From the NCBI RefSeq assembly GCF_001904745.1, contig NZ_MRCD01000030.1, positions 1-64,000 on the forward strand: DNA of 64,000 nt. Reading direction: 5' to 3'. Positions 1 through 64,000 of the stretch are shown piece by piece. The notes beneath the pieces are model-generated. The model searched no databases, was not told where the DNA came from, and was given only the letters and a program-made list of their open reading frames with translations. The stretch's first letter is position 1. Each line of letters begins with the position of its first letter. This stretch comes from Calothrix sp. HK-06 (lineage in GTDB: Bacteria > Cyanobacteriota > Cyanobacteriia > Cyanobacteriales > Nostocaceae). The position numbers and the translations under genes are program-made.

Positions 1-36
1 CGGGTTTCTACACAAAATAGTTGTTTTTATTACAAG

Positions 37-306
37 TTATCGACCAATAAACCCGGCTTCTAGTAAGCAGACTAATTCGTTTTCGTCGGCTAATTCATCC
101 TCGGTGAGTTCGTCACTATAACCTTGCGGATAGTCAAAAACTATCGTATAATTCCAATTATTATCATCATCAATCCGTAATCCAGTAACTCGACCGATAG
201 CCCACTTACTTGGTTCGCAATTACTTTTCATTGCAACGCGCGAGTTGAATGTGTATTTTGGAGATTGAGCGCAAAAACCAGCGAATTCGATTGTAATAGT
301 GTTCAT
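37..306 (-). CDS. hypothetical small acidic protein
   Basis: I do not recognise a family. The chosen start (MNTITIEFAG) gives 89 residues; an in-frame Met 23 codons upstream is possible but adds a sequence with no ribosome-binding site that I can see. The protein is soluble, with no signal peptide or membrane segment, and ends in an acidic stretch (DELTEDELADENELVCLLEA) before a short basic tail. The residue mix and the clean reading frame argue for a real gene. It sits alone, 350 bases or more from the peptide genes, so context gives no functional clue. Confidence 0.55.
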   Translation of the reverse strand: MNTITIEFAGFCAQSPKYTFNSRVAMKSNCEPSKWAIGRVTGLRIDDDNNWNYTIVFDYPQGYSDELTEDELADENELVCLLEAGFIGR

Positions 307-375
307 AATTTTGTATGATTGAAGTACTACAGCATTCACTTTCAATTCCGGCGGTAGTCCGAAAATGTGTCTCAT

Positions 376-744
376 AATTGCACAAAACCCTGAAAAATAT
401 TACGTTTTTCGTCGAACGTATATCTTCACTTACATTGAGTTATGCAATTTGATTTAATATTTATGATGTCAGGCAGATTTGGGAGATTAAGCTTTCCCTG
501 TATCCGCTCTAGTGACAAGGTTAAAAGCCTAAGCTTGTATTGAGGAGATTGTTCATGATATCTTAGAAACTTGTTATATTTATTATATCACTTAAAAAAT
601 ATTTTTGCCTGATTTCGCTGCCAAAATCAGGTTAACTTTAATAAAATTTTTTACAATTTATACTATTGCTTTACAAAGCATTTTTTATCTTGTTGAGCTA
701 TCTTGTGGAGCGGGCATCCTTGCCCGCCCTAGGAGTAACTTCAG
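376..744. other. intergenic region with one short hairpin
   Basis: No convincing reading frame. The stretch is AT-rich. It ends with a GC-rich hairpin at 710-727 (GCGGGCA, 4-base loop, TGCCCGC) just downstream of the first bacteriocin-like gene. There is no T-run on the side that would make it a strong intrinsic terminator, so it may be one of the small dispersed palindromes common in filamentous cyanobacteria. Confidence 0.4.
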
Positions 745-990
745 TTATTTAGCAGCAATAGCTTGACCTGCGTTGCTGAAGATATCTTGCAAGCTAGTTA
801 CAGAACCTGTATAGCTACCACCGGGACCTGCAAAGGTTTGTTGACCAACCCCTAAGTTCTTTTGCGAAAAGCTGTTGGAAGCATCCGATGCAAACCCTTT
901 AATATCACCTAAGCTAATAGCTAGACCACCTGCAACAGTATCAAGCTCATCGAAAGAAAGTTCAACTGCGTTATTAATTTCGTTCTGCAT
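745..990 (-). CDS. double-glycine leader bacteriocin-like peptide (copy 1)
   Basis: An 81-residue precursor-like peptide. The leader carries VELSFDELDTVAGG, the E-L-x-x-V-x-G-G pattern that C39-peptidase ABC exporters recognise and cut after the second glycine. The predicted core (LAISLGDIKGF...) is rich in Gly, Ser, Ala and Gln and has no cysteine. AGGAG lies 8 bases before the ATG. It is a paralogue of the next gene upstream and resembles the cyanobacterial CTB-type bacteriocin-like peptides. No modifying enzyme is adjacent; the closest suitable exporter is the peptidase-ABC protein at 10.8-13.9 kb. Antibacterial activity is unproven. Confidence 0.7.
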   Translation of the reverse strand: MQNEINNAVELSFDELDTVAGGLAISLGDIKGFASDASNSFSQKNLGVGQQTFAGPGGSYTGSVTSLQDIFSNAGQAIAAK

Positions 991-1082
991 GATATTTACT
1001 CCTGAAATTGTGTAATTATGTATTTGGAACTTGATGAAGATTTTGTATGAATGGGTAAGCGGCGCCTACCCTCTGTTAATAT

Positions 1083-1334
1083 TTAGAAACTGATAGCAAT
1101 AGCTTGACCAGCATCAGATTTGATATCTTGCAACTGAACAACAGAAGCAGTATAGCTACCACTAAGACCTGCGAAGGTTTGTTGAGCAACCCCTAAGTTC
1201 TTTTGTGAAAAGCTGTTAGAAGCATCTGATGCAAACCCTTTAATATCACCTAAGCTAATAGCTAGACCACCTGCAACAGTATCGAGTTCATCGAAAGAAA
1301 GTTCAACTGCGTTCGTGTTAGTTGCGTTATTCAT
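1083..1334 (-). CDS. double-glycine leader bacteriocin-like peptide (copy 2)
   Basis: An 83-residue paralogue of the preceding peptide. The block from VELSFDELDTVAGG through SFSQKNLGV is the same in both copies, while the last 30 residues diverge (SLQDIFSNAGQAIAAK against QLQDIKSDAGQAIAISF). GGAG precedes the ATG. Identity covers both the leader and the first half of the core, so this looks like a recent tandem duplication whose C-terminal halves are now diversifying. No Cys is present. It is transcribed away from the MFS gene, and the two may share a divergent promoter region. Confidence 0.7.
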   Translation of the reverse strand: MNNATNTNAVELSFDELDTVAGGLAISLGDIKGFASDASNSFSQKNLGVAQQTFAGLSGSYTASVVQLQDIKSDAGQAIAISF

Positions 1335-1534
1335 TAACTTATCTCCGTAAAAGTATAATTGTGTGGTTGAGATATCGCAGAAGTCATATCCGTTTATTAT
1401 TTCGGTTGCCTTGCTGCGTTTGTTTTCGCTTCATGTGTACATACTATGAATTTTGCTTCTTGCTGTACATCGCACAAACGTTGGGAATAAAGCTTATATT
1501 TTCTCCATCGAAAAGAGTCATACTAAAGTTCGAT

Positions 1535-2908
1535 ATGGAAGTAAGTAAAGAAACAGAAGCATTACTGAGTCAGATAGGGCATACTAAAAGGCAGGGATTA
1601 TACCACGCTTGGAGGCATCTGCAATTGAAGGACTGGCTAAAAAATAATATTTATTTACATCTACCTGCATTCCAATCGCGTAACTTTAGACTCTTCTTTA
1701 GTGGACAAACGCTGTCGCTGTCAGGCACGTTTATGACGCAGGTGACGATTTCTTGGTTAATTTATACCCAGACGGGTTCTGCTTGGTTGCTTGGTTTAAA
1801 CGGGTTTCTGCAATTTTTACCTACATTAGTTCTGGCGCCGTTTTCAGGGGTTTTGAGTGACCGTTGGAGTAAGCGCGATTTATTGATAGTGGTGCAAGTG
1901 CTAGGAACAGTCGCTTCTTTAACTTTGACAACACTTTCGTTTTTAGGATTGGCAAATTTTTGGGTGCTGATAATTTTCAGTATTTGGGGAGGATTTTTAA
2001 AGGGTCTAGATATGCCTGTAAGGTATGCGATTGTAATTGAAACAGTCGATAACCGTGACCATTTAAACAACGCTATCGCCCTTTATTCTGCTATGCTCAG
2101 TAGCTCTATGTTAATTGGTCCTGCAATTGGAGGTTTATTACTTGCCAAGCTTGGCGCCAACTATTGCTTTCTTTACGATAGTCTGAGTTACGTTGTGGCA
2201 TTATTAACGCTTATTTCAATGAGATTACGACCAACTCTAAAAGTAGACACATCTGGAAGCAACACTTGGCAAAAATTGCATGAAGGATTTAGCTATATAT
2301 ATGATGTTGCGCCAATTCGTGCCATCTTGTTACTGTTGGCATTAAATGGTTTATTCGGTAGTGCCCATATGGCGTTACTTCCCATCTTTGCATCTGACAT
2401 ACTTAAAGGTGGTGGGGATACAATGGGCTTTTTGAGTTCAGCAGGTGCTGTAGGTTCAGTTATTGGCTGTCTTTATCTTAGCTTGCGTCGGCGAGTGCTG
2501 GGTTTAGAAAAGTTGATGGCATTATGTCTTGCAGCTGGTGGAATTGGGTTGATTGCTTTTGCATTATCTAGACAAGTTTGGCTTTCGTTACTAACTCTAG
2601 CAATAATTGGTGGCGCCGGAATGCTGATAGTGTCTTGTGGTAACACCATAGTCCAAACCTTAGTTGAAGACGATAAGCGGGGTCGAGTGATGAGTCTTTA
2701 CTCCCTGTCTATAATTGGCACGCTACCTTTGAGTAGTTTGCTCGCTGGTAGTTTAGCACAGCACATCGGCGCCACGAATACAGTAATTGGCAGTGGTATT
2801 ATTTGCCTTCTAGAATCAATCTGGTTTGCTCGACAGTTACCACTTTTGACAAGCTGGATAAAACAAAAGACTAAGCAAACAGACGAATTATCTAAAGCTG
2901 CAACATAA
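1535..2908 (+). CDS. MFS family exporter (EntS/MFS_3-like)
   Basis: About 457 residues from the Met of MEVSKETEAL. A longer frame opens 71 codons upstream, but that part overlaps the divergent peptide gene and its translation looks random. The region after residue 45 (FRLFFSGQTLSLSGTFMTQV) and the loop SDRWSKRDLLIVV match the MFS_3 group that includes the enterobactin exporter EntS. Around ten to twelve hydrophobic helices follow, with a second conserved block near RGRVMSLY. It should move a small molecule outward using the proton gradient. The substrate is unknown. The divergent position beside two bacteriocin-like genes hints at a link but does not prove one. Confidence 0.8.
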   Translation: MEVSKETEALLSQIGHTKRQGLYHAWRHLQLKDWLKNNIYLHLPAFQSRNFRLFFSGQTLSLSGTFMTQVTISWLIYTQTGSAWLLGLNGFLQFLPTLVLAPFSGVLSDRWSKRDLLIVVQVLGTVASLTLTTLSFLGLANFWVLIIFSIWGGFLKGLDMPVRYAIVIETVDNRDHLNNAIALYSAMLSSSMLIGPAIGGLLLAKLGANYCFLYDSLSYVVALLTLISMRLRPTLKVDTSGSNTWQKLHEGFSYIYDVAPIRAILLLLALNGLFGSAHMALLPIFASDILKGGGDTMGFLSSAGAVGSVIGCLYLSLRRRVLGLEKLMALCLAAGGIGLIAFALSRQVWLSLLTLAIIGGAGMLIVSCGNTIVQTLVEDDKRGRVMSLYSLSIIGTLPLSSLLAGSLAQHIGATNTVIGSGIICLLESIWFARQLPLLTSWIKQKTKQTDELSKAAT

Positions 2909-3157
2909 TAATATTATTTTTGAATATTTACCCGTAGTGTAGAGCAAATCGCTCTACACCTACATACATCCATATTTCAATTAAATTCTCTTCAGCTTTG
3001 GCAGTGTGGATTAAGTATGCCACGATAACTACACATCCTTCTTAGGAAATTTGATCTAAGCGTCTACGAGCTTCTTTTTTTAATAGCTTCAACATCTGTA
3101 TATTGACCCGCACCGCTCTCAATGCCTTCAAACTACAGACGCCGTACTTCGTTTATA

Positions 3158-3357
3158 TTATGTAGTTGCAACTGACTGTACCCAACTGCTATGACCTCGT
3201 AGTGTTTTTATACACTGCCCAGTTTGGGTATTCCATAACCTAATCGTTGGATCATTACTGCCACTTGCAATAATCTCACCATTTGGACTGAAAGCAATGG
3301 CTACTACCCAAGCAGTGTGTCCTTTTAAATAAAGAAGTTGTTGGCTATCTGCAACTT
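3158..3357 (-). pseudogene. WD40-repeat protein relic
   Basis: Reading the minus strand gives one good WD40 unit: [17 protein letters not shown], then [18 protein letters not shown] and the start of a second unit ([11 protein letters not shown]) before a stop. There is no start codon or beta-propeller-sized frame around it, so this is the residue of a much longer WD40 protein. A stop also lies just upstream of the open segment. Confidence 0.6.
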
Positions 3358-3362
3358 AATAC

Positions 3363-3392
3363 CGTTATCTACACCTGCGTTATCTACACCTG
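3363..3392. repeat. 15-bp perfect tandem duplication
   Basis: Two adjacent copies of CGTTATCTACACCTG, just upstream of the WD40 relic. Likely a slippage or repair scar. Confidence 0.7.
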
Positions 3393-3396
3393 TTTG

Positions 3397-3737
3397 AAGG
3401 TACTTATCAAAAAGACATAATTGGAAAATAGTTACACTATTTATGTCCAGATTTTTTACACTTATATAAATATGGGTTTGTAAGCATATCTATCCAAGTA
3501 GAGATGAAAAAATCGATACTTTAGCTAGTACCTCATAAGATTTCTTCCCTAAGATGATAAGAATATAAATAAATTTCGTTTAGTCTGTCATAATTCAAGA
3601 CATAAATATTTTACTAATACTTTTTTTGAGTCTAAAAATTAGTTTCTAATAGCTTGAATAATTAAACTAATAAGGTTAGAGTGAAGATGTATGGAAGCTA
3701 GATAAATGCTAGTTTCTATTCAGAACTATTGACTCAA
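3397..3737. other. AT-rich upstream region of the RiPP precursor
   Basis: No gene seen. This stretch leads into the precursor gene and should hold its promoter. I could not identify convincing -10/-35 boxes; TTGACT at 3729-3734 is a weak -35 candidate without a good partner. Confidence 0.35.
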
Positions 3738-3764
3738 TCTAGAATTTTATCTAGAAATAAGGAG
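3738..3764 (+). promoter_or_regulatory. leader hairpin and ribosome-binding site of the precursor gene
   Basis: Two TCTAGA boxes separated by six bases can pair into a small stem. They are followed directly by AAGGAG, six bases before the ATG. This site decides the start codon, which lies 14 codons inside the longest open frame. The stem could modulate access to the ribosome-binding site; that part is inference. Confidence 0.5.
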
Positions 3765-3770
3765 ACAAAA

Positions 3771-4001
3771 ATGTCTGAGAAAAAACAGGAAATCAAACTT
3801 AATGACTTGAACAAGCGGCATCCTGCTGGTTCGGAATTCTTAAAAGAGGATGAAGGCTACCTTGATAATTTGAGTGAAGAGGAACTCAATGCTCGAGGTG
3901 GAGCAGATGATATTTCAGTTTCTGTTGGAGGCGATGTCAGTACAAGTGGAGGCGACATCAGTACAAGTGGAGGTGACATCAGTATTGGTGACCTTCGTTA
4001 G
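3771..4001 (+). CDS. RiPP precursor peptide with repeated Cys-free core
   Basis: A 76-residue precursor-like peptide. The leader (about residues 1-44) is charged and contains LNDLNKRHPAGSEFLK and the export signal LSEEELNARGG. After GG the core begins ADDISVSV and continues with a seven-residue repeat: GGDVSTS, GGDISTS, GGDISIG. The coding DNA of the repeats is almost identical. The core has about nine Ser/Thr and no Cys, so classical lanthionine rings cannot form within it; dehydrated residues (Dha/Dhb), further reduced or ligated, are the expected product. It heads an operon with an APH-like kinase and a HopA1-like lyase, the known Ser/Thr dehydration pair, and the exporter with a C39 domain lies in the convergent operon. 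Function of the product is unknown. Confidence 0.82.
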   Translation: MSEKKQEIKLNDLNKRHPAGSEFLKEDEGYLDNLSEEELNARGGADDISVSVGGDVSTSGGDISTSGGDISIGDLR

Positions 4002-4130
4002 CTAGTGAATTTTACATAACAATAGCAAGCTTAAACCTTGCATTCGCTATCTCAACCGATTAAATTTTCAGGGTGCCCCATTGATTGAGAAAACTGAATC
4101 ACTGTAACTTATCCAGTTTGATTTTGAACG

Positions 4131-4175
4131 ATAAGGGTTGAAGACATGCCTTCTTAGGTATGCCTTAACCCCTAT
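4131..4175 (+). terminator. imperfect hairpin between precursor and enzyme genes
   Basis: Arms AAGGGTTGAAGACATGCC and GGTATGCCTTAACCCCT pair imperfectly around a short TTCTTA loop. The position, after the precursor and before the kinase, suits partial termination or RNA protection that makes more precursor than enzyme, a common arrangement in peptide operons. There is no strong T-run, so read-through is expected. Confidence 0.45.
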
Positions 4176-4220
4176 GTTTCTAATTAAGTTTGATCAGCGA
4201 GTTTTGAAATAATAGTATCT

Positions 4221-5402
4221 ATGACATTTTTGCTAAGTTCAGAAAATGTTTTTGAGTATTTAGAACGAAATAATATTTATACTCAAGTAGGAGGATATCT
4301 AGGACAGAAAGAGTATAAAATTGCTTTAAACTTTAACATAATTTTGAGTTTACCTGACAATCGCACGATAATTATAAAACAAGAATGTTATGGGGCTGAT
4401 GGAAAAACAACAGGTGGATTCCTTAACGAGTGGCGGATACAGGAATTTTTACAAAAATTTCCATCATTGAATCATCTTTATGCATTTCTTCCAGAGCTAA
4501 TTCATTTTAATGAAAAGCACTCAATTATTATTTTTAATTACCTCAAAGAGCATTGCGATCTGATTGATTTTTATACCAAAAACAATGTTTTTCCACCTGC
4601 GATTGCATCTGCTATTGGAAGCTCTATAGCAGCATTTCATCGAGCAACTCTCAATCATCAGGAATATCGTGATTTCTTTTCTCAGCGGCGCCCAGATGCA
4701 CCTGTAAACGGCGGCATTCCTTATATTATTCGCAAATTTGATCGCATTAATCCTGAAGTTTTTGGTCAGGTACCTGCGGATGGTCTGAAATTCTTTGCCC
4801 TATACCAGCGTTACGAAAGCCTCAGAGATGCGATCGCAGAACTGACGGATACAATAGTGCCCTATTGTTTAACGCATAATGACCTAAAGTTGAACAATAT
4901 ATTGCTGCACAATAATTGGCAGGAAATTCTGGAAGAAAAGTCTTCAAAACACAGTATAGTTCGTCTGATTGACTGGGAGCGTTGTAGTTGGGGCGATCCT
5001 GCCTTTGATATCGGGATGCTCGTCGGCAGCTATCTGCTCCTTTGGTTAAAGAGCTTAGTGGTGAGTAAATCTATTGATATTGAAGACTCTTTACGGATGG
5101 CAGTTACACCACTTGAACACCTCCAACCATCGATCGCTGCCCTTGTGAGTGCCTATTTCGCCAATTTTCCAGAAATCCTGGAGTATTGTCCTACGTTTTT
5201 GAAGAGAGTGATGCAGTTTTCCGGTTTGGCCTTGATTTTACACATTCAAGCAACGCTTCAGCATCGCAAAACCTTTGGGAATACAGGAATTTGCATACTT
5301 CAGGTGGCCAAAGGTTTACTTTGCAGTCCAGAACAATTTATGCCAACAGTGTTTGGATCTGCCACATCTGAAATTATGGGCTTGCAGCCTGCTTTTACTT
5401 AA
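4221..5402 (+). CDS. APH-family kinase, RiPP Ser/Thr phosphorylating enzyme
   Basis: A 393-residue aminoglycoside-phosphotransferase-fold kinase. Visible landmarks are the ATP-binding Lys at about 53 (IIIKQE), the catalytic loop THNDLKLNNIL (Asp221, Asn226) and the metal-binding Asp251 in LIDWERCSWGDPAFD. In thioamitide (TvaC) and class V lanthipeptide (LxmK) clusters, an APH-like kinase acts with a HopA1-like protein to phosphorylate and then dehydrate Ser/Thr of the precursor. The gene next door is a HopA1-like protein and the preceding gene encodes a Ser/Thr-rich precursor, so I infer that role here. The catalytic residues are intact. The gene contains a HIP1 octamer at 4830. An alternative is small-molecule phosphorylation. 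Confidence 0.78.
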   Translation: MTFLLSSENVFEYLERNNIYTQVGGYLGQKEYKIALNFNIILSLPDNRTIIIKQECYGADGKTTGGFLNEWRIQEFLQKFPSLNHLYAFLPELIHFNEKHSIIIFNYLKEHCDLIDFYTKNNVFPPAIASAIGSSIAAFHRATLNHQEYRDFFSQRRPDAPVNGGIPYIIRKFDRINPEVFGQVPADGLKFFALYQRYESLRDAIAELTDTIVPYCLTHNDLKLNNILLHNNWQEILEEKSSKHSIVRLIDWERCSWGDPAFDIGMLVGSYLLLWLKSLVVSKSIDIEDSLRMAVTPLEHLQPSIAALVSAYFANFPEILEYCPTFLKRVMQFSGLALILHIQATLQHRKTFGNTGICILQVAKGLLCSPEQFMPTVFGSATSEIMGLQPAFT

Positions 5403-5424
5403 GTGCTTTTAGGGGAAGGTCGTG

Positions 5425-6546
5425 ATGCAGTTACTAAATTTTCAGCTAAATCAATCGCTCAATTCGTCGAGCAATCGGGTATTGGACTCACTCCAAGACA
5501 TTGCTAGTAAAGTGCAGCTTGAGTCCAACTTCTGTATTCGGCATCCCGACTACAAACCCTTAGAGCTTCCACCAGATGTTGTTGCTCGCTTTCAACACCT
5601 GCCATTACAGCTTCAGACCAAGTATCAAAGTCTACAACTACGAAGTTTCCTCTATGGCATTTATTACAATGGCTCCCTCCGCAAGGCTTTAGTAGTAGGA
5701 GCCGATTCAGGTGAGTTAATGCCTGAGCAAAACTTGGAGAACAACCTGTTTCAGGGAGTAGATCTAAAATTCTACGAGCAGTTACATAACAGCAATCGGG
5801 GAGTAGGTTACTTTGACCCAGGCTGGAGAGTGCTGAGACAGGAGGCGGATGGCACTTTGGCGGTAATTAAGGATAATTTAACGCTGCATATTGAGCGAGA
5901 ACGCCATCTGCTGTTAGAACACCAATCTGCTGTAGTGGGTGACGATGTTAGCATCCACTTGCCACGTAATCGCGTTCAAAGTGGCTTTTATATGGCAGTT
6001 AGTAATGTGAGTTGGCACGCTCGTCACAATTCAAATAATCCTGAATATGTGCGAATTTACTTTAACCTCACGCCTGATGGGGCGATCGCCCTGATGGATG
6101 CCATAACCACGCAATTAAATGATATTGCAAATCCCTTCAAGTTCAAGGCTCTCTATAATCCGTCTGACTACGGGCGCTTCGACTCTGCCGTGCTTTACAT
6201 TGATAAGCAGGACTATGAAGCAATTAGGCAAGTGCTTCAGGGGATTTATATTGAAAATCAATCGCATTTTCAACCTGAGGCGCCCTTATTCACCAAGCTT
6301 CTAGCACCAGGACTGGCACTAGCAGAAGAACCCGATCACAAATTTGCTACCAAGGAAAGCTTTGGCACACACCGTTGTCAGCTTGTTGCCAATGGCTTAC
6401 TCGCAGCCCGCGAGAACGGCGATGAGTCTTTAGAAAGCCGGATGACTTTAATTTTGCAAAATTTTTCCCGTCTTGGGATCGATGTAAATCATCCTTACTT
6501 AAATGCAAACTCTAAAGATATCTATACAACCTTAGACCTATGCTAA
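5425..6546 (+). CDS. HopA1-family protein, predicted phospho-Ser/Thr lyase of RiPP dehydration
   Basis: About 373 residues, resembling the HopA1 effector family seen in cyanobacterial peptide clusters. The N-terminal third is helical (DIASKVQLESNFCIRHPDY); the rest includes the family-type segments FYMAVSNVSWH, VRIYFNLTPDGAIALMD and the C-terminal LGIDVNHPYLN. HopA1-like partners of APH kinases (TvaD, LxmY) are known to be needed for dehydration of Ser/Thr; the elimination of phosphate is assigned to them. GTG and ATG start codons are adjacent behind an AGGGGAAGG ribosome-binding site, 20 bases after the kinase. The last codons overlap the start of the next gene, indicating translational coupling. 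There is no secretion signal, which argues against a true type III effector. Confidence 0.75.
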   Translation: MQLLNFQLNQSLNSSSNRVLDSLQDIASKVQLESNFCIRHPDYKPLELPPDVVARFQHLPLQLQTKYQSLQLRSFLYGIYYNGSLRKALVVGADSGELMPEQNLENNLFQGVDLKFYEQLHNSNRGVGYFDPGWRVLRQEADGTLAVIKDNLTLHIERERHLLLEHQSAVVGDDVSIHLPRNRVQSGFYMAVSNVSWHARHNSNNPEYVRIYFNLTPDGAIALMDAITTQLNDIANPFKFKALYNPSDYGRFDSAVLYIDKQDYEAIRQVLQGIYIENQSHFQPEAPLFTKLLAPGLALAEEPDHKFATKESFGTHRCQLVANGLLAARENGDESLESRMTLILQNFSRLGIDVNHPYLNANSKDIYTTLDLC

Positions 6547-7556
6547 TCGCCGATCTAGCACCAGAACTTGTTGTTACACCTGACAGAGTAAGTGAGCTAA
6601 ACGCTAGGTTTCCAGCGTCAGATCTGCCCTTTTACCGTAAGTTGGGAAAAACCGATCTGACGGTGAGCTGTTTGGGTCTGGGAGGTGGAAGTGGTATCTC
6701 TAGTGAAGATACGCTGTACGCCTTTGAGCAAGGTATTAATTATTTCTTTTTCTCTAGCGATTTACACCACTTTTTGTACAGCAAAATGTCTGATGCCCTG
6801 CGTCAATTGTGTGGACGCGGCTCCTTGGAGCGGGAGAATGTAATTCTGGCGACTGTAACCTATAACAAAAGCCCAGAAATGGCGCTGGCAGCACTTTTCG
6901 ATCAATTTCAGGAATTGAAAATTGATTATATAGATGTCTTCTTTTGGGGCTGGATTGGTACGGATGATGCTCCCCGCTTTCAAGATTGTATGGAACTTTC
7001 CCACGATCTTCGAGGCAGGAATTCAGTGTATCAGCGGAAGCTCGAACAGTGGTTTGGGATATCAGAGCGTTTGAAAAAAATGGGCGCCGTTCGCTATATC
7101 GGAGCTTCGTTTCATGATTTAGATTTAGCACGTCAATGGCTCAACAGTCCGTTGTTAGATGTGGTGATGGTGAGACACAATGCAGCTCACCGCAATGCTC
7201 AAAGTAAGATTTTTCAAGATTTAGACGTTCAAGACCCACAGCGATCGGGCATTGTTACCTTTAAGTCTGCGGGTATGCACACATTTCTGGGGAATGCTCC
7301 GGCTCAGTTGCCTAAAGGCTGGTGGCAACCGTCTGTGCCTGATCTTTATCGCTATTCTTTGTCCCAAAATGGAGTGGATATTTGCTTGACGGGAATGAAA
7401 CGACGCACAGAAATTGATGCAGCGATCGCCGGAGTACAAAAAGGCAAGTTAACACCTGCTGAACTGGACTATCTCAACCTTTACGGTGATTTACATCGCA
7501 AACGCTTGAAAATACAAGACGTTCCTCACGATCGCTTAGTTTATCAAACCGTTTAA
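6540..7556 (+). CDS. aldo/keto-reductase-like protein lacking the catalytic tetrad
   Basis: A 338-residue AKR-fold protein (FYRKLGKTDLTVSCLGLGGG near the start, then a TIM-barrel pattern). The usual tetrad Asp-Tyr-Lys-His is not seen: the FDTAxxYG block reads NYFFFSSDLHHF, the Lys block reads NVILATVTYN, and the LxLHWP block reads DYIDVFFWGW. The nicotinamide-binding half near GVRYIG-like MGAVRYIGASF and the C-terminal CLTGMKRRTEIDAAI are retained. It starts inside the end of the HopA1 gene (ATGCTAA overlap), so the two are made together. Two options follow: a repurposed reductase that adds hydride to dehydro residues to give D-amino acids, or a non-catalytic scaffold. No known family of dehydroamino-acid reductase matches it. 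Confidence 0.72.
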   Translation: MLIADLAPELVVTPDRVSELNARFPASDLPFYRKLGKTDLTVSCLGLGGGSGISSEDTLYAFEQGINYFFFSSDLHHFLYSKMSDALRQLCGRGSLERENVILATVTYNKSPEMALAALFDQFQELKIDYIDVFFWGWIGTDDAPRFQDCMELSHDLRGRNSVYQRKLEQWFGISERLKKMGAVRYIGASFHDLDLARQWLNSPLLDVVMVRHNAAHRNAQSKIFQDLDVQDPQRSGIVTFKSAGMHTFLGNAPAQLPKGWWQPSVPDLYRYSLSQNGVDICLTGMKRRTEIDAAIAGVQKGKLTPAELDYLNLYGDLHRKRLKIQDVPHDRLVYQTV

Positions 7557-7610
7557 TTAAATATTAATTAAATAAAATCCTATTGCTTACTCGTTCGGGA
7601 GAGCAAAATC

Positions 7611-8390
7611 ATGCAAAAAGTACTAGAACAAACTGAATTACAGTCCTTAGAGGAACAGACACTACCGGAAATTCATGCCGTTACAGACGATGAAATTCTG
7701 GCTTACTTACGCAGTTCTGGCAAAATTGCTGAAGTTGCTGCACAAGTTGAGTACAATATGCTCATCCTCAAACTTTGCAAAAAATTTGACATCACTATTT
7801 CTGATGAAGAACTGCAAGCCGCAGGAAATGAATTTAGGCAAGCGCACAATTTATTAAGCGCATCCGAAACTCAGAATTGGCTTGAACAGCAACGAATTAC
7901 GGCAGAAGATTGGGCGGAAGGCATTCGCGTCAAATTGTTGGAGCAGAAGTTAAAAGAACATCTGTTTGGTGAACAAGTTGATTCTGATTATTTAAACAAC
8001 CGTAAACAGTATAAACAGGTGGCCCTCTCCCAAATTTTAGTGCAGAATTTAACCGATGCCCTCAAAATTTTTCACGCGCTACGAGAAGAAAATGCGTCCT
8101 TCTGTGCCTTAGCGATTGAATACTCCAAGGGCAAAAAGTCTAAAGAACGGGGAGGGTTTGCAGGAGTTCATTTTTTGCCAAAACTCATGCCAGAGGTTGC
8201 ATCAGCGATCGCTGATGCCAATGAAGGAGAAGTGGTGAGACCCATTCAAACGAAACTTGGTTATCACATTATCAGAATTGAAAAATGGTTTCCAGTTCAT
8301 TTAAATGAATCTCTTCGAGAAGAAGTGATCGACTCACTATTTCAAGCTTGGTTACGAGAACAGGGTATACAGCAGATTGCAGGTTGGTGA
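7611..8390 (+). CDS. SurA/PpiC-type peptidylprolyl isomerase (plus-strand operon)
   Basis: A 259-residue protein with a helical SurA-like N-terminal half (residues 1-130, DEILAYLRSSGKIAEVAAQV, LGEQV-type segment EHLFGEQVDSDYL) and a parvulin-like C-terminal half. The latter has the marks ALSQILVQNL, FCALAIEYSKGKKSKERGGF, GEVVRPIQTKLGYHIIRIEKW. No signal peptide is visible. Parvulins of this type commonly sit beside peptidase-ABC exporters in cyanobacteria and may hold the precursor unfolded for modification or export. The gene follows the AKR-like gene after 54 bases and contains a HIP1 octamer at 8205. A paralogue ends the convergent operon. Confidence 0.82.
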   Translation: MQKVLEQTELQSLEEQTLPEIHAVTDDEILAYLRSSGKIAEVAAQVEYNMLILKLCKKFDITISDEELQAAGNEFRQAHNLLSASETQNWLEQQRITAEDWAEGIRVKLLEQKLKEHLFGEQVDSDYLNNRKQYKQVALSQILVQNLTDALKIFHALREENASFCALAIEYSKGKKSKERGGFAGVHFLPKLMPEVASAIADANEGEVVRPIQTKLGYHIIRIEKWFPVHLNESLREEVIDSLFQAWLREQGIQQIAGW

Positions 8391-8508
8391 GGTACAGTAA
8401 TTGAACAATGTTTAAAATGTTAGTAATTAAGCAAATTAGGTAGAGTTTCTATTTTACCTATTTATACGACAAATATTAGTGTACCTCATTTACTCGCAAT
8501 CTGCTGTA
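8368..8508. repeat. inverted repeat between the two convergent RiPP operons
   Basis: TACAGCAGATTGC plus TGAGGTACA at 8368-8396 (including the parvulin stop codon) recurs in inverted orientation at 8480-8508, with mismatches only in the middle. On the minus strand, the second arm lies just past the stop of the other parvulin and would read KIQQIASK-stop, like the IQQIAGW-stop end of the first. It may fold as a shared terminator, or be the scar of a duplicated and inverted gene end. Confidence 0.6.
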
Positions 8509-8519
8509 TCTTTGGCTCA

Positions 8520-9311
8520 TTAATTGCTCAAGGATGATGAATAGTTTAATTGCTCAATTTGGTCAATAGACTCTGGTTGAAATTGAGTAATAACTTCCAC
8601 CTGGTCTACCTGTTGTTTCAACCAATCTAGAAATAGATTAGAGAGAATTTTTTTACGCAGTGTTTTATTTAACTCCGGTTGAATAATTTCCTCTACTAGT
8701 ATTAGATGGGCGCCTTTAGAAGTAATAATTGGTTTTAGCAGTTGCGGTGGAGTCGATGCAAAAATTACAGCAGAAATTTCCGGCTTGAGATCGGTACGAC
8801 GTAATTTTCCCCGATATCCTGCACATCGTCGCAGTTCCGTATCTTGAATATATCGATGAGCAACTTCGGGAAAACTCATCTCACCTTCTTGGATGGCATA
8901 GAAAAGTTCCATCGCCAAATCTTCATCATCTAAGACAACTTCATACATCACAACTTGTGTGTAATCGAGTTGATGGCTAATAAAAAAAGGCTCGACTTGA
9001 TCACCAAACAAATGTTGAGCCAACTTTGAGGAAAGGGCACTAATCCGCACAATCTCTTCAAACTCATCTAAAGATAAGTGATGCTCTTGTAACCATAATT
9101 CGGTTGTATCTGCACGCAATAGGTTATGATCCAATCGAAATGCATCAGCAGTTTGCTGAAGGTCTTCAGGCTCCAGCGTAACCCCAGCTTCCTCAGCCAC
9201 AGCGGCAATAATTTTACGATTGGCAATCCCCCGAATCGTTACAGGCAATTGGCAGGAAAGGCTAATCTGTTGAATTAACTCTTCCTTAGAAATAGTGATT
9301 GTTTTTAACAT
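8520..9311 (-). CDS. SurA/PpiC-type peptidylprolyl isomerase (minus-strand operon)
   Basis: About 263 residues from MLKTITISKEEL; a start 14 codons earlier is possible. The plan is the same as the plus-strand parvulin: a helical N-terminal part with LTLEPEDLQQTADAFRLDHNLL-type spacing, then a HLFGDQVEPFF hinge and a parvulin-like half (MYEVVLDDEDLAMELFY, SFPEVAHRY, CAGYRGKL, PIITSKGAHLILVEEI). The GGF turn of parvulins is replaced by AGYRGKL. It is the last gene of the HTH, exporter, HlyD operon, about 57 bases after HlyD. Likely a dedicated folding or export helper for the peptide; catalytic activity is not certain. Confidence 0.78.
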   Translation of the reverse strand: MLKTITISKEELIQQISLSCQLPVTIRGIANRKIIAAVAEEAGVTLEPEDLQQTADAFRLDHNLLRADTTELWLQEHHLSLDEFEEIVRISALSSKLAQHLFGDQVEPFFISHQLDYTQVVMYEVVLDDEDLAMELFYAIQEGEMSFPEVAHRYIQDTELRRCAGYRGKLRRTDLKPEISAVIFASTPPQLLKPIITSKGAHLILVEEIIQPELNKTLRKKILSNLFLDWLKQQVDQVEVITQFQPESIDQIEQLNYSSSLSN

Positions 9312-9368
9312 CTTATTACTCTTTATATTTAAACTAAAAGATTCAATTTTCAAATTAAAAGGTGAAAT

Positions 9369-10814
9369 TTAAAGATCTAGTCCCCCAGCTTCCAGTTTCT
9401 TAAACGGATCTAAGAGGAAATCAATTACCCGTCTCTGCCGAACAATGACCTCCGCCGTTGCCGTTTGACCGGGAGTGAGAGCAATTCGTTTATCTTTGGT
9501 TTGGATATGCAACTGATGCAGCGTAACTTCCAACTCAAAAGTTTGAATCGCACCTTGGGGCGTTTGCGCCATCTTAGAATTTGGAGAGATCCAGGTAACT
9601 TGACCTTCCACAATGCCATAGTCCTGATAAGGGTAGGCATCAAATTTAACCTGGACAGGCATCCCGACCTGGAGAAATCCACTCTCTTGGCTTGGCATAT
9701 CTGCCCTTAATACTAAGGGGACATTCTGAGGCGCGATCTGAGCGACCAGTTGACCAGGCTGAACTACGGCGCCTGGTTTCTCGATCGGCAGTTGAAATAG
9801 AATCCCATTAATAGGCGATCTAATTTCGCGCCGCTGCAACTGAAAGTTCAGGCCATTGATTTGTTGTTTGGTCTGGTTAATCTCTCCAAGGAGAGATGCA
9901 ATTTGTGAATCCAAATCCTTGATTTGTCGCTGAATTCCTAGGAGCGTTAGCTGATTATCGCGCAGCGTACCTTGGTACTGCTCCTGTTGCGCTTTGAGTT
10001 GGGCTTGAGCCTGTTGCATATTTGAACTGGCTTGATTCAAATCTTCCCGTGTTGTATCCGCAATTCGCTGTTGAGACACAACCTGCACCTCGGCAACAAC
10101 ACCATCGCCCACCAGCCTACGATACCGCTCCACTTCCTTGTTGTCTCTTACCAAACGAGCGCTGGCAATATCTCGTTGTTTTTTATTGTGTTCCAGCTTT
10201 TGCCGCGTTTCCTCAATTTTTGCCAGTTGGGCGGCAGCTATGGCTTTTCCTTGCTGTTGTTGGGTAAGTATGGTTCCTCCCTGAAGTTGGTTCTTCATTA
10301 GTTGCAATTGGGAGAGCCGATTCATCTGCCCTTCTAGCTTGGCTTGGGCTTGCTGGAGTTCAGTTCTAGTTAAATCAGATTCTAGCTTCACTAAAACTTG
10401 CCCCTGCTTCAGGGTTTCACCTTCTTTGACCTTGATTTCTGCCACTTCCCCGGCTACGGCAGCATCCAGTTCAAACGTTTTGCCCTTTGGCTCTAGCTTT
10501 CCTCTGGCACTTCCTACTTCATCCACCTTGGATAGCATTGCCCAAGGCACCACAATCGCTGTAAAAATTACTAACAAGTAAAGCAGCCCTCGTGTCCAAA
10601 CTCGTGGCATGGTGTTAATGGATTCTTCGGTGACAGAAGACCATTCCTCACTGACCCCATGTTCTAAATTTGACGAACCGGATGAGTCCGCGATCCGAGC
10701 ATCCACGGTAATATTCGATGAACCATGACCATTGCGACCGTTGCGATCGCTGGCGCCACGTCCATTGTAAGGAAACTGATTTGGGCTGTTTGACGGGTTT
10801 GGCATAGAACACAC
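9369..10814 (-). CDS. HlyD-family membrane fusion protein of the peptide exporter
   Basis: A 481-residue periplasmic adaptor. An unstructured Asn/Gly/Ser-rich N-terminus (about residues 1-70) precedes one membrane helix at about 75-94 (LLYLLVIFTAIVVPWAML). After it come the first half of the lipoyl/barrel-sandwich domain (GKLEPKGKTFELDAAVAGEV), a long coiled coil rich in Gln (about 145-330), the second half (RSPINGILFQLPIEKPGAVV), and beta-barrel sequence to the end. It should bridge the inner-membrane peptidase-ABC protein to a TolC-like porin. It lies 24 bases downstream of the exporter gene. A HIP1 octamer lies in its 5' end, at 10743. Confidence 0.88.
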   Translation of the reverse strand: MCSMPNPSNSPNQFPYNGRGASDRNGRNGHGSSNITVDARIADSSGSSNLEHGVSEEWSSVTEESINTMPRVWTRGLLYLLVIFTAIVVPWAMLSKVDEVGSARGKLEPKGKTFELDAAVAGEVAEIKVKEGETLKQGQVLVKLESDLTRTELQQAQAKLEGQMNRLSQLQLMKNQLQGGTILTQQQQGKAIAAAQLAKIEETRQKLEHNKKQRDIASARLVRDNKEVERYRRLVGDGVVAEVQVVSQQRIADTTREDLNQASSNMQQAQAQLKAQQEQYQGTLRDNQLTLLGIQRQIKDLDSQIASLLGEINQTKQQINGLNFQLQRREIRSPINGILFQLPIEKPGAVVQPGQLVAQIAPQNVPLVLRADMPSQESGFLQVGMPVQVKFDAYPYQDYGIVEGQVTWISPNSKMAQTPQGAIQTFELEVTLHQLHIQTKDKRIALTPGQTATAEVIVRQRRVIDFLLDPFKKLEAGGLDL

Positions 10815-10838
10815 TAGTTGGGAAATTGAATGCTTGAT

Positions 10839-13800
10839 TCAACCCACAGCGGTGAGCTGTTGTTGATTGAGATAGAAATAATGACCACGTTTTGCCATTA
10901 GTTGATCGTGACTGCCCTGTTCGACTAACACGCCACGATCAAGTACCAGAATCAGGTCGGCATTGCGAATAGTGGAAAGCCGATGGGCAATTACAATCGT
11001 CGTGCGGTCTTGAGCAATTGTGGCCATGTTAGTTTGGATGATCCGCTCAGACTCCGTATCGAGGCTACTGGTGGCTTCATCAAAGATTAACAAGCGGGGA
11101 TTGCCGAGTAGCGCGCGAGCGATCGCCAAACGTTGCCGTTGTCCACCCGATAACATTCCCCCAGCTTCACCAATTTGGGTTTCATACCCCATTGGTAATT
11201 CTTTGATGAACTGATCTGCACCTGCCTGACGAGCAGCTTCAATAATGTCTTCCAGTTTGGCGGATGGCTGACTAATGCTGATGTTTTCACGAATCGTGCC
11301 ACCAAACAAAAATGTATCTTGATCGACCACACCTATTTGTTGTCGCAGGGATTGCAAGGAAATACAGGTAATGTCATAACCATCAATTAAAATCTTCCCT
11401 TCAGTCGGCGGGTAAAGCCCTAAAATCAGCTTAGAAATAGTTGTTTTTCCGGAACCACTGCGTCCTACCAGGGCGATTGTTTGCCCAGGAAGGGCTTCAA
11501 AGGTCACATTTTCTAAGGTATTCGTCTCACTTTCAGGATGGTAACGAAATGTAACTTGCTCAAAGCAAATGTGACCCCGAAGGGGCGGTAAAATTTGGCG
11601 GGTTTGGTGTTCTAAATCTTCTTCTGGCTCGGCTTCAATCACGTCATCAATTCTTTCAATGGAAATCATCACTTCCTGTAGCTGGTTCCATAGCTCAATG
11701 AGCCGCTGAAATGGGCGGATGACGTTGGTAAGCAGCATGTTAAACGCTACTAATTGACCGATCGTGAGTTGATTTTGAATCACCAACCAGGCGCCAAACC
11801 CCAAAAGGGCAGCAGTCGCAACGGCTTCGATCCCGGAGCTAAAAGTCTGGAGCAAGGTGTTGATTACTTGCCCCGAAAACATCATTTTCAAAGATTTATT
11901 AAACAGTTCTTCCCAATGCCAGCGCACACTGCGTTCGATCGCCATCGACTTAACTGTGCGAATCCCCGTAAATGACTGGATGAGATAACTGCTCTCAACG
12001 GCAGAGGCGTTAAATATTTGTCGAGAGATGCGCTGCAAGAAAGGGGTGGCAACCAATGCCAATATTACAAAGGGAGGGATGATTGCTAACACCAAAAAGC
12101 CCAGCTTCCAGCTATACCAAAACATCAAAGCTAGATAGACAAATGTGGTTAATAGATCGAGCGCGATCGATAACGATTGCCCCGCAAAAAACCGCTGAAT
12201 TTTATGGTTTTCTTGAACACGGGAAATAATATCGCCCACATAACGCGACTCGAAGAAACGCAGGGGTAATCGAAAGGCATGGTTGATAAACCCAACAATC
12301 AGCGCTAAATCCACACGATTCGCCGTATGGTACAGGAGATATTGTCGCAAGGCAGTCATGGCGACTTTGAACAGACCGAAGATCAGCAAGCCTAATGTGA
12401 TCGCCATTAAGGTAAGTTCACTGCGCTGCACAACTACCCGATCCAATAACAACTGCGTTAACAACGGCGTTAGCAGCCCAAATACCTGGATCAGGACGGA
12501 TGCTAGTATTACCTCAAACAGTACCACCCCGTGCGGCTTAATCAGATCAAAGAACCGCCATATATTGGTTTGGGCTTCATCGGCTTCTGTTAAGAAGGGG
12601 GTAGGCTGTACTAACAAGGCATACCCTGTCCAATCGGCGTTGAATTCAGTCCGCTTGAGCGATCGCTGACCGAGAGCCGGATCGGCTACAATCACGCGAT
12701 CGGCTGTTATTTTATAAACCACTATATAATGGTTCCCGCCCCAGTGAGCAATCACCGGTAAAGGTTGTCTCGATAAAGCTTTAAAGTCTGCTTTAATCGG
12801 ACGAGTCGAAAACCCAATGCTTTCGGCAGCAGCAGATAACCCACGGATTGAAGCCCCATTGCGATTGACATTGGCTAGATCTCGAACCCGATTGATGCTG
12901 AAGCGTTTACCCCAGTAACGACCAATCATCACTATGCAAGCTGCCCCGCAATCTGCTGCACTTTGCTGCTCATAGAACGGATAGCGCTGGATAATGTGAT
13001 GCCACCAATGACTGGCTTTAACCTTGGGATTAGGAAAGTAGGCTTTTTGGCGTTTTGTACGAGTTGATTGGGGACTGTCAGTGGGTAGGGGTGGAGTTAC
13101 ACCAATTGACCGCGCTTGCTGCTCGCTGTCTGTTGTACCTTGTTCCTCTTCTGCTTCTTGAGGCGTATCTGACTTAGCCAGTTCTTCAAACTGGGGCAAA
13201 TAACGCCGTACTCTGCCCCATTGATCTTGGCTGAGAGTATAAAGATCAACAGATTGAGTCACCTGCCAGTCGCCCCTCTGGCTAGCAGACGGCACAGGAT
13301 AGAAGGTTCCAGGGGAAAGTGTTTGACCAGAGGAGTGTACGATCTCGCCACGACGCAACAACCATAGCTTTTGCTCGGAGAATAAAGTTGCAGGTAGCCT
13401 GCCAACCTCAACATTGTGTTCGTCCAGTAATGTCAAAATTTGGGTTAATTGCTCTATTGAAGCATCTTGTAGGGGAGCAATCTGTCGGCATAACAGTAAT
13501 AAATCCCAGAGAACTGCTTGATGACAAAGGTGTTCTCGAATACCAGGATGATGACGAATCAGCGTTTGCAAATAATCGTTCGGCAGAAAAGCCAATTGCA
13601 ATTTGAGAGAGGCTCTAGCTTTGTAGGGTTGAAAATGTGCGTTCGGAAACAGCGTCAGTTGACCAAATGTTTGACCATTCTCCAAGGAGGCAATCAAGTT
13701 ATCATTGTTATACAACAATCTCACTTTGCCGTCTAAAACAAGATAAATTCCTGGGATGGCATCAACAGATTGCCAGAAGGGTTTGCCAGGGCCGGGTTCC

Positions 13801-13919
13801 AAAAATTTGATTTTTTCTAAACACTGCGTCAACTCTGCTGGTGACAATGTTTGCCCCAAGGCACGATTAAGCTGTTGAGCAACTTGTTGTTCGGAAATTG
13901 ATGATGGAAGCTGAACCAT
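10839..13919 (-). CDS. peptidase-containing ABC transporter (PCAT) with N-terminal cNMP-binding-like domain
   Basis: 1026 residues. Residues 1-250 are cyclic-nucleotide-binding-domain-like (IYLVLDGKVRLLYNNDN, GQTFGQLTLFP), then a linker. A C39 peptidase follows: Cys324 in QQSAADCGAAC, His397 in GGNHYIVVY, Asp413 in VADPALG. Membrane helices span about 455-740. The ATPase has Walker A GRSGSGKTT (819-827), signature LSGGQ (923-927), Walker B LLIFDE (943-948) and the H-loop IAHRLST. All catalytic residues are present. It should cut precursors after GG and export the core through HlyD. The regulatory-looking N-terminus is typical of NHLM/SunT-like exporters in cyanobacteria. It starts 6 bases after the HTH gene. 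Substrates in this window are the GGDxSTS peptide and perhaps the two peptides at 0.7-1.3 kb. Confidence 0.92.
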   Translation of the reverse strand: MVQLPSSISEQQVAQQLNRALGQTLSPAELTQCLEKIKFLEPGPGKPFWQSVDAIPGIYLVLDGKVRLLYNNDNLIASLENGQTFGQLTLFPNAHFQPYKARASLKLQLAFLPNDYLQTLIRHHPGIREHLCHQAVLWDLLLLCRQIAPLQDASIEQLTQILTLLDEHNVEVGRLPATLFSEQKLWLLRRGEIVHSSGQTLSPGTFYPVPSASQRGDWQVTQSVDLYTLSQDQWGRVRRYLPQFEELAKSDTPQEAEEEQGTTDSEQQARSIGVTPPLPTDSPQSTRTKRQKAYFPNPKVKASHWWHHIIQRYPFYEQQSAADCGAACIVMIGRYWGKRFSINRVRDLANVNRNGASIRGLSAAAESIGFSTRPIKADFKALSRQPLPVIAHWGGNHYIVVYKITADRVIVADPALGQRSLKRTEFNADWTGYALLVQPTPFLTEADEAQTNIWRFFDLIKPHGVVLFEVILASVLIQVFGLLTPLLTQLLLDRVVVQRSELTLMAITLGLLIFGLFKVAMTALRQYLLYHTANRVDLALIVGFINHAFRLPLRFFESRYVGDIISRVQENHKIQRFFAGQSLSIALDLLTTFVYLALMFWYSWKLGFLVLAIIPPFVILALVATPFLQRISRQIFNASAVESSYLIQSFTGIRTVKSMAIERSVRWHWEELFNKSLKMMFSGQVINTLLQTFSSGIEAVATAALLGFGAWLVIQNQLTIGQLVAFNMLLTNVIRPFQRLIELWNQLQEVMISIERIDDVIEAEPEEDLEHQTRQILPPLRGHICFEQVTFRYHPESETNTLENVTFEALPGQTIALVGRSGSGKTTISKLILGLYPPTEGKILIDGYDITCISLQSLRQQIGVVDQDTFLFGGTIRENISISQPSAKLEDIIEAARQAGADQFIKELPMGYETQIGEAGGMLSGGQRQRLAIARALLGNPRLLIFDEATSSLDTESERIIQTNMATIAQDRTTIVIAHRLSTIRNADLILVLDRGVLVEQGSHDQLMAKRGHYFYLNQQQLTAVG

Positions 13920-13925
13920 AACGGC

Positions 13926-14498
13926 TTAAGGACGAACCTCGATCGGGTTGATGAGTAACAAGTCAGATGATTCAGATGATGCACCTGGTTGAAGATCGTA
14001 AAGTGCAATTTTTAGATCTTTATCTTCACTATCAGCTTGATTAATTCCTTCTTTTGCATGATGAGATCGTGTAGAAAGTCCCATTTCTTTGAGTAACCGA
14101 TTGATGTGGCGATCGCTAATCTCAATTCCGGTTTCATCTGTCAAATGTTTGCTTAACCATCCTGCTGTCCATCGCTTAAAGGGATAACCATAGTCTTGTG
14201 GATTATAGCTTACCAGTTCTCTCAAACGCTTGAGATAGGCATCGTTGACCGTATGAGGACGGCCAATCGGAAGTTCATACCATAGGTGAGCCTTTCCTTT
14301 ACGTGCCATCCCCATCCATTGCCGTGCCGTTTTTTGAGAGCATCCTAGCTCCTCACAGACTTGTGCTTGAGATTTACCTGCATCTGCCAAAAGCATGATT
14401 TCAATGCGACGGCGATACTCAGATCGTCGCTCGTTTTTTATATGTTTCAGCAAAAGTTTGCGTTGAAACGACGTTAGGATTTGGCTTTGCTCGTCCAC
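13926..14498 (-). CDS. transposase-derived HTH protein heading the export operon
   Basis: About 190 residues, starting at GTG (VDEQSQILTS) because AAAGGAGGGG lies six bases before it; upstream codons lack a site. Residues 10-130 are like the N-terminal helix-turn-helix/winged-helix part of IS630-type transposases (RRRIEIMLLADAGKSQAQVC, CSQKTARQWM, SKHLTDETGIEISDRHINRLL). The DDE catalytic half is absent; instead a short unrelated acidic tail ends with LLINPIEVRP. The gene runs directly into the exporter gene, so I infer a domesticated DNA-binding regulator of the operon rather than a broken insertion sequence. No inverted repeats are seen beside it. Confidence 0.7.
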   Translation of the reverse strand: MDEQSQILTSFQRKLLLKHIKNERRSEYRRRIEIMLLADAGKSQAQVCEELGCSQKTARQWMGMARKGKAHLWYELPIGRPHTVNDAYLKRLRELVSYNPQDYGYPFKRWTAGWLSKHLTDETGIEISDRHINRLLKEMGLSTRSHHAKEGINQADSEDKDLKIALYDLQPGASSESSDLLLINPIEVRP

Positions 14499-14924
14499 AG
14501 TTACCCCTCCTTTCAAATTTCCACAAAGCCTATGCAAAGCTTATAGATAAAAAAATTAGAATTTGTCTATTTACCAACAACAGTTTTCTTTAGCAACTTT
14601 ACAAATACTCCCTTGACAAGATTTTTTTTAATTTCATTGGACACAATCATTTTTATAAAGAGGACTGGATAGCAACAAGGCCAAAAAAGAGAACTATTGG
14701 AGGAAGTTTTCCAGTGATCCTACATTTGCTACTTTTTTAACCCAATCTAATTAAATAGGAATTTGTTGACCTTAAGCCTCTTTCTAGGGACAGTGATTTT
14801 ACTTCTCAAGGCTACTCTTTAGGCTGAATAGCAAGGGTACGTGTCACGTGTGCGCGGTCGCGCACAATCGGTAGATACCTATAATAAGAGTAAAAAACTT
14901 AATAGGGGCAGCAAGAGAAACAGT
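14499..14924. other. intergenic region upstream of the export operon
   Basis: No gene seen. It holds the upstream region of the minus-strand operon and a GC-rich hairpin at 14849-14866 (TGTGCGCG, GT, CGCGCACA). A TTGACA box at 14613 on the plus strand has no good -10 partner. Confidence 0.4.
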
Positions 14925-15146
14925 ATGTTAACAACACGAAAAGGGTAGGACTATATAGAAGAGCCAAATTTCGCTGAGGGCGTTCTTGAAGAGAGTGACG
15001 CTAAGGAAGACGAGGTACACGATGAGCTTGTAGCATCAGATGATGAAGTAAAACCTGTGGAAAAAATAATGGCGCCTCATAAGGCATCTTCAATTGAAAA
15101 ATCTATTTGCACTCACTCCTGCATGACAATGCACCCAAGTTTATAA
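14925..15146 (+). pseudogene. acidic peptide ORF interrupted by TAG
   Basis: ATG followed by seven sense codons, an in-frame TAG at 14946-14948, then 65 uninterrupted codons to a TAA. The open part is very acidic (EEPNFAEGVLEESDAKEDEV) and ends with a short basic, Cys-containing tail (SIEKSICTHSCMTMHPSL). Size, acidic front and compact Cys-containing end are like a RiPP precursor, and a subtilisin fragment follows, which suggests a decayed peptide locus. It could instead be the start of an unrelated protein. I do not recognise a family. Confidence 0.45.
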
Positions 15147-15249
15147 GCAAAATCTACAGATTAAGAGGTGCCGATTGACGAGGCTCTACCATAATAATAC
15201 AGACTTTGGTTCTAAGGTTCGTGCTTAATTATACTTCTCCTTATTTACA

Positions 15250-15441
15250 TTAACAACGAGCCTTTGCCATAACTTGATATGCTGCCCAAGCATCTAATAA
15301 GGGCGGAACAACTGTTTTTCGCTTTCCTGCATAAGCTTGAGTAACAGCTAATTTCACTTCTATTGCCTCGGCAGTTGGAAATTCTGACCATAACAATGCA
15401 ATCGTACCTGTAACAAAAGGCGCAGCGCACAAAATATCGGA
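15250..15441 (-). pseudogene. C-terminal fragment of a subtilisin-like (S8) protease
   Basis: The fragment reads CAAPFVTGTIALLWSEFP and continues AVTQAYAGKRKTVVPPLLDA to a stop. This is the block just after the catalytic Ser in GTS-x-AAP of S8 proteases, but the GTS is replaced by DIL and everything upstream is missing. The break coincides with the start of the LuxR relic on the other strand. The C-terminal style is like the S8 proteases found near cyanobacterial peptide clusters. Confidence 0.65.
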
Positions 15442-16299
15442 TTTCTTAAGTGAAAATCAACTTTATCACTTAGAAGGGGTATACCAGAAGCATTTACGCC
15501 TTCTTTGCATGGAAGACCAAATGGCTTTGATTGTTAAAAATTATGACGAAACTAGCACTTTCAGTGGAGTATCTATAAATCAGGAACAATCCGAGATTGT
15601 TGTATCACTACACCGACCTAAGCGGGATTTTTGTGAACACGACCGACTAATTTTAAACTTGTTATGTCCTCATTTGCTTGTAGCTTACCGTAATGCTACT
15701 GCGCTAACTCAAATGCAGCAGGAGTTGGCGCAGTTAAGCCGAACTGCGGACGAGCTAGGTACAATTATTTTGAATAACGACTTTAAAATCCAACTTATAA
15801 CGAAAAGAGCAAGTCAGTTCTTGATACAGTATTTCCAAGTTTCATTGTACGATAAAAATCATTTACCAGAGAATTTGTTACAGTGAGTCAAGCATCATAT
15901 ATCCCTACTTCAACAAACTAATGAGTTTTACCAACCCTGTCTACCATTGCAACTAGAGCAAGAGGGAAAAGACTACTGGTACGTCTAATTACCCAGCAAC
16001 CAGGAGAGCAATATTTATTATTGCTGGAGGAACAAATACTACACTCCTTGACCGCAGAATTTCTGGAGTTGCTAGGTTTAACTCAACGTGAAGCAGAAGT
16101 GTTATTTTGGATTACTCAAGACAAAAGCGATAAACAAATTGCATCAATACTTAATCTTAGCACTGGGACAGTTAAGAAGCATGTAGAGCATATTTACCAT
16201 AGGCATGGAGTTAAAACTCGAATTGCAGCCGTGATGTATGCTCTTAAAGCTTTAGGAATGCTCGACTGCGAATACTTTCCTCAAGCATCACCAAAATAG
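15431..16299 (+). pseudogene. LuxR-family regulator, broken by truncation, nonsense and frameshift
   Basis: Frame pieces line up into one protein. The first (KISDFLSENQLYHLEGVYQK to LPENLLQ) ends at TGA (15884), where the continuing frame (VKHHISLLQQTNEFYQPCL) suggests a former Trp codon. After LEQEGK the frame shifts by one base near 15970 and continues RLLVRLITQQPGEQYLL into the C-terminal GerE helix-turn-helix (LTQREAEVLFWITQDKSDKQ, LSTGTVKKHVEHIY). The 5' end is fused to the S8 fragment and has no start. The HTH alone could be made from a TTG at 16021, but the sensor half cannot. Confidence 0.75.
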
Positions 16300-16661
16300 G
16301 TTACTAGTTCCTGAGCTTTTTGCACCTCTATATACTTCTTGGTAAATAGGTCAAAGTAGTTTCGCAGCGAAGAGCCGGCAATATCTTCTTTGCCTGGAAC
16401 TTGTGGAGCAAACTGGTAACCAATACCTCCGGGAAATGCTAACCAACCGAGCATTTCATTGGAGTTGGGGTCGTCATCAATGTGCAAAGTTCGCTCACCG
16501 TCACTGTGTAACCCATAAAGATTGTGGTCATAAAAGTGGGGAATGGCGCTCAAAGTAAATGTTCTACCTGCTACAACCGCACCTGGAGGTCCAACACTAT
16601 TTGTTTCAGATAAATTTGTAATATTAATGTTTAAGTATATCTTTGGGTAGAGATATTTAGA
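16281..16661 (-). pseudogene. unrecognised C-terminal protein fragment
   Basis: An open frame of 126 codons without an ATG (SKYLYPKIYLNINITNLSET, then GPPGAVVAGRTFTLSAIPHF, HSDGERTLHIDDDPNSNEML, GWLAFPGGIGYQFAPQ) ending ELVTYFGDA. It reads like the end of a globular enzyme but I cannot name it. A TTG inside could start 90 residues. It overlaps the end of the LuxR relic by 19 bases. Confidence 0.45.
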
Positions 16662-16740
16662 TTAGTTATTAGTTAAACATCATTAATCATTAACATTAAA
16701 TTCTTGACCATAGAGTCTAAAATATACAGGGGAAATATTT

Positions 16741-17439
16741 ATGATTGACCTTTACTACTGGACTACGCCCAATGGACACAAAATTACCATATTTTTAGAA
16801 GAAGTTGAATTACCTTATAACATCATTCCTGTCAATATTGGTAAAGGGGAGCAGTTTAAACCAGAATTTCTAGAAATTGCTCCCAACAATCGTATACCAG
16901 CAATTGTTGACCGCGAACCTGCTGATGGTGGTGAACCCATTTCGATTTTTGAGTCAGGTGCAATACTAGAGTACCTAGCAGACAAAACCGGGAAATTAAT
17001 TCCAGCCAATATTCGAGGTCGTGCGGAAGTGCTGCAATGGCTATTTTGGCAAATGGGGGGACTCGGGCCAATGGCAGGGCAAAATCATCATTTCAATATA
17101 TATGCTCCTGAGAAAATTCCTTACGCAATTAATCGTTATGTCAATGAAACAGGACGTTTATATGCTGTTATGGATAAACGACTGAGTGACCGTGAATTCC
17201 TAGCAGGAGATTATTCAATTGCCGATATTGCCAGCTATCCCTGGATTGTACCTTACTCTCGCCAAGGACAGAAATTAGAAGATTATCCTAACCTGAAACG
17301 CTGGTTTGAAGCAATAAAAGGGCGCCCAGCAACAATTCGAGCTTATGAAAAAGCCGAAGCATTTAATAATGAACAAATAGCTCCTGAACAAGCGCGCGAT
17401 TTATTATTTAATCAATCTGCTACTACTGTGAAACGATAA
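16741..17439 (+). CDS. glutathione S-transferase, YfcG/Nu-class-like
   Basis: A 232-residue cytosolic GST. The thioredoxin-like N-terminal domain (MIDLYYWTTPNGHKITIFLE) holds the TPNG motif with Thr9/Asn11, typical of YfcG/YghU disulfide-bond reductases, and a conserved ESGAILEYLADKTG glutathione-binding segment. The helical domain includes DREFLAGDYSIADIASYPW, the usual hydrophobic core box. It probably reduces disulfides or peroxides using two glutathiones. It stands alone, with an intrinsic terminator about 90 bases downstream. Length is normal for the family. Confidence 0.88.
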   Translation: MIDLYYWTTPNGHKITIFLEEVELPYNIIPVNIGKGEQFKPEFLEIAPNNRIPAIVDREPADGGEPISIFESGAILEYLADKTGKLIPANIRGRAEVLQWLFWQMGGLGPMAGQNHHFNIYAPEKIPYAINRYVNETGRLYAVMDKRLSDREFLAGDYSIADIASYPWIVPYSRQGQKLEDYPNLKRWFEAIKGRPATIRAYEKAEAFNNEQIAPEQARDLLFNQSATTVKR

Positions 17440-17531
17440 ATTCTTCTTTACACCTCTTCTTTGTCCATAGCGCTACCGTGTATACGCATCTTGGCGAAAC
17501 ATACAAAACATTTTTTAATCCTCCGTGCATT

Positions 17532-17554
17532 CCCTCCTTTTAAGGAGGGTTTTG
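17532..17554 (+). terminator. intrinsic terminator after the GST gene
   Basis: CCCTCCTT pairs with AAGGAGGG and is followed by TTTTGT. Clear stem plus T-run. Confidence 0.8.
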
Positions 17555-17680
17555 TATATTAGATAAAACTAGGTCGATGAGCGATGAAAAAAATGACAAT
17601 ATAAGTGATACCAACTGACCGAGATGAACGTATCCGGATTATCAGCGCACGCGAAGCAACAAAACAAGAACGGAGGTTTT

Positions 17681-17956
17681 ATGAAGAAGGAGAATGAAAA
17701 CGAATTGGAAGATGAACTACTTTCTGAATACGACTTTTCTAAAATGGCAGGAGGTGTTAAGGGAAAGTACGTAGAACGCTACAATGCCGGAACCAACCTC
17801 GTATTGCTTGAACCTGATGTAGCAAAGGCGTTTCCAACTGCTGAGTCTGTAAATGAAGCATTACGCTTGTTGATGCAAATTGCTCAACGTCAAACATCTA
17901 TACAAGTAGTAAACAAATCTTCAAGCGACGGTCGTGGCAAATTGAGCGGGTTATAA
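17681..17956 (+). CDS. antitoxin-like small protein without a visible toxin partner
   Basis: 91 residues from the ATG behind GGAGG (six bases). An acidic N-terminus (KKENENELEDELLSEYDFSK) precedes YVERYNAGTNLVLLEPDVAK and SVNEALRLLMQIAQR. The pattern DFSK...GKY...Y..GTN.V.L.PDVA..FP..E.VNEALR is a widespread cyanobacterial small-protein family often treated as type II antitoxin-like. No toxin-sized frame is adjacent on either side. The long upstream extension of the frame has no ribosome-binding site and is not used. Confidence 0.7.
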   Translation: MKKENENELEDELLSEYDFSKMAGGVKGKYVERYNAGTNLVLLEPDVAKAFPTAESVNEALRLLMQIAQRQTSIQVVNKSSSDGRGKLSGL

Positions 17957-18270
17957 ACAGTTTCGCCTTTAACTTTTAGGCCATTGTGTGCGGCAGCGTC
18001 GAACTACGCGGTAATAAATGGGTGCTGCAATATATGCATCAAAATCAATCATAATCCTGTACTCAAAACAGGTTATAACGGGAAAACTCGTTTACGTTCC
18101 TCAGCATGACATAAGTCTAGATTTTACCCGTTTATAGCATATTTACTGCTAAATACGTTCATTAAGCTTTAGCAGCTGCATAAATATGTCATGTACAACC
18201 CTAGATTAACTAATCAACTTTATCCCCATTTTGGGGAGATGGTGGTACACGTGTTTCAAAAGGGGAATTT
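17957..18270. other. intergenic region before the DUF3455 gene
   Basis: No gene seen. Contains a small CCCCATTTTGGGG palindrome near 18225 close to the start of the next gene. The rest is featureless AT-rich sequence. Confidence 0.35.
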
Positions 18271-18816
18271 ATGAATAGTACAAAGGCTTTCGGCTTAATT
18301 TCAGCCACAATGATTTTGACTGCTTTCTCATCTCAACCAACTACAGCGGTTTCGCAATCAAAAATACCTAATAGTTTACAAGTACCAACAAAACAACCTA
18401 TGGTACTCAATGTATTTGCAAAGGGAGTGCAAATTTATGTTTGTAAGGCTTCGGACGCAAACAATCAATATAAATGGACTTTAAAAGCGCCAGATGCAGT
18501 ATTATTTGACTCCAAAACTGGACAGAAACTGGGTACACATTATGCTGGCCCGACTTGGGAAGCATCGGATGGTAGCAAAGTAGTTGGTAAAGTCAAAAAT
18601 CTTGTGCAGGCGCCTAATGTCAAAGATATTCCTTGGTTACTGTTGAGTGCTAAATCTGACATTAAAACTGGTGTATTTAGCAACATTAATTATATCCAAC
18701 GAGTAGATACAGTCGGAGGTCAGGCGCCCGAAGTCGGTTGCGATTCTTCTCATGTAGGTAATGAAGTAAGAGTAAATTATACTGCCAACTATTACTTCTA
18801 TGGTGCTGCACAATAA
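18271..18816 (+). CDS. DUF3455-family secreted protein
   Basis: 181 residues with an N-terminal export signal (about residues 5-27, AFGLISATMILTAFSSQPTT). The mature part matches DUF3455: KGVQIYVCKASDANNQYKW, LKAPDAVLFD, the GPTWEASDGSKVVGKV block, and the end PWLLLSAKSDIK, YIQRVDTVGGQAP, GCDSSHVGNEVRVNYTANY. The family is extracellular or periplasmic with unknown function; two Cys could be paired. AAAAGGGG lies before the ATG. A broken partial copy lies just downstream. Confidence 0.85.
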   Translation: MNSTKAFGLISATMILTAFSSQPTTAVSQSKIPNSLQVPTKQPMVLNVFAKGVQIYVCKASDANNQYKWTLKAPDAVLFDSKTGQKLGTHYAGPTWEASDGSKVVGKVKNLVQAPNVKDIPWLLLSAKSDIKTGVFSNINYIQRVDTVGGQAPEVGCDSSHVGNEVRVNYTANYYFYGAAQ

Positions 18817-18822
18817 CCTTAT

Positions 18823-18903
18823 ATGAAAAATATTTCTTGGTTATTGTTGAGTGCCAAATTTTACATAAATAATGGTGTATTTAGCAATATCAAGAAATAT
18901 TAT
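18823..18903 (+). pseudogene. fragment duplicate of the DUF3455 gene
   Basis: ISWLLLSAKFYINNGVFSNI repeats the segment IPWLLLSAKSDIKTGVFSNI of the gene just upstream, at protein level and largely in DNA. The copy stops where the permease gene begins on the other strand. It is the remains of a tandem paralogue, cut by whatever joined the transporter operon here. Confidence 0.7.
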
Positions 18904-19880
18904 GTTTTCTGTGTGATGCGCTGCTGGAAGATTGCGACCATAAGCAGAAATCCGCCTCGGAGGACGAGCTGCCACCACGGGGTAATAGTTCCCTCAAGGT
19001 TTACCAGGTTGTACATCATTCCCAGCAGAATTACACCAGCAAGCGTTGGAAACACGCTTCCCTGCCCCCCAGAGAGAAACGTTCCTCCCATAACGGTCGC
19101 AGCAATGGCATCCGTTTCCCAACCAAACGCGGCTACAGGCTGACCAGCTCCTAGACGACCTGCGAGAACGACACCCGCAAGCCCTGAAAGCAGACCGCTT
19201 ATTGTGTAGGCTGCAAGCTTGACTCGGTCTGGACTTACGCCCATAAGTCGGGAAGCCTCCTCATTGTCGCCAACAGCGAACATGTGCAAGCCTAATTGGC
19301 TCCTATGTAGCATGAACCAGGCTGCGAAATACAGGAGTGCAACTATAAGCACCGGAGCAGGAATTGGGCCAATAAATCCCCTGCCCAGCCAAACAAGTCC
19401 TGATGCTGTCTCGGATACGGCTATCGACTTCTCCTCAGTAATGCTCAATGCTAACCCACGTGCTGCTGAAGCGGTAAATAACGTCACAACGAATGGCTGA
19501 ATCCTTGCGCGAGACACAAGAAGACCATTTACTAAACCAAACAAGGTGGCGCTTGTAATGCCACCAATAATTGCCACAAAGCTTCCTTGTCCGGCGAGCA
19601 TTGCTGCGACAACACCACCTAGAGCTACGAGGGCGCCCACAGACAGATCAATTCCCCCGCTCAAAATCACGATGGTCATGCCCAGTGCCACTAGAGCGAG
19701 CATACTATTTTGTCGCATGATGTTCATGACGTTAAGAGGCGTCAGGAAGGTTTCATAACGAAACGATGCAAAAATAGCCAAACCAAAGAGCAAAAGCAGC
19801 ACGCCCTGCTTTGTAAGGAACTTCGTTCCGTGCTTCGTAAGGCGCCTTGAAGTAAGTGCAAGAAACCTTGTGGCAGCCAT
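18900..19880 (-). CDS. yjfF: sugar ABC transporter permease, YjfF-like
   Basis: A 326-residue integral membrane protein of the BPD_transp_2 (RbsC) family, with about eight to ten helices and the conserved segment SGGIDLSVGALVALGGVVAA. GDNEEASRLMGVSPDRVK is the cytoplasmic coupling loop that touches the ATPase. The operon has two different permeases, one SBP and one double ATPase, the arrangement of the galactofuranose importer YtfQRT-YjfF of E. coli. As the second permease it corresponds to YjfF. It starts 6 bases after the other permease gene. Confidence 0.82.
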   Translation of the reverse strand: MAATRFLALTSRRLTKHGTKFLTKQGVLLLLFGLAIFASFRYETFLTPLNVMNIMRQNSMLALVALGMTIVILSGGIDLSVGALVALGGVVAAMLAGQGSFVAIIGGITSATLFGLVNGLLVSRARIQPFVVTLFTASAARGLALSITEEKSIAVSETASGLVWLGRGFIGPIPAPVLIVALLYFAAWFMLHRSQLGLHMFAVGDNEEASRLMGVSPDRVKLAAYTISGLLSGLAGVVLAGRLGAGQPVAAFGWETDAIAATVMGGTFLSGGQGSVFPTLAGVILLGMMYNLVNLEGTITPWWQLVLRGGFLLMVAIFQQRITQKT

Positions 19881-19886
19881 AAAACC

Positions 19887-20834
19887 TTAAACCTCCCTAG
19901 AACGTTGGAGAAAAACGGCGAAAAGAATGATTACAGATTTCAAAACCAATGACCAAGTAAACGGGATGAGGAGCATGTTGAAGCTTGTAGAAATCACCTG
20001 CATAATTAAGGCGCCCACAACAGTTCCAAGCACATTTGCACGACCACCAGAGAAGGGCGTGCCGCCAACAACAACGGCTGCAATGGCATCGAATTCCGCG
20101 TTAACACCAATTTTGCTGGGGTCGCCCATGCTGAGTCTCGCCGTTTCAATAAGCCCAGCTAGTCCAGCGAGCAGGGCGCTAATCATATAGATAATATATT
20201 TCACGCGCTCTGCACGGATGCCTGCAAGCCGTGCCGCTGCCTCGTTGCCGCCGACTGCAACAATATGGCGCCCAAAAAGCGTAAAACGAATACAGAAGAT
20301 AGCTGCTGCGATAACAATAAGCGCGATTACAACCTGAATAGGAATGGCGCCGAGATAGCCTTTTCCAAGCGCTTCAAACGTGGGATTGGTAAAGGGAACA
20401 AGCTGACCATCCCCAATGACCTGAGCTATCCCACGCCAGATGATGAGAGCCGCTAAGGTGGCAATTAAAGGTTCCAGTGAGAGACGTGAGATCAGAAAGC
20501 CGTTGAGAAATCCAACTAACAAGGCGCCTGCCAAAGCAACTGGGATAGCAATTAAAATCCCGTGATTAATAAGTAATGCCACAATAACTGAAACTAATGC
20601 CATAGTGGAGCCAACGGTGAGGTCGATACCACGTGAGGCAATAGCAAATGTCATCCCCACGGCAATGATCATTGTCGTAGACACCTGGAGCAACATATTT
20701 AGGGTGTTGCTAATTGTAGCGAAACGCGGAGTAAAGATGGCGTTTGCAACATAAAGAATGAGGAGTGCCACAGGGGCGCCAAAGTTTGGGTTCCATAAAG
20801 TTCTCCAACTAGAAGCACGCTTCTTGGTTTTCAT
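19887..20834 (-). CDS. ytfT: sugar ABC transporter permease, YtfT-like
   Basis: 315 residues, BPD_transp_2 family. It shows ASRGIDLTVGSTMALVSVIV and the coupling loop VGGNEAAARLAGIRAERVKY, then GGTPFSGGRANVLGTVVGAL. Its start overlaps the end of the ATPase gene by four bases (ATGA), so they are translated together. It forms a heterodimeric channel with the next gene's product. The operon is richer in GC than its surroundings yet carries many native-type GGCGCC sites. Confidence 0.85.
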   Translation of the reverse strand: MKTKKRASSWRTLWNPNFGAPVALLILYVANAIFTPRFATISNTLNMLLQVSTTMIIAVGMTFAIASRGIDLTVGSTMALVSVIVALLINHGILIAIPVALAGALLVGFLNGFLISRLSLEPLIATLAALIIWRGIAQVIGDGQLVPFTNPTFEALGKGYLGAIPIQVVIALIVIAAAIFCIRFTLFGRHIVAVGGNEAAARLAGIRAERVKYIIYMISALLAGLAGLIETARLSMGDPSKIGVNAEFDAIAAVVVGGTPFSGGRANVLGTVVGALIMQVISTSFNMLLIPFTWSLVLKSVIILFAVFLQRSREV

Positions 20835-22360
20835 TGCTCAATTTTTCCCTCCGCCATTACGTGCAGAATTGTCTTTATGTTCTTCTGCTCGCCACTAAGT
20901 TGAGCAACTGAGCGCCCGTCACGCAAGACGACAACACGCTGTGAACCTTCAACAAGTTCTTCCACTTCTGATGAAATCATAAGAACCCCAAGACCTTGCT
21001 TTGCCAGTTCAGCGATGAGCCTTTGAATCTCGCCCTTTGCACCAACGTCGATACCGCGAGTCGGTTCGTCGAGGATAAGAAGTTTCGTATTCTGGCACAG
21101 CCATCGCGCGAGAAGGACTTTTTGCTGATTGCCGCCTGAAAGTTCGTAGATTTTCTGTTCAGCACTAGCCGCCTTAATGCCAAGACGCTGCATGAAGCAG
21201 GTGACAAGTTCGTTTTGTCGTTTTCTGTCAACAATACCCCATCGCGTCAAAGAGGGCAGGGCGGCGAGCGTAAGGTTTTCGCGCACCGAAAGCTCAGGGA
21301 TAATACCGTCCGCCTTACGGTCTTCTGAAAGGAAAGCCATGCCCACATCAATGGCATCATGCGGACTACGCACTTCTATAAGTTTACCTTCAAGTTTTAC
21401 GGTTCCTGAGTCAAGTGGTTCAGCCCCAAATAGCGCGCGTGCCGTTTCGCTGCGACCAGAACCAAGCAAACCTGCAAGCCCAACGATTTCGCCATGCTGC
21501 ACTTCAATAGAAATACCTGAGAGTCGGTTCTGATATTTGAGAGCTTCCGCTTGTAGCAACATTCCCCCTTCTGCTACGTTTTGCGGTTCTGCTGCGAACG
21601 CCGTGACTCCTTTGCTCACCTCACTTGGTTTGCGACCTAGCATATGACAGACGAGATCCAAACGATTGAGCGTTTTCAGTGACTGCGTTATAATATTGCG
21701 CCCATCACGTAGAACTGTCACGCGGTCGCACACGGCATAGAGTTCTTCAAAACGGTGGCTGACGTAAATTATAGATGTCCCTTCCGATTTTAGTGTACGC
21801 ATTACATCAAAAAGAACAGAAACCTCGCTTTCTGTAAGCGAACTTGTAGGTTCATCAAGGATAAGTATCCGCGCTCCAAAAGATATAGCACGCGCGATAG
21901 CCACCATTTGGCGATGGGCAATATTGAGCGAACTAACCACCGAGCGCGGGTTGATATCCAACCCCAGCCGTGCCAGTATCTCCGCCGCCTCATTATTCAT
22001 GCGTTGTCTATCAATAATGCCGAAACGATGTGGTTCCCTGCCAAGAAAAATATTCTCAGCAACGGTTCGGAAACCCACGAGATTAATTTCCTGGTAGACA
22101 GCTACAATGCCCACAGCCTGAGCTTCGGTTGGATTCTGAAATGCAACACGACCCATAGCGTACTCGATGAGACCCGAATCTCGCCGATACGCTCCTGTAA
22201 TGATTTTAATAAGCGTCGATTTGCCGGCGCCGTTCTCGCCAACCAGCGCATGAATCTCGCCTGCCAAGAGTTCAAAATCAACGCCCTGAAGCGCGGGCAC
22301 AAAAGAAAAACTTTTCTTTATGTCCCTCATGTGCAGGACAGTTCGAGTCGCCTGATTCAT
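20831..22360 (-). CDS. ytfR: sugar ABC transporter, duplicated ATPase, YtfR-like
   Basis: 509 residues with two ABC domains. The first has Walker A GENGAGKST, the signature-like LNIAHRQ and Walker B ILILDEPTSSL. The second has a degenerate P-loop (GLLGSGRSET) and an intact LSGGNQQK with LLILDEPTRGID. This asymmetry is normal for RbsA/YtfR/MglA-type sugar ATPases. It powers the two permeases encoded downstream. The substrate-binding protein gene lies 340 bases upstream on the same strand, separated by repeats. Confidence 0.88.
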   Translation of the reverse strand: MNQATRTVLHMRDIKKSFSFVPALQGVDFELLAGEIHALVGENGAGKSTLIKIITGAYRRDSGLIEYAMGRVAFQNPTEAQAVGIVAVYQEINLVGFRTVAENIFLGREPHRFGIIDRQRMNNEAAEILARLGLDINPRSVVSSLNIAHRQMVAIARAISFGARILILDEPTSSLTESEVSVLFDVMRTLKSEGTSIIYVSHRFEELYAVCDRVTVLRDGRNIITQSLKTLNRLDLVCHMLGRKPSEVSKGVTAFAAEPQNVAEGGMLLQAEALKYQNRLSGISIEVQHGEIVGLAGLLGSGRSETARALFGAEPLDSGTVKLEGKLIEVRSPHDAIDVGMAFLSEDRKADGIIPELSVRENLTLAALPSLTRWGIVDRKRQNELVTCFMQRLGIKAASAEQKIYELSGGNQQKVLLARWLCQNTKLLILDEPTRGIDVGAKGEIQRLIAELAKQGLGVLMISSEVEELVEGSQRVVVLRDGRSVAQLSGEQKNIKTILHVMAEGKIEQ

Positions 22361-22491
22361 CAGAGCTACCTATACTAGAAAGCCTTCACGCCATACTTCC
22401 TGGCCTATTTTTTCTCGTCAACATCGCTATTTATCTATATTAGAATAGAAACTACCTAGTGATCTGTTTCATTAAATATGATGAGTGAGCT

Positions 22492-22664
22492 TGCAACGGA
22501 TACAACGGATGTAACGGATAAGTTATTTGTTACAAACAATTTTTTGCTTTATAAAATCAACTATCCCTTCGGGTTCGCCAGTCCGCTCCGACGCTAAACC
22601 CGCCTGTGCGGCTGGACTCACCGCCAAGTGGTCTCACCGTTACATCCGTTCATCATTCGTTGCC
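22492..22664. repeat. inverted-repeat element with AACGGAT/ATCCGTT units
   Basis: The left arm has GCAACGGATACAACGGATG and TAACGGAT; the right arm has CCGTTACATCCGTT and CATTCGTTGCC, inverted relative to the left. The interior includes a GTTCGCCAGTCCGC ... GCGGCTGGACTC inverted segment. The same units recur at 30.37, 40.06 and 55.69 kb. It looks like a non-coding MITE-like element, inserted between the binding-protein gene and the ATPase gene of one operon. Confidence 0.65.
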
Positions 22665-22700
22665 AATATTCTTGCCAACCAAAACTATTGATATGAACCA

Positions 22701-23702
22701 TTAGTATGCTTCATGCACAAAATCCTTGGCGTTGGTCACGTCAAAGAGTCTATCCTTGAGAATGATTCTAGGAGGAATTTTTTCGCCAGTAAAATACTTT
22801 TCCATTGTGGCGAAAGCAAGTGGACCAAAGCGCGGGTTTGACTCAACACTCACCCCAAGCTCGCCCCTCATAATCGCCTCAAGCGCGGTCTTCTGACCAT
22901 CGATTGAACCGACCATTACATCTACGCCTGGTTTCATGCCTGCTGATTTGAGAGCTTGGATGGCGCCTAATGCCATTTCGTCGTTATGAGCATAAACTGC
23001 GGTGATGTTGGAACCCTTAGCCTGAATAATGTTTTCCATTACCCTCTGGGCCGCAGCCCGTGAAAAATCCGCCGTCTGCGTGGCGATAATCTTCATATTG
23101 GGATAACTGCTGATGGCATCGCGAAACCCCTTAGCTCGATCTATTGCGACCGACGACCCTGCCGTTCCGGTGAGTTCCACAATTGATGCCTTGCCGCCAG
23201 TTGCCTTAGCCAACCAAGAGCCAACACGGCGCCCTTGCGCTCGGAAATCTGACCCTAGAAAGCTAACAAAGTGTTTACCTGGTTTTCCCGCAGCTTCACG
23301 GTCAATGAGAAACACTGGTATTTTTGCCGCCCTCGCGGCTTCAAGAGCAGGTGTAAGACCCTGATACTCGCGTGGTACTAGGAATATAGCATCAACTTGC
23401 CGTGCGATTAAATCCTCAATGTCAGAGAACTGCTTTGACGTTTGCCCCTGAGCGTCCGTCATTAAGAAATCATAAGTTTTCTTACGCTTGGCAGCTTCCT
23501 CTTTAATACTATTCGTTTCGGCAACGCGCCAAGAGCCGATATTCTCCGTCTGCGAAAATCCGATAATCTTTTTCGTTTTCTCGCGCACGCAACCAGACAA
23601 CGATAAAGCCACAACGCTAATCGCAACATAGGCGCCAAATACCAAGAACCTTGATATATAGACTCGAACACAATCACCTTCAAAACAAGTTTGATTCTTC
23701 AT
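22701..23702 (-). CDS. ytfQ: sugar ABC transporter substrate-binding lipoprotein, YtfQ-like
   Basis: 333 residues. The N-terminal helix ends in a lipobox (SLSGC, Cys about 38), so it is a lipoprotein. The mature part resembles E. coli YtfQ throughout: IGFSQTENIGSWRVAETNSI, QVDAIFLVPREYQGLTPALE, VFLIDREAAGK, VELTGTAGSSVAIDRAKGF, VYAHNDEMALGAIQALKSAG, GSIDGQKTALEAI. YtfQ binds galactofuranose; the ligand here is predicted from similarity only. A predicted extra N-terminus before the helix (MKNQTCFEGDC) is unusual, and a later start is possible. Confidence 0.87.
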   Translation of the reverse strand: MKNQTCFEGDCVRVYISRFLVFGAYVAISVVALSLSGCVREKTKKIIGFSQTENIGSWRVAETNSIKEEAAKRKKTYDFLMTDAQGQTSKQFSDIEDLIARQVDAIFLVPREYQGLTPALEAARAAKIPVFLIDREAAGKPGKHFVSFLGSDFRAQGRRVGSWLAKATGGKASIVELTGTAGSSVAIDRAKGFRDAISSYPNMKIIATQTADFSRAAAQRVMENIIQAKGSNITAVYAHNDEMALGAIQALKSAGMKPGVDVMVGSIDGQKTALEAIMRGELGVSVESNPRFGPLAFATMEKYFTGEKIPPRIILKDRLFDVTNAKDFVHEAY

Positions 23703-23795
23703 AGCCGGAACAAGACTAAAGATTAAAAACTCTTATAAAATATACTTTTAACTTAAAAATATAAGTGCCATTTTTGGGGATAATATTTATTATAC

Positions 23796-24587
23796 TTATT
23801 CTAAAAAAGATAAGGGATTGCTCATATTTTCGGCAAAACTAAGAATACCACGGTCGCGATGAGAGTAAATTAATTTACCTTGAGAATCAAATAGAAAAGT
23901 TCCTCCGCGTTGTGTCAAATAAGATGAATCTGGGACATAAGTATTCCAGTTGCTCAAAACTTCCGTCATGTTTTGCAGACGCAAGGTTGCTAGTTCAAAA
24001 GGACGCTGAAAATCTTTTCCTCCAGCAGCTTTGAAAAACGAACCTTTTATTGGTGGTAAAGGTGTATTTTTTACAACTTCCTCATCAGCAATTAACTGAG
24101 GAGCTTTTCTGTCACCTTTATAACCTCGAAAAACTTCCTTCAAAGTTCCGGGACTACCAATGCCAGCACACATTAGCATTAAATTCAACCAAGCTTTTTG
24201 TGACGATGATAGCAGTGGAAATTGTACAGTTAAACCGCGATAAAGCCCTAAAAGAGTATGTATTTCAGCTGTTGCATCCACAAACAGCCATTCAGTAGGA
24301 AATTTCGTATATTCACAAAACTTAATACCAGAATTGCGGTCTCCAATTCCAATTGCGCGAATTGTGATTCCTCTTGAAGAAAGCTTTTCTTGTTCTCTTC
24401 GCAACCACCAAGCATATTCTAAATTATCAAAATCTCCCAACTGCGACCAAATAAGTACAAGCAACTGTGAAGCATTTGAACAACCATCTAAAACGGGTTT
24501 AATCTCTCCATCGCTAACTCGCAAGCGTTGAGTTTGAGTCAAAATTGAGTAAATATCTGGAGAATTGTCGCGTGTTTGGGTATTCAT
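23796..24587 (-). CDS. peroxiredoxin-like (AhpC/TSA-fold) protein without the catalytic Cys
   Basis: 263 residues. The fold pattern of AhpC/TSA_2 or PRXL2-type proteins is visible: SQLLVLIWSQLGDFDNLEYA, ITIRAIGIGDRNSGIKFCEY, WLFVDATAEIHTLLGLYRGL, and a late GGTFLFDSQGKLIYSHRDRG. The place where FxPxC would hold the peroxidatic cysteine reads IWSQLGDFDN, so thiol peroxidase chemistry is unlikely at that site. One Cys (in KFCEYTKF) remains further on. The role is unknown. It is separated from the sugar transporter by a short AT-rich gap. Confidence 0.72.
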   Translation of the reverse strand: MNTQTRDNSPDIYSILTQTQRLRVSDGEIKPVLDGCSNASQLLVLIWSQLGDFDNLEYAWWLRREQEKLSSRGITIRAIGIGDRNSGIKFCEYTKFPTEWLFVDATAEIHTLLGLYRGLTVQFPLLSSSQKAWLNLMLMCAGIGSPGTLKEVFRGYKGDRKAPQLIADEEVVKNTPLPPIKGSFFKAAGGKDFQRPFELATLRLQNMTEVLSNWNTYVPDSSYLTQRGGTFLFDSQGKLIYSHRDRGILSFAENMSNPLSFLE

Positions 24588-24684
24588 TTAGGTGGAAGCA
24601 ATAATCTTGATGTTAGTGGCTATTAATATTTTAATCAAACCAGGCACCCGTCAAGACTATCACTTTTTACAACACAACCGTAAT

Positions 24685-25143
24685 TCACAACCAGCGACGC
24701 ACTCTCGTCTTGTAGTGCAGGTATTCCGAGCCGAATTTACGCTCCAAGTAAATCTCTTCGCGCTTAACGACTCCGATTTGCATAATAACTAAAAGGGGCA
24801 ACAATAACAACAAGGCCCAGAGCGCGCTAAATAGTAAAGCAATGCCGATATAAAGCAGCGTCAAAGACAAATAAATTGGGTTACGGCTCAAACTAAAAAC
24901 TCCGTCCGATACAATTGCCGTTGTCGGCTGTGAAGGGTTAATCGTCGTGTGCGCGCGGTTCATCGACCGAAAAGCTGAAATCGTTATTAATCCCGCGCAA
25001 ATAATCGCCAACGTTCCCAAAAGCAGTGTTACCGAGCGCGGCAGAAAGTCGATTGGAAAAACAAAATTGAGGAATAATCCTATTAATAATATTCCAGCGT
25101 AGAGTGCTGGTAGAAAAGCAATTACTCCGGGGTTGTCCGACAT
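24685..25143 (-). CDS. isoprenylcysteine carboxyl-methyltransferase-like membrane protein
   Basis: About 152 residues from MSDNPGVIAF (a start four codons earlier is possible). Four to five hydrophobic helices and the ICMT/PEMT signature SDGVFSLSRNPIYLSLTLLYIG with EEIYLERKFGSEYLHYKTRV mark an integral-membrane SAM-dependent methyltransferase. The substrate in bacteria is usually unknown; lipids or small hydrophobic acids are candidates. A MarR-type palindrome lies about 90 bases upstream, linking it to the DevBCA exporter and Fe-S genes upstream. Confidence 0.82.
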   Translation of the reverse strand: MSDNPGVIAFLPALYAGILLIGLFLNFVFPIDFLPRSVTLLLGTLAIICAGLITISAFRSMNRAHTTINPSQPTTAIVSDGVFSLSRNPIYLSLTLLYIGIALLFSALWALLLLLPLLVIMQIGVVKREEIYLERKFGSEYLHYKTRVRRWL

Positions 25144-25234
25144 TTTTTCTTCCATTATAACTTACCTTTTTGTAATTTTTTTTGGAATAATGCTGAGAGA
25201 GTTTTTATTAGCGCGAGCGGAATTACATGATTTT

Positions 25235-25250
25235 GAGTGTATATGCACTT
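25235..25250 (-). promoter_or_regulatory. MarR-type operator upstream of the methyltransferase gene
   Basis: GAGTGTATATGCACTT, an imperfect palindrome followed by ATTTTG. It matches the palindromes before devB and before marR (AAGTGTAxATACACTT core). Confidence 0.6.
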
Positions 25251-25315
25251 ATTTTGAAATGTCAAGAGGCGCCGTGAAGTAGATACAGGTGCCAGTGTTA
25301 ATGTGTTAGCAGTTA

Positions 25316-26653
25316 CTAGGTGGGAAAACATTTTCCGAAAGCTAACAGTAATTTAGGCGAGCCTTGAAGACGAATTTTTCGTTGTAATAACGCCCAAATA
25401 ATATTCTGTTCTTTTGCTAAAAAACGTAGCCAGGTTTGGCTATCGGCAGTTACAGAAAGATTTGCTTTACCCGTATGGCCTTCTTCAATTAAGATGGTTC
25501 GATTGCGAATTGTCACGGTTGCTAATCTCTGCTCATTGCCAGTAAATGTAAAGTGGTAAACTGCATCTAAACCTTTAGATTGCTCTCGTTGAAATAGTAA
25601 GGCTAATCCAAAAATAAATCCTTGAATGGATTGAGGACGAATCCCATTACCAACTCTTTTTATGGTTTTGTGGGGAAAACGGCGAGCAACATATGCTTCC
25701 GCGTCGGAACCAGGAACTACATAAATTGTTTCTGGTTTATCTTGCAATGGTTTAACTACTTCTTGAATAAATTCTTTGCGATTATTCAAAAATGGTGCAA
25801 TTACATCTTCTCCAGCCGGACATGCTGCAATACAATAAGCAGCTTTATAACTTGCTTTAAACGAAAGACTTTGCCACATTGATGCAGATTCTGAATCGCT
25901 CACTTTTTGACGATATTCTTTAGCATTTTTACTATCAGCAATAGACTCTGCCCAGTCAGTAAATCCGCCCATAAATTCTCGATAGTTATGGGTATAACAG
26001 GTTGCAAAATTAAAATGACCGTCTGCACTAATGGCGCCTACAGGACAAGCTGCTACGCATAATTTACATTCTAAACAAGGATTATAATCAATAGGATAAG
26101 TATAAGCAGTGACTTCAGTGCTGAGTAAAATAGTTCCAAGCAAAATAAAATTGCCAAATTTAGGATGAATAACATTACGATGAATTCCCATGTGTCCTAA
26201 CCCAGCAGCAACTGCTACAGGTTTATGAGAAACGACCCAAACTTTACCTGGAAATCGTTCCATTTCCATTGGGAAAGCAACTGCTGGGTTCATTGCCCGA
26301 ATTCCCATTTCTTCCAGCTTCTGAACAATGTGACGAGCAACTTCGTTCGTATCCTCGTAAGTCGCGTGAAACTCATGATTGGCAATAGAACGAGCAGGTG
26401 TGCGGACGTTCTCTCGGTTCATTCGGCAGACAAAGCTAATCAGTGTTTTAGTAGCGCCAAAAGTCGCAATAATTTCCTTTACTTGGTCAGCAATTGCAGG
26501 TCTATCAATTTCTACAAAACCCACATCATCGGCGCCTGCATCTAAACATAGTTGTCGCAACGCATCAGCATCTAAAATAACTGGAGGAGCAGCAAATGAA
26601 GGTGCTAGTTCTCGAAAGCGTTTAACAGTTGGATGTTCTTCAAATTTAGCCAT
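25316..26653 (-). CDS. 4Fe-4S protein with C-terminal SCP2 sterol-carrier-like domain
   Basis: 445 residues. The N-terminal two thirds resemble Fe-S reductases of the epoxyqueuosine-reductase type, with a ferredoxin-like cluster: Cys193, 196, 199 and 203 in CLECKLCVAACPVG, and Cys274/278 (CIAACPAGED) completing a second cluster with Cys219. The last 110 residues (VYHFTFTGNEQRLATVTIRN, LSVTADSQTWLRFLAKEQNI) match SCP2 lipid-binding domains. The combination suggests redox chemistry on a hydrophobic substrate. It lies about 50 bases after devA on the same strand, so it is probably the last gene of that operon. Confidence 0.82.
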   Translation of the reverse strand: MAKFEEHPTVKRFRELAPSFAAPPVILDADALRQLCLDAGADDVGFVEIDRPAIADQVKEIIATFGATKTLISFVCRMNRENVRTPARSIANHEFHATYEDTNEVARHIVQKLEEMGIRAMNPAVAFPMEMERFPGKVWVVSHKPVAVAAGLGHMGIHRNVIHPKFGNFILLGTILLSTEVTAYTYPIDYNPCLECKLCVAACPVGAISADGHFNFATCYTHNYREFMGGFTDWAESIADSKNAKEYRQKVSDSESASMWQSLSFKASYKAAYCIAACPAGEDVIAPFLNNRKEFIQEVVKPLQDKPETIYVVPGSDAEAYVARRFPHKTIKRVGNGIRPQSIQGFIFGLALLFQREQSKGLDAVYHFTFTGNEQRLATVTIRNRTILIEEGHTGKANLSVTADSQTWLRFLAKEQNIIWALLQRKIRLQGSPKLLLAFGKCFPT

Positions 26654-26706
26654 TCTTCTTACCTATTTATATTGGTTATTAAGCTTCTTAAAGTCTCTAT
26701 TTGTTA

Positions 26707-27378
26707 CTATCGCACAAGGCAACCGTCTTCCATATGAATAATGCGGTCTGCAATATCTAGGATACGGTTGTCGTGAGTAACTAGTACAATCGTGCATTCC
26801 TGTTCTTTGGCTAGTTTTTGCATTAATTCCACTACATCACGACCAGATTGTTTATCCAAAGCAGCAGTCGGTTCATCTGCAAGAATAATTTGCGGGTTTG
26901 TTGCTAACGCACGCGCGATTGCTACCCGTTGTTTTTGCCCTCCAGAAAGGTTTTCTGGATAGTAATTTATGCGGTTTCCTAAACCAACTGATTGAAGCAT
27001 AGTTTCAGCTTTTTGCATAGAATCGGAATAACTAACATCTTGCAGTTCTAATGGCATCATCACGTTTTGCTGTGCGGTCAAAAATTTCAGTAAGTTATGT
27101 GCTTGGAAAATATAACCAAGTTTCCTTCGTGTTTCTACTCTTTCAAAATTACTGGCGCCACACATTTCTCGTTCTAAAATTTTGAGACTGCCAAATTGTG
27201 GTGAACGAAACCCACCAATTAAGCTTAACAGCGTTGTTTTACCAGAACCTGATGGGCCTGTAAGAATAATGATTTCTCCGGTTTTAATTTCTAAGTTAAT
27301 ATCGAATAAAACCTGTTTCTGTAAATCACCTTGTCCGTAATAGTGGTTCAGGTTAGTAATTGTAATTGCGGTATGCAT
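26707..27378 (-). CDS. devA: DevA-type ABC transporter ATPase
   Basis: 223 residues, MacB/LolD-like ATPase: Walker A GPSGSGKTT, Q-loop FQAHNLLKFLTAQQNV, signature LSGGQKQR, Walker B IILADEPTAALD and the H-loop VLVTHDNRI. Order and sizes match DevBCA (fusion protein, permease, ATPase). The archetype exports heterocyst glycolipids; cyanobacteria carry several paralogous sets for other lipids. Control by an adjacent MarR regulator suggests a stress or efflux role here. Confidence 0.9.
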   Translation of the reverse strand: MHTAITITNLNHYYGQGDLQKQVLFDINLEIKTGEIIILTGPSGSGKTTLLSLIGGFRSPQFGSLKILEREMCGASNFERVETRRKLGYIFQAHNLLKFLTAQQNVMMPLELQDVSYSDSMQKAETMLQSVGLGNRINYYPENLSGGQKQRVAIARALATNPQIILADEPTAALDKQSGRDVVELMQKLAKEQECTIVLVTHDNRILDIADRIIHMEDGCLVR

Positions 27379-27389
27379 AGTTTTTTACG

Positions 27390-28553
27390 CTAAAAAATAT
27401 CGGCAGGGTCGGCAGATTGAAGCTTACGGATTGCAATTGCCGCAGAAATGCCACACATCAAAGCTGTTAGCGTCAGTACAAAAATAGCCCTTTCTACCGT
27501 CATCACCATCGGTAAAAGTGTTGCTTGACGAGTAATAGAATAAAAACCAAGAGAAATTCCCAACCCAGGAATAAAGCCCATTGCCGCTAAAATCATGGCT
27601 TCAGTAAAAACTACCGATAGTAAATAGCGGTCGCGAAATCCAATTGCTTTTAATGTGGCATACTCTGGTAAGTGGTCGGAAACATCGCTGTACAAAATTT
27701 GATAAACTATTACGGCACCAACGATAAAGCCAATTACGGCGCCTAAATCAAAAACATAACCAACAGGGGTGCTACTATTCCAAAAACCCTTTTCTTTCTC
27801 TAGAAATTCTTGCTTAGATATTACCAACACATCATCCGGTAACTTAGCACGCAAATTAGTTAAAACCCAATCAGCGTTAGCACCTGGTTCCAATTTTATT
27901 ACACCCATGTCTATTAATCCCTTTTGGCGGCGTTCACCAAACAACCGTAGAAAATTAATATCACTAGTAACTAAATGTCCATTAATACCAAAAGAAGTAC
28001 CTAATTTAAATAATCCAATCACATCAACTCGGCGATTTTCGACTTCCGTTGAAAATACACCTTGTTGTTGAAATAACTCAGGAATTGCACCAAACTCACG
28101 CCTAGCTCCCGCATCAAACATCACTGTATCTGGACGTTTTAATTGCTCTAAGTTAGCTTGTACTCCTGGCAATTTTAATGTTTTATCATTGGGATTAAAA
28201 CCAATTGCGTAAAGATTCCAGATTTGTTTATTTTCAGGATTTTTCCACTGTACAGGGCTAAGATAAATAGGACTTACAGATTTTACACCAGTATAACCAA
28301 GAGCTTGATACAGGCGCCGTTCACTAAAGCGGTCGAGGGAAATAAGCGACTTGTAGCGACGACTCACTAAAAATATTTCGCCATCTAAAACATTGTGAAT
28401 TTGTACGGCACCATTAAAAAGGGCACTGCGAAAGCCCATTTGCAAAAACATCAGCACATCGGCAAAAGCTATACCTGCTATCGCTACAAACATTCTTGAC
28501 TTTTCTTTTTTAAGTTGCAGCCAAGCAATAGGAAGTTTACGCTTCATTTTCAT
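27390..28553 (-). CDS. devC: DevC-type ABC transporter permease
   Basis: 387 residues of the FtsX/MacB permease class: one N-terminal helix (SRMFVAIAGIAFADVLMFLQ), a periplasmic domain of about 200 residues (FLVSRRYKSLISLDRFSERR) and three C-terminal helices (LGAVIGFIVGAVIVYQILYS, MGFIPGLGISLGFYSI). The GFRDRYLLSVVFTEAMIL coupling helix fits the ATPase. The start overlaps the end of devB by four bases. It drives mechanotransmission-type export through DevB and an outer-membrane channel. Confidence 0.9.
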   Translation of the reverse strand: MKMKRKLPIAWLQLKKEKSRMFVAIAGIAFADVLMFLQMGFRSALFNGAVQIHNVLDGEIFLVSRRYKSLISLDRFSERRLYQALGYTGVKSVSPIYLSPVQWKNPENKQIWNLYAIGFNPNDKTLKLPGVQANLEQLKRPDTVMFDAGARREFGAIPELFQQQGVFSTEVENRRVDVIGLFKLGTSFGINGHLVTSDINFLRLFGERRQKGLIDMGVIKLEPGANADWVLTNLRAKLPDDVLVISKQEFLEKEKGFWNSSTPVGYVFDLGAVIGFIVGAVIVYQILYSDVSDHLPEYATLKAIGFRDRYLLSVVFTEAMILAAMGFIPGLGISLGFYSITRQATLLPMVMTVERAIFVLTLTALMCGISAAIAIRKLQSADPADIF

Positions 28554-29734
28554 AAGTTAATTGCCACCTTTAGCTTCATATTGCTAAACCCTGCCACTTT
28601 CTGACTATCAGCAGCATTAAGACGAATTTTCACTTCTACAACTCGCGCGTCAATATCAGCAGCAGGGTCAGTATTAAGAACGTCTTTTTTCATCACCTCC
28701 AAACCAATTTCATCAACTACCCCCGCTATTGGTTCAGTTAACACACCACCACTAACACTAGTAATAGTTGCTTTTTGACCAGCACGAATCCTCGGTAAAT
28801 CTGTTTCATAGACTTCCGCAACAGCATACATTTGGCTTGTTTCTCCCAACGAAACTATGCCTTTTTTGGTATCAATAATTTCACCTGCCCAAGTATTAAC
28901 CCTTAATATTTGCCCATAAGAAGGCGCCTTAATCACAGCCAAGTCAAGTTCTGCTTGTGCTTGTTTAACTGCTGCCTTCGCTCCGTCAATTTCTGTCTGA
29001 GCAGCCATAACATCAACAGGTCTAACTTCCGCAATTTTACTTAGCGTCGAACGAGCTTCTTTAATTTGTTTTACTAAAGTTTCCTTTGTCTGGCGCCTAT
29101 TTGCTTTAGCCTCGTTAAGTCTTTGCTGTGCTACATCTAAAGCTAGTTTTTTGTCATCTCGCAACGACGCAGACACTGCACCTTCTATTTGCAGAAATTG
29201 ATAGCGTTTATACTCTCTTGCCGCATTTTGCACTTCTGCCTGAATACGCGAAATAGTTGCATCGCGCGCAGCAAGTTCTTCTTGCAATTGTGCCCTCACA
29301 CGCTCAACAGTAGCAGATTGTGCCTGAATTTCTCCTGTCTTGGCGCCTGCTTTAACAATAGCCAAGCGAGTCTGTTGTACTTTCACTTGTTCAAGTGCTT
29401 GTTCCAAAGATGCAATGGCACGGTCGCGCGTATCTAAATAAGCTATAACTTGTCCCTTTTTTACCCTATCCCCCACCTTCACCAAAAGTTGCCCAACCCG
29501 ACTTCCTTGATTTGGCGCCGAAAGTTGAATAACTTCCCCCTTTGGCTCTAATCTTCCCAACGCAGTCACAGCTTGTATTGCTGGGGGTGGCACCACCGTT
29601 GGAGATGATGGTGGTGATGTACGTAATAATTGTGATGTAATGACGGCGCCGAAACCAGATGCAACTGTCACAAACATTAATAGATATAATCCCCTAAACC
29701 TTTTTGGCAATCCTTTAAAAGCTGATTCGCTCAT
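28550..29734 (-). CDS. devB: DevB-type membrane fusion protein
   Basis: About 394 residues. I start at MSESAFKGLP because AAGGAGGAGT lies just before it; the longer frame runs back through the end of marR and lacks a site. One membrane helix (YLLMFVTVASGFGAVITSQL), a Pro-rich linker, then GRLEPKGEVIQLSAPNQGSR with VGDRVKKGQVIAYLDTRDRA, a coiled coil and the AEVYETDLPRIRAGQKATIT barrel. First gene of the devBCA operon, with a MarR-type palindrome in the 60-base promoter gap. Confidence 0.9.
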   Translation of the reverse strand: MSESAFKGLPKRFRGLYLLMFVTVASGFGAVITSQLLRTSPPSSPTVVPPPAIQAVTALGRLEPKGEVIQLSAPNQGSRVGQLLVKVGDRVKKGQVIAYLDTRDRAIASLEQALEQVKVQQTRLAIVKAGAKTGEIQAQSATVERVRAQLQEELAARDATISRIQAEVQNAAREYKRYQFLQIEGAVSASLRDDKKLALDVAQQRLNEAKANRRQTKETLVKQIKEARSTLSKIAEVRPVDVMAAQTEIDGAKAAVKQAQAELDLAVIKAPSYGQILRVNTWAGEIIDTKKGIVSLGETSQMYAVAEVYETDLPRIRAGQKATITSVSGGVLTEPIAGVVDEIGLEVMKKDVLNTDPAADIDARVVEVKIRLNAADSQKVAGFSNMKLKVAINL

Positions 29735-29757
29735 ACTCCTCCTTGAATTAAAAATAA

Positions 29758-29774
29758 AAGTGTATATACACCTT
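29758..29774 (-). promoter_or_regulatory. MarR-type operator upstream of devB
   Basis: A perfect GTGTATATACAC core with AAAA and CTTT flanks, between the marR stop and the devB ribosome-binding site. It is close enough to devB to block transcription or initiation. Confidence 0.65.
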
Positions 29775-29787
29775 TTTCGCAAAAAAA

Positions 29788-30249
29788 TTAATGGCTTAAT
29801 AAATCGGTTGTATCCGATAAATGCGACATCAAACTTTCCCATCGCTCCTTCCCCAGCTGCGATATCATCGATGTTTGTGCCTGTTCCCAAAATGGTAAAG
29901 CCTTCTGTAACGCTTCCACACCTTGGGATGTCAGCGAAATCAAACGAGTACGCTTGTCTTTGCCTGGGTTAATTTGAATCAGTCCTTGACGTTCCAAAGG
30001 TTTCAGATTGCGCGTTAGCGTTGTTCTATCCATCACTAAGTATTGAGCAAGCTGATTCATCGTACTTTCTTTCATCGTCGCAATCACTCCTAAAATAGAG
30101 AACTGCGTAACTAGTAAACCACTAGGCCCCATTTGCTCATCAAAAAGCTGCGTCACAACTCTTGCTGCTTTTCTTAGACTAAAGCAGCTACAACTGGCGC
30201 CGACTCTGTTTAGGGTAGCTTCATCAATTGCTTGAACTTGGTTTTTCAT
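29788..30249 (-). CDS. MarR-family transcriptional regulator of the devBCA operon
   Basis: About 153 residues from MKNQVQAIDE. A winged-helix pattern is clear: CFSLRKAARVVTQLFDEQMG, GLLVTQFSILGVIATMKEST, MNQLAQYLVMDRTTLTRNLK, GKDKRTRLISLTSQGVEALQ. Two Cys in ASCSCFSL near the N-terminus could sense oxidants or electrophiles, which is common for this subfamily; that is inference. The start codon touches a 26-bp palindrome, so it very likely represses itself. The same motif lies before devB and before the ICMT-like gene. Confidence 0.88.
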   Translation of the reverse strand: MKNQVQAIDEATLNRVGASCSCFSLRKAARVVTQLFDEQMGPSGLLVTQFSILGVIATMKESTMNQLAQYLVMDRTTLTRNLKPLERQGLIQINPGKDKRTRLISLTSQGVEALQKALPFWEQAQTSMISQLGKERWESLMSHLSDTTDLLSH

Positions 30250-30275
30250 AAAATAAGTGTACATACACTTATTTT
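30250..30275 (-). promoter_or_regulatory. MarR autoregulatory operator
   Basis: Twelve-base arms AAAATAAGTGTA and TACACTTATTTT around a CA centre, immediately before the marR start codon. This is the best copy of the shared palindrome. Confidence 0.75.
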
Positions 30276-30370
30276 TATTGTCAATACTGTACTATAGAAT
30301 CATTTAGATATGGTCACACAACTAGTTGCATCTCATACCGAGGCGCACTTAATAATCACTCTTTATATAA

Positions 30371-30394
30371 ACCATCCGTTACATCCGTTACAAA
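30371..30394. repeat. ATCCGTTACATCCGTTAC repeat unit
   Basis: Single-sided copy of the AACGGAT/ATCCGTT unit seen in the elements at 22.5 and 55.7 kb. Confidence 0.6.
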
Positions 30395-30407
30395 TTTGAG
30401 TTTATTA

Positions 30408-30613
30408 TTATGACTTCCGTTTTTGGCTATACTGCTCAATCAGACCCACCGCTTCCTCCTCACCTAACATGTTTTTAGGCATTTTTGTATTTGCACTGTG
30501 CTTAATACATCTTGAGCATATAAACTTCCAGATTTTGAAACAATAAAAATATTATTTCTAATTCTTAAATATGGTGGGAACTCTCGTATAACTCTAATCC
30601 TTGCCCGCTTCAA
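30408..30613 (-). pseudogene. possible small frameshifted gene remnant
   Basis: The minus strand reads KRARIRVIREFPPYLRIRN, then IFIVSKSGSLYAQDVLSTVQ and IQK. At a run of five A the frame changes to MPKNMLGEEEAVGLIEQYSQ ending in a stop. Together this makes about 67 residues split by one frameshift. I do not recognise it; it may be chance. Confidence 0.25.
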
Positions 30614-30675
30614 AATGAGTAATATTTATTATAATGGTAAAAGAGAACCATATAAATACGACTTCCAAAATAGGT

Positions 30676-30954
30676 ATGAAATGTGAATTATGTGAACGCG
30701 AGATGGAAGACCTTACCCTCCATCATTTAATTCCCAGGCAATATACCAAACGTAAGAAGCTAGAAACAAGCTCAACTATTGATATTTGTTCACCTTGTCA
30801 TCGTCAGATTCATGCTCTATTTGATAACAAAGTTCTGGCAAAAGAATTAAATACGGTTGAAGCGTTGAAGAGTGAACCACGAATGCATAAATTTATAGCT
30901 TGGGTGAAAAAACAAAATCCCCAGAAACGAGTAACCGTGCATCGCCAAACATAG
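30676..30954 (+). CDS. HNH-endonuclease-domain small protein
   Basis: About 92 residues from MKCELCEREM; a start 14 codons upstream is open. The HNH pattern is complete: CELC at the front, LTLHHLIPRQYTKRK, then ICSPCHRQIHALFDN, so two CxxC pairs bind zinc and the HH...H residues form the beta-beta-alpha metal site. The family is found widely in cyanobacteria as a free-standing small protein with no assigned role. It may nick DNA or RNA. It lies between the MarR region and the sigma-fusion gene, with no operon partner. Confidence 0.82.
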   Translation: MKCELCEREMEDLTLHHLIPRQYTKRKKLETSSTIDICSPCHRQIHALFDNKVLAKELNTVEALKSEPRMHKFIAWVKKQNPQKRVTVHRQT

Positions 30955-31072
30955 ATAATTATCGCAAAAATTATTTTAATATCAAGTTATAATGCTCCCC
31001 TAAGTATATATGCTTAACAGCACAGTTATCCAATTGTAGGTGTTGAGTGTATGCCCAAAATAAATTTTATAT

Positions 31073-31090
31073 TAACTGTATAGTCAGTCA
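31073..31090 (+). promoter_or_regulatory. TetR-operator-like sequence (relict copy)
   Basis: TAACTGTATAGTCAGTCA, followed by TAAATCACATCAGATAGTGA, resembles the promoter/operator of the hydrolase-tetR operon 3.4 kb away (TGACTGTCTATTCAGTCA, then TAAACTATATTAGTATAGTG). No gene follows it on this side; it may be a duplicated promoter left behind, or a second operator. Confidence 0.5.
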
Positions 31091-31163
31091 TAAATCACAT
31101 CAGATAGTGATGGTACCGATATGAGCTACAAACGATAAAAAACCCAAGCGTTGCTCCTTAGTT

Positions 31164-34130
31164 TTAACGATTAGCACAGTTGTGTTGGATTTTTGTAACA
31201 AATTGTAAATCTTCCATTGCGCCCTGATAATCTTTTAGAGCAGCACGAACACTACTCCGTTTGTTGTAGGCTTTCGCATCATTAGGGTTTATACGCAGTA
31301 ATGCATTTAAATCTTCAAGCGCTTGCTGGTAATTTCCCAAAGTGTAATGAACATTAGCTCTATTATAATAAGCTTCGGCAAAGGCAGGATTAATTTTCAA
31401 AGCTTGGTCATAGTCTTTAAGTGCTTTTTGATACTCACTTAAGTTTTCATAAATAAGTCCACGGTGGTAGTATATTTGAACATTTTTAGGATTAATTAGT
31501 ACTACCTGAGAATAGTCTTTGAGTGCTTCTTGATAATTCTCCAAACGATGATGTGCAAGTCCTCGCCGACTGTAAGCTTCGGTAAGTTCAGGACAAATAC
31601 ATAAAGCTTGATTGTAATTCTCAATAGCTTTATATAAATCTCCCAGTTGATCAAAGGAAATTCCTCGATATAAATAAGCTTCCGTATAGTCAGGTCTTAT
31701 ATATAACGCCTGATTGTAGTTATTAATAGCTGCCTGTATCTGTCCTTGGGTATTACGGACAATTCCACAGTACAAATAAGCTAAGGCTTCGTTAGAATTA
31801 AGAGAAATTATCTTCCTGTAATCCTCGATTGCTTTTTGACCATCTCTTAAATAGTAGTAGATATGACCTCTTTGGTAGTAAGCTTCTACATATTGAGGGT
31901 TAAGGGAAATAGCTTGAGTAAAATCTTCAATTGCCGCTTGAGCATATTTTAACTTGATCTGAGCTAGTCCTCTAAAGTAGTATAATTGGGCATTACTGGG
32001 ATTTAGCTTTAATGCTTGAGTCAAGTTTTCAATTTCTCCCAAAAAATCTCCACATTTGTGACAAGCTATTGCGATTTGAAAATAATCATTTGCATTTTTT
32101 TTCTGTTGTTTATAGATGTTATCTTGGTTTACAGTACATTCCTCTTGTTCATAACTTTTTTGTAAATTACCTAACTGGTCTCTACAAATGTATTCTTGAA
32201 GAACAATGTTGCGGTTGGGGTGGCGTAATTTGCGGATTGCTTTCGCTTCAATTTGGCGAATTCGCTCGCGGGTTTCGTTAAATATGTAAGCAATTTCCTC
32301 AAGAGTCTTCATGCGTCCATCATCAAAACCATAACGTAGTCTTATGACATCACGTTCACGATGGCTAAGAGAATTAAGTACTTTTTCTAAGTCTTCACGC
32401 AACAAATTTTTATAAAGATATTCTTCTTGGCTTGGTTCCTCCGCTTCTATAACATCTGCTAAATATAGATATTCGTTTATACCCTCCTCATTAAAGCAGC
32501 GCTCTTTTTCTATATAAATAGGAGTTTCTAGTGAAATAGGATGTTGAACTAATTGAACAACAAAACGTAACTTCTCAATGGCGATTTGCATACGTTCGGC
32601 AATTTCTGCTTCGGTAGGTTTACGACCCATCTCTTGAGAAAGCAACTTGCAAGTTTTTATAATTCTAGAAATAGTCTCGTATACGTGAATCGGCAATTTG
32701 ATAGTACGCGATTGCTCGCTAATTGCGCGGTTAATAGCTTTACTAATCCACCATGTCGCATATGTAGGAAATTTATAACCTTTTTCGCAATCAAATTTTT
32801 CAGCCGCGCGTATTAAACCTAAACTACCTTCTTGAATCAAGTCTTGAAACACCAATCCTTGATTAATATATTTTTTGGCAATTGATACTACAAGACGCAA
32901 GTTAGATACAACTAGCTTATTCTTCGCGCGTCTCAAGATATGAAGACGGTTACGAAATTGTGGCACGGATAGTTGTAAAGCTTCTGCCCATTCAATATCT
33001 TTAGGGTCGCGGTCTAGTTGCTGTGAAAGTGCTTCACGAACTCTTTCAAATTCCAGTAAATCAGCAATTTGTCGTGTCAGTTGAATTTCTTCATCAGCAC
33101 GTAACATACGAATCCGACCAATTTCTTCTAGGTACAGGCGAATTGAGTCTTCCGTATAGCATTTTTTTTGAGTTTGCTTACAATCATGTAATTTTACATC
33201 ATTATTATCATCGCTGTCTTTATTCTCTGTTGTGGTTTCTAAAATTTCATCGTTTTCCTCGCTAAAATCATTGCTTAACAACTCTTGTTTATATTCGATA
33301 GATATTTTCAAATTTTCCTGAGCATTAATACTGTTTGAGGCTAATTGATTTACTGAATTTTGATATGATTTCTTCTTTTCACTTTCTGTTAAAACCTTTG
33401 GTTTACTCTCTATAACTTTGTCTAATTCTCTATATGGCAACTCAACAGCTTTAAACACTGGACAATCTACCAACAAATCATCAGTTTCGTAAAATTCTTC
33501 TGTTTTTACTGGAATATCTTTCAAGGAAGTCGTTGATAATGTATTAATGTATGTTTGATTCGTTACACCAAAAGCAGATAACAATCGGTGCCATTGTTCT
33601 TCATCTAATTGTTTTTGTTTATTTGCAGAACCTATAGTTAATTTATTTTTTAAAATATCTAATTTAAAATGTTCTTTAATTAGTATAGCACCCGTTTGAA
33701 GTAAATTATCAAACCCTTTTAATTTCCACTGTTCTTGATGAATAAAGGGAATAGCGACTCGAAAGTTGAAAGATAATAAGTTACAAAAATCTAATCGTTC
33801 ACGTAAGTTTTTTTTTAATGCGAACATCTGGTCTTGTGCTTGAATTACTGGTCTTGTTTTCGATTCATACCAGTTTTCCATGCTCCATTCCGAACCTTTA
33901 ATACTGACAATATTATTTATATAGCATCCTTTACATTCAATTATCCATAATCCTAATTGAGGATGAACAATAAGGATATCTATTTCTTTTTCTAAATTTC
34001 CGTTCTTGTAAAATAGCTGAAAACGATGAAATGCCACGCCAGGTTCGCTGTTAAAAGTCTTTTTTAGCTTCTCCCAGACAAATTTCTCAGCTTTGTGGGC
34101 ATTATCAATATTTTGAGGATAGAATTCCAT
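31164..34130 (-). CDS. NERD nuclease-like, sigma-70 and TPR fusion protein
   Basis: 988 residues in three parts. Residues 10-120 form a NERD domain with an intact PD-(D/E)xK core: Asp51, Glu65 and Lys67 (LWIIECKG). A charged linker runs to about 325. Residues 328-650 are a complete group 2 sigma-70: region 1.2 DSIRLYLEEIGRIRML, region 2 LRLVVSIAKKYINQGL with FPTYATWWISKAINRAI, region 3, and region 4 with LRYGFDDGRMKTLEEIAYIF and RERIRQIEAKAIRKLR. Residues 683-988 carry about nine TPR units (34-residue spacing, AEAYYNRANVHYTLGNYQQA type). One uninterrupted frame covers it, so it is not an assembly artefact of neighbours. It may load polymerase on promoters in response to a TPR-bound partner; the nuclease part may be regulatory or protective. 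The fusion is unfamiliar to me. Confidence 0.9.
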   Translation of the reverse strand: MEFYPQNIDNAHKAEKFVWEKLKKTFNSEPGVAFHRFQLFYKNGNLEKEIDILIVHPQLGLWIIECKGCYINNIVSIKGSEWSMENWYESKTRPVIQAQDQMFALKKNLRERLDFCNLLSFNFRVAIPFIHQEQWKLKGFDNLLQTGAILIKEHFKLDILKNKLTIGSANKQKQLDEEQWHRLLSAFGVTNQTYINTLSTTSLKDIPVKTEEFYETDDLLVDCPVFKAVELPYRELDKVIESKPKVLTESEKKKSYQNSVNQLASNSINAQENLKISIEYKQELLSNDFSEENDEILETTTENKDSDDNNDVKLHDCKQTQKKCYTEDSIRLYLEEIGRIRMLRADEEIQLTRQIADLLEFERVREALSQQLDRDPKDIEWAEALQLSVPQFRNRLHILRRAKNKLVVSNLRLVVSIAKKYINQGLVFQDLIQEGSLGLIRAAEKFDCEKGYKFPTYATWWISKAINRAISEQSRTIKLPIHVYETISRIIKTCKLLSQEMGRKPTEAEIAERMQIAIEKLRFVVQLVQHPISLETPIYIEKERCFNEEGINEYLYLADVIEAEEPSQEEYLYKNLLREDLEKVLNSLSHRERDVIRLRYGFDDGRMKTLEEIAYIFNETRERIRQIEAKAIRKLRHPNRNIVLQEYICRDQLGNLQKSYEQEECTVNQDNIYKQQKKNANDYFQIAIACHKCGDFLGEIENLTQALKLNPSNAQLYYFRGLAQIKLKYAQAAIEDFTQAISLNPQYVEAYYQRGHIYYYLRDGQKAIEDYRKIISLNSNEALAYLYCGIVRNTQGQIQAAINNYNQALYIRPDYTEAYLYRGISFDQLGDLYKAIENYNQALCICPELTEAYSRRGLAHHRLENYQEALKDYSQVVLINPKNVQIYYHRGLIYENLSEYQKALKDYDQALKINPAFAEAYYNRANVHYTLGNYQQALEDLNALLRINPNDAKAYNKRSSVRAALKDYQGAMEDLQFVTKIQHNCANR

Positions 34131-34458
34131 AATTTTAACATATAATCAATAACCATTATTCTTAGAGTTCCCAAAATATAAGGTGTTATTAACTTCATCA
34201 GGTTAAATATATTTACGAACATTTTCATTGCCATTCCTTAGTACATACTTATTGCATGAAAGGCGTGCGCGTGGAAATCATCTCAGGCTTCAGCTAAGAA
34301 ACATATTATGGTAATAGATACTAACTATTACTATAAGTTGTTATCCATCTTTGAAACTGACGTGTGAGACAATATAGGCGTAAAGAGTGTCAAGCTTTAT
34401 GCCGTGGTCACAAGATGACGCTGTACTGTTTCATCTAGCTTTGCTCTGTTATTTTTTG

Positions 34459-34496
34459 TTGACTGTCTATTCAGTCATAAACTATATTAGTATAGT
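34459..34496 (+). promoter_or_regulatory. promoter and TetR operator of the hydrolase-tetR operon
   Basis: TGACTG, six bases, CAGTCA form a perfect inverted repeat over 34460-34477 that overlaps a -35-like TTGACT. TATATT at 34484 is a plausible -10 (19-base spacing). The rest of the 34131-34568 gap shows no gene. Confidence 0.6.
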
Positions 34497-34568
34497 GATG
34501 GTAATAACATTAAGGCTGTTATTCCTCAGATGTGCCTGTATGATCTGACTTTTATGGAGGACACAAAA

Positions 34569-35333
34569 ATGGATTTACATTACGAAATTCAAGGAAATGG
34601 CGAGCCAATCGTCTTAATGCACAGTGGTATGGCGGACTTGCGTGACTGGGAGTTTATTGTTCCGCAGTTGGTTCAGACTTATAAATGTATAGCTTTCGAT
34701 GGACGAGGCGCCGGAAAGTCCCCTTCACCTGTTGAAATTCCCAATTACGTCGAAGATTTAAAGAATCTGCTTGATTTTCTTAGTATCGAGCAAACGATTC
34801 TTGTTGGACATTCTTTCGGTGGAGGAATTGCTACCGATTTTGCTATGGCATATCCGCAACGAGTATCAAAACTAGTGTTGGTTGCTCCTGGCTTGACTGG
34901 ATACCAGTTTTCACAGGAAATGGTGCAGCATTTTCAGGAGATTCAAGCAGTGGCGCCAGATGTTGAGAAAATGGTGCAACTTAGCCTGAAATTACCTAGT
35001 TACAAAGTAGTGATGGCAAGCCTGCAACGTGACCTTATGGTGTCGATGTCAACTCACAATACGCAACGCTCGCTTGAATGGCAGCATTTATGGAAGAATG
35101 TACAAATTTGGGGTGAATTACCTGCAATTCCTCAATTGAATGAGCTTGCAGTCAAAACTTTGTTTATTATTGGCGCCGAGGACACTAAGGAGTGTTTCAA
35201 TATCGCAGATTTATTCAAACAAGTTCCTGATATTCGCTTTGCCAAAATTTCAGGTGCAGACCATATGGTAACTTTGACTCATCCGATGGAAGTTTCTAGT
35301 ATTATCAAAGAGTTTCTTATTGAGTCGAAATAA
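34569..35333 (+). CDS. alpha/beta-fold hydrolase
   Basis: About 254 residues from MDLHYEIQGNGEP, chosen for the GGAGG eight bases upstream. The nucleophile elbow is GHSFGGG (Ser), the oxyanion strand has IVLMHSGMADLRDWEF, Asp is in LFIIGAEDTKE, and His in KISGADHMVTLTHP. All three catalytic positions are therefore present. It is the first gene of an operon with a TetR regulator (TAATG overlap) under a palindromic operator, so expression is probably induced by a ligand that the enzyme or its partner degrades. Confidence 0.87.
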   Translation: MDLHYEIQGNGEPIVLMHSGMADLRDWEFIVPQLVQTYKCIAFDGRGAGKSPSPVEIPNYVEDLKNLLDFLSIEQTILVGHSFGGGIATDFAMAYPQRVSKLVLVAPGLTGYQFSQEMVQHFQEIQAVAPDVEKMVQLSLKLPSYKVVMASLQRDLMVSMSTHNTQRSLEWQHLWKNVQIWGELPAIPQLNELAVKTLFIIGAEDTKECFNIADLFKQVPDIRFAKISGADHMVTLTHPMEVSSIIKEFLIESK

Positions 35334-35863
35334 TGCCCCGTACCCCAGAAGAAAATGAACGTATCCGTCGTGCGACAAAAGAGCAAATTCTCAAAGCAGC
35401 AATGGATATGTTCTGCTCTAAAGGCTATCATTCTGCGTCAATCGATGATGTAGCAAAGCAAGCGCAAATCTCCAAAGGATTACTCTATCACTATTTCAAA
35501 GGTAAAGAGGAATTACTTGCCGCATTGGTTGAGGTAAGAATCAGCGACATATTAGTTGTGATGCAAGCAGCAGAAGCAAAAAAAACTCCTGCCGAGCAAA
35601 TCCATCATATTATAGAGGGTGCTTTGGAAGATGTGCAACGGCAACTGGAGGTTTTTCGTTTTTACCTCAACCTTTTTACCCAACCCCGACTTGATCCAAT
35701 TGTGGCAAAATACAGCCAAAAATTAATGGATGAGCAAGCAAGACAGTTTGAGGTACAAACTGAGATGTGTATGTTCCATTTTTATAATATCTACTCAAGT
35801 AATTCGATATTCTTATGCTTTTACCTGCCCTCGAATTTCGACTACTGCTATCGTTTTTTATAA
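35333..35863 (+). CDS. TetR-family regulator, C-terminus replaced
   Basis: 176 residues. The TetR HTH is complete (ATKEQILKAAMDMFCSKGYH, IDDVAKQAQISKGLLYHYFK). The ligand-binding helices run normally to about residue 142 (QKLMDEQARQFEVQTEM), then the sequence turns hydrophobic and low-complexity (FHFYNIYSSNSIFLCFYLP) to the stop. The usual family length is nearer 195-200 residues. I infer a truncation or junction in the last third. Dimerisation could be impaired, so control of the operon may be constitutive or altered. Confidence 0.75.
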   Translation: MPRTPEENERIRRATKEQILKAAMDMFCSKGYHSASIDDVAKQAQISKGLLYHYFKGKEELLAALVEVRISDILVVMQAAEAKKTPAEQIHHIIEGALEDVQRQLEVFRFYLNLFTQPRLDPIVAKYSQKLMDEQARQFEVQTEMCMFHFYNIYSSNSIFLCFYLPSNFDYCYRFL

Positions 35864-35974
35864 ATACCTGATTTGAAGTAAACTAAGAGTATATAGTTGT
35901 ACAAATTGCCCTGTCGCTTTTGTTAAGGCATAGCTTAAACGTATAGCTACAGGTACAATTGGTGCCGACTTTAT

Positions 35975-37015
35975 TTAAGCAATTGCTTGTTTAATATCGC
36001 TAATCAATTCATCTATTCTTGCTTGAGTTGTATTCCAAGAACACATTAATCGTATTCCCCCAACACCAAGAAAGCTGTAAAATAGCCAGTTTTTTTCTCG
36101 TAAGCTAGTAACTACATTTTCTGGCAGTTTTACATAAACAGCATTGACTTCTCTGGGAAACATTATCTCAACGCCTTCTATTTTGAGTAATTCATTCTCC
36201 AAATATTCAGCACATTGGTTGGCATGACGCGCGTTTTTGAGCCATGCACCTGTTTCCAATAGCCCCAGCCAAGGCGCCGAGATAAAGCGCATTTTAGATG
36301 CAAGTTGTCCTGCTTGTTTACAACGATAAGCAAAATCTTCGGCTAACTCTTTGTTAAAGAAAATAATTGCTTCTCCCAATGCCATACCGTTTTTGGTACC
36401 GCAGAAACACAGTACATCAACCCCAACTTTCCAGGTAATTTCCGCAGGACTTTTATTGAGAGCAACTACCGCATTTGCAAAGCGGGCGCCGTCCATATGA
36501 ATTTTTAAGTCGTGTTTTTGTGCCAATGAATGAATTGCAGCTAGTTCGTCTATAGAATATAGCGTTCCCAACTCAGTCGCTTGAGTCAAACTAATTACTT
36601 TACGTTTAGGATAATGAATATCCGCGCGCTTCCCTAGTAATAAAGCTTCTATAGATTCTGTGGTTAATTTACCATTGGCGCCTTTAGCAAGTAGAAGCTT
36701 GGAACCATTCGAGGTAAATTCAGGGGCGCCGCATTCGCTGGTTTCAATATGAGCATTTTCGTGGCAAATCACACTGTGGTAAGATTGACACAATGATGCT
36801 AGAGATAAAGAATTTGCGGCGGTGCCATTAAAGACAAAGAATACTTCGCAATCAATTTCAAACAACTCTCGAAAACTATCTGACGCTTTGGAAGTCCATT
36901 CGTCGTTTCCATAAGCAGGAGCGCTACCCTGATTCGCTTGTAGTGTATATTCTAATGCTTCCGGGCAAATGCCAGAATAGTTGTCACTGGCAAACTGTTC
37001 TAAATTAGAGTTCAT
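35975..37015 (-). CDS. threonine aldolase / beta-eliminating-lyase family PLP enzyme
   Basis: 346 residues, fold type I PLP enzyme. Lys208 in FCGTKNG holds the cofactor; Asp175 in HMDGARFAN pairs with the pyridine nitrogen; FNGTAANSLSLASLC holds the phosphate, and HENAHIETSECGAPE is the family block. It splits L-threonine or allo-threonine into glycine and acetaldehyde. It is monocistronic with an AT-rich upstream region. Confidence 0.9.
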   Translation of the reverse strand: MNSNLEQFASDNYSGICPEALEYTLQANQGSAPAYGNDEWTSKASDSFRELFEIDCEVFFVFNGTAANSLSLASLCQSYHSVICHENAHIETSECGAPEFTSNGSKLLLAKGANGKLTTESIEALLLGKRADIHYPKRKVISLTQATELGTLYSIDELAAIHSLAQKHDLKIHMDGARFANAVVALNKSPAEITWKVGVDVLCFCGTKNGMALGEAIIFFNKELAEDFAYRCKQAGQLASKMRFISAPWLGLLETGAWLKNARHANQCAEYLENELLKIEGVEIMFPREVNAVYVKLPENVVTSLREKNWLFYSFLGVGGIRLMCSWNTTQARIDELISDIKQAIA

Positions 37016-37478
37016 TTGTAGGAGGCTTAGGAGAAGAATATACTATGTTAGCGAAATAATTCTAAACATAACTGTGGTTTTTGAGGGTTATCTGTAGTTG
37101 TGCATGGGTTGTGCATGGTATGAGTAATTGCATATTTTACCACAGAGACGCAGAGTACACAGAGAAAGAGTAAGGGAGATTTTTGCATAGGCGCCAATTG
37201 TATACAATTATTGTCAAGGCAGCACCTGTAACAATTATTACTTTCTTTTTAAATCAATTTAGATTTTAATAAATTTATTTAACAAACTGCCAAGTTGCTA
37301 CGACTATAACTCACCTGTTATATCTATGAAATATGACTCCAGTCATGTTTTTCTGTGCTGTCTGGTAATGTTATAAAGCAAGCAATTTCGATTATGCTAT
37401 CGAATAATACATAACTTACCAGCTAATCGAGTAGATAATTTATGAATAATTTATTTTAATTTGTAATAGGTGAAAGAA
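37016..37478. repeat. intergenic region with the ACCACAGAGACGCAGAG repeat
   Basis: No gene seen. A copy of the cyanobacterial dispersed unit ACCACAGAGACGCAGAG plus ACACAGAG lies at 37138-37168. The remainder is AT-rich. Confidence 0.55.
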
Positions 37479-37946
37479 ATGAAGTTTAAGTTTAGTGGGG
37501 TTATTCTAGTTTTAAGCACTATTGCAAATTTACTACTATTACCTTACACTTCTGGCGCCAACTTCAATGGTAAACTAAATGTTCGCATTGACGGATTAAA
37601 AAGCCAGAAAGGACAAGTTTGTTTAACCGTGTTTTCTACTAGTAGAGGATTTCCTGATAACGGTAAGCGCGCGCTTTCTGCCCAATGTACCAAAATAGAA
37701 GGAACACCTCAAACAGTTACCTTTCCCAACTTAAAACCAGGTAACTATGCCATTGCTGTAATTCATGACACGAATGGTGATAGCGCCCTCAACCGAAATC
37801 TTATTGGCATTCCAACAGAAGGTTTTGGGTTTTCCAACAACCCAACAATCCGTACAGGCCCGCCAAAATTTGGTGAATCTGCTGTTTTAGTCGCAGGGCC
37901 AAATACAAACATCCAAATTCAACTTCAATATTTTTTAGGTGGCTGA
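37479..37946 (+). CDS. DUF2141-family secreted protein
   Basis: About 155 residues with a signal peptide (FSGVILVLSTIANLLLLPYT). The mature part matches DUF2141: KLNVRIDGLKSQKGQVCLTV, LKPGNYAIAVIHDTNGDSAL, NRNLIGIPTEGFGFSNN. The family is periplasmic with no assigned function. The gene is followed closely by a fasciclin-domain gene; the frames nearly touch, so they are likely one transcript ending at the terminator near 38.55 kb. Confidence 0.87.
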   Translation: MKFKFSGVILVLSTIANLLLLPYTSGANFNGKLNVRIDGLKSQKGQVCLTVFSTSRGFPDNGKRALSAQCTKIEGTPQTVTFPNLKPGNYAIAVIHDTNGDSALNRNLIGIPTEGFGFSNNPTIRTGPPKFGESAVLVAGPNTNIQIQLQYFLGG

Positions 37947-37959
37947 GAATAACAACATC

Positions 37960-38514
37960 ATGAAAATTCAATATCAATTACGTAAGACAATATCTTTAGC
38001 CTTAGTATTATCAAGCTTTTTAGTTACTTCAACTTACGCTAACTCTAAACCCGTATGGAATGAAATATCTCAAGCGCATAGTCAAAACAATCAACCTGGT
38101 ACTATTGTTGAAATAGCAGCGAACAACTCAGAATTTAAAACACTGGTAGCAGCAGTTAAAGCCGCAGGTTTAGAACAAACACTTTCCGGTAAGGGACTAT
38201 TCACAGTCTTTGCACCTACAAATGCAGCTTTTGCAGCTTTGCCAGAAGGTTCTTTAGAAAATCTGCTAAAACCAGAAAACAAAAAAACCTTGCAAAAAAT
38301 CCTTACTTATCATGTCCTAAACGGCGCCGTCGAATCTAAAAGCTTAAAAAGAGGTCGAATTAAAACCGTTGAAGGTAGCTCGGTTGATATTGGGGTCAGC
38401 GTCAAAGGTCGCGTTCGGGTTAATAAAGCCAGAGTGATACAGGCAGATATCAAAGCTAGTAATGGTATTATCCACGTGATTGATAGGGTAATTTTGCCTC
38501 CCGGCATCAAGTAA
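37960..38514 (+). CDS. secreted fasciclin (FAS1) domain protein
   Basis: About 184 residues. The ATG of MKIQYQLRKTI was chosen over an upstream GTG because it starts directly at the signal peptide (LALVLSSFLVTSTYA). One FAS1 domain: GTIVEIAANNSEFKTLVAAV, the H1 motif GLFTVFAPTNAAFAALPEG, YHVLNGAVES and the H2-like IHVIDRVILPPGIK. FAS1 domains mediate adhesion or envelope binding. It follows the DUF2141 gene by 13 bases. Confidence 0.9.
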   Translation: MKIQYQLRKTISLALVLSSFLVTSTYANSKPVWNEISQAHSQNNQPGTIVEIAANNSEFKTLVAAVKAAGLEQTLSGKGLFTVFAPTNAAFAALPEGSLENLLKPENKKTLQKILTYHVLNGAVESKSLKRGRIKTVEGSSVDIGVSVKGRVRVNKARVIQADIKASNGIIHVIDRVILPPGIK

Positions 38515-38538
38515 TCTAACAATATATAACTCTTGTGG

Positions 38539-38565
38539 AACAGGCAGGGATGCCTGTTTTTTTCT
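38539..38565 (+). terminator. intrinsic terminator after the DUF2141-fasciclin operon
   Basis: AACAGGCA, GGGA loop, TGCCTGTT, then a T-run. Textbook structure. The next 150 bases hold only AT-rich sequence with repeated CCCCTAA/TTAGGGG words. Confidence 0.9.
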
Positions 38566-38720
38566 TTTTATATCATTTTGATTTCCCCTAGCAAAGCAGT
38601 ATTAAAAGTTAGGGGAATCCCTGAAGGAAAATGTTTCCCCTAAGCTTGAAATGCTTACCAAAAAGTAGTTGTACACTTCAAACATAAAAATAGCCGAGGG
38701 GAAGGTGTAGGGCTTACTTT

Positions 38721-39650
38721 ATATCCCACATTCCGCACCCCAAGGCGGCATGAACCTAAAAACATTTATATGTAGTGCATAAAAACTACTGTACTGCGAT
38801 TATTTTATTTAACAGATAAGAATTAGTTGTATTAAGCTTAGAACTTAAGCACTAAATAGAAAATTTGTTGGGAATTTGTCCTTGCAACAAACGTTTTGGA
38901 TGAAACATTACTTAGCAATGATTGTATGATTTCTGAATACAAAGCACAGCAATCATGTGAGAGAGGATTTGGATTTCTTAAAGATCCTTTATTTTTCACT
39001 GATAGCGTCTTTTTAAAAAATCCGAAAAGGATTGAGACTTTAGCTTTTATTATGGCTTTGTGTTTACTTGTTTACACTCTTGCACAACGACAACTAAGAC
39101 TAGCTTTAAGCCATGCAAAATCTACTGTTAAAAATCAACTAGGCAAACCAACAGCTTCTCCAACGATGCGTTGGATATTTCAATGCTTCCAATCCATTCA
39201 TATTCTTGTACTTGATAATAAAAAACAAATATCTAATTTAACCTCAGACAGACAATTCATACTTAGTCTTTTACCAGAAAACTGCCGACAATATTATAAC
39301 TGTTGACTCAATTAATTAATTTTATAATTTTAATTAATTTTTCCAAAGGGCGATTTACTGATTGTTATCGTTCTTAAGAAACGTGCTTTAAAATTATCTT
39401 TTTTCAGAAAAATATTAATTAAATAAACACTGTTACGGGTTTATATTAAATTTAACTATTTAATTAGTATTTATATATCTTAAAACTTTTATAAAACCTT
39501 ATTGTTTATTATTGAGAATGGATTAGTTGTGCAAAATACGTGAATATTTTCCTCTTACGGAGCCTAAAAGTATTATTTAATTCATTTTTACTAAATTTAG
39601 CCTAGTAAAAACCGGGCTGTGGCGCCTGGGGTGCGGAATGTGGGTTATAT
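38721..39650. mobile_element. IS1634-like insertion sequence remnant with both ends
   Basis: ATCCCACATTCCGCACCCCA at the left and its inverse TGGGGTGCGGAATGTGGG at the right bracket 0.88 kb. Inside lies only the last quarter of an IS1634-type transposase, so a large internal deletion has occurred while the terminal repeats survived. It may still be movable in trans. Confidence 0.7.
38862..39306 (+). pseudogene. C-terminal part of an IS1634-family transposase
   Basis: The open frame begins after a TAG and reads FVLATNVLDETLLSNDCMIS, AQQSCERGFGFLKDPLFFTD, SVFLKNPKRIETLAFIMALC, ending NCRQYYNC. This is the last segment of the DDE domain and tail of IS1634 transposases; the first three quarters are missing. 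No ATG start. Confidence 0.8.
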
Positions 39651-39705
39651 ACATAACAAACAACACAGCTTGAGGAAATAACCCAATAACACAAACACAC
39701 AGGAC
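39307..39705. other. AT-rich tail of the IS remnant and flank
   Basis: No gene seen; covers the right end of the IS remnant and AT-rich spacer. Confidence 0.4.
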
Positions 39706-39710
39706 ACGTA

Positions 39711-39766
39711 AGGGCGGGTTAACCAATATCCTACAAAAGAACTCAAAATCCAGTAAACCCGCCCGC
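39711..39766. repeat. GGGCGGGTTAACC / TAAACCCGCCC palindromic repeat, copy 1
   Basis: Arms GGGCGGGTTAACC and GTAAACCCGCCC flank about 30 variable bases. The same arrangement recurs at 41.45, 59.74, 59.83 and 61.40 kb. Confidence 0.7.
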
Positions 39767-39805
39767 CCCCCCTCCCAACCATAATCTAAAATCCAAACAT
39801 CATGT

Positions 39806-39930
39806 GGCGGGTAGCTCAGAGGTAGAGCGCGTAATATCCTTGTTCGACTTTTTGCCTTCACGGGACGAATGAATGAGGGTTATCGATTTAGGTTCGCGAG
39901 GTCGCAAGTTCAATTCTTGCTCCGCCACCA
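39806..39930 (+). ncRNA. tRNA-like element with an enlarged anticodon region
   Basis: The ends look like a tRNA: GGCGGGTAGCTCAGAGGTAG, with a GCTC-AGAGGTA-GAGC D-arm, and at the 3' end a GCAAG-TTCAATT-CTTGC T-arm, TCCGCC and encoded ACCA. The acceptor stem pairs over five to six positions. Between the arms, where an anticodon stem-loop of 17 bases should be, there are about 60 bases (TATCCTTGTTCGAC ... GGGACGAATGAATGAGGG ... GGTTCGCG). It is too short for a group I intron. It may be a decayed tRNA gene, or a tRNA mimic. Confidence 0.5.
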
Positions 39931-39942
39931 TTAATTTTTACT

Positions 39943-40018
39943 GGCAGGTAGCTTAATAGTAAAGCGCCAATTTTACCCAAAAGGGACGAAGATTGAGGGT
40001 TATCGTTTACTCACGAAT
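39943..40018 (+). ncRNA. second tRNA-like element, 3' half lost
   Basis: GGCAGGTAGCTTAATAGTAA has the same D-arm with paired changes (GCTT-AATAGTA-AAGC), which argues for structure. It shares GGGACGAAGATTGAGGGTTATCG-type sequence with the first element (identical over GAGGGTTATCG). A T-arm and CCA end are not visible. Confidence 0.4.
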
Positions 40019-40041
40019 TTCTATCAAACGGCGCCTCATTT

Positions 40042-40080
40042 ACAAATGAATTAACTATCCGTTACATCCTTTCATAATCC
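40042..40080. repeat. degenerate ATCCGTTACATCC repeat
   Basis: TATCCGTTACATCCTTTC and ATCCGTTGC, another single-sided copy of the 22.5/55.7 kb repeat unit. Confidence 0.5.
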
Positions 40081-40203
40081 GTTGCAAATTTTCTCTTACT
40101 TAGACTGCACAGGCGCCGAATGCTTGTGCTACATTTTCCCATTTTAAAAAAACCAAGGCTAATATGGAGTAATTATTACGCTTTTTTAATTTATACAATT
40201 ACA

Positions 40204-41211
40204 ATGCAAGTGGTTACAACAACGAAGCGAACAAGTGAATTTATTGATTGGTGGGCTTGGGGCGCCTTCACTAGTTTTATATTAATTTTTGTAACGTTAA
40301 TTCTGTCACCGATGTGGCAGCGAACGCTGTTAAATGAAACAGTAACGGTTGATGATGAGCCTGCAAAACTTAAGCCTATAGAATTAAAACCACATACGCT
40401 TGGCGCCTTGCGTGTTGATGCAGAAGCGCGAATAAATGCGAATGAGTGGGTGGCGTTTGAAATTCAATTGCTTGATAAAGCTGGAAAAGTAATAGCATCG
40501 GGTACTAAGGAAGGATGGAGTGAAACTGGTACTTGGTATGAGGATGGAGAGTCAGGAAGTTGGGCTGAACAAGACACTCTTGGTGGGTTAGATGTACGCG
40601 CGAAGCAAGATGAGACGTTGACGGTTGCTCTGGCACTACTTGATTATGGAACTAGAGAAGGAAAAGATTTAAATCAACCTGTATCGTTTCAAGTTACTGT
40701 TAGCAACGGAATAATCGATACTGGATATCTATGGTTAGGAATAATTTTTTCCTGTCCTTTAGCGCTAGCAACTATGTATGCTGCCCGTAAAAGCGGTAAG
40801 CGCGCTATTTTTGAAAAAATTAACGATAGTGACCCTACTGGACGTGGAACATTAGGAGGTGAAAACCGTTTGGTGCGTGTTCGCGTTGAAGTCGAAGCTG
40901 ACGAAACGGTGCCTCGACAACTAGAAGTTAGGCTAGTTATTAATGACGGCTATGGCGAACAAATATACTGTGAATCAACCGATGTTGACGTTAAGCGTAA
41001 AACAAAAGATGGGCAGTTTATAAAAGCTGTTGCTAAATTAGACAAATTCTTTGTAATACCTGAACGCAACTCTTACGGTTTTCACGTAGAAGTTTATCCT
41101 GATGCACCTATAGACCGAACAAAACTAATAGTTCGCGATGGCGCCCGAACTCTTCTACCTACTGATGTAATTTATTTGGAAAACAATAAGGACGTAGCTG
41201 TAAATAATTAA
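40204..41211 (+). CDS. two-TM protein of the polyamine/DUF4178 operon
   Basis: About 335 residues from MQVVTTTKRTSEF; a frame extends 28 codons up but reads poorly. One helix near the N-terminus (WGAFTSFILIFVTLILSP) is followed by an extracytoplasmic beta-rich domain (GALRVDAEARINANEWVAFE, EGWSETGTWYEDGESGSW). A second helix (GYLWLGIIFSCPLALATMYA) leads to a cytoplasmic or C-terminal beta domain (RVRVEVEADETVPRQLEVRL). I do not recognise a named family. It starts an operon with a tiny secreted protein, spermidine synthase and DUF4178 genes. Confidence 0.75.
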   Translation: MQVVTTTKRTSEFIDWWAWGAFTSFILIFVTLILSPMWQRTLLNETVTVDDEPAKLKPIELKPHTLGALRVDAEARINANEWVAFEIQLLDKAGKVIASGTKEGWSETGTWYEDGESGSWAEQDTLGGLDVRAKQDETLTVALALLDYGTREGKDLNQPVSFQVTVSNGIIDTGYLWLGIIFSCPLALATMYAARKSGKRAIFEKINDSDPTGRGTLGGENRLVRVRVEVEADETVPRQLEVRLVINDGYGEQIYCESTDVDVKRKTKDGQFIKAVAKLDKFFVIPERNSYGFHVEVYPDAPIDRTKLIVRDGARTLLPTDVIYLENNKDVAVNN

Positions 41212-41214
41212 GTT

Positions 41215-41451
41215 ATGATTACCAAAATTTTATTTGCTGGAACTGTATTAATTGCTGCCTCAACAATATATGCTAGCGTCACTGACTCCAATGCCCTAGT
41301 TCTGCGTCAAGAACAGCAATCAAATTATTCACCGCGTGAAGGCACAAATCCATCAGGACGATATAATTCACAAGGTGTATGGATTTTTACATCCACAGAA
41401 CGCACCAGTTACGAAAATTTCCAAGGTGGTGGACCCGGAAGCGGCAAGTAG
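41215..41451 (+). CDS. small secreted or membrane-tethered protein ending GGGPGSGK
   Basis: 78 residues with an N-terminal signal or anchor (ITKILFAGTVLIAASTIYAS) and a short mature part (SNYSPREGTNPSGRYNSQGV, WIFTSTERTSYENF, GGGPGSGK). It begins three bases after the preceding gene. The stop codon is formed by a dispersed GGGCGGGTTAACC repeat. The family is unknown to me; operons of this type (DUF4178, DUF350, spermidine synthase) often include one tiny secreted protein. Confidence 0.7.
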   Translation: MITKILFAGTVLIAASTIYASVTDSNALVLRQEQQSNYSPREGTNPSGRYNSQGVWIFTSTERTSYENFQGGGPGSGK

Positions 41452-41504
41452 GGGCGGGTTAACCCAGATTGTAAATTTTCCCGCAAGACTCTCTAAACCC
41501 GCCC
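41451..41504. repeat. GGGCGGGTTAACC / TAAACCCGCCC palindromic repeat, copy 2
   Basis: Sits inside an operon between the tiny secreted gene and speE. GGGGCGGGTTAACCC and TCTAAACCCGCCC are the arms. Confidence 0.75.
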
Positions 41505-41536
41505 TTACTTACATGATATTGGATTATTACAAATAT

Positions 41537-43093
41537 ATGGGCACCGAAACAGAAGAAAGTATTTTTATAAACAAAGTACAGCGAAGAACATTATTATTAG
41601 CAGCCGCAGTATCATCCGGCACAGGATTAGCCGTTGAACTATTACTAGGCAACCTAGCAAGCTATCTAATGGGCAATCAAGCGCTTGCATATGGAATTGC
41701 CATTGGTGGATTCTTAGCGGCAATGGGTATCGGTTCATACTTGAGCAGATTTATCGCACCCAAAGAACAAGGACGCGCATTACAGCGTGAAATGCTAACT
41801 GCGTTTATTAAAATTGAACTTGTTATTGCACCTCTAACTGCCTTATTACCAATGGCATTATTCGCGCTGTTCGTTGCCGATAGTGCTGTTATTTGGCAAG
41901 CTTTATTTGTCGTCACTATATTACTGGGAATTTTAGCAGGCTTAGAAGTACCAATCCTCGCGCGCTTGCTTGAAATAGTAGACGGTGTACGCGATGCTAT
42001 TTCTGGAGTACTGGCACTTGATTATTTGGGTGGTTTGTTGGGGTCGCTAGCATTCCCCCTACTTTTATTACCCTTTTTGAGCATGTTTCCGACTGCGTTT
42101 GTGTTAGGCGCCTTTCCTGCTTTAATGGTATTTGCTATTGGACAGTGTTTTCCATCAATGCGTCGTTGGGGTTACGCAGGATTGATATTGGGTATAGTCT
42201 TATTTGTATCGGCGCCAGTATCTATCCCATTAGGCAACAAACTTGAAAACAATTTATATAATGCGCCAATCATTAAACGAGTACAATCAACTTACCAACG
42301 TATTGTTCTAACACGTCAAGGTAAAGACCTGCGCTTATTTCTCGATGGTGACTTACAATTTTCCACCGTCGATGAGTACCGCTATCACGAAGCATTAGTT
42401 CACCCAGCTATGAGCGCAGTTCCCCAGCGTAAAAAAGTACTCGTATTAGGCGCCGGCGATGGAATGGCAGTGCGAGAAGTTTTAAAATGGCAAGGTGTAG
42501 AGCGTGTTGTTCTAATTGAACTTGACCCGACAATAGTTAAATTAGCTACTCGTTACCCGCAATTAGCTAAAGTAAACGCTAACTCACTCAAAGACCCGCG
42601 CGTTCAAGTAATCAACGCTGATGCATTTGTACAGGCGCCGAGACTACCCGATATATTCGATGTAATAATTGCCGATTTTCCTGACCCAGACCATGATAGT
42701 TTAGCGAAACTTTATTCAGATGGATTTTATCGGCGGTTAATGGGGCGCCTTGCAGAAAATGGTGTTCTTGTCACCCAAGCGTCAAGCTCATTCTTTACAC
42801 CAAAAGTCATAAGCTGCATAACTGCCACAATAGCTCATACAGGACTTACCGCACATCCCTATGTTGCTGATGTACCCTCGTTTGGTCCTTGGGGTTTTGT
42901 TCTCGCATCACGAAATAATATAGATACAACAAAACTAAAGCTTGAAATTCCAACTCGTTATCTCACCACCCCCTTATTACAACACATATTCGAGTTACCC
43001 AAAGATATTGAGTTAGGTAACACTGAAATCAACCGTCTTACCCATCCTGTCATTGTTGGCTATCAGATGCAGGAGTCAAGAATCAAAAGTTAG
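41537..43093 (+). CDS. speE: membrane-fused polyamine aminopropyltransferase (spermidine synthase-like)
   Basis: About 518 residues from MGTETEESIF; codons further upstream run through the palindromic repeat. The N-terminal half has about seven helices (LLLAAAVSSGTGLAVELLLG, LDYLGGLLGSLAFPLLLLPF). The C-terminal half is a spermidine-synthase Rossmann domain: YQRIVLTRQGKDLRLFLDGD, GAGDGMAVREVL (SAM-binding loop), LIELDPTIVKLA, and the PDPDHDSLAKLYSDGFYRRL active-site block with Asp in IADFPDP. It should add aminopropyl groups, or a related transfer, near the membrane. The operon includes DUF4178, a known neighbour of such synthases. Confidence 0.85.
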   Translation: MGTETEESIFINKVQRRTLLLAAAVSSGTGLAVELLLGNLASYLMGNQALAYGIAIGGFLAAMGIGSYLSRFIAPKEQGRALQREMLTAFIKIELVIAPLTALLPMALFALFVADSAVIWQALFVVTILLGILAGLEVPILARLLEIVDGVRDAISGVLALDYLGGLLGSLAFPLLLLPFLSMFPTAFVLGAFPALMVFAIGQCFPSMRRWGYAGLILGIVLFVSAPVSIPLGNKLENNLYNAPIIKRVQSTYQRIVLTRQGKDLRLFLDGDLQFSTVDEYRYHEALVHPAMSAVPQRKKVLVLGAGDGMAVREVLKWQGVERVVLIELDPTIVKLATRYPQLAKVNANSLKDPRVQVINADAFVQAPRLPDIFDVIIADFPDPDHDSLAKLYSDGFYRRLMGRLAENGVLVTQASSSFFTPKVISCITATIAHTGLTAHPYVADVPSFGPWGFVLASRNNIDTTKLKLEIPTRYLTTPLLQHIFELPKDIELGNTEINRLTHPVIVGYQMQESRIKS

Positions 43094-43140
43094 CAGTAGC
43101 GTGGGCACTGCCCACCTTACTTAAAGTTAGGAGTAAAAAA

Positions 43141-43731
43141 ATGTTATATCTTTGGCTAGGAATCATCGCGGTTAGTGCAGCTATAATTTACACACAGCGC
43201 AGACAAATACAAAACTTATTAAAACCAACCACATCTAATAAAAAACTGGCGCTAGTAAACACTACAATATTTGATTTAAAAATAGGCGATATAGTCCAGC
43301 ACATGGGTATTGATTGGGTAATCGAAGGTAAATTGACTTATCAAGAAGGTGCCTATTACTGGTACGAATATTTACTACAAGACAAAGATAAAATAGTCTG
43401 GTTATCTGTCGAAGAAGATGACCGTGTTGAAGTCGCACTACTAGAACCAACAAACCAACTTGATGTAAGTAAAGACCCACCACCAGAATTAACCTTTGCT
43501 GGAGAAATATATACACGTGTAGATTATGGTAAAGCCAGAATGACACGTACTGGCTTAACCATGAAACGGAAAGCAGAAAAATGTGGATATTTTGACTATG
43601 AAAGCGCGGATGGAAAAATTCTATCAATTGAAATTTGGGATGGAGATATTGAAGTTTCCGTTGGAGAAAAAATCAGTCCTCGGTCGCTAACAATATTACC
43701 TGGTGATGGTAAAACCGTGTACCGTGATTAA
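43141..43731 (+). CDS. DUF4178-family membrane-anchored protein
   Basis: 196 residues: one N-terminal helix (YLWLGIIAVSAAIIYTQR), then a DUF4178 beta domain (LKIGDIVQHMGIDWVIEGKL, YYWYEYLLQDKDKIVWLSVE, GYFDYESADGKILSIEIWDG, EVSVGEKISPRSLTILPG). DUF4178 proteins occur in membrane-stress operons with spermidine synthases and DUF350 proteins. Transcribed with speE (48-base gap that contains a small GTGGGCA-CTGCCCAC palindrome). It converges with the glycosyltransferase gene with a gap of two bases. Confidence 0.87.
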   Translation: MLYLWLGIIAVSAAIIYTQRRQIQNLLKPTTSNKKLALVNTTIFDLKIGDIVQHMGIDWVIEGKLTYQEGAYYWYEYLLQDKDKIVWLSVEEDDRVEVALLEPTNQLDVSKDPPPELTFAGEIYTRVDYGKARMTRTGLTMKRKAEKCGYFDYESADGKILSIEIWDGDIEVSVGEKISPRSLTILPGDGKTVYRD

Positions 43732-43733
43732 AC

Positions 43734-44891
43734 CTATAATTCAACTGCTCGACAAACTTGCAAAACTTGCAACCATCTTTGTTGATGAATTTTGCTGTAT
43801 CGTTTCCGCGATGGCTTACGTTCGTCAGCTTTTTTATGGATATCAGAAACATTAATCACAAGATTAACAGCTAAATGATTAGGCAATTTAAATTTTTTTT
43901 TGAGATACTGATACCAATAGTCATGCTCTAGACCCATCCAAGACATTATTGGTTTAACTGCAATTTTCAAAAGCAATTTAATCAAAAATTGATATTTAAA
44001 TAAGCTAATAATTTGGGTATAGTCTAATTTTATACCTTTATATACTAAGACTAAAGTACTCCAATAATCTCCGCAAGACTGGCTGACTGCTGATAAATAA
44101 AAGCAAAAATTACTGGCAGACAAATCGTAGATGTAAGTAGGAATTTCTGGATGTCTTTGTTGGAAATCTGCCATAAACACATTATAAGACCTTTCCATTG
44201 ACCGATAGTTATAAGACATACTTCCTCTTACCCGACGGTAACCAATCAAAAATTCTTGTACTACCCGAAAATTGTAATGTTCAGCAATACGCAAATAAAT
44301 ATCCCAATCCTCACAACCTTGAGCATTATGTGCTTTAAGTTTACAGTTGTAACCACCAACTTTTTCAAAACAAGATCGGCGTATCAGAGGTACACTAGCA
44401 CAGCCTATAAAGTTGGTATACACCAGAAGTGGGTAAACAGTTCCCTCTGCACTATAAAAGTCTTTATGATATTCAGTATCAGGTATTCCATAGATTATAT
44501 CATCCTCGTCAATGTTGACCGACCAGGCATAAACTAGTCCTACAGATGGGTCAGCTTCTAGCAAGCATTGCACTTGTTTTTCTAGTTTTTGGGGATACCA
44601 AATATCATCGGCATCAATTGGTGCGATATACTCACCACTAGACTTTTCAATTGCTAAATTACGAGCTGTTGCTACTCCTGCATTTGCCTGTCGCAAGAGT
44701 TTGACACAACTGTTTTTCTGAACAAAAGATTCTAAAATTTCGGCAGTTCGATCAAGCGATCCGTCATCAACAACTAAAACTTCAATATTTGTGTACGTTT
44801 GAGTCAGGATAGAATCCAATGTTCGTTTAATAAAAGTCTCAGCATTGTAAGCCGTTACAATAACAGAAACTAAGGGAAATTCTCTTGTCAT
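43734..44891 (-). CDS. family 2 glycosyltransferase
   Basis: 385 residues of GT-A fold: PLVSVIVTAYNAETFIKRTL, VLVVDDGSLDRTAEILESF (DxD-type nucleotide site begins), ANAGVATARNLAIEKSSGEY, IAPIDADDIWYPQKLEKQV with the DAD metal motif, and the acceptor segment GGYNCKLKAHNAQGCEDWDI (ED catalytic-base box). It transfers a sugar to an envelope polysaccharide or glycolipid; the acceptor is unknown. No other glycan gene is adjacent. Confidence 0.88.
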   Translation of the reverse strand: MTREFPLVSVIVTAYNAETFIKRTLDSILTQTYTNIEVLVVDDGSLDRTAEILESFVQKNSCVKLLRQANAGVATARNLAIEKSSGEYIAPIDADDIWYPQKLEKQVQCLLEADPSVGLVYAWSVNIDEDDIIYGIPDTEYHKDFYSAEGTVYPLLVYTNFIGCASVPLIRRSCFEKVGGYNCKLKAHNAQGCEDWDIYLRIAEHYNFRVVQEFLIGYRRVRGSMSYNYRSMERSYNVFMADFQQRHPEIPTYIYDLSASNFCFYLSAVSQSCGDYWSTLVLVYKGIKLDYTQIISLFKYQFLIKLLLKIAVKPIMSWMGLEHDYWYQYLKKKFKLPNHLAVNLVINVSDIHKKADERKPSRKRYSKIHQQRWLQVLQVCRAVEL

Positions 44892-45381
44892 AGGACTAGC
44901 TTTTTCAAGGTGTTATACCATTTCTATATGAAGATTCACATTATTAGTTTTAGCCCTCGAACTTTGGCAGTTTTGGTATTTAATTATACCCATCTGCATA
45001 TTAAATTGGTATAATGCTACAGACTGATTTGTAGTTTGCTTGAAAGATAACTTTTATTCGTTAGCTATAACTTAAGGCAGAAGACTAACTGCACCTATCG
45101 ATGATAGATAGTGCCGTTGTAACAAGGACGTTTTATACATTCTTGCCATGCAGTCTCGGTATAATAATTATCTTAAACTTTTCTTTAGATGTAGAACTAA
45201 AGTTTTTATTTATACTTTTTCTTCACTTCTGCTTTCTGCCTTCTGTTTTTTTAAGGATTCAGGTATTTCAAACTATTTATAGAGTCAGAAGCTTATTTTT
45301 TTGAAGTAAGCAAATATATTAACTTATACCTACTTGTAACCTGATAAAACTCAGTAATAAATATAATTATGTATAAAATAA
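44892..45381. other. intergenic region without a supported gene
   Basis: Nothing convincing: low-complexity AT-rich sequence. A 67-codon hydrophobic frame at 45101 has no ribosome-binding site and biased residues (F, L, I), so I do not count it as a gene. Confidence 0.45.
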
Positions 45382-45411
45382 TAAGCTCGGTTAAGAGTAC
45401 AACCGAGCTTA
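45382..45411 (-). terminator. intrinsic terminator of the E2 gene
   Basis: AAGCTCGGTT and AACCGAGCTT form a ten-pair stem with an eight-base loop, followed on the minus strand by a T-rich run (TTATTATTTTAT). Confidence 0.82.
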
Positions 45412-45443
45412 ATAAATTCAAATTAGCGCTATCTTAAGTAATA

Positions 45444-46754
45444 TTACATAGTCAACGATTGTGTGTTGGTTTCGATGCACGATGCCAAGTCTTTCAGAAA
45501 GGCCGCCGCATGGGCGCCGTATATAATACGGTGGTCACAGGTAATATTGACTTGCATTTGCTGCTTCACACCAAACATTCCGTTTTCTGTTGCAACTACT
45601 TGAGGACGCGAGGCGCCGATTGCTAGTATCGAACCAGTTCCAGGTGGTAAGATAGCGTCGAATGTATCAACACCAAACATTCCTAAATTAGAAATAGTAA
45701 AGGTACCTGTACTATACTCATCGGGTTGAAGTTGTTTCGCACGCGCACGGTCTACTAAAGACTTCCAGTTACGTGATAGCGAATATATATCTATTTGGTC
45801 GGCGTTTTGCAAGACTGGTGTAATTAACCCACCATCGTCCATTGCTACCGCAACAGCTATATTAATGCCAGAGTGATGCACAATTCCTGAGTCAGAATAA
45901 CTAGCATTTAATAAAGGATGTTTTTGTAGTGTTACCGCTACAGCTTTCGCTAGCAGCGCGCTCATTGTCACACCTTTAGATTTAAGCTGTTTGTAGAGTT
46001 TGTCGAGAGCGTCGGTGGTGATAGTGTAGCCTACACGGAAAACTGGAACTGCCAAACTCGCAACCATACTTCTATTAACAGCGTTTTGCAACGTGTTAAA
46101 TGGTGTTGTTGTTCCTGGCACTGCTGAAACAGGTGAGTAATGTGCTGGTGCTGGTGCTGGTTTCGCAACTGTTGCTGGTGTGTAAACTGGTGTTTCAACA
46201 GGAGCTACAGGGGTAACAACAGGAGTCGCGGTTGGAACTTTGCCTGCAAGAGCTTCTATATCAGCAGCAATAATACGACCGAAAGGGCCACTACCAGTAG
46301 TAATTTTATCCAACTCGACTTTTAGCTCTTTTGCTAATTTCTTAGCGCGTGGTGACGCTACAACCCTACCTTCGCGATGGTTTGAGCCGTTAGAGTTTGC
46401 TGTTGTGGTTTGTGCAGTCGCGGTTGCACTGGCGCCGTTTGTTGCAGCAACTGCTTGTGCAACAGGTTGTGCGGTTGATTTTGCTTGTGCTGCCGCAGTG
46501 GCAATTTCCGCTTCGGTTTCAACAATAAAAGCAATCGCTTCCCCAACAGGCGCCGAATCACCAGCTTGAACTATGATATGGGCAAGGTATCCTTCATAAA
46601 AGGATTCCACATCCATATCAGCTTTATCAGACTCGACAACCACCACAGTTTCGCCTTTTTCCACTTTGTCACCAGGTGATTTTGCCCAAGAGACAATTTT
46701 GCCTTCGGTCATGGTGGAACTAAGTGCGGGCATGAATACTTCGTAAATGCTCAT
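45444..46754 (-). CDS. pyruvate dehydrogenase E2, dihydrolipoamide acetyltransferase
   Basis: 436 residues, plastid-type E2. One lipoyl domain (residues 1-80) with the lipoylated Lys44 in ESDKADMDVE; an Ala/Thr/Pro-rich hinge; a peripheral subunit-binding domain about 126-172 (VVASPRAKKLAKELKVELDK, GPFGRIIAADIEA); another hinge; and the acetyltransferase core from about 215 to the end. The catalytic His408 lies in CDHRIIYGAHAAAFLKDL, where the usual Asp of HxxxDG is Tyr, as in cyanobacterial and plastid homologues. It moves acetyl groups from pyruvate to CoA. Single gene with its own terminator. Confidence 0.93.
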   Translation of the reverse strand: MSIYEVFMPALSSTMTEGKIVSWAKSPGDKVEKGETVVVVESDKADMDVESFYEGYLAHIIVQAGDSAPVGEAIAFIVETEAEIATAAAQAKSTAQPVAQAVAATNGASATATAQTTTANSNGSNHREGRVVASPRAKKLAKELKVELDKITTGSGPFGRIIAADIEALAGKVPTATPVVTPVAPVETPVYTPATVAKPAPAPAHYSPVSAVPGTTTPFNTLQNAVNRSMVASLAVPVFRVGYTITTDALDKLYKQLKSKGVTMSALLAKAVAVTLQKHPLLNASYSDSGIVHHSGINIAVAVAMDDGGLITPVLQNADQIDIYSLSRNWKSLVDRARAKQLQPDEYSTGTFTISNLGMFGVDTFDAILPPGTGSILAIGASRPQVVATENGMFGVKQQMQVNITCDHRIIYGAHAAAFLKDLASCIETNTQSLTM

Positions 46755-46999
46755 CTTGTGTGGTTAGGTTAATCGATAAATTATAAATTGTGCCAAATCG
46801 AATTGTAGCTTGCTTCTTCGCACGAGGAACCATCTTAATAATGTTTATGTCTATAAATTTTGTATAAGCCTTTTTTCCTGACCTCTCTCCCCAAAGTGTG
46901 ATTTATATATAAAAGTTATAAAACGACCGGAGGAAATGCTGTATATAGACTTAAAATGCAAAGTTGATAACTAAACCTTCTCACACACACGTTTTTGTT

Positions 47000-47491
47000 A
47001 TGTCGGCAAAGTCAAAGATAGTTTTTATTCTGATACTCAGTATCTTTGCCACAATCAGCGCTAGCGTTGTTTTTAACAATTCTAATTCATCCTCACTGAT
47101 TTACACCAATCAGAACGCACAAGCGCAACAACCCCCTGTGGCAATAGAAGCTGATATTGCAGCTAATCCGGAACGCGCAAAATATAAAACGATACCTTTA
47201 GAAAGTATCAAATCCGCGCTCCAAGGTTCAGACCCAGCATCATTAGCAATGGAAGCATTTGATACAAATGGTATTGAGCATAAACCCCGAAAAGTTGAGG
47301 TCGCTTACCCACAACCGAATCAAGCTTTAGTAACAATTACTCAAAACGACCTAGTTAAAAACTCTCGCGATGCAGTTCGCTACCGCGTCGAACTCAGCGC
47401 TTTTGGACGCACAATACTCGCTACCTCTCCTCCTATGTGGCAAATAGTCTGGGTGGGAAAACGAAATAGCAACGAAGAAAGTCGTGAGTAG
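47000..47491 (+). CDS. signal-anchored protein of unknown function
   Basis: About 163 residues from MSAKSKIVF; a Met 12 codons up is open but without a site. A single N-terminal helix (IVFILILSIFATISASVVF), a disordered Asn/Gln-rich segment, then a compact domain (KTIPLESIKSALQGSDPASL, PRKVEVAYPQPNQALVTITQ, YRVELSAFGRTILATSPPMW). It looks like a thylakoid or periplasmic lumen protein of cyanobacteria. I do not know its function. It converges with a hairpin-rich region and YlqD. Confidence 0.7.
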   Translation: MSAKSKIVFILILSIFATISASVVFNNSNSSSLIYTNQNAQAQQPPVAIEADIAANPERAKYKTIPLESIKSALQGSDPASLAMEAFDTNGIEHKPRKVEVAYPQPNQALVTITQNDLVKNSRDAVRYRVELSAFGRTILATSPPMWQIVWVGKRNSNEESRE

Positions 47492-47636
47492 GGTGTGTGA
47501 CGCTACGATAATTCTCACCTTAAACGAGGATTTGGTGGCGTCACACACCAGTAAAATAGCACTGATAAAATAAATGGTGCGTGAAAGCACTTAAATCTTG
47601 CGTTACATTGATTGGCTGCAATAGCTTTCACGCACC
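47492..47636. repeat. two adjacent long palindromes between convergent genes
   Basis: First: GGTGTGTGACGC at 47492 pairs with GCGTCACACACC at 47538. Second: GGTGCGTGAAAGC at 47576 pairs with GCTTTCACGCACC at 47624. The two stems are of related style (GGTGxGTGA) but differ in sequence. They sit exactly between the two convergent genes and may act as terminators in both directions. Confidence 0.65.
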
Positions 47637-47640
47637 CTAC

Positions 47641-48087
47641 TTAGATGTCTCCGCGAATTTCTTCAACGACTCCATCACGGATGACTACTTCAACTTGTAA
47701 CTTACTAATTAAGTTATCTCCTGGTTCAACGCGGAAAAAACCTTCCATTTGGAATTGATTTACTTCTTGGTCGAGTTCCAATAACTGAACCTGTTGGAGA
47801 TTTTGTAAGCTTTGGTTCTTTTGTTCTAGTAGCTCACTTTTCTTTTCGTTGACTTGCGCTTGGATATTATCTATTTGCTGTAAGGTTTGTGGTCCAGGTG
47901 GTTGCAAACCTTGTTTTTGAATTTCTGCTATTGCCCGTTGTCCTTGAACATCGAGTTGTTGTAGCTGTTGGTCAATTTGGATAATTTGACCCTGAAGTTG
48001 CTGCTGTACTTCTTCTTTCCAAAGCGGGGTAACAATCGCTTTGACGTTGACAGCACGCTTTAATAGTAGTTGCTTGGAGACATCCAT
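47641..48087 (-). CDS. YlqD-family protein
   Basis: 148 residues. A predicted coiled coil rich in Gln and Leu fills residues 35-105 (QQLQGQIIQIDQQLQQLDVQ), followed by a beta-rich end (GFFRVEPGDNLISKLQVEVV, IRDGVVEEIRGDI). These match YlqD of Bacillus, a conserved small protein often near 16S processing genes there; its function is unknown. MDVSKQLLLKRAVNVKAIVT at the front is also typical. Confidence 0.82.
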   Translation of the reverse strand: MDVSKQLLLKRAVNVKAIVTPLWKEEVQQQLQGQIIQIDQQLQQLDVQGQRAIAEIQKQGLQPPGPQTLQQIDNIQAQVNEKKSELLEQKNQSLQNLQQVQLLELDQEVNQFQMEGFFRVEPGDNLISKLQVEVVIRDGVVEEIRGDI

Positions 48088-48144
48088 AAAGTTTTCACGT
48101 TCACTCGTTAGTTAACAGTTGTGGAGGCGAGGGCGAACATGTCG

Positions 48145-48894
48145 TTAATAGTATCGCTTGGGACGTTCCATTACAACATGGCGCCTTACCTCCAATGTTT
48201 GTGTAATTAAACCATTTTCGACAGAAAACGGCTCTAAAATTAACCGTGCAGGCGCCTATACGGTCGTCCGGACGTTAGCCAGGACGATTTTGCACCTCTC
48301 GGTTAATTTCTCGACGAAATAAATCCAGGATTATTTTACTCTCCAAGTTTATTTCTTGGCTGCCTGCCAGTGTAACATTGTCTTTTTGTATACATAGCTT
48401 TAAATCCTGCGTTTTTGCCCATTTTTCTAGGACTTCCACGCTAGGAACTATTGCTGCATCCTCAATTGGTTGTGCCTCTATGTTCTCACCATTTGTTAAT
48501 ACAATAGTATCTTTTGCACATCCGGTTAAAATCAGGTCGTTAGCATCCCATCAACAGCACCTGCCATCATAATTCCTTGGTCAGCTATCAACCAGTGCGG
48601 AGAATTATCTGCTATTAAAGCACTTCTATCACTTGGTGCCACTCCCAACGCCTGTAAACCAGCCGCAAAACACTGAATTTTTGATTTAATTGAGTATAAG
48701 TTAAAACAACTTCTGGTTTCGCATGAGGGTCATTAACTGCCACCACATGCCTAACATTGCTTTGCTACTTCACGCCATATTTCGCTCAGTGTCTTAACAC
48801 TTGAACAATCAACTAAATGCTTGGCCAAGTCAGGGTCGCGTGAACTATAGTTCACCAAGAAATTTGGGTCATTATATGTTTTTACCATAACCAT
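48145..48894 (-). pseudogene. long-chain acyl-CoA synthetase (AMP-forming), internally deleted
   Basis: The front starts at an ATG and reads MVMVKTYNDPNFLVNYSSRD, CSSVKTLSEIWREVAKQC, and later VVLTYTQLNQK, LGVAPSDRSALIADNSPHWL. About 400 codons are missing near 48550, then the C-terminal block appears: DLILTGCAKDTIVLTNGENI, QPIEDAAIVPS, VEVLEKWAKTQDLKLCIQKD, ESKIILDLFRREINREVQNR. Several frameshifts and stops separate the pieces. Intact homologues are about 650 residues. Confidence 0.75.
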
Positions 48895-49244
48895 TTCACG
48901 CTACTATTACCTAAAAATTAAATTAATACTGTTTCCAGCATATTCCGCATCAGAGACAGCATAACTTACTTAAAAAGACACAACTTTCTGACATTGGCTT
49001 CTCAATATCAAAATAAATTCACCTATTGATTAAAATCTATGTTGTGTTAGGCTTATATAAACAAACAGTGATGCTTCAAAACCCGCTTTCAAAAAAGAGA
49101 TGGGTTTTTGCCCTCTGAACGACCGCAGCGCACATCTATTTTAGATTTTGAATTTTAGGTCTTGAGTGTTTTTTGCCCAAGGTCTAAAACCTAAAATCTA
49201 AAATTCACACAGCCTACTACGATTCATTAAGAGGTAAACCAGAC
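48895..49244. repeat. intergenic region with an inverted TTTAGATTTT repeat
   Basis: No gene seen. TTTTAGATTTTGAATTTTAG and AAACCTAAAATCTAAAATTC form an imperfect inverted repeat over 49139-49206. It is followed by the miniprotein gene. Confidence 0.45.
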
Positions 49245-49502
49245 ATGAATTCAATAGATATCATATTACTAACTTTGGTCAGCACAATTACTTGCCTTGC
49301 GTTGCCGCGAATGGTTTCAATGATTTTGGCTCTTGGCAATCAATCGATAAAACAAAGTCGAGTTCTTGTTCTTCAAAAAGAAAAACAAAAGCATAAACCA
49401 AAGGTTACTAGTTTTCCATTCTGTGCTACTTATACCTTGAAAACTACTCCATCATGTAAATTCAGCCCGCACTTCTGCGAGAGATGTTCTCCAAATTTGT
49501 AG
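49245..49502 (+). CDS. single-TM miniprotein, copy 1
   Basis: 85 residues; the N-terminus MNSIDIILLTLVSTITCLALP is a membrane helix, followed by a basic linker (LVLQKEKQKHKPKVTSF) and a Cys-containing tail (CATYTLKTTPSCKFS, HFCERCSPN). A second, shorter gene with the same N-terminal pattern (MN-[S/L]-[I/V]-D-x-x-LLTL-x-S-x-T-x-C-x-ALP) follows. Clear terminator after it. The CxxC and further Cys in the tail could bind metal. Family unknown to me. Confidence 0.6.
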   Translation: MNSIDIILLTLVSTITCLALPRMVSMILALGNQSIKQSRVLVLQKEKQKHKPKVTSFPFCATYTLKTTPSCKFSPHFCERCSPNL

Positions 49503-49514
49503 AACAACTTGATG

Positions 49515-49550
49515 GGGAGATTGCCTACAAGGGGCAGTATCTCCCTTTTT
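49515..49550 (+). terminator. intrinsic terminator after miniprotein copy 1
   Basis: GGGAGAT and ATCTCCC with a partly paired inner loop (TGCC...GGCA), then TTTTT. Confidence 0.82.
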
Positions 49551-49699
49551 AATATTATGTTGACTTATGTTTAAAAAATTTTATATTAAGTTAAACTTAT
49601 ACTTATCAAAAGAAATTCCAAACATTCAATTTAACATATATTAACCGATATGCTGCAAACTTAATAAATAGAACCAATTATAAAAAAAGGGGGAAGGCT

Positions 49700-49876
49700 T
49701 TGAATTTAGTAGACGGTTTACTCCTAACACTCTTTAGTGCAACTGTTTGCATCGCATTGCCAAAGCTGCTGTCAACGCTACTCACTGACAGAGCAGAGAA
49801 AATAAAACCACCTTTAACAGAAACATTATCAGAGGCGCCGAGTCAAGAAGTACCCACCCTACTTACTGAAAGTTAA
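49700..49876 (+). CDS. single-TM miniprotein, copy 2 (TTG start)
   Basis: 58 residues, MNLVDGLLLTLFSATVCIAL then PKLLSTLL and an acidic, Pro-containing end (EKIKPPLTETLSEAPSQEVP). The start is TTG with GGGGGAAGG before it. Its first 22 residues align with the first 22 of the gene 450 bases upstream; the tails differ. It is below many size cut-offs. The pair may be a diversified membrane peptide family. Confidence 0.6.
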   Translation: MNLVDGLLLTLFSATVCIALPKLLSTLLTDRAEKIKPPLTETLSEAPSQEVPTLLTES

Positions 49877-49925
49877 GTTAAACATCTATCTCCCATAAAT
49901 ACACAGCTAGTTTAAATCGATACGT

Positions 49926-49953
49926 AACCCGGTTGTACTTCAACCGGGTTTTT
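49926..49953 (+). terminator. intrinsic terminator after miniprotein copy 2
   Basis: AACCCGGTT, seven-base loop, AACCGGGTT, then TTT; it runs into the next palindrome. Confidence 0.75.
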
Positions 49954-49993
49954 ACATCATGTCCCGGTTACGTAACCGGGACATGATGTAAAA
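49950..49993. repeat. perfect 44-bp palindrome
   Basis: Each arm is 22 bases (TTTTACATCATGTCCCGGTT plus AC) with no spacer: the centre is the C/G step at 49971/49972. No mismatch is present. The inner word CCCGGTTACGTAACCGGG overlaps in style the terminator stem before it. Confidence 0.85.
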
Positions 49994-50074
49994 TTATTGG
50001 GCGGGCTGTAATACTGTACTGGAGATTTAAATATCCTTTAATATAAGACTGCACGCAATATAAAAGCTAACAAT

Positions 50075-51097
50075 ATGGAGTCTTACAGAGTTCTAGCGTT
50101 GCAAATGACTTGTCATGCGGTCAATTTGGCTGCTGACCGTCAAGAAGCCCGTGATTTAATGCAAAAAAGTATCAACCGTTTAGCGCAACAAATACCTGTT
50201 AGTCTTGCTTTTATTGGTTCCGATTGTCGTTTAATAGTTCTACCAGAATACTTTCTAACTGGTTTCCCTATGGGAGAGTCTTTTGAGGTTTGGCAAGACA
50301 AAGCTTGTTTGGAAATGAATGGGGCTGAATATGAAAGTTTAGGAAAAATTGCCCAAAAACATCAGATTTTTTTAGCTGGTAACGCTTACGAACTTGACCC
50401 TCATTTCCCTAATTTATATTTCCAGACCTGTTTTGTTATTGACCCATCTGGTTCAATTGTCTTGCGCTATAGGCGCCTCAATTCTATGTATGCTCCGACA
50501 CCGCACGACGTTTGGGATAAATATTTAGATTGTTACGGTTTGGATGGAGTTTTTCCTGTAGCAAAAACAGCAATTGGTAATTTAGCAGCCATTGCTTCTG
50601 ACGAGATTTTATTTCCAGAACTAGCTCGATGTTTTATGATGCGAGGAGCAGAGGTCTTTCTCCACCACACCTCAGAGATATACGGCAAAGAACGTGCCCC
50701 AAAGGAAGCAGCGAAAATTTCTCGTGCCGTAGAAAATATAGCTTACGTAGTTTCCGCTAATAGTGGGGGAATTACAAATACAGCACTTCCAGCTTCTTCT
50801 ACTGATGGTGGCTCAAAAATAATTGATTATCGCGGTCTAGTATTAGCTGAAACAGGCTCAGGTGAAAGTATGGCAGCATTCGCAGAAATTGACTTAGCTG
50901 CATTACGTCGTTATCGTCACCGTCCAGGGATATTTAATGTACTCTCACGTCAGCGACTCGATGCTTATGTAGAAAGTTACCGACAGTCGCAATTTTACCC
51001 AGCAAATACTATGCTAAATCAAGAAGTCAATCGCAATCATTTTATTAAAACTCAGCAAGAAACTATTGAGCATTTAATTAAACTTGGCATTATTTAA
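50075..51097 (+). CDS. nitrilase-superfamily protein with Ser in place of the catalytic Cys
   Basis: 340 residues of carbon-nitrogen hydrolase fold. The catalytic Glu58 is in VLPEYFLTGF. The Lys block reads VLRYRRLN (Arg134 area), and the nucleophile block, aligned on the FPE that follows, reads IASDEILFPE, so Ser175 stands where Cys is expected. Standard hydrolysis through a thioester would then fail; a Ser nucleophile or loss of activity is possible. The end (PGIFNVLSRQRLDAYVESYR) extends beyond minimal members. It opens a six-gene operon; the ALDH gene follows after 5 bases. Confidence 0.75.
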   Translation: MESYRVLALQMTCHAVNLAADRQEARDLMQKSINRLAQQIPVSLAFIGSDCRLIVLPEYFLTGFPMGESFEVWQDKACLEMNGAEYESLGKIAQKHQIFLAGNAYELDPHFPNLYFQTCFVIDPSGSIVLRYRRLNSMYAPTPHDVWDKYLDCYGLDGVFPVAKTAIGNLAAIASDEILFPELARCFMMRGAEVFLHHTSEIYGKERAPKEAAKISRAVENIAYVVSANSGGITNTALPASSTDGGSKIIDYRGLVLAETGSGESMAAFAEIDLAALRRYRHRPGIFNVLSRQRLDAYVESYRQSQFYPANTMLNQEVNRNHFIKTQQETIEHLIKLGII

Positions 51098-51102
51098 TTC
51101 TC

Positions 51103-52512
51103 ATGTCTAAACCAATGGAAGTTCGCAACCCCCGCACGGGTGAATATGATTACGTAATTATACCGCCGCAGCAAGATGTTTTAGCACAGGAGTGTAATCG
51201 CTTGCGGAGCAGTCAAAGTCTTTGGCTGCAACTTGGTGTTGAAAAGCGGTTAGAAGCGTTACAGCAATGGAAGCAAGAGATATTGACGTTGCGTGATAAG
51301 CTTGTTTCCGCTTTGGTTGAAGATACGGGAAGATTGTCAATTTCTCAACTAGAAGTAGATTCTTTTCTCAGTAGTCTTGATAGATGGTGTCAATTAGCAC
51401 CTAAGATATTGCAAGAAACTCTCAAAGATACGTCGATTCCCTTTATTCAATTGCAACAAACAACAGTACCCTATCAACTGGTCGGGGTAATTAGTCCTTG
51501 GAATTTTCCTCTGTTACTATCCACTATTGATGCAATTCCTGCTTTATTGGCTGGTTGTGCTGTAATTATTAAACCAAGCGAAATTGCACCTCGTTTTATT
51601 AAACCTTTAATGACGGCAGTTAATAATGTTCCGATATTAAAAGATATATTAACTTTTGTTGAGGGAGATGGTGTAACAGGGACTTTCTTAGTTGAAAATG
51701 TAGACTTGATATGTTTTACTGGTAGCGTAGAAACTGGCAAAAAAGTGGCTCAAGCTGCTGCAATATCTTTTATTCCAGCTTTTTTAGAATTAGGAGGAAA
51801 AGACCCAGCAATAGTATTAGCTTCGGCAAATCTAGATTTAGCAACTTCTGGTATTTTATGGGGTTCGGTGGTTAATACTGGACAGTCTTGTCTTTCGATA
51901 GAAAGGATTTATGTTGCAGAATCTATTTTTGAGCAGTTCGTTGAACAATTAGTACAGAAAGCCCAAAGCCTACAATTAGCTTATCCTGATTTAGAAAGCG
52001 GGGAAATTGGCCCAATTATTGCCTCTAGACAAGCGGGAATTATTCAAAAACATTTGCAAGATGCTGTGGAAAAAGGCGCCGTTGTTCATTGCGGTGGAGA
52101 GGTGGAAAAATTAGGGGGTGGTTGGTGGTCTCGTCCTACGGTTCTCACGGAAGTTAATCATACTATGAAGGTAATGACAGAGGAGACATTTGGACCAATT
52201 ATGCCAATAATGCCGTTTTCTTCCGTAGAGTCAGCAATTTCTTTAGCAAATGATACTATTTATGGGCTGAGTGCTGCGGTTTTTGCGGGAACGGAAGCAG
52301 AAGCAATAGAAATTGGAAGGCATATAGATGCAGGCGCCATTAGTATTAATGATGCTGGACTGACAGCTATGATGCATGAAGGTGAAAAAAATGCTTTTAA
52401 ACTCTCTGGTTTAGGTGGCTCGCGTATGGGTCCATCATCTCTTACTAGATTTTTACGCAAAAAAGCATTTTTGGTTAAGAAAAAATCTATTCATGACCCT
52501 TGGTGGTTTTAG
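51103..52512 (+). CDS. NAD(P)-dependent aldehyde dehydrogenase
   Basis: 469 residues. The family blocks are complete: VGVISPWNFPLLLS, FTGSVETGKKVAQAA, the general base Glu229 in FLELGGKDPAIVLA, and the nucleophile Cys263 in NTGQSCLSIER; METHFGP-like MTEETFGPIMPIMPF follows. It oxidises an aldehyde to the acid, or reverses it, with NAD(P). Gene order (nitrilase-like, ALDH, DUF3598, hydrolase, MDR, SnoaL) suggests a pathway in which it handles a carbonyl intermediate. Confidence 0.9.
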   Translation: MSKPMEVRNPRTGEYDYVIIPPQQDVLAQECNRLRSSQSLWLQLGVEKRLEALQQWKQEILTLRDKLVSALVEDTGRLSISQLEVDSFLSSLDRWCQLAPKILQETLKDTSIPFIQLQQTTVPYQLVGVISPWNFPLLLSTIDAIPALLAGCAVIIKPSEIAPRFIKPLMTAVNNVPILKDILTFVEGDGVTGTFLVENVDLICFTGSVETGKKVAQAAAISFIPAFLELGGKDPAIVLASANLDLATSGILWGSVVNTGQSCLSIERIYVAESIFEQFVEQLVQKAQSLQLAYPDLESGEIGPIIASRQAGIIQKHLQDAVEKGAVVHCGGEVEKLGGGWWSRPTVLTEVNHTMKVMTEETFGPIMPIMPFSSVESAISLANDTIYGLSAAVFAGTEAEAIEIGRHIDAGAISINDAGLTAMMHEGEKNAFKLSGLGGSRMGPSSLTRFLRKKAFLVKKKSIHDPWWF

Positions 52513-52529
52513 GAGAAGTGAGGCTTAAT

Positions 52530-52976
52530 ATGTCTAATATTAGAGAAGGAATGCCTGTATTAGTGCGTCATGAAGGAGACTGGGTTGGTACGTATACTTT
52601 GGTTGATTTGGAAGGAAATATTCTAGATAAACATGAATCTCACCTTACCTGCCAATTTCCAGTTGACGCTGCTTATTCCTATTACCAAACTAATCGCTAC
52701 ACTTGGTCGAATGGTAAGCGAGAGGAGTATCAGTTTCCCGGAATATATCAAGATAAAAAGCTTTTATTTGATACCGAACGACTTTTAGGACAAGCATGGG
52801 AGGTAGATGATTCTACAATCATTTTGCACTTCTCTTATAAGCAGGCGCCGGAAATGTATTTATATGAAATGATTCAAATTAGCGCTTGTAGTAATTACCG
52901 CGCGCGTACTTGGCAGTGGTTCAAAAACAATAAAATATTTCAACGTACTTTAGTTACAGAAGAAAGAGTCAAATAG
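52530..52976 (+). CDS. DUF3598-family protein
   Basis: About 148 residues from MSNIREGMPVLVRHEGDWVG, chosen because the frame upstream overlaps the end of the ALDH gene. WVGTYTLVDLEGNILDKHES with ESHLTCQFP and YQTNRYTWSNGKREEYQFPG are typical of the DUF3598 lipocalin-like family, which is restricted largely to cyanobacteria and algae. It probably binds a small hydrophobic ligand; it ends in RARTWQWFKNNKIFQRTLV. Third gene of the operon. Confidence 0.75.
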   Translation: MSNIREGMPVLVRHEGDWVGTYTLVDLEGNILDKHESHLTCQFPVDAAYSYYQTNRYTWSNGKREEYQFPGIYQDKKLLFDTERLLGQAWEVDDSTIILHFSYKQAPEMYLYEMIQISACSNYRARTWQWFKNNKIFQRTLVTEERVK

Positions 52977-52992
52977 AATAAGGGAGAATTCT

Positions 52993-53817
52993 ATGAGTAA
53001 CCGAGTTAAGCGCGCTTTTTTAGATACGCAAGATGGGCAAATACTTTACCGCATTGCTGGTGAGGGACAAGCATTAGTTCTACTGCATATGAGTCCTCGT
53101 AGCAGCGATGAATTTAGAGAATTAATACCTATATTTGCACAAAAATATCGTGTAATTGCGATGGATTTAATGGGTTTTGGTGATTCTGACAAACCACCAA
53201 GAATATATTCTATTGCTGACTACGCTAAAACTGTAATTGCTCTGTTAGATGAGTTAGAAATTGAAAAAGCTAATATTTTAGGGAATCATACAGGCGCCTA
53301 TATAGCAGCAGAAGTTGCGGCTGAATATCCTCAGCGAGTCGAAAAAATAATATTATCCAATATCGAGAAATTTAGCGAACAGCAAACAGAGACTTTATTA
53401 AATAGATATTTTGAAATTTATCAAATTAAATCAGATAACTCTCAATTGATAGAAAGATTATCAGTTCGTAGCAATTACACAGAGTCTGCGGAGTTAAATT
53501 TCCGTGCTTTTTTGGACGAGTTGAAATGTTATGGCTATCCTCCTTATGCTCCTTTAGCTGTCAAAGACTACTGTAGCAACATTGAGGAAAGATTAACTTT
53601 AATTAAGTGCCCAACTTTAATATTATCGGGAACTGAAGACATCAAAACACTTGAAAAAATGGGTTTATCTCAAGCAAAAAACAGGACTCACATTACTAAG
53701 ATAATTTCCCAAGCAAAATTTTTAGAAATAGAAGGTGGAACATTCTTAATGATGAATCAAAAAATTGAAGAAATATCCAATTTAGTAATGATATTTCTAG
53801 ATGAGACAGATAATTAA
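52993..53817 (+). CDS. alpha/beta-fold hydrolase with His at the nucleophile elbow
   Basis: 274 residues. VLLHMSPRSSDEFRELIPIF is the oxyanion region and VIAMDLMGFGDSDKPPRIYS the family loop. The elbow reads LGNHTGAYIAAEVA, that is G-N-H-T-G, so the nucleophile position is His instead of Ser/Asp/Cys, a variant seen in some GxHTGA-type members. An Asp lies in LILSGTEDIKT. The classical His partner near the C-terminus is not clear (FLEIEGGTFLMMNQ). A non-hydrolytic role (lyase, isomerase) is possible. Its stop shares one base with the next start. Confidence 0.78.
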   Translation: MSNRVKRAFLDTQDGQILYRIAGEGQALVLLHMSPRSSDEFRELIPIFAQKYRVIAMDLMGFGDSDKPPRIYSIADYAKTVIALLDELEIEKANILGNHTGAYIAAEVAAEYPQRVEKIILSNIEKFSEQQTETLLNRYFEIYQIKSDNSQLIERLSVRSNYTESAELNFRAFLDELKCYGYPPYAPLAVKDYCSNIEERLTLIKCPTLILSGTEDIKTLEKMGLSQAKNRTHITKIISQAKFLEIEGGTFLMMNQKIEEISNLVMIFLDETDN

Positions 53818-54857
53818 TGCAACGTATTTTACTACATACACCATCACTAATGACTGCAAAAACTTATAAAAAACTAATAGCAAAAAAACATGCTGCCAAT
53901 TTTAAATCAGCTATCGAATTTATCGATATTCCAATCCCCGAACCCACACCCAATGAAGTGTTAATTCGTAATAAATTTGCAGGTGTGAACGCTGGGTTTG
54001 ATACTTTAGTTTGTCGAGGTGATATTAGTTACATTAAGCTAACGCCTCCTTTTGATTTAGGTGTAGAAGCTGTAGGGGAAGTTATTGCTGTTGGCAGTGA
54101 TGTTAAACATTTACTACCAGGTGATAATGTCGTTACTATTCACCGAAGTGGTGGGTATAGAGAATACCAGTGTGTTGATGCGAATATTACTTTTAAAGTA
54201 CCAGAAGCAATACCAGAGGCACTAACTTTAATGCCAACTGGTGTTTCAGCATTAGTAGCTTTGGAACAAACGGGGGAGATGAAAAGTAATGAGGTAGTAT
54301 TAGTAACTGCGGCTGCGGGGGGAACGGGACACATTGCAGTACAATTAGCGAAATTGGCTGGTAATCGTGTTATCGGTACATGTAGTTCCGAAGCAAAAGC
54401 GCAATTACTCAAAGAATTAGGATGCGAGCGCACGATTAACTATCGTAGCGAAGACTTAAACCAAGTTCTCAAAAAAGAATATCCTAATGGCATTAATTTA
54501 ATTTTTGATAGTGTAGGTAAAGCTATTTTTGATACCTGTGTGGAGAATTTGGCGTTTAAAGGAAGATTAGTTATAGTTGGTTTTATTTCTGAATACGGCA
54601 ATAAGTTCGAGGAAGTAACGCAACCGCGAATTTATCATCAACTATTTTGGAAAGCTGCTTCAGTCAGAGGATTTCTCATGCCATTATATCAAGACTATGC
54701 TACGGAAGCACGGGAACGGTTATTAAATTTATTTTATGATAAAAAGCTAAAAGTAGTAGTTGACCCAACCCAATTTAAAGGTCTTGAATCTATTCCCAAT
54801 GCTGTTGAATATATGCTAAGTGGTCACAATTGTGGTAAGGTTGTTGTCAGATATTAA
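53817..54857 (+). CDS. MDR-family zinc-independent oxidoreductase (quinone reductase-like)
   Basis: 346 residues of medium-chain dehydrogenase/reductase: NKFAGVNAGFDTLVCRGDIS, PFDLGVEAVGEVIAVGSDVK, the nucleotide-binding AAAGGTGHIAVQLAKLAGNR, ELGCERTINYRSED and FDSVGKAIFDTCVENLAFKG. No Cys/His zinc ligands are seen, so it resembles NADPH quinone or enoyl reductases. It shares the TAATG overlap with the hydrolase, so the two are made together. Confidence 0.88.
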   Translation: MQRILLHTPSLMTAKTYKKLIAKKHAANFKSAIEFIDIPIPEPTPNEVLIRNKFAGVNAGFDTLVCRGDISYIKLTPPFDLGVEAVGEVIAVGSDVKHLLPGDNVVTIHRSGGYREYQCVDANITFKVPEAIPEALTLMPTGVSALVALEQTGEMKSNEVVLVTAAAGGTGHIAVQLAKLAGNRVIGTCSSEAKAQLLKELGCERTINYRSEDLNQVLKKEYPNGINLIFDSVGKAIFDTCVENLAFKGRLVIVGFISEYGNKFEEVTQPRIYHQLFWKAASVRGFLMPLYQDYATEARERLLNLFYDKKLKVVVDPTQFKGLESIPNAVEYMLSGHNCGKVVVRY

Positions 54858-54885
54858 TAAGTTTATTTGTGATTAGGTTACAATC

Positions 54886-55284
54886 ATGACGGAAACTTCA
54901 GATAATACATTAAAAGTTGGCCAACAAGGTTTTGACAAATTAATGCATGGTTTGGGAACTGGTGATTGGAACCCTCTTTTAGATATGCTTAGTGATGACT
55001 TTACTTTCTGGTTCCCTATCGGTCCATATCAAGGTTTAAATACTGGCAAAGAAAGAGCGAAACAATTTTTTGAATATGTAAATGAAGTTTTTGGCTCAAG
55101 TATCACCTTAACTTCCTTAGAAAGAGTTACCAGTAGCGAAACAACTGTTGTTTTTGAATTTAGAGACGAAGGAATAATGCGGGGACAACCTTACAAAAAC
55201 CGTATTGCCGTTTCTTTTGATGTCAGTGGCGATAAAATTTGCGGTTATCGTGAATATTTAGGTAGCGATGGAAAATCTCATTAG
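54886..55284 (+). CDS. SnoaL-like (NTF2-fold) protein
   Basis: 132 residues: LKVGQQGFDKLMHGLGTGDW, LLDMLSDDFTFWFPIGPYQG, GKERAKQFFEYVNEVFG, RVTSSETTVVFEFRDEGIMR, NRIAVSFDVSGDKICGYREY. This is the cone-shaped SnoaL/ketosteroid-isomerase fold, often an isomerase, cyclase or binding protein in small-molecule pathways. It ends the six-gene operon. Confidence 0.85.
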   Translation: MTETSDNTLKVGQQGFDKLMHGLGTGDWNPLLDMLSDDFTFWFPIGPYQGLNTGKERAKQFFEYVNEVFGSSITLTSLERVTSSETTVVFEFRDEGIMRGQPYKNRIAVSFDVSGDKICGYREYLGSDGKSH

Positions 55285-55349
55285 AGGAATTTAAATTTAT
55301 ATAATTACCCTTGCCTTAATGCTGAAATTACCTGCTCTGTAACATCTCT

Positions 55350-55623
55350 TCAACCTTTAAAGTTATCAAACAAACATTGAATAGTGTAAATAATCCCCCA
55401 AGGTATTCCCCACCATCCCAGGAATAATGAAATTAGTAAAAACAGAATGCTCTTACCAAAGGCGCCTTCACCTGCTTTAATAAAGTAAATATCAGAACTC
55501 CGTTTGAATGACATTATCACTACTGAAAAGCAGTAAGGAAATACTACAAAGAAAGGCGCCTTTCGATAGCTCGTTGTTCACAGCTTCTACAGTTATGTTA
55601 TCGATGCTTATTATTTTTGACAT
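55350..55623 (-). pseudogene. small membrane protein gene with a one-base frameshift
   Basis: An ATG at 55621-55623 starts SKIISIDNITVEAVNNELSK. One base change in GCCTTTCTTTGTAG shifts the frame; the continuing frame reads FVVFPYCFSVVIMSFKRSSD, IYFIKAGEGAFGKSILFLLI, SLFLGWWGIPWGIIYTIQCL. Cyanobacterial homologues are one protein with GWWGIPWG near the end. The second half alone (54 residues from MSFKRSSD) could still be translated. A sequencing error is an alternative. Confidence 0.65.
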
Positions 55624-55685
55624 ATTAAATTTTGTTTGAGTATAAATAGTAACTAAAAAAATGAAATGATTTGAATTTTAGGTAA

Positions 55686-55806
55686 ATATTGGCAACGGAT
55701 AATAAACGGATGTAACGGATGAGTAATTGTTTACAAAAAAATTAAAAACTCAACTCTATACTTATTATATAAAATCAATCATCTGTTACATCCGTTACAT
55801 CCGTTG
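55686..55806. repeat. MITE-like inverted repeat of AACGGAT/ATCCGTT units
   Basis: Left arm TTGGCAACGGATAATAAACG plus GATGTAACGGATGAG; right arm ATCTGTTACATCCGTTACAT plus CCGTTGCC. They bracket 65 AT-rich bases. The right arm lies inside the end of the GNAT gene and supplies its last codons. Confidence 0.75.
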
Positions 55807-56293
55807 CCAGTGATTTCTCTAATAAAGCACATGGTATTTTTACATTAGAGCGCAAGCAATGTGATGAGTATTTAATAAATTTATAACCATTCGCTTTGTA
55901 AAAAGGAATGGCAGTTATAGAAGCTGATATTTCTAGCTTTTTGAAGTTATGAGCTAACGCTTCGTTTTCTGCTGTTTTAAGTAACTGTTTCCCTACTCCT
56001 TGACGTGTATAGTTAGGATGAACGTAAACAGCACTAATATCTCCATTTATATCAAAAGCTGAAAAACCCGTTATTGTGCCATTTTCATCTTCTGCAACAA
56101 ATTGTACTTCATCCTTGGCGCCATTTATTATATATTGACGAAGTGTTTCGGGGTCTAAATGACCTACCCAAGCTTCTATTTGCTCTTTTGTATAGTCCTC
56201 TGCACAAAGTTGACGCACTGACTGAACGTGAATATAATGCATTTGTTCTGCATCTTCGGGTCGAGCTAAACGAACTGAAATTTTAACAACCAT
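55775..56293 (-). CDS. GNAT acetyltransferase with a repeat-encoded tail
   Basis: 172 residues. The GNAT fold is clear: VRLARPEDAEQMHYIHVQSV, GTITGFSAFDINGDISAVYV, HPNYTRQGVGKQLLKTAENE (acetyl-CoA loop QGVGKQL), FYKANGYKFI. The final residues SLATDVTDVTDD are encoded by the ACATCCGTT repeat; homologues would be expected to end nearer CALLEKSL. The gene overlaps recQ (TAATG), so it is translated after it. Substrate unknown. Confidence 0.85.
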   Translation of the reverse strand: MVVKISVRLARPEDAEQMHYIHVQSVRQLCAEDYTKEQIEAWVGHLDPETLRQYIINGAKDEVQFVAEDENGTITGFSAFDINGDISAVYVHPNYTRQGVGKQLLKTAENEALAHNFKKLEISASITAIPFYKANGYKFIKYSSHCLRSNVKIPCALLEKSLATDVTDVTDD

Positions 56294-58452
56294 TATTTTT
56301 TAGATTTCTTTTTCCATTTACTTTTAACTAATCTAATTTCTTCAAAGCTGTAATCATTACCAAGGTATTCTTTTATTGGGGTGAGTGAAATGTCACCTAG
56401 GGTATCTAGTACTTTCCAAATTACTTGCTGTTTTTTCGTTGGTACTAATAAATTTATATCTATATCATGATTTTTTTCCATTAAATCAATCAAATGACGC
56501 ATTACTGTCGAAGGTTTTAAATTACGTTTTCTAGCTATTTCATTGACATTTAAACCTTCTTTATGTAATTGCAAGCTCATTATTTCTGTGCCAGTTGCTG
56601 TATTATTTACAATTGGAGTTATTTCTTGTTTTTCTAATGATAAATTGTTCTCTCTACAGTATGCACATATTTCGTTTACGAATTGACTTCCGTATTCTGC
56701 TAATTTATGACTTCCTACTCCTGAAAGTTTGCTAAATGCTTGTTTAGTTTGCGGTCTTGATTGTGCCATTAATTTTAAAGTACTATCGGCAAAGATAACA
56801 TATGGCGCCACTCCTTGAGCATCTGCCAACTTTTTACGTAGCGAACGCAATCTCTGGAATAGTAATTCGGTTTCTACATTATTTCCACTCAGTTCTTGTA
56901 AAGCGACTTTTTGCGCTGCGGGTACTACTATTAATACTGTACGCTGGCGCCGCATTATTTCCCAACTTTGTTCGTTCAGCTTTAATACAGAGTAACCGTC
57001 AGTGGTTTGTTCGAGAAAACCTTGCTGTAATAATGAACGTGCTAAAGTTCGCCATTCGTTTACTGTTTTATCTTTACCTATACCGTATGTCGAAAGTTTA
57101 TCGTGTTCATATAACTTAATCTTCTCGGTTTTGGCGCCGCGTAATATATCTATAACATGCGTCATGCCAAATTTTTCTTTAGAACGCGCGACACACGATA
57201 AAAACTTCATAGCTTCTAACGTCCAGTCCTGAGTTGGTTGAGGGTTGCGACAGTTATCACACCCCCCACAGTTACCAGCAAAACGTTCACCAAAATAACC
57301 TAGTTGAACTGTACGACGACATACGTTAGTCTCAGCATAGTCTATCACTTGCCGCAACTGCTGACGCGCGATTTTTTGTTCTTGTTCATCGGTTTTCTGT
57401 GCAATACTCCATTCAATCGTTTTTATATCACCCACGTTGAAAAATAAAGTACACCTCGATGACTCCCCATCTCTTCCCGCACGTCCAGATTCTTGATAAT
57501 AACTTTCTAAGTTCCGAGGCAGGTTATAATGAACCACTAACCGTACATCCGGTTTATTAATACCCATCCCAAAAGCTATTGTCGCAACTATTACACGCAC
57601 ATCATCACGAATAAAGCGAGTTTGGTTGCTGCTGCGTTCTTCATCAGATAAACCAGCGTGGTAAGCTAAAACAGATATTTTGCTGTGTTGCAGTTGAAAA
57701 GTTAGTTCATCTACTTGCTTGCGAGTTAAACAGTAAATAATTGTCGAACCATCACTTTCACGAATCATTTCTAACAATTCAGCATAAGCGTTTTTGGTTC
57801 TAGTGCGAACTTCATAAAATAAGTTTTCCCGGTTGAAACTGGTAAGATGTATATTCGGGTCTTTCAATCCCAATTGCTCAATAATATCTGAACGCACTCG
57901 TTCGGTAGCTGTCGCAGTAAGTGCAACCATCGGAACATTTGGATATCTTTGACGTAGCGATTTTAATTGACGATATTCTGGACGAAAATCATGTCCCCAT
58001 TCTGATACACAGTGTGCTTCATCAATTGCAAAACTGGAAATTCCAATTTGATGCTGAACTAAATCCAAAAAAGGTAAAAACCTCTCACTCATTAACCGTT
58101 CTGGCGCCACATAAAGCAATCTAATTTTACCATTAAGAATTGCCTGCTCGCGTAACCGAGCTTGATGCGAATTTAAACTACTATTAAGAAATGTTGCGTT
58201 TATACCATTCTTTTGCAGTGCTTCCACTTGGTCTTGCATCAACGCTATCAACGGTGACACCACAACCGTTAACCCAGGTCTAATTAGTGCAGGTAACTGA
58301 AAGCACAGTGATTTTCCTCCACCTGTAGGCATTATTACGAGTAAATCCCGATTTTGCAAGGCGCCTTCGATAATCTGTCGCTGTCCTGGGCGAAAATCGT
58401 CGTAACCGAAGTGATGCTTCAGCGCTTGTTCTAAATTGGGATAAGTTAGCAT
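56293..58452 (-). CDS. recQ: RecQ ATP-dependent DNA helicase
   Basis: 719 residues. Motif 0 and [19 protein letters not shown] and [16 protein letters not shown] (Lys47). Motif II DEAH 144-147 with the aromatic-rich loop [18 protein letters not shown]. Motif [13 protein letters not shown] zinc-binding block (Cys-rich [14 protein letters not shown]), a winged-helix RQC region, and an HRDC domain ([20 protein letters not shown]). A C-terminal HTH-like extension ([20 protein letters not shown]) is typical of longer bacterial RecQ. Unwinds DNA 3' to 5' in recombination repair. Confidence 0.94.
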
Positions 58453-58645
58453 ACTATAAAAATTTAAAAGGACTTAAGGCTTGTCATAACTTATAGAACA
58501 TTAGAATAAGACATTACACAAAGCCTTGTAAATATCTATCATTTTTTAATGAGTGCAGCAATATGTAATGGAAACGTTGAATAGATTTAAAGATATTGCA
58601 AAACCTCTAACCCCATAAATTACCTAAAGCCATTATTACATATAG

Positions 58646-58978
58646 GTGCAGCAGTACTATACTATTTACCAACTAATAACCAAATTTCCATACGATGAAT
58701 TTTCCAAAACTTATCTTAAAGAATTGTTATTACCTTTAGGAGATGTTGAAACAAGTCGTAAAGTACCAGCAGAAATCAGAGAAATAGACGTTTACTTTGC
58801 GCCCTCATCACAATCGCCACAAGGTACAATGCAAATAGGACTATTAGGGCGCCTAACATTACAACCTGCATTGATAGAACCATTTAGAAACGCAGCGACT
58901 CGTTCAAAAATCCGCAGTTGCATGGGTAAACTATTTACCCTTACTGCTACAGTTATCACGCGAAGAGTAGTTAAATAG
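58646..58978 (+). pseudogene. truncated/frameshifted cyanobacterial conserved protein
   Basis: The open part YQLITKFPYDEFSKTYLKEL, VETSRKVPAEIREIDVYFAP, LGLLGRLTLQPALIEPFRNA, IRSCMGKLF matches the opening of a widespread cyanobacterial family of about 250-300 residues. After KLF the frame goes wrong (TLTATVITRRVVK); a frame with LLQLSREE-like residues is available one base away. Only the N-terminal third is left. I cannot assign a function. Confidence 0.6.
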
Positions 58979-59011
58979 ATTTAATTAGTACTGAAAAACT
59001 AGCAAACGATT

Positions 59012-59036
59012 TTTTGTGCGCCATTGGCGCACAAAA
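59012..59036. repeat. palindrome upstream of the Uma2 gene
   Basis: TTTTGTGCGCCA and TGGCGCACAAAA with a one-base offset. It may be a terminator for whatever lies upstream or a dispersed element. Confidence 0.6.
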
Positions 59037-59100
59037 TTATATAAACAGCGTTTTCCAAATTTTCTATATAATCAAAGCGTATGCATTAGGCTACAACATT

Positions 59101-59697
59101 ATGCTAATTACTCAGCAACAATTCTACACTTTTGAGGAGTATCTTAAGTTAGAAGATGCGGCAAACAGTAAAAGCGAATATATATATGGACAAATTATTC
59201 CTATAGCAGGTATTAGTACTAATCATAACGACATTGCTTTGAATTTTGGCGCCGAGTTAAATTTTGCTTTTAAAAGGCAAGACTACAGAGTTTATGTCAA
59301 TGACGTTAAACTGTGGATACCTAAAATGCTGATTAATACGTATCCAGATGTGATGGTTATAGCTGGAGAGCCTGAGTACTATAATCAGCGTAGTGATATT
59401 GTTACCAATCCCCAAATTATCATTGAGGTGCTATCGAAATCAACTCAAGCATACGACAAAGAGGGTAAGTTTGAAGCATACCGTACAATTAAAACGTTTC
59501 AAGAGTATTTATTTATTGACTCTACTCGCATTCATGTTGAGCATTACCATAAAACGGGTAAGAAAAATTGGTCTTTCCGTGAATACGATAAAGATGACGA
59601 AAAGATTACTTTAAATTCGGTGACTTTTCAAATTGCAATACAAGATTTGTACAATACAGTCAAGTTAGATAGTACGAAGACAAATAAGGGGACATGA
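59101..59697 (+). CDS. Uma2-family (PD-(D/E)xK) restriction endonuclease-like protein
   Basis: About 198 residues from MLITQQQFYTFEEYLKLEDA. Uma2 marks: KSEYIYGQIIPIAGISTNHN, VNDVKLWIPKMLINTYPDVM with Asp of PD, then IIIEVLSKSTQAYDKEGKFE (E-x-L with Lys following) and YRTIKTFQEYLFIDSTRIHV. The family is massively expanded in cyanobacteria and of unknown biological role, probably nuclease-derived. The gene's end is followed by GGGACATGATGT, a word shared with the 44-bp palindrome, and by two copies of the GGGCGGG repeat. Confidence 0.88.
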   Translation: MLITQQQFYTFEEYLKLEDAANSKSEYIYGQIIPIAGISTNHNDIALNFGAELNFAFKRQDYRVYVNDVKLWIPKMLINTYPDVMVIAGEPEYYNQRSDIVTNPQIIIEVLSKSTQAYDKEGKFEAYRTIKTFQEYLFIDSTRIHVEHYHKTGKKNWSFREYDKDDEKITLNSVTFQIAIQDLYNTVKLDSTKTNKGT

Positions 59698-59742
59698 TGT
59701 GGTTATTATACAGGCGTAATTTTAAAACGGTGGCAAATACCG

Positions 59743-59799
59743 TAGGGGCAGGTTAACCTGAAATTTCGGACTATATTACAACTCTATAAACCTGCCCCA
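59743..59799. repeat. GGGGCAGGTTAACC / TAAACCTGCCCC repeat, copy 3
   Basis: As the other copies but with GGCAGG/CCTGCC, so both arms changed together and pairing was kept. Confidence 0.75.
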
Positions 59800-59833
59800 A
59801 AACACGCGCATATAATTACAATATCGTATTAAT

Positions 59834-59889
59834 GGGGCGGGTTTAGTTTGATTGTATTGTATGTGTAGGTTATGGGTTAACCCGCCCCT
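59834..59889. repeat. GGGGCGGGTTTA / TAACCCGCCCC repeat, copy 4 (opposite orientation)
   Basis: GGGGCGGGTTTAG at the left and GGGTTAACCCGCCCC at the right; inverted with respect to copy 3, which lies 35 bases away. Confidence 0.75.
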
Positions 59890-59915
59890 ACATTATGCGT
59901 TTGTAATAATACTTA

Positions 59916-61388
59916 TTATGAAAGCGTATTCGCGCATAAAATACCTGAAGCTGCTACTGCGGGCACTCCAATTCCAGGCATAGTGCTGTCACCAACGCGG
60001 TATAATCCTTTGATGGGTGTATTGGCGCCTTCAAACATTCCTTTTGTTGCTTCTATAGCTGGACCGTAGGTTCCTTGATATCTTCTTAAATAATGTGCGT
60101 GTGTTAATGGGGTTCCGATCAGTTCTAAGACTACACGTTCCCTAATGTCGGGTATGACTCTTTCTAACGCTTTATATAATGTTTGTGCTTTTGACTTTTT
60201 CTTTGCTTCGTACTCTTCGTTTCTTTCCCATCCTGTGTATGATTCTAATGTATACGCATGAACTACATGATGTCCTTCTGGCGCCAAGTTAGTATCCCAG
60301 ACGGTAGGAATTGATATCATACAGGTGTTTCCTGGGACGGTTATATCAAGCTTCGAGTCGTGAACTACTACATGATGTCCGGTTAAGTTTTCTAAACCAG
60401 AAGCTTTTATACCTAGATGTAAATGCATGAAGCTTTCGACGACTGGTGTTTGTAATGCTTTTTGACGATATGATGCTGGTAAGTCGTTTGGATTTAATAA
60501 CTTTGTATAAGTATCCCAAACTGTTGCGTTCGATATAATGATAGGCGCCTTGATTATCTCATTATTTTTTAACTTAACTCCAACCGCTTTTCCTGACTCT
60601 ACCAAAATTTGCTCAACGTGACATCCCAAACTGAGTTTACCACCCCAACGTTCTAAGCCACGCACTAACGCCTGAATTATTGCTCCACTTCCACCGTAAG
60701 GATATTCAACTCCTGCACGAGAACGTTCTCCCAACATAAATGCTACTTCGGGTGCAATTGTGCCATGTGCTTTTAAGCCTGATAATAAAAAGCATTCTAG
60801 GTCAATTAGGCACCGCACCCAAGGGTCTGTAACTGTTGCATCCATTACACTACCTACTGAGCTTTGTATCAGTGGGAGATTAGGTAGCATTTTCAGTAGT
60901 GAAGGTAAATAATTTTTCAGTAATATAGGTATCATCTGCCAGTCTGTACGTAAAGCTATAGTCGGAATTCCTTTCATAGCTTCATACAGTGGAAGCATTT
61001 TATCTATAAAATGTTTAAGTTCGGTGGCACCTTGTGGTGTAATTTTAGATACTTCCTTGAGATAAAGAGAGTTGTCACTATAAATGGCAACAGTATTCTC
61101 TGGAAAATGATAGTGTCCTAATGGGTCATATGCAAGAGCGTCTATAGATTCGCCTAAAATATCTAGTACTTGTTTTACAGGATTCAGACTATTGGCGCCT
61201 GTAAGACCACAATAGAAGGAGGGTCCAGAATCAAATTCAAAACCACGTCGTCTAAAACTATGTGCAGCACCACCAGCAATTATATGACTCTCACATACAA
61301 CCACACGCTTACCGTAACGTGCAAGTAAACTACCTGCTGTTAACCCACCGATACCGCTACCAATAACTATGACATCAAAATTAAACAT
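59916..61388 (-). CDS. carotenoid isomerase/phytoene desaturase-like FAD oxidoreductase
   Basis: 490 residues. The FAD-binding start (VIVIGSGIGGLTAGSLLARY, GKRVVVCESHIIAGGAAHSF) and the C-terminal FAD block (GLYRVGDSTMPGIGVPAVAA) are the marks of the CrtI/CRTISO group. RRRGFEFDSGPSFYCGLTGA is typical of the isomerase-like branch. It may act on carotenoids or other isoprenoid polyenes; activity cannot be decided by eye. Upstream lies a divergent Mla-type operon with a repeat between. No carotenoid pathway gene is adjacent. Confidence 0.85.
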   Translation of the reverse strand: MFNFDVIVIGSGIGGLTAGSLLARYGKRVVVCESHIIAGGAAHSFRRRGFEFDSGPSFYCGLTGANSLNPVKQVLDILGESIDALAYDPLGHYHFPENTVAIYSDNSLYLKEVSKITPQGATELKHFIDKMLPLYEAMKGIPTIALRTDWQMIPILLKNYLPSLLKMLPNLPLIQSSVGSVMDATVTDPWVRCLIDLECFLLSGLKAHGTIAPEVAFMLGERSRAGVEYPYGGSGAIIQALVRGLERWGGKLSLGCHVEQILVESGKAVGVKLKNNEIIKAPIIISNATVWDTYTKLLNPNDLPASYRQKALQTPVVESFMHLHLGIKASGLENLTGHHVVVHDSKLDITVPGNTCMISIPTVWDTNLAPEGHHVVHAYTLESYTGWERNEEYEAKKKSKAQTLYKALERVIPDIRERVVLELIGTPLTHAHYLRRYQGTYGPAIEATKGMFEGANTPIKGLYRVGDSTMPGIGVPAVAASGILCANTLS

Positions 61389-61394
61389 GTTAGA

Positions 61395-61447
61395 AGGGGC
61401 AGGTAACCTAGATTTTCTATTTTACCAGCATATAGATAAACCCGCCC
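61395..61447. repeat. GGGGCAGGTAACC / TAAACCCGCCC repeat, copy 5
   Basis: It lies between two divergent genes. The arms do not match perfectly (CAGG against CCCGCC), unlike copies 2 and 3. Confidence 0.65.
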
Positions 61448-61475
61448 GTACAATAGTTAATAGTTAATTTTAACC

Positions 61476-62258
61476 ATGACTGAACCATTAATCGAACTTA
61501 AAGGTGTTTCCAAGGCATTTGGTAATAATAAAGTATTAGATAATATAGATTTAAAAATTTATCGAGGTGAAGCACTGGGAATAATCGGCCCATCCGGAAC
61601 TGGTAAATCAACTATATTACGGGTAATTGCGGGGTTAACAGCACCTGACAGCGGAGAAATTTATGTACAAGGAGTGCGACGAAAGGGTTTAATCGAAGAT
61701 AGTGCTGACCCGATTGGAATTAGTATGGTGTTTCAACAAGCTGCATTGTTTGACTCGCTATCTGTGGAAGAAAACGTGGGTTTTTTGCTGTATCAACACT
61801 CGAAGTTATCTAGAAAGCAAATTCGAGATATAGTACATGAGAAGTTAGAGATGGTTGGTTTGGGGGGGAGTGCAGATAAATATCCATCGGAACTTTCCGG
61901 AGGGATGCGGAAACGTGCGAGTTTTGCCCGTGCGATTATTTCTAACCCTGAAAGTCCCAACGAGGCGCCTGAAGTTTTGTTATATGATGAACCTACAGCT
62001 GGCTTAGACCCCATCGCTTCAACGGTTATCGAAGATTTGATACGTCAGTTGCAGTGTACCCAAGGAGTTTGTAGTACTTATGCGATTGTTACCCACCAAG
62101 ATAGTACGATACGGCGCACAGCTGATAAACTTGTGTTTCTTTACGAAGGTCGGGTGCAATGGGAAGGACACGTAAGCGATATGGATACAACATCCAATCC
62201 ATTAATTCGACAATTTTTGAGTGGCAGTATTGCTGGTCCAATTCATGTGGTGGGATAA
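61476..62258 (+). CDS. Mla/TGD-type lipid ABC transporter ATPase
   Basis: 260 residues, single ATPase: GPSGTGKSTILRVIAGL (Walker A), VFQQAALFDSLSVEENVGFL (Q-loop), LSGGMRKRASFARAI (signature, the -GGMRKR- form of MlaF/TTG2A/TGD3), LLYDEPTAGLDPIAS (Walker B) and the H-loop VTHQDST. In plastids and Gram-negative bacteria such proteins power retrograde lipid movement. An MCE protein follows 25 bases later; the permease is not in the window. Confidence 0.87.
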   Translation: MTEPLIELKGVSKAFGNNKVLDNIDLKIYRGEALGIIGPSGTGKSTILRVIAGLTAPDSGEIYVQGVRRKGLIEDSADPIGISMVFQQAALFDSLSVEENVGFLLYQHSKLSRKQIRDIVHEKLEMVGLGGSADKYPSELSGGMRKRASFARAIISNPESPNEAPEVLLYDEPTAGLDPIASTVIEDLIRQLQCTQGVCSTYAIVTHQDSTIRRTADKLVFLYEGRVQWEGHVSDMDTTSNPLIRQFLSGSIAGPIHVVG

Positions 62259-62283
62259 AATTATTTTATAAGAGGAAATAAAA

Positions 62284-63795
62284 ATGCGTTCATTGCGTAC
62301 AGTCCGAGAAGGTACAGTAGGGTTACTATTTCTAGCTGGACTTGGTGTATTTGGGCTAATTTTTCTATGGCTCAATCGTTTTAATGCCACTCAAAGTAAC
62401 TATAAAATCTTTGTTGACTTTACAAACGCTGGTGGAATGCAAAAAGGCGCCCCCGTTCGCTTTCGCGGTGTTAAAGTAGGTAGAATTGCTGCAATTCGAC
62501 CTGGAGTGAATAACGTTGAGGTGGAACTAGAAATTTCTCAACGTGACTTAGTTATTCCACGCGATGTTAAAGTTGAAGCAAATCAAAGCGGTTTAATTGC
62601 CGAAAGTCTTATTGATATTACACCTTTATCCAAAGTACCCGAAGGTGCTATTGCAGCGAAACCGTTAGAGCCAAATTGTGACAATAAACAGATTGTTTGT
62701 AATAACTCACGTTTAAAGGGTCAAATTGGTGTTAATGTTGACGAAGTTTTGCGCTCAACCACTGAGCTAGCAGATAGATTTACTAACGAAAAATTTTATC
62801 AAAATCTGAATCGCACGCTCGAACAAGGGGCAATAGCTGCTGCTAACGTTTCTGAACTGAGTAAAACTTTAAACTCGTTAGGTAAAACCGCGCAGTCTCA
62901 ACTCAATACGACTTCTGGTGTAACAAGTTCAGTACAGCGTGCAGCAAATCAAGTCACCGTTTCAACAGCACAGCTCACTGCAACTGCTGATAGAACTCTC
63001 AATAAATTTGGCAACACAGCAAATCAATTAAACTCTACGGTTGGTCAGTTTAGTTCTACAGCGAACGAATTACGTAGCACAGCAGGTCAAGCTAATAAGC
63101 TACTTGGCAACCTCGATAGTCTTGTAACTTCCAACCGTTCTTCTTTAGTTTCCACACTCAACAATATTTCTGCCAGCAGTAACCAACTACGTGCAGCTGC
63201 TAGTGGTCTTTCACCAGCTATTAACCGTTTGACTCAAGGTGAATTAATTAAAAACTTTGAAACTCTTTCTGCAAATGCAGCACTAGCATCAGCAAATTTA
63301 CGCGATGCGACTAAAACTCTCACCGACCCTAAAAACGCTGTCGTGCTTCAACAAACATTAGATTCAGCCAGGGTAACATTTGAAAACACCCAAAAAATTA
63401 CTTCCGACCTTGATGAGTTGACAGGAGACCCTAAATTCCGTACCAATCTTCGACAGCTTGTCAACGGTTTAAGCAGCTTAGTTTCTTCCACGCAACAGAT
63501 AGAACAGCAAGTCCAAGTCGCGCAAACCCTTGATATGATGAAACGTAATCAAGTAATTCAAGTACCATCTGTATCAGTGTCTACACCAACCGCGACATTT
63601 AGTACTTCAACACCAAATCAAATTTTCCCAGTTGCAGAATTTTCGCAAATTCCAGAAACAAAAGAAACAATGCAGCGTAGACAATCTATAAACCGTCTAA
63701 CGCGCGTTTTAAAGCAAAATACTGAGTCAGCAAAGCTACCACAAAATTATAAAGATAAAAATCTTTCAGTAGATAAAAACAAAACAGATAGATAA
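62284..63795 (+). CDS. MCE-domain lipid transport protein (MlaD/TGD2-like)
   Basis: 503 residues. One membrane helix (VGLLFLAGLGVFGLIFLWLN), then the MCE domain (about residues 38-120: GGMQKGAPVRFRGVKVGRIA, VPRDVKVEANQSGLIAESLI). Residues 150-430 form a long, low-complexity helical repeat rich in Asn, Ser and Thr (TADRTLNKFGNTANQLNSTV), a coiled-coil tube-like region seen in long MCE proteins, and a disordered end. It likely hexamerises to pass lipids. Its ATPase gene lies directly upstream. Confidence 0.88.
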   Translation: MRSLRTVREGTVGLLFLAGLGVFGLIFLWLNRFNATQSNYKIFVDFTNAGGMQKGAPVRFRGVKVGRIAAIRPGVNNVEVELEISQRDLVIPRDVKVEANQSGLIAESLIDITPLSKVPEGAIAAKPLEPNCDNKQIVCNNSRLKGQIGVNVDEVLRSTTELADRFTNEKFYQNLNRTLEQGAIAAANVSELSKTLNSLGKTAQSQLNTTSGVTSSVQRAANQVTVSTAQLTATADRTLNKFGNTANQLNSTVGQFSSTANELRSTAGQANKLLGNLDSLVTSNRSSLVSTLNNISASSNQLRAAASGLSPAINRLTQGELIKNFETLSANAALASANLRDATKTLTDPKNAVVLQQTLDSARVTFENTQKITSDLDELTGDPKFRTNLRQLVNGLSSLVSSTQQIEQQVQVAQTLDMMKRNQVIQVPSVSVSTPTATFSTSTPNQIFPVAEFSQIPETKETMQRRQSINRLTRVLKQNTESAKLPQNYKDKNLSVDKNKTDR

Positions 63796-63814
63796 ATAAG
63801 CATCGTGCATCAAA

Positions 63815-64000
63815 ATGAATCAATTTTTGAGTCCAGTTGCATCAGCTTGTGCTGCTTTTGCGGCAACTAATCTTGACGACATCATTATCTTAACGTTACT
63901 TTTCGCACAAGTGAACGCTAACTTTCGTAAGCGTCATATTATCATTGGACAATATTTAGGTTTTTCTATAATAATCCTAGCTAGTGTACCCGGTTTTTTT
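63815..64000 (+). CDS. CadD-like cadmium resistance transporter, partial
   Basis: Only the first 62 codons are in the window; the gene runs off the end. MNQFLSPVASACAAFAATNL, DDIIILTLLFAQVNANFRKR and HIIIGQYLGFSIIILASV match the CadD family of small integral membrane proteins, including the conserved TNLDDIIIL start. Follows the MCE gene by 19 bases, so it might share its transcript. Confidence 0.75.
   Translation, partial: MNQFLSPVASACAAFAATNLDDIIILTLLFAQVNANFRKRHIIIGQYLGFSIIILASVPGFF

Follow-up and report, generated by a model that had tools for sequence, protein, structure and literature searches.

The familiar role of sigma factors is to select promoters, and Cas6 is an RNA-cutting enzyme; fusions of sigma factors as such have been documented before, albeit uncommonly. 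The main text of Gevin et al. (2024; PMC11119718) reports 59 architectures of cyanobacterial sigma70 proteins with 29 accessory domains at the N- or C-ends, TPR_MalT, NB-ARC, WD40 and Cas6 among those listed, and from figures given there we estimate that ~3% of cyanobacterial sigma70s carry an accessory domain; with such values, the statement in a preliminary description of the present locus that sigma factors are rarely fused is a fair one. That main text, as distinct from the supplementary tables, makes no mention of NERD. TPR extensions also occur at the C-terminus of ECF42 sigmas, where they are essential for sigma activity (PMC8999054). Among conflict systems, TALON pairs NERD, TPR and TBP (PMC12458937), the MZA anti-phage system includes a sigma-70 domain in its protein MzaA, and the biochemistry of NERD itself is described as unproven (PMC9040797). 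Our literature searches recovered sigma fusions, but none joining NERD or PD-(D/E)XK to SigA, in keeping with the preliminary description, whose author knew of no NERD-sigma fusion.

Architecture of the fusion gene

The window, by which we mean the whole stretch of DNA analysed, comprises 64,000 nt of Calothrix sp. HK-06 (NZ_MRCD01000030.1, positions 1-64,000; its own genome is designated G000, and other genomes carry similar numbers). A single ATG-initiated frame of 988 aa runs from 34130 to 31164 on the minus strand, the strand having been omitted from the preliminary description (Table 1). All Pfam matches of the protein (NERD, four Sigma70 regions and TPR_1) exceeded the curated cut-offs. 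The NERD match (PF08378) spans residues 12-111 with 44.5 bits against a cut-off of 22.1 and an hmmscan E of 2.4e-11; a PF08378 search across the own genome returned 0 matches, which we treat as a first-look miss and not as a count. The sigma matches cover residues 328-357 (Sigma70_r1_2), 406-476 (r2), 485-543 (r3) and 584-637 (r4). TPR_1 was detected in 7 stretches, and nine 34-residue units fit the repeat region, eight full units being printed to residue 953 and the ninth read from the sequence. Pfam and the motif alignment thus agree with the preliminary description in placing a NERD domain with intact Asp51, Glu65 and Lys67, a complete sigma factor and nine TPRs in one frame. No TBP or OB domain was detected in the protein by Pfam. 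In the acidic linker ahead of region 1.2, SigA-like residues are clear in the orthologues and worn down in the window copy.

Table 1. Features of the nuclease-sigma-TPR gene and its flanks, in window coordinates
Feature	Coordinates	Strand	Basis and remarks
Complete fusion gene, NERD - SigA-like sigma-70 - TPR, 988 aa	31164..34130	-	ORF + Pfam
NERD-type PD-(D/E)XK nuclease-like domain, residues 1-200	33531..34130	-	Pfam part 12-111 = 33798-34097
Catalytic segment E49-x-D51 ... E65-x-K67	33930..33986	-	Alignment of NERD rows
Acidic linker replacing SigA's own N-terminal tail	33150..33308	-	Sequence comparison
Sigma region 1.2	33060..33149	-	Pfam
Sigma region 2	32703..32915	-	Pfam; core-binding 2.2: 1/22 SigA-invariant residues changed
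Region 2.4 (-10 helix)	32685..32747	-	7/21 SigA-invariant residues changed
Sigma region 3	32502..32678	-	Pfam
Sigma finger (region 3.2) insertion, 11 aa	32484..32516	-	Comparison with SigA
Sigma region 4	32220..32381	-	Pfam; 4.2: 4/36 SigA-invariant residues changed
Nine tetratricopeptide repeats, residues 682 to ~985	31182..32087	-	Pfam + unit fit
Dyad repeat, upstream copy	34451..34490		Sequence search
Dyad repeat, downstream copy, 78% identical to upstream	31064..31103		Sequence search

Relatives and distribution

The same domain order, which the preliminary description had proposed to look for in other cyanobacteria, was recovered with all modules outside the genus: two further genera contribute three genomes with full-length orthologues at 57-62% identity (G270, 960 aa by alignment; G460 and G499, 978 and 972 aa by Pfam). 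Since these independent genomes carry all modules, neither misassembly nor chance accounts for the fusion; rather than being lost in all relatives, the architecture has been conserved, with purifying selection acting on the modules. Truncated, broken or remnant copies were present in five further genomes (G472, G503, G167, G005 and G002), and the nuclease-sigma-TPR design occurs in four families of the order. From these comparisons the gene appears to be a standalone member of a small, patchy cyanobacterial nuclease-SigA-TPR family that has been lost often and repeatedly, and the frequent decay of copies could reflect weak or lost function. The family chassis is best described, from the alignments, as a whole SigA copy with C-terminal TPRs, the sigma finger being changed in four copies.

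We recognised no shared neighbour gene in the ORF lists of G000, G270, G074, G179 and the G460/G472/G499/G503 group, and neither a defence-island context nor a linked target operon was recognised in the neighbour ORF lists. An HNH-like neighbour persists at the site in G002-G005, from which the fusion is gone; this persistence and the ORF lists argue against an obligate partner gene. A 650-aa NERD-sigma query found no record covering at least 80% of its length among 72,556 plasmid and 50,697 phage records, a scan of viral contigs with NERD peptides of close relatives yielded no match, and a search with the finger-insert pattern yielded none either, so spread on plasmids or phages found no support in these searches. 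The gene is flanked by a dyad repeat whose 20-base core (≤2 mismatches) occurs in this genome only at the two flanks. Both repeats are present in G003, where the gene is absent, and the two window copies align to a single site in G004; the repeats may represent the ends of a mobile cassette.

The nuclease domains

The residues E49/D51, E65, K67, Q97 and Q101 are intact in the window protein, and the PD-(D/E)XK-type pattern E/D..D..ExK with QxxxQ is kept in 6/6 aligned NERD fusions. Across 73 aligned NERD rows, a set in which fusions and some loci appear more than once, the conserved counts were 72 for D51, 71 for E65, 65 for K67, 67 for Q97 and 67 for Q101. The PF08378 cut-off was also passed by G460, G499 and G503. 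Scanned against Pfam at E up to 1e-4, the G270 orthologue returned no NERD match; we assign its N-terminal domain to NERD because it aligns at 57% with that of the window protein and keeps all motif residues. The domain had no sequence relatives in the PDB at E up to 1. In a tree of the NERD rows, the fused NERDs split from every other row with 98% support. Among their closest relatives outside the family, at up to 47-48% identity, the two that were scanned, from G013 and G002, are NERD-UvrD helicases (PADLOC C3a187 'NERD+UvrD' and 'Helicase'), which carry a helicase where the fusions carry SigA-TPR; they share the MEF-P start of the fusion NERDs and match PADLOC 'NERD+UvrD' at 56.2 and 52.9 bits.

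In a second lineage, new to this work, a homologous chassis of sigma and TPR carries not NERD but a PD-(D/E)XK nuclease of Cas4/RecB-like type. Its G074 member is a 785-aa protein with PDDEXK_1, a full sigma and TPR, while that of G179 combines PDDEXK_1 with sigma r1.2-r3, a TPR remnant and GH1; their nuclease-sigma parts are 60% identical, and both match Cas4 models weakly (18-21 bits, PADLOC). Homology of the chassis is indicated by shuffle tests of the G074 finger insert (z 21.7 against G460 and 5.9 against G000) and of its sigma-TPR linker (z 11.1 against G270 and 5.6-6.2 against three others), with no similarity between the latter and the linker of the window copy (z -0.2). Both nuclease types retain their catalytic motifs, those of RecB type being read by the usual roles of such motifs. 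These alignments show that the nuclease module is exchangeable between NERD and Cas4/RecB-like forms. G503 has lost region 4, and none was detected in G179.

The sigma module derives from SigA

The preliminary description had called this part a full group 2 sigma factor. Regions 1.2-4 are indeed complete according to Pfam, but identity and the NCBIfam model PRK07406 RpoD make it a derivative of SigA (group 1) and rule out group 2. It is 77.0% identical to the genome's own SigA as against 40.1-41.7% to three of its six sigma paralogues. PRK07406 (cut-off 500) is passed by the window protein (539.4), G270 (641.6) and G499 (679) and failed by the three paralogues (319-367). TIGR02997 is not passed by the window protein (342.8 against 384.5), and is uninformative on group 1 versus group 2 because the three non-SigA paralogues, G270 and G499 all pass. 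One of these paralogues passes the SigD model and another SigC; the third comes closest to a subfamily without a name, narrowly missing its cut-off. The primary SigA of the genome is encoded by a separate gene at G000:C207 and is 100% identical to that of PCC 7103 over 361 aa; the window fusion is therefore not the genome's primary sigma. SigA-like domains also lie within a 1882-aa AAA protein adjoining a PLD-SNF2 helicase in G036 and within a 2289-aa protein whose neighbour on a Brasilonema plasmid is annotated as a helicase.

The best solved relative, chain G of 8h3v, aligns end to end over regions 1.2-4 (E 1.5e-144). The fusion has these regions in common with cyanobacterial SigA, to which it adds the N-terminal nuclease, the C-terminal TPRs, a finger insertion and an altered -10 helix. 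The insertion measures 11 aa in the window copy and 13 aa in G460, G472 and G074, and is absent in 14/14 SigA sequences (the comparison set comprised 14 of 15, all but that of G042). Of the sigmas in the NERD fusions, that of the window copy has diverged furthest, at 71-77% to SigA, and this copy alone has a clear contrast between core-binding and promoter-contact regions (2.2: 1/22; 2.4: 7/21). Summed over six fusions, SigA-invariant residues were changed at 6/132 positions in 2.2, 3/84 in 2.3, 14/126 in 2.4 and 17/180 in 4.2 where present, a weak contrast. By coordinate mapping, the changes in the window -10 helix fall at E. coli positions 436, 437, 440 and 451, which have a role at -12.

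For the window protein PADLOC returned only a sigma match to MzaA and a weak TPR match; the former reached 169 bits over model positions 427-669 of 683, leaving the N-terminal ~420 model positions unmatched. Against NCBIfam MzaA the window protein scored 278.6, far below the cut-off of 800, and since three ordinary sigma paralogues scored 259-294 the match is non-specific and argues against MzaA identity. The C-terminal TPR extension recalls ECF42, an ECF group with regions 2 and 4 only, whereas the window fusion is of the four-region SigA type with an N-terminal nuclease; the presence of regions 1.2 and 3 places it outside ECF42.

Overwriting of the sigma domain from sigA

Gene conversion has overwritten the sigma domain from the host's own sigA in at least G167, G460, G499 and G503. 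Between G270 and G460, dS was 0.61 for sigma versus 0.10 for NERD and 0.07 for TPR. In G167 a 445-bp tract is 99.1% identical to the own sigA, with 68-72% identity to the other fusions outside the tract. Monophyly of seven fused sigmas among 11 SigA, a set without the SigA of G044, G049 and G054, was rejected (delta-lnL 177, p-AU 5.6e-7); G499 and G503, whose fused sigmas are missing from one early tree, are represented in later ones. Independent fusion events are disfavoured relative to gene conversion, given the homology of NERD, TPR and finger insert from copy to copy. For G499/G503, dN/dS was 0.12 in NERD, 0.05 in sigma and 0.19 in TPR, consistent with purifying selection on all three modules in the pairs computed; the low sigma value is partly inherited owing to sigA conversion.

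Discussion

Our preferred reading, which we hold tentatively, is that the protein brings a nuclease to RNA polymerase of the SigA type, probably as a weapon of genome conflict, much like a sigma-based counterpart of TOTE/TALON in a single protein. The SigA part would dock the fusion onto the RNA polymerase core, and possibly onto SigA-type promoters; the TPRs would gate or scaffold the protein; and the nuclease would act on nucleic acid held by or adjoining the polymerase, the most likely target being invading DNA under transcription by the host enzyme. Such a polymerase-addressed nuclease fits somewhat better than a nuclease-like sensor in control of an alternative sigma, because the nuclease is exchangeable with its motifs kept, the sigma is re-copied in several copies and two copies lack region 4. 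A more specific version is possible, though we regard it with some doubt: an interchangeable PD-(D/E)XK nuclease would ride on a counterfeit primary sigma updated by sigA conversion, and would be brought to or released at initiation complexes on invading DNA, or be triggered when a phage protein attacks the counterfeit in mistake for SigA.

The strongest competitor takes the protein as a true SigA-derived alternative sigma in which NERD, as a nucleic-acid sensor, and the TPRs control promoter choice or activity, as TPRs do in ECF42 (PMC8999054). The coupling of promoter choice to the sensing of foreign nucleic acid put forward in the preliminary description is of this kind; it is possible but comes second to the nuclease effector, and we consider it rather unlikely. 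All of regions 1.2-4 are present, the -10 helix changes could shift specificity, and across the six fusions conservation is almost as high in the promoter-contact regions as in the core-binding ones; moreover, region 4.2 is largely kept in the window copy (4/36 changed), as a promoter-binding sigma would need, which counts against a polymerase-addressed nuclease. Yet the use of two nuclease domains that are unrelated and have both kept their motifs exceeds the needs of a sensor, re-copying from sigA opposes a promoter specificity of its own, G503 has lost region 4 and G179 shows none, and the ORF lists revealed no recognisable target operon.

A bait has to keep pace with what it imitates, and in several copies the sigma domain does keep pace with the resident sigA. 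The SigA domain might be an integrated decoy for phage proteins that attack or capture host SigA, their binding releasing the nuclease in abortive or direct defence; the patchy distribution with repeated loss and the SigA-like domains adjoining helicases in G036 and on the Brasilonema plasmid also agree with this. We nevertheless judge it improbable, given that gene conversion can be neutral, that no phage anti-SigA partner has been identified for these hosts and that the ORF lists gave no recognisable sign of a defence island. Still less probable, in our estimation, is a short-lived chimera on its way out that has no selected function now. Broken, truncated or deleted copies in five genomes and the marked divergence of the window sigma would suit such a fate, but dN/dS lies below 1 in all three modules of the computed pairs, the window copy keeps 988 open codons and its NERD motifs, the design spans four families, and the swap of nucleases retained both catalytic sites.

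A swappable nuclease carried by a copy of the primary sigma that sigA has renewed in several lineages would put the transcription-start machinery to a new use, as address or bait; the other SigA-domain proteins found here would fit with this, and it would parallel TBP-based TOTE/TALON. Those systems likewise combine an initiation factor, TPR and a nuclease (NERD in TALON), but they use TBP where the window fusion uses sigma, and they distribute over separate genes, together with OB/CSD and a YprA-like helicase, what the fusion holds in one polypeptide. We claim no sequence homology between them; the parallel would be functional, with the cyanobacterial protein as a one-polypeptide counterpart of TOTE/TALON-type conflict systems.

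Domain architecture and SigA origin of the fusion protein

Pfam recovered in a single 988-aa protein all of the modules that a preliminary description had read in one frame: a NERD domain (44.5 bits, cut-off 22.1), sigma-70 regions 1.2, 2, 3, and 4, and TPRs. The nine TPRs proposed there fit the C-terminal 300 residues when taken as 34-residue units (eight of them full), and the NERD domain has the catalytic Asp51, Glu65, and Lys67 described as intact, together with E49 and a Q97-x-x-x-Q101 motif.

The sigma part had been assigned to group 2; our comparisons place it with SigA instead. Canonical SigA is encoded separately in the Calothrix sp. HK-06 genome (9.99 Mb, 243 contigs), at C207; the window sigma is 70–71% identical to it across 358–374 residues and 77% across the core, versus 40–42% for three other sigma paralogues of the genome, one of which passed the SigD model and another the SigC model. 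With the NCBIfam RpoD equivalog PRK07406 (cut-off 500), the window protein scored 539.4 and the fusion proteins of genomes G270 and G499 scored 641.6 and 679, whereas the three paralogues failed (319–367). The window protein fell below the cut-off of TIGR02997 (342.8 against 384.5), which all three paralogues passed; as non-SigA paralogues pass it, this model is unable to tell sigma groups apart. Judging from these identities and scores, the sigma part of the window protein derives from SigA. In orthologues the linker ahead of region 1.2 is the acidic N-terminus of SigA itself, and thus the whole of SigA was captured.

Coordinates of the fusion genes and of neighboring or related features
Feature	Location	Strand	Description
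NERD-SigA-TPR fusion gene	window 31164–34130	minus	988-aa open frame, ATG at 34130 through to stop
40-bp dyad repeat	window 31064–31103 and 34451–34490		Flanks of fusion gene
HNH endonuclease-like gene	window 30634–30954		Small; named by its sequence; convergent with fusion
ParDE-like toxin-antitoxin pair	G002, L133:4400–4965		Named by its sequence
PDDEXK_1 fusion	G179, L137:4701–7880		PDDEXK_1 nuclease, SigA regions 1.2–3, TPR remnant, GH1 glycosidase
Sigma-AAA_22 gene	G036, L121:531–9487		1882 aa; Pfam sigma regions at 234–496, 74% to SigA
pBOCT2 sigma gene	Brasilonema octagenarum, L087:6569–13438		2289-aa 'hypothetical protein'; N-terminal SigA-like sigma (71–370)
WD40-SigA gene	G173, L136:5863–9576		1237 aa; WD40 repeats, proline-threonine linker, C-terminal SigA domain

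Distribution and loss

NERD queries were run on overlapping samples of 60 relatives, 388 genomes of the order, 217 of the family, and 386 of the phylum. Matches with E up to 1e-40 were found in 11 of the 217 family genomes. NERD-SigA-TPR genes account for six of these (HK-06, G270, G460, G472, G499, and G503), and the other five have lower identity (38–48%), the two of them that were scanned (G002 and G013) being NERD-UvrD helicases. Three fusions came from the order sample: HK-06 and G270 have one each, and G167, a genome of another family, has a broken copy. The same domain order, which the preliminary description had proposed to look for in other cyanobacteria, was found complete in G270 (62% identical to the window protein), G460, and G499, so that with HK-06 four genomes have an open frame with all modules. 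The G503 fusion is without region 4, that of G472 has an in-frame stop inside the linker, and the G167 copy is broken up and has a transposase close by that looks IS630-like from its sequence. NERD was listed by Pfam in G460, G499, and G503; for G270 a Pfam scan with E up to 1e-4 gave no NERD, and the domain was recognized there by alignment. In the 77 loci of the SigA search (L022–L098), sigma occurs only in the fusions named here and in a Brasilonema protein.

The gene has been lost within the genus of HK-06. Calothrix PCC 7103 keeps 168 bp of the fusion 5′ end, with the counterpart of window 31080–33961 deleted, and what is left in G002 is 143 bp from upstream of the gene together with 46 bp encoding TPR (95.7% identity). 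The coding parts of these remnants do not overlap, so an ancestor had the gene at this site and at least two losses followed. G003 and G004 keep the site, with gene DNA not recognizable there. The 20-base core of the flanking repeat, at up to two mismatches, occurs only beside the fusion gene in the 10-Mb HK-06 genome. The neighboring HNH-like gene remains at the site in congeners without the fusion, and in G002 the ParDE-like pair occupies the place of the deleted fusion.

Probable gene conversion by sigA

Between G270 and G460, dS is 0.10 for NERD and 0.07 for TPR versus 0.61 for sigma. The G460 sigma has stretches at 96–98% identity to its own sigA interspersed with stretches at 73–90%, and the broken G167 copy has a 445-bp sigma tract 99.1% identical to the sigA of that genome, its NERD and TPR DNA being 68–72% identical to other fusions. 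In trees of the two halves of sigma, the G499 and G503 copies cluster with the SigA of their own genomes (support 92 and 77), and a constrained tree uniting the fused sigmas (7 fused and 11 SigA sequences) was rejected (delta-lnL 177, p-AU 5.6e-7); in contrast, NERD and TPR of six fusions agree with each other in their grouping. Conversion of the fusion by sigA is the simplest account. The window copy, the most diverged, has no recent conversion tract of this kind.

A second nuclease and other SigA-domain proteins

SigA-like matches were collected from 148 genomes of the order; among the matches listed, long frames revealed at least two further fusions, those of G173 and G179. The G179 protein carries a PDDEXK_1 nuclease, and its GH1 domain is fused in frame (profile positions 38–452 of 453). 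A search with the G179 nuclease gave matches in 95 of 388 genomes, G074 being the only other fusion recognized; the other matches listed have open frames of 146–336 aa. The G074 protein (785 aa) joins PDDEXK_1 to a complete sigma and TPRs. Its insertion in the sigma finger (region 3.2) matches that of G460 (z 21.7), and its sigma-TPR linker matches that of G270 (z 11.1, reached in 0 of 5000 shuffles). In the window copy the linker has diverged so far that no likeness to that of G074 is visible (z −0.2). Given the common finger insertion and linker, the sigma-TPR module is homologous between the NERD and PDDEXK_1 fusions, the nuclease having been exchanged. Both PDDEXK_1 domains have intact H, D, DxK, and QxxxY motifs of RecB/Cas4 nucleases, and PADLOC gave weak Cas4 matches for both.

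The SigA domain of the G173 protein is ~91% identical to SigA. The sigma-AAA_22 gene of G036 lies directly 3′ of a PLD-SNF2 helicase gene (PADLOC C3a139), a pair that looks like a sigma-bearing defense operon. The pBOCT2 plasmid protein, with an AAA_22 match under the cut-off and a gene adjoining an annotated helicase, is of the same kind.

Possible function and comparison with known systems

Counted against residues invariant in 14 SigA, the window copy is changed at 1/22 positions in the core-binding region 2.2, 7/21 in region 2.4 (the −10 helix), 16/29 in the sigma finger, and 4/36 in region 4.2. When the six NERD fusions are taken together, the changes amount to 6/132 in region 2.2, 3/84 in 2.3, 14/126 in 2.4 (altered in five of the six), and 17/180 in 4.2 where present, a weak contrast between core binding and promoter contact. 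The finger insertion (11–13 residues) is common to HK-06, G460, G472, and G074 and missing in 14 of 14 SigA. All modules have dN/dS below 1 in the computed pairs; for G499/G503 the values are 0.12 (NERD), 0.19 (TPR), and 0.05 (sigma, a figure partly inherited from sigA).

Three features suggest that the fusion aims a nuclease at complexes of RNA polymerase or SigA: the motifs are intact in both of the unrelated nuclease domains, the SigA part has been re-copied from the host sigA in several lineages, and two copies have lost region 4. The SigA part would take the nuclease to these complexes, with the TPRs as its likely gate. Alternatively, the fusion may be a sigma factor derived from SigA with its own promoter choice, or a SigA decoy for phage proteins.

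The preliminary description knew of no described NERD-sigma fusion, and the literature searched, the coverage of which is incomplete, likewise gave us no description of SigA fused to NERD or PD-(D/E)XK. Among the 29 accessory domains of cyanobacterial sigma factors in Gevin et al. 2024 is Cas6, and NERD is absent from the main text of that paper (PMC11119718). MzaA is termed the sigma factor of the mzaABCDE system (PMC9523054); with the MzaA model, ordinary sigma paralogues score as high as the window protein. Conflict systems in which ECF-type HTH domains accompany TRADD-N and TPR have been described (PMC8195603), and NERD is found too in Mokosh type I and Nhi-like defense systems (PMC10952713). 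The nearest working analogy is TOTE/TALON, which combine TBP, TPR, and a nuclease, that of TALON being NERD (PMC12458937); the fusions described here combine sigma, TPR, and a nuclease.

What the first reader, a model, noticed from the sequence alone, without database searches (positions are those of the whole stretch)
31164..34130. NERD nuclease-like, sigma-70 and TPR in one protein
One open frame joins a NERD domain with intact Asp51, Glu65, Lys67, a full group 2 sigma factor (regions 1.2 to 4) and nine TPR repeats. Sigma factors are rarely fused to other domains, and I know of no described NERD-sigma fusion. It could couple promoter choice to sensing of foreign or damaged nucleic acid.
Basis: partly seen in the sequence, partly recalled or inferred. 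Interest (0 to 1): 0.93.

Follow-up and report, generated by a model that had tools for sequence, protein, structure and literature searches.

The report
Nuclease fused to housekeeping sigma factor
In a few filamentous cyanobacteria a spare copy of the main promoter-recognising protein has been joined to a DNA-cutting-type domain and a protein-binding repeat array; the fusion is real, conserved and rare, and may be a transcription-linked defence protein.

Summary
The frame is real: 988 aa, NERD (PF08378) + complete sigma-70 + nine TPRs. It is not an assembly artefact: 12 further listed database proteins carry NERD+sigma, two on contigs of about 7 Mb, and Asp51, Glu65, Lys67 are invariant in 13 of 13. 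Correction: the sigma part is a duplicated SigA, 74% identical to the genome's own SigA, not a SigB-E type. The gene is rare (6 of 217 Nostocaceae genomes), with dN/dS below 0.4 in NERD, sigma and TPR, yet often decaying; Calothrix sp. PCC 7103 has it deleted. A second family carries another nuclease domain (PF12705) before a SigA part with a like insert in the sigma finger (6 of 6; SigA 0 of 20). Another SigA fusion lies in a two-gene overlap with an HKD-SNF2 defence-type helicase (7 of 7 loci examined). Best reading, unproven: a SigA-derived module that docks a nuclease on RNA polymerase or promoters. Sigma factors with accessory domains are known in cyanobacteria (PMC11119718); a nuclease-sigma fusion did not turn up in my ten paper searches.

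The parts
31164..34130 (-). NERD-SigA-TPR fusion gene, 988 aa
   Evidence: relatives
33798..34097 (-). NERD domain (PF08378), residues 12-111
   Evidence: Pfam 44.5 bits against cut-off 22.1; conserved block about 1-195
33978..33980 (-). Asp51 codon, putative catalytic residue (PD-(D/E)XK-type; role recalled)
   Evidence: invariant 13 of 13
33930..33938 (-). Glu65-Cys66-Lys67 codons, putative catalytic E-x-K
   Evidence: invariant 13 of 13
33156..33545 (-). linker, residues 196-325
   Evidence: highest dN of the four parts in 9 of 10 gene pairs; a stop codon falls here in G398
33060..33149 (-). sigma region 1.2 (328-357)
32703..32915 (-). sigma region 2 (406-476); core-binding and melting residues kept
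32697..32744 (-). altered -10 reader positions S463, K464, N467, K478 (E. coli R436, Q437, T440, R451)
   Evidence: changes at 436, 437 and 440 together occur only in the window's copy among the rows shown
32502..32678 (-). sigma region 3 (485-543)
32463..32495 (-). 11-aa insert in the sigma finger (region 3.2), residues about 546-556
   Evidence: alignment; finger stretch 25 residues here against 14 in 20 of 20 SigA rows
32220..32381 (-). sigma region 4 (584-637); -35 reader residues kept
31176..32093 (-). nine TPR repeats, residues about 680-985
   Evidence: AlphaFold2 pLDDT 84-97 per block of ten from 681 to 960
31080..33961 (.). stretch of 2,882 bases missing from the corresponding locus of Calothrix sp. 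PCC 7103 (L055)

Best explanation
A transcription-linked nuclease. A duplicated SigA serves as the docking and aiming part: it binds core RNA polymerase and promoter-like DNA. The NERD domain is a PD-(D/E)XK-type nuclease that would cut DNA (or nucleic acid at the initiation complex) where the complex sits, and the TPR array is the regulated partner-binding part that holds it off or switches it on. The likeliest use is conflict with phages or plasmids that recruit the SigA holoenzyme. Shown by sequence: the joined frame, kept putative catalytic and core-binding residues, SigA origin, constraint on all domains, a rewritten sigma finger, and a second family with another nuclease on a like sigma part. 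Inferred: cutting, docking, TPR control, defence role.
For: Putative NERD catalytic residues invariant 13 of 13; dN/dS over 10 gene pairs: NERD 0.12-0.39, sigma 0.05-0.16, TPR 0.19-0.34 (the sigma values are lowered by exchange with sigA, see report). Core-binding positions L384, D403, Q406, E407 (E. coli numbering) kept 13 of 13; in the 12 other NERD-sigmas, SigA-invariant cells changed: region 2.2 8 of 324, 2.3 0 of 216, but finger region 3.2 67 of 298. A different nuclease domain, PF12705, sits before a sigma part with a finger insert in 6 of 6 aligned members; its motif residues (RecB/Cas4-like, recalled) are kept in 7 of 7: two nucleases in the same slot argue for a nuclease role. The tree holding NERD and PDDEXK fusions together (20 rows) is 25.8 lnL better than the free quick tree (p-AU 0.85), so one scaffold is not rejected. 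Patchy presence and repeated loss. Another SigA fusion class overlaps by four bases an HKD-SNF2 helicase gene in 7 of 7 loci examined (PADLOC C3a139, 432 bits for one of them). NERD is listed in the defence systems Mokosh I and Nhi-like (table passage in PMC10952713).
Against: No assay. No recognised defence island around the window gene (an HNH neighbour matches PtuB only weakly, 16.5 bits); in four Nostoc-type genomes it sits at one fixed site among ordinary genes. Promoter-reading residues at 436/437/440 are canonical in 12 of 13, which fits an ordinary sigma just as well. P0012 has lost the NERD but keeps sigma-TPR in frame. The finger insert is absent in 5 of 13 NERD members and short in one. 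In the free tree 5 of 6 PDDEXK fusions lie apart from the NERD fusions. AlphaFold2 gave low confidence for NERD and most of sigma, and Foldseek found no significant match for the NERD model. NERD's activity is called unstudied (PMC9040797 passages).
Confidence: 0.4

Rival explanations
1. An ordinary alternative sigma factor with accessory regulatory domains: it forms holoenzyme and transcribes a small gene set; NERD binds nucleic acid or a ligand as a sensor and TPR binds a regulator. No cutting is needed.
For: Sigma regions 1.2-4 complete; core-binding, melting and -35 residues kept in the window's copy, residues at 436/437/440 canonical in 12 of 13 family members; sigma has the lowest dN of the three domains in 9 of 10 gene pairs; accessory-domain sigma factors are described in cyanobacteria (PMC11119718).
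Against: The sigma finger, needed for normal initiation (recalled), is rewritten in 7 of 13 members; the window's own copy has lost three -10 reader residues; P0007, P0009 and P0013 changed R441, P0010/P0011 changed -35 readers and P0013 lacks region 4; two nuclease types occupy the N-terminus with motif residues kept.
Confidence: 0.3
2. Bait model: the SigA part is an integrated decoy for phage proteins that seize host sigma or RNA polymerase; binding releases the nuclease through the TPR array.
For: The fusions placed on the tree lie on the SigA side, away from the genome's other sigma factors; a search with one group 2 sigma showed no long group-2-type fusion with an extra Pfam domain in its best 120; in G382 residues 409-448 of the fused sigma match the resident sigA at 97% while the sister copies G240 and G398 match each other at 98% and G382 at 86%, a sign of conversion from sigA; the cyanophage Ma-LMM01 is reported to use SigA-like promoters, and AsiA-type anti-sigma proteins occur in a subset of jumbo phages (passages of PMC5780444 and PMC7824862).
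Against: No phage partner known; Ma-LMM01 itself is reported to lack AsiA; the fusion searches were seeded with SigA-like or one group 2 sequence and so are biased; the window's copy shows no conversion; region 4, the AsiA target (recalled), is gone in P0013; conversion follows from homology alone.
Confidence: 0.13
3. A near-neutral domain-shuffling product on its way out: a SigA duplicate that picked up other domains, kept for a while, without a lasting function.
For: Of 8 copies read as DNA, 4 are intact, 1 lacks region 4 in frame, 1 has a stop in the linker, 1 is broken and 1 is a deletion remnant; rare (6 of 217); TPR array shortened in P0010, P0011, P0013 and absent in P0014.
Against: dN/dS well under 1 in every domain including NERD; D51, E65, K67 invariant 13 of 13; full architecture kept between 56-74% identical proteins P0001-P0009.
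Confidence: 0.17

Closest known systems
Cyanobacterial primary sigma factor SigA (group 1; solved e.g. as PDB 8h3v chain G)
   Same: Regions 1.2-4; 74% to the genome's own SigA; best PDB sequence match is a SigA, 2.2e-147; one RpoD equivalog cut-off met.
   Different: Fused at both ends, finger insert, changed -10 readers in the window's copy, an extra copy beside a normal SigA.
Cyanobacterial sigma-70 with accessory domains (Gevin, Latifi and Talla 2024, PMC11119718; abstract, sections 6, 7, 11 and passages seen)
   Same: Canonical r1.2-r2-r3-r4 core with accessory domains at both ends (their family number 4 within clan A, by my reading of section 7).
   Different: NERD or any nuclease domain is not named in the main text; supplement not readable here.
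NERD-helicase (UvrD-type, recalled name) proteins of cyanobacteria
   Same: Near NERD domains: 43-46% identity to L053 and L054, whose 731-733 aa frames carry a Walker A motif; 43 of 52 other NERD loci with a frame found do too.
   Different: They carry an ATPase/helicase, not sigma-TPR.
MzaA (sigma-like protein of the MZA anti-phage system; PADLOC/NCBIfam)
   Same: A sigma-70 domain inside a defence system (PMC9523054 passage); matches the sigma part, residues 392-650.
   Different: Only the sigma part matches, 278.6 bits against a cut-off of 800; the other Mza proteins were not searched for by name, and Pfam on ten neighbours showed nothing that I recognised as one.
TRADD-N type conflict proteins with exchangeable N-terminal effectors (PMC8195603, passages)
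   Same: REase and ECF-sigma-like HTH domains occur as alternative modules with repeat arrays.
   Different: No TRADD-N domain was seen in the Pfam scan here; full SigA rather than an ECF HTH.

Membership tests
NERD domain (PF08378) | profile match above the curated cut-off | tested here: met
   44.5 bits against 22.1
NERD domain (PF08378) | conserved acidic/E-x-K residues of the PD-(D/E)XK type | tested here: met
PD-(D/E)XK nuclease fold | alpha-beta-beta-beta-alpha-beta core fold | tested here: inconclusive
   predicted order of elements fits but mean pLDDT 53.6 and no significant Foldseek match
PD-(D/E)XK nuclease fold | nuclease activity | not testable with these tools
   bench assay needed
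SigA / group 1 lineage | regions 1.2, 2, 3, 4 all present | tested here: met
SigA / group 1 lineage | groups with SigA rather than the genome's other sigma factors | tested here: met
   SH-aLRT 99 separating the six other own sigma rows (quick tree)
SigA / group 1 lineage | essential, single primary sigma | tested here: not met
   a separate normal SigA exists; the gene is deleted in Calothrix sp. PCC 7103
SigA / group 1 lineage | canonical -10 and -35 reader residues | tested here: not met
   -35 readers kept, but R436S, Q437K, T440N, R451K in the window's copy
MzaA (MZA defence system) | full-length family cut-off | tested here: not met
   278.6 bits against 800, sigma part only
Anti-phage defence protein | profile or neighbourhood of a known system | tested here: not met
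   PADLOC matches of the window protein lie in its sigma and TPR parts only; ten neighbours scanned with Pfam look ordinary

The most novel reading that the evidence does not exclude
SigA has repeatedly been turned into a module of immune proteins in filamentous cyanobacteria: a nuclease- or STAND/WD40/TPR-bearing SigA copy that rides on, or acts as bait for seizure of, the host's main transcription machinery and answers phage takeover with nucleic-acid cleavage. The NERD-SigA-TPR protein would be a one-gene, sigma-guided or sigma-baited immune effector, whose sigma part can be refreshed by gene conversion from the resident sigA.
Probability: 0.17. Interest if true: 0.92.

Novelty: new variant of a known kind. 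Interest (0 to 1): 0.62.

Why it matters
If the fusion cuts nucleic acid while docked on RNA polymerase, it would be a way of aiming a nuclease by promoter recognition. If the sigma part is bait, it would be a bacterial parallel to the integrated decoys of plant immune receptors (recalled). Either reading is directly testable with one gene from cultured strains. Even as a plain alternative sigma it shows the SigA finger being rewritten in duplicates and exchange of sequence between a fused paralogue and the essential sigA.

Tried and rejected
Assembly chimera: rejected, because the same joined frame occurs in separate records. Group 2 (SigB-E type) origin: rejected by identity and tree. Known defence system by profile: no match. 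Conserved operon partner of the NERD fusion: none found; four Nostoc-type loci share a site, G240 and the window lie elsewhere.

Structure: the full-length AlphaFold2 model is confident for TPR and moderately for residues 351-400 only; the NERD model is weak and Foldseek gave no significant match. Both are counted as inconclusive.

TPR homology between NERD and PDDEXK fusions: for four of five queries the best matches are the last two repeats of NERD fusions (P0016's best is elsewhere), but repeats of TPR proteins of the same genome score about as well (for P0016 and P0020 better), so this does not show common descent. The finger insert is the better mark: 25-27 residues in 7 of 13 NERD members, 14 as in SigA in 5, 16 in P0005; 25-38 in 6 of 6 PDDEXK rows. 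Exchange with sigA could explain the five without it and is not proven for each.

The free quick tree scattered the fusions: NERD with P0016 among SigA of Nostocaceae and of family f18, the other five PDDEXK rows elsewhere. One search showed that it had missed a better tree with the fusions held together, so the order of origin is not settled. Rows left out before the tree: 9 fused proteins and 10 SigA rows of 84; P0018 was thereby left out of the residue counts too. Region borders and the roles of sigma residues are recalled; columns beside the insert may be misaligned.

One search's rows for G398 are invalid (wrong locus read) and are not used; one search reads the right one, with no dN/dS for it. 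A 100% match of G435 to its sigA rests on six codons and is not used. The group 2 test used one of the group 2 sigmas; P0071 and P0181 in its list have extra Pfam domains but matched the SigA-type query better. The PDDEXK search found 121 of 388 genomes with a relative, the listed frames being short (below 350 aa) except G728, which matched over residues 1-267 in a 669-aa frame that was not read further. Literature: ten searches gave no nuclease-sigma fusion; only open papers are held, and supplements could not be opened.
Full report
What is there. The ORF at 31164-34130 on the minus strand runs 988 codons without a stop. Pfam places NERD at 12-111, sigma regions 1.2, 2, 3 and 4 between 328 and 637, and TPRs up to about 956. 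The sigma part meets the RpoD equivalog model PRK07406 of NCBIfam (539 against 500 bits); other RpoD models and the SigC and SigD models are not met. AlphaFold2 on the 13-row family alignment is confident mainly for about 681-980, where first helices every 34 residues give nine TPRs. A NERD-only model has the order helix, three strands, helix, strand, with Asp51 at the start of the second strand and Glu65-x-Lys67 in the third, but at mean pLDDT 53.6; Foldseek found no significant PDB match, so the fold is not confirmed.

It is a family, not an accident. In the protein database 13 of the 120 listed hits carry both NERD and sigma domains, the window's own included (a capped list; sequences); the named ones are Nostoc strains annotated as RpoD. 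In the alignment of these 13, E49, D51, E65, K67 and Q97 are invariant. Among 217 Nostocaceae genomes six have a NERD match at or below 1e-100, and all six continue into sigma, in G398 after a stop; in a 291-genome sample of the order I found the own copy, that of G240 and a broken copy in G134. Most other NERD relatives examined are NERD-ATPase/helicase proteins: of 59 loci, 43 carry a Walker A-like motif, 7 a sigma signature (six genomes), 2 neither (one is the split copy of G398), and 7 gave no frame in the script. The NERD was thus probably taken from a NERD-helicase; it is 43-46% identical to those of L053 and L054.

Where the sigma comes from. Over 319 residues the fused sigma is 74% identical to the genome's own SigA, whereas SigA proteins of 29 other genomes of the order are 93-98% identical to it and six other own sigma rows are 43-48%. 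On a 65-row quick tree the fusions lie on the SigA side, split from those six with SH-aLRT 99; the NERD fusions fall in a clade with SigA of Nostocaceae and family f18 (98). So this is a fast-evolving SigA duplicate.

What the sigma kept. Residues aligned with E. coli L384, D403, Q406, E407 (core binding, recalled) and F427, Y430, W433, W434 (melting, recalled) are kept in all 13. In the window's copy the positions of R436, Q437, T440 and R451 read S, K, N, K; its nearest relative P0002 (74%) has the canonical letters, so this is probably recent. Single changes at R441 or R451 occur in P0006, P0007, P0009 and P0013. -35 reader positions are intact in the window; they are changed in P0010 and P0011, and region 4 is missing from P0013. 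Counting SigA-invariant columns (20 SigA rows) over the 12 other NERD fusions, 8 of 324 cells changed in region 2.2, 0 of 216 in 2.3, 7 of 228 in 2.4, 29 of 319 in 4.2, but 67 of 298 in the finger region 3.2. The finger stretch is 14 residues in 20 of 20 SigA rows, 25-27 in 7 of 13 NERD fusions (the window among them), 16 in P0005, 14 in five, 27 in the NERD-less P0012 and 25-38 in 6 of 6 PDDEXK fusions aligned; the other fusions shown have no such insert. Core docking seems conserved while the part that enters the active site (recalled) has been rewritten in many.

A second nuclease in the same slot. P0015-P0021 have a PF12705 (PD-(D/E)XK; RecB/Cas4-type by recall) domain in front of SigA and, except P0021, TPRs behind it; five of five scanned are above the Pfam cut-off. 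The blocks GYWGK-x-D, (D/E)WKT and KIQC-x-AY are kept in 7 of 7. Holding all NERD and PDDEXK fusions together gave a better tree than the free quick search (25.8 lnL, p-AU 0.85), and holding the insert carriers together likewise (12.8, p-AU 0.63). One sigma-TPR part with exchanged nucleases is therefore allowed, though not shown. This family is rare too: one fused-length frame among 388 genomes of the class, plus P0020, the Coleofasciculus sp. FACHB-T130 protein, read in L120.

Selection, exchange and loss. Over ten pairs of genes, dN/dS is 0.12-0.39 for NERD, 0.05-0.16 for sigma and 0.19-0.34 for TPR. Between G240 and G382 dS is 0.10 in NERD and 0.08 in TPR but 0.59 in sigma, so the sigma part has a history of its own. 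In G382 residues 409-448 (window numbering) match the resident sigA at 97% and the fusions of G240 and G398 at 86%, while those two match each other at 98%; over residues 288-328 the fusions of G431 and G435 match their own sigA at 95-96% and those of G240 and G398 at 65-68%. I read this as gene conversion with sigA, although for the second stretch retention of an old state is possible. The window's copy shows none (66-79% to its sigA across the sigma segments). Losses are frequent: of eight copies read as DNA four are intact (window, G240, G382, G431), G435 lacks region 4 in frame, G398 has a stop in the linker, G134 is broken, and Calothrix sp. PCC 7103, with 94-99% identical flanks in the same order (apart from a few hundred bases upstream), has lost 2,882 bases (window 31080-33961), leaving about 56 codons. 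The gene is dispensable at least there.

Surroundings. The window's neighbours are a three-gene exporter (ABC_tran, FtsX, HlyD), MarR, an HNH protein, a hydrolase and TetR, none of a recognised defence system (the HNH protein matches PtuB weakly at 16.5 bits). In G382, G398, G431 and G435 the gene sits at one site between an aldo/keto reductase and a PucC-like transporter (named by eye); in G431 a methylase joined to an EcoO109I-type restriction enzyme (PF14511, 288 bits) lies just downstream.

A wider class. A search restricted to long proteins showed further SigA-like fusions: WD40 (P0023, P0121), pentapeptide (P0140), and a 1434-2309 aa type with an AAA_22 domain. The last lies directly behind an HKD-SNF2 helicase gene with a four-base overlap in 7 of 7 loci examined (in L170 the fusion frame is shortened); the genus search had found 11 of 29 genomes with the N-terminal part, and the other four were not examined. 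The helicase of L121 matches PADLOC C3a139 (HKD+Snf2) at 432 bits. This ties at least one kind of SigA fusion to a defence-type partner. A query with one group 2 sigma gave no long group-2-type fusion with an extra Pfam domain in its best 120.

Mechanism. I hold most likely (0.4) that the SigA part docks the protein on RNA polymerase and promoter DNA, that NERD cuts there, and that TPR controls it, in conflict with phages or plasmids. Shown: anatomy, conservation, origin, selection. Inferred: every activity. The plain alternative-sigma reading (0.3) is a strong rival because promoter-reading residues are mostly kept. The bait reading (0.13) is the boldest: some phages depend on or attack the host's primary sigma (passages of PMC5780444 and PMC7824862), and conversion with sigA would keep bait and target alike. 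Decay without function (0.17) is held down by dN/dS.

Compared with print. Gevin et al. 2024 (PMC11119718; abstract, sections 6, 7, 11 and passages seen) count 29 accessory domains on cyanobacterial sigma factors, at either end, and name NB-ARC, WD40, AAA_35, Cas6 and TPR_MalT among them; NERD and nuclease are absent from the main text. NERD's function was called unstudied before SmdA (PMC9040797 passages) and NERD is listed in Mokosh I and Nhi-like defence (PMC10952713 passage). Exchangeable REase and ECF-sigma-like effectors are described in TRADD-N proteins (PMC8195603 passages). Hence: new variant of a known kind, with a real chance of something larger.

Noticed in passing
L121:4530-13486 and L165-L170: In genomes of one genus (Microcoleus by the names of related database proteins) an HKD(PLD)-SNF2 helicase gene overlaps by four bases a gene with a SigA domain and, at the end, an AAA_22 domain; 7 of 7 loci examined. 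The N-terminal domain is unnamed (DUF4391-like in P0131, below cut-off).
   Followed up: partly
P0023, P0121, P0140, P0149 (database proteins): SigA-like domains fused to WD40 arrays or pentapeptide repeats; the N-terminal parts of P0140, P0151 and P0167 look like one shared unnamed domain by eye.
   Followed up: partly
   Followed up: partly
L119:7284-10220: In G398 a TAG stop in the linker splits the protein into a NERD ORF (263 aa) and a sigma-TPR ORF (712 aa) that starts a few bases later; both halves are otherwise open.
   Followed up: partly
window 35333-35863: The TetR-family ORF is 176 aa with a different tail from the 200-aa ORF of Calothrix sp. PCC 7103 (L055:6826-7428), suggesting a frameshift in the window's copy.
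   Followed up: no
window 30634-30954: Small HNH protein beside the fusion gene, also present in Calothrix sp. PCC 7103; weak PADLOC match to PtuB.
   Followed up: no
P0012 (737 aa, on a 9.3 Mb contig): Keeps the first residues of the NERD family and then runs straight into sigma-TPR: a natural in-frame loss of NERD.
   Followed up: no
P0024-P0120: Many RpoD-like proteins of about 543-650 aa with a long N-terminal extension and, as a rule, no extra Pfam domain; the few named ones are cyanobacteria.
   Followed up: no
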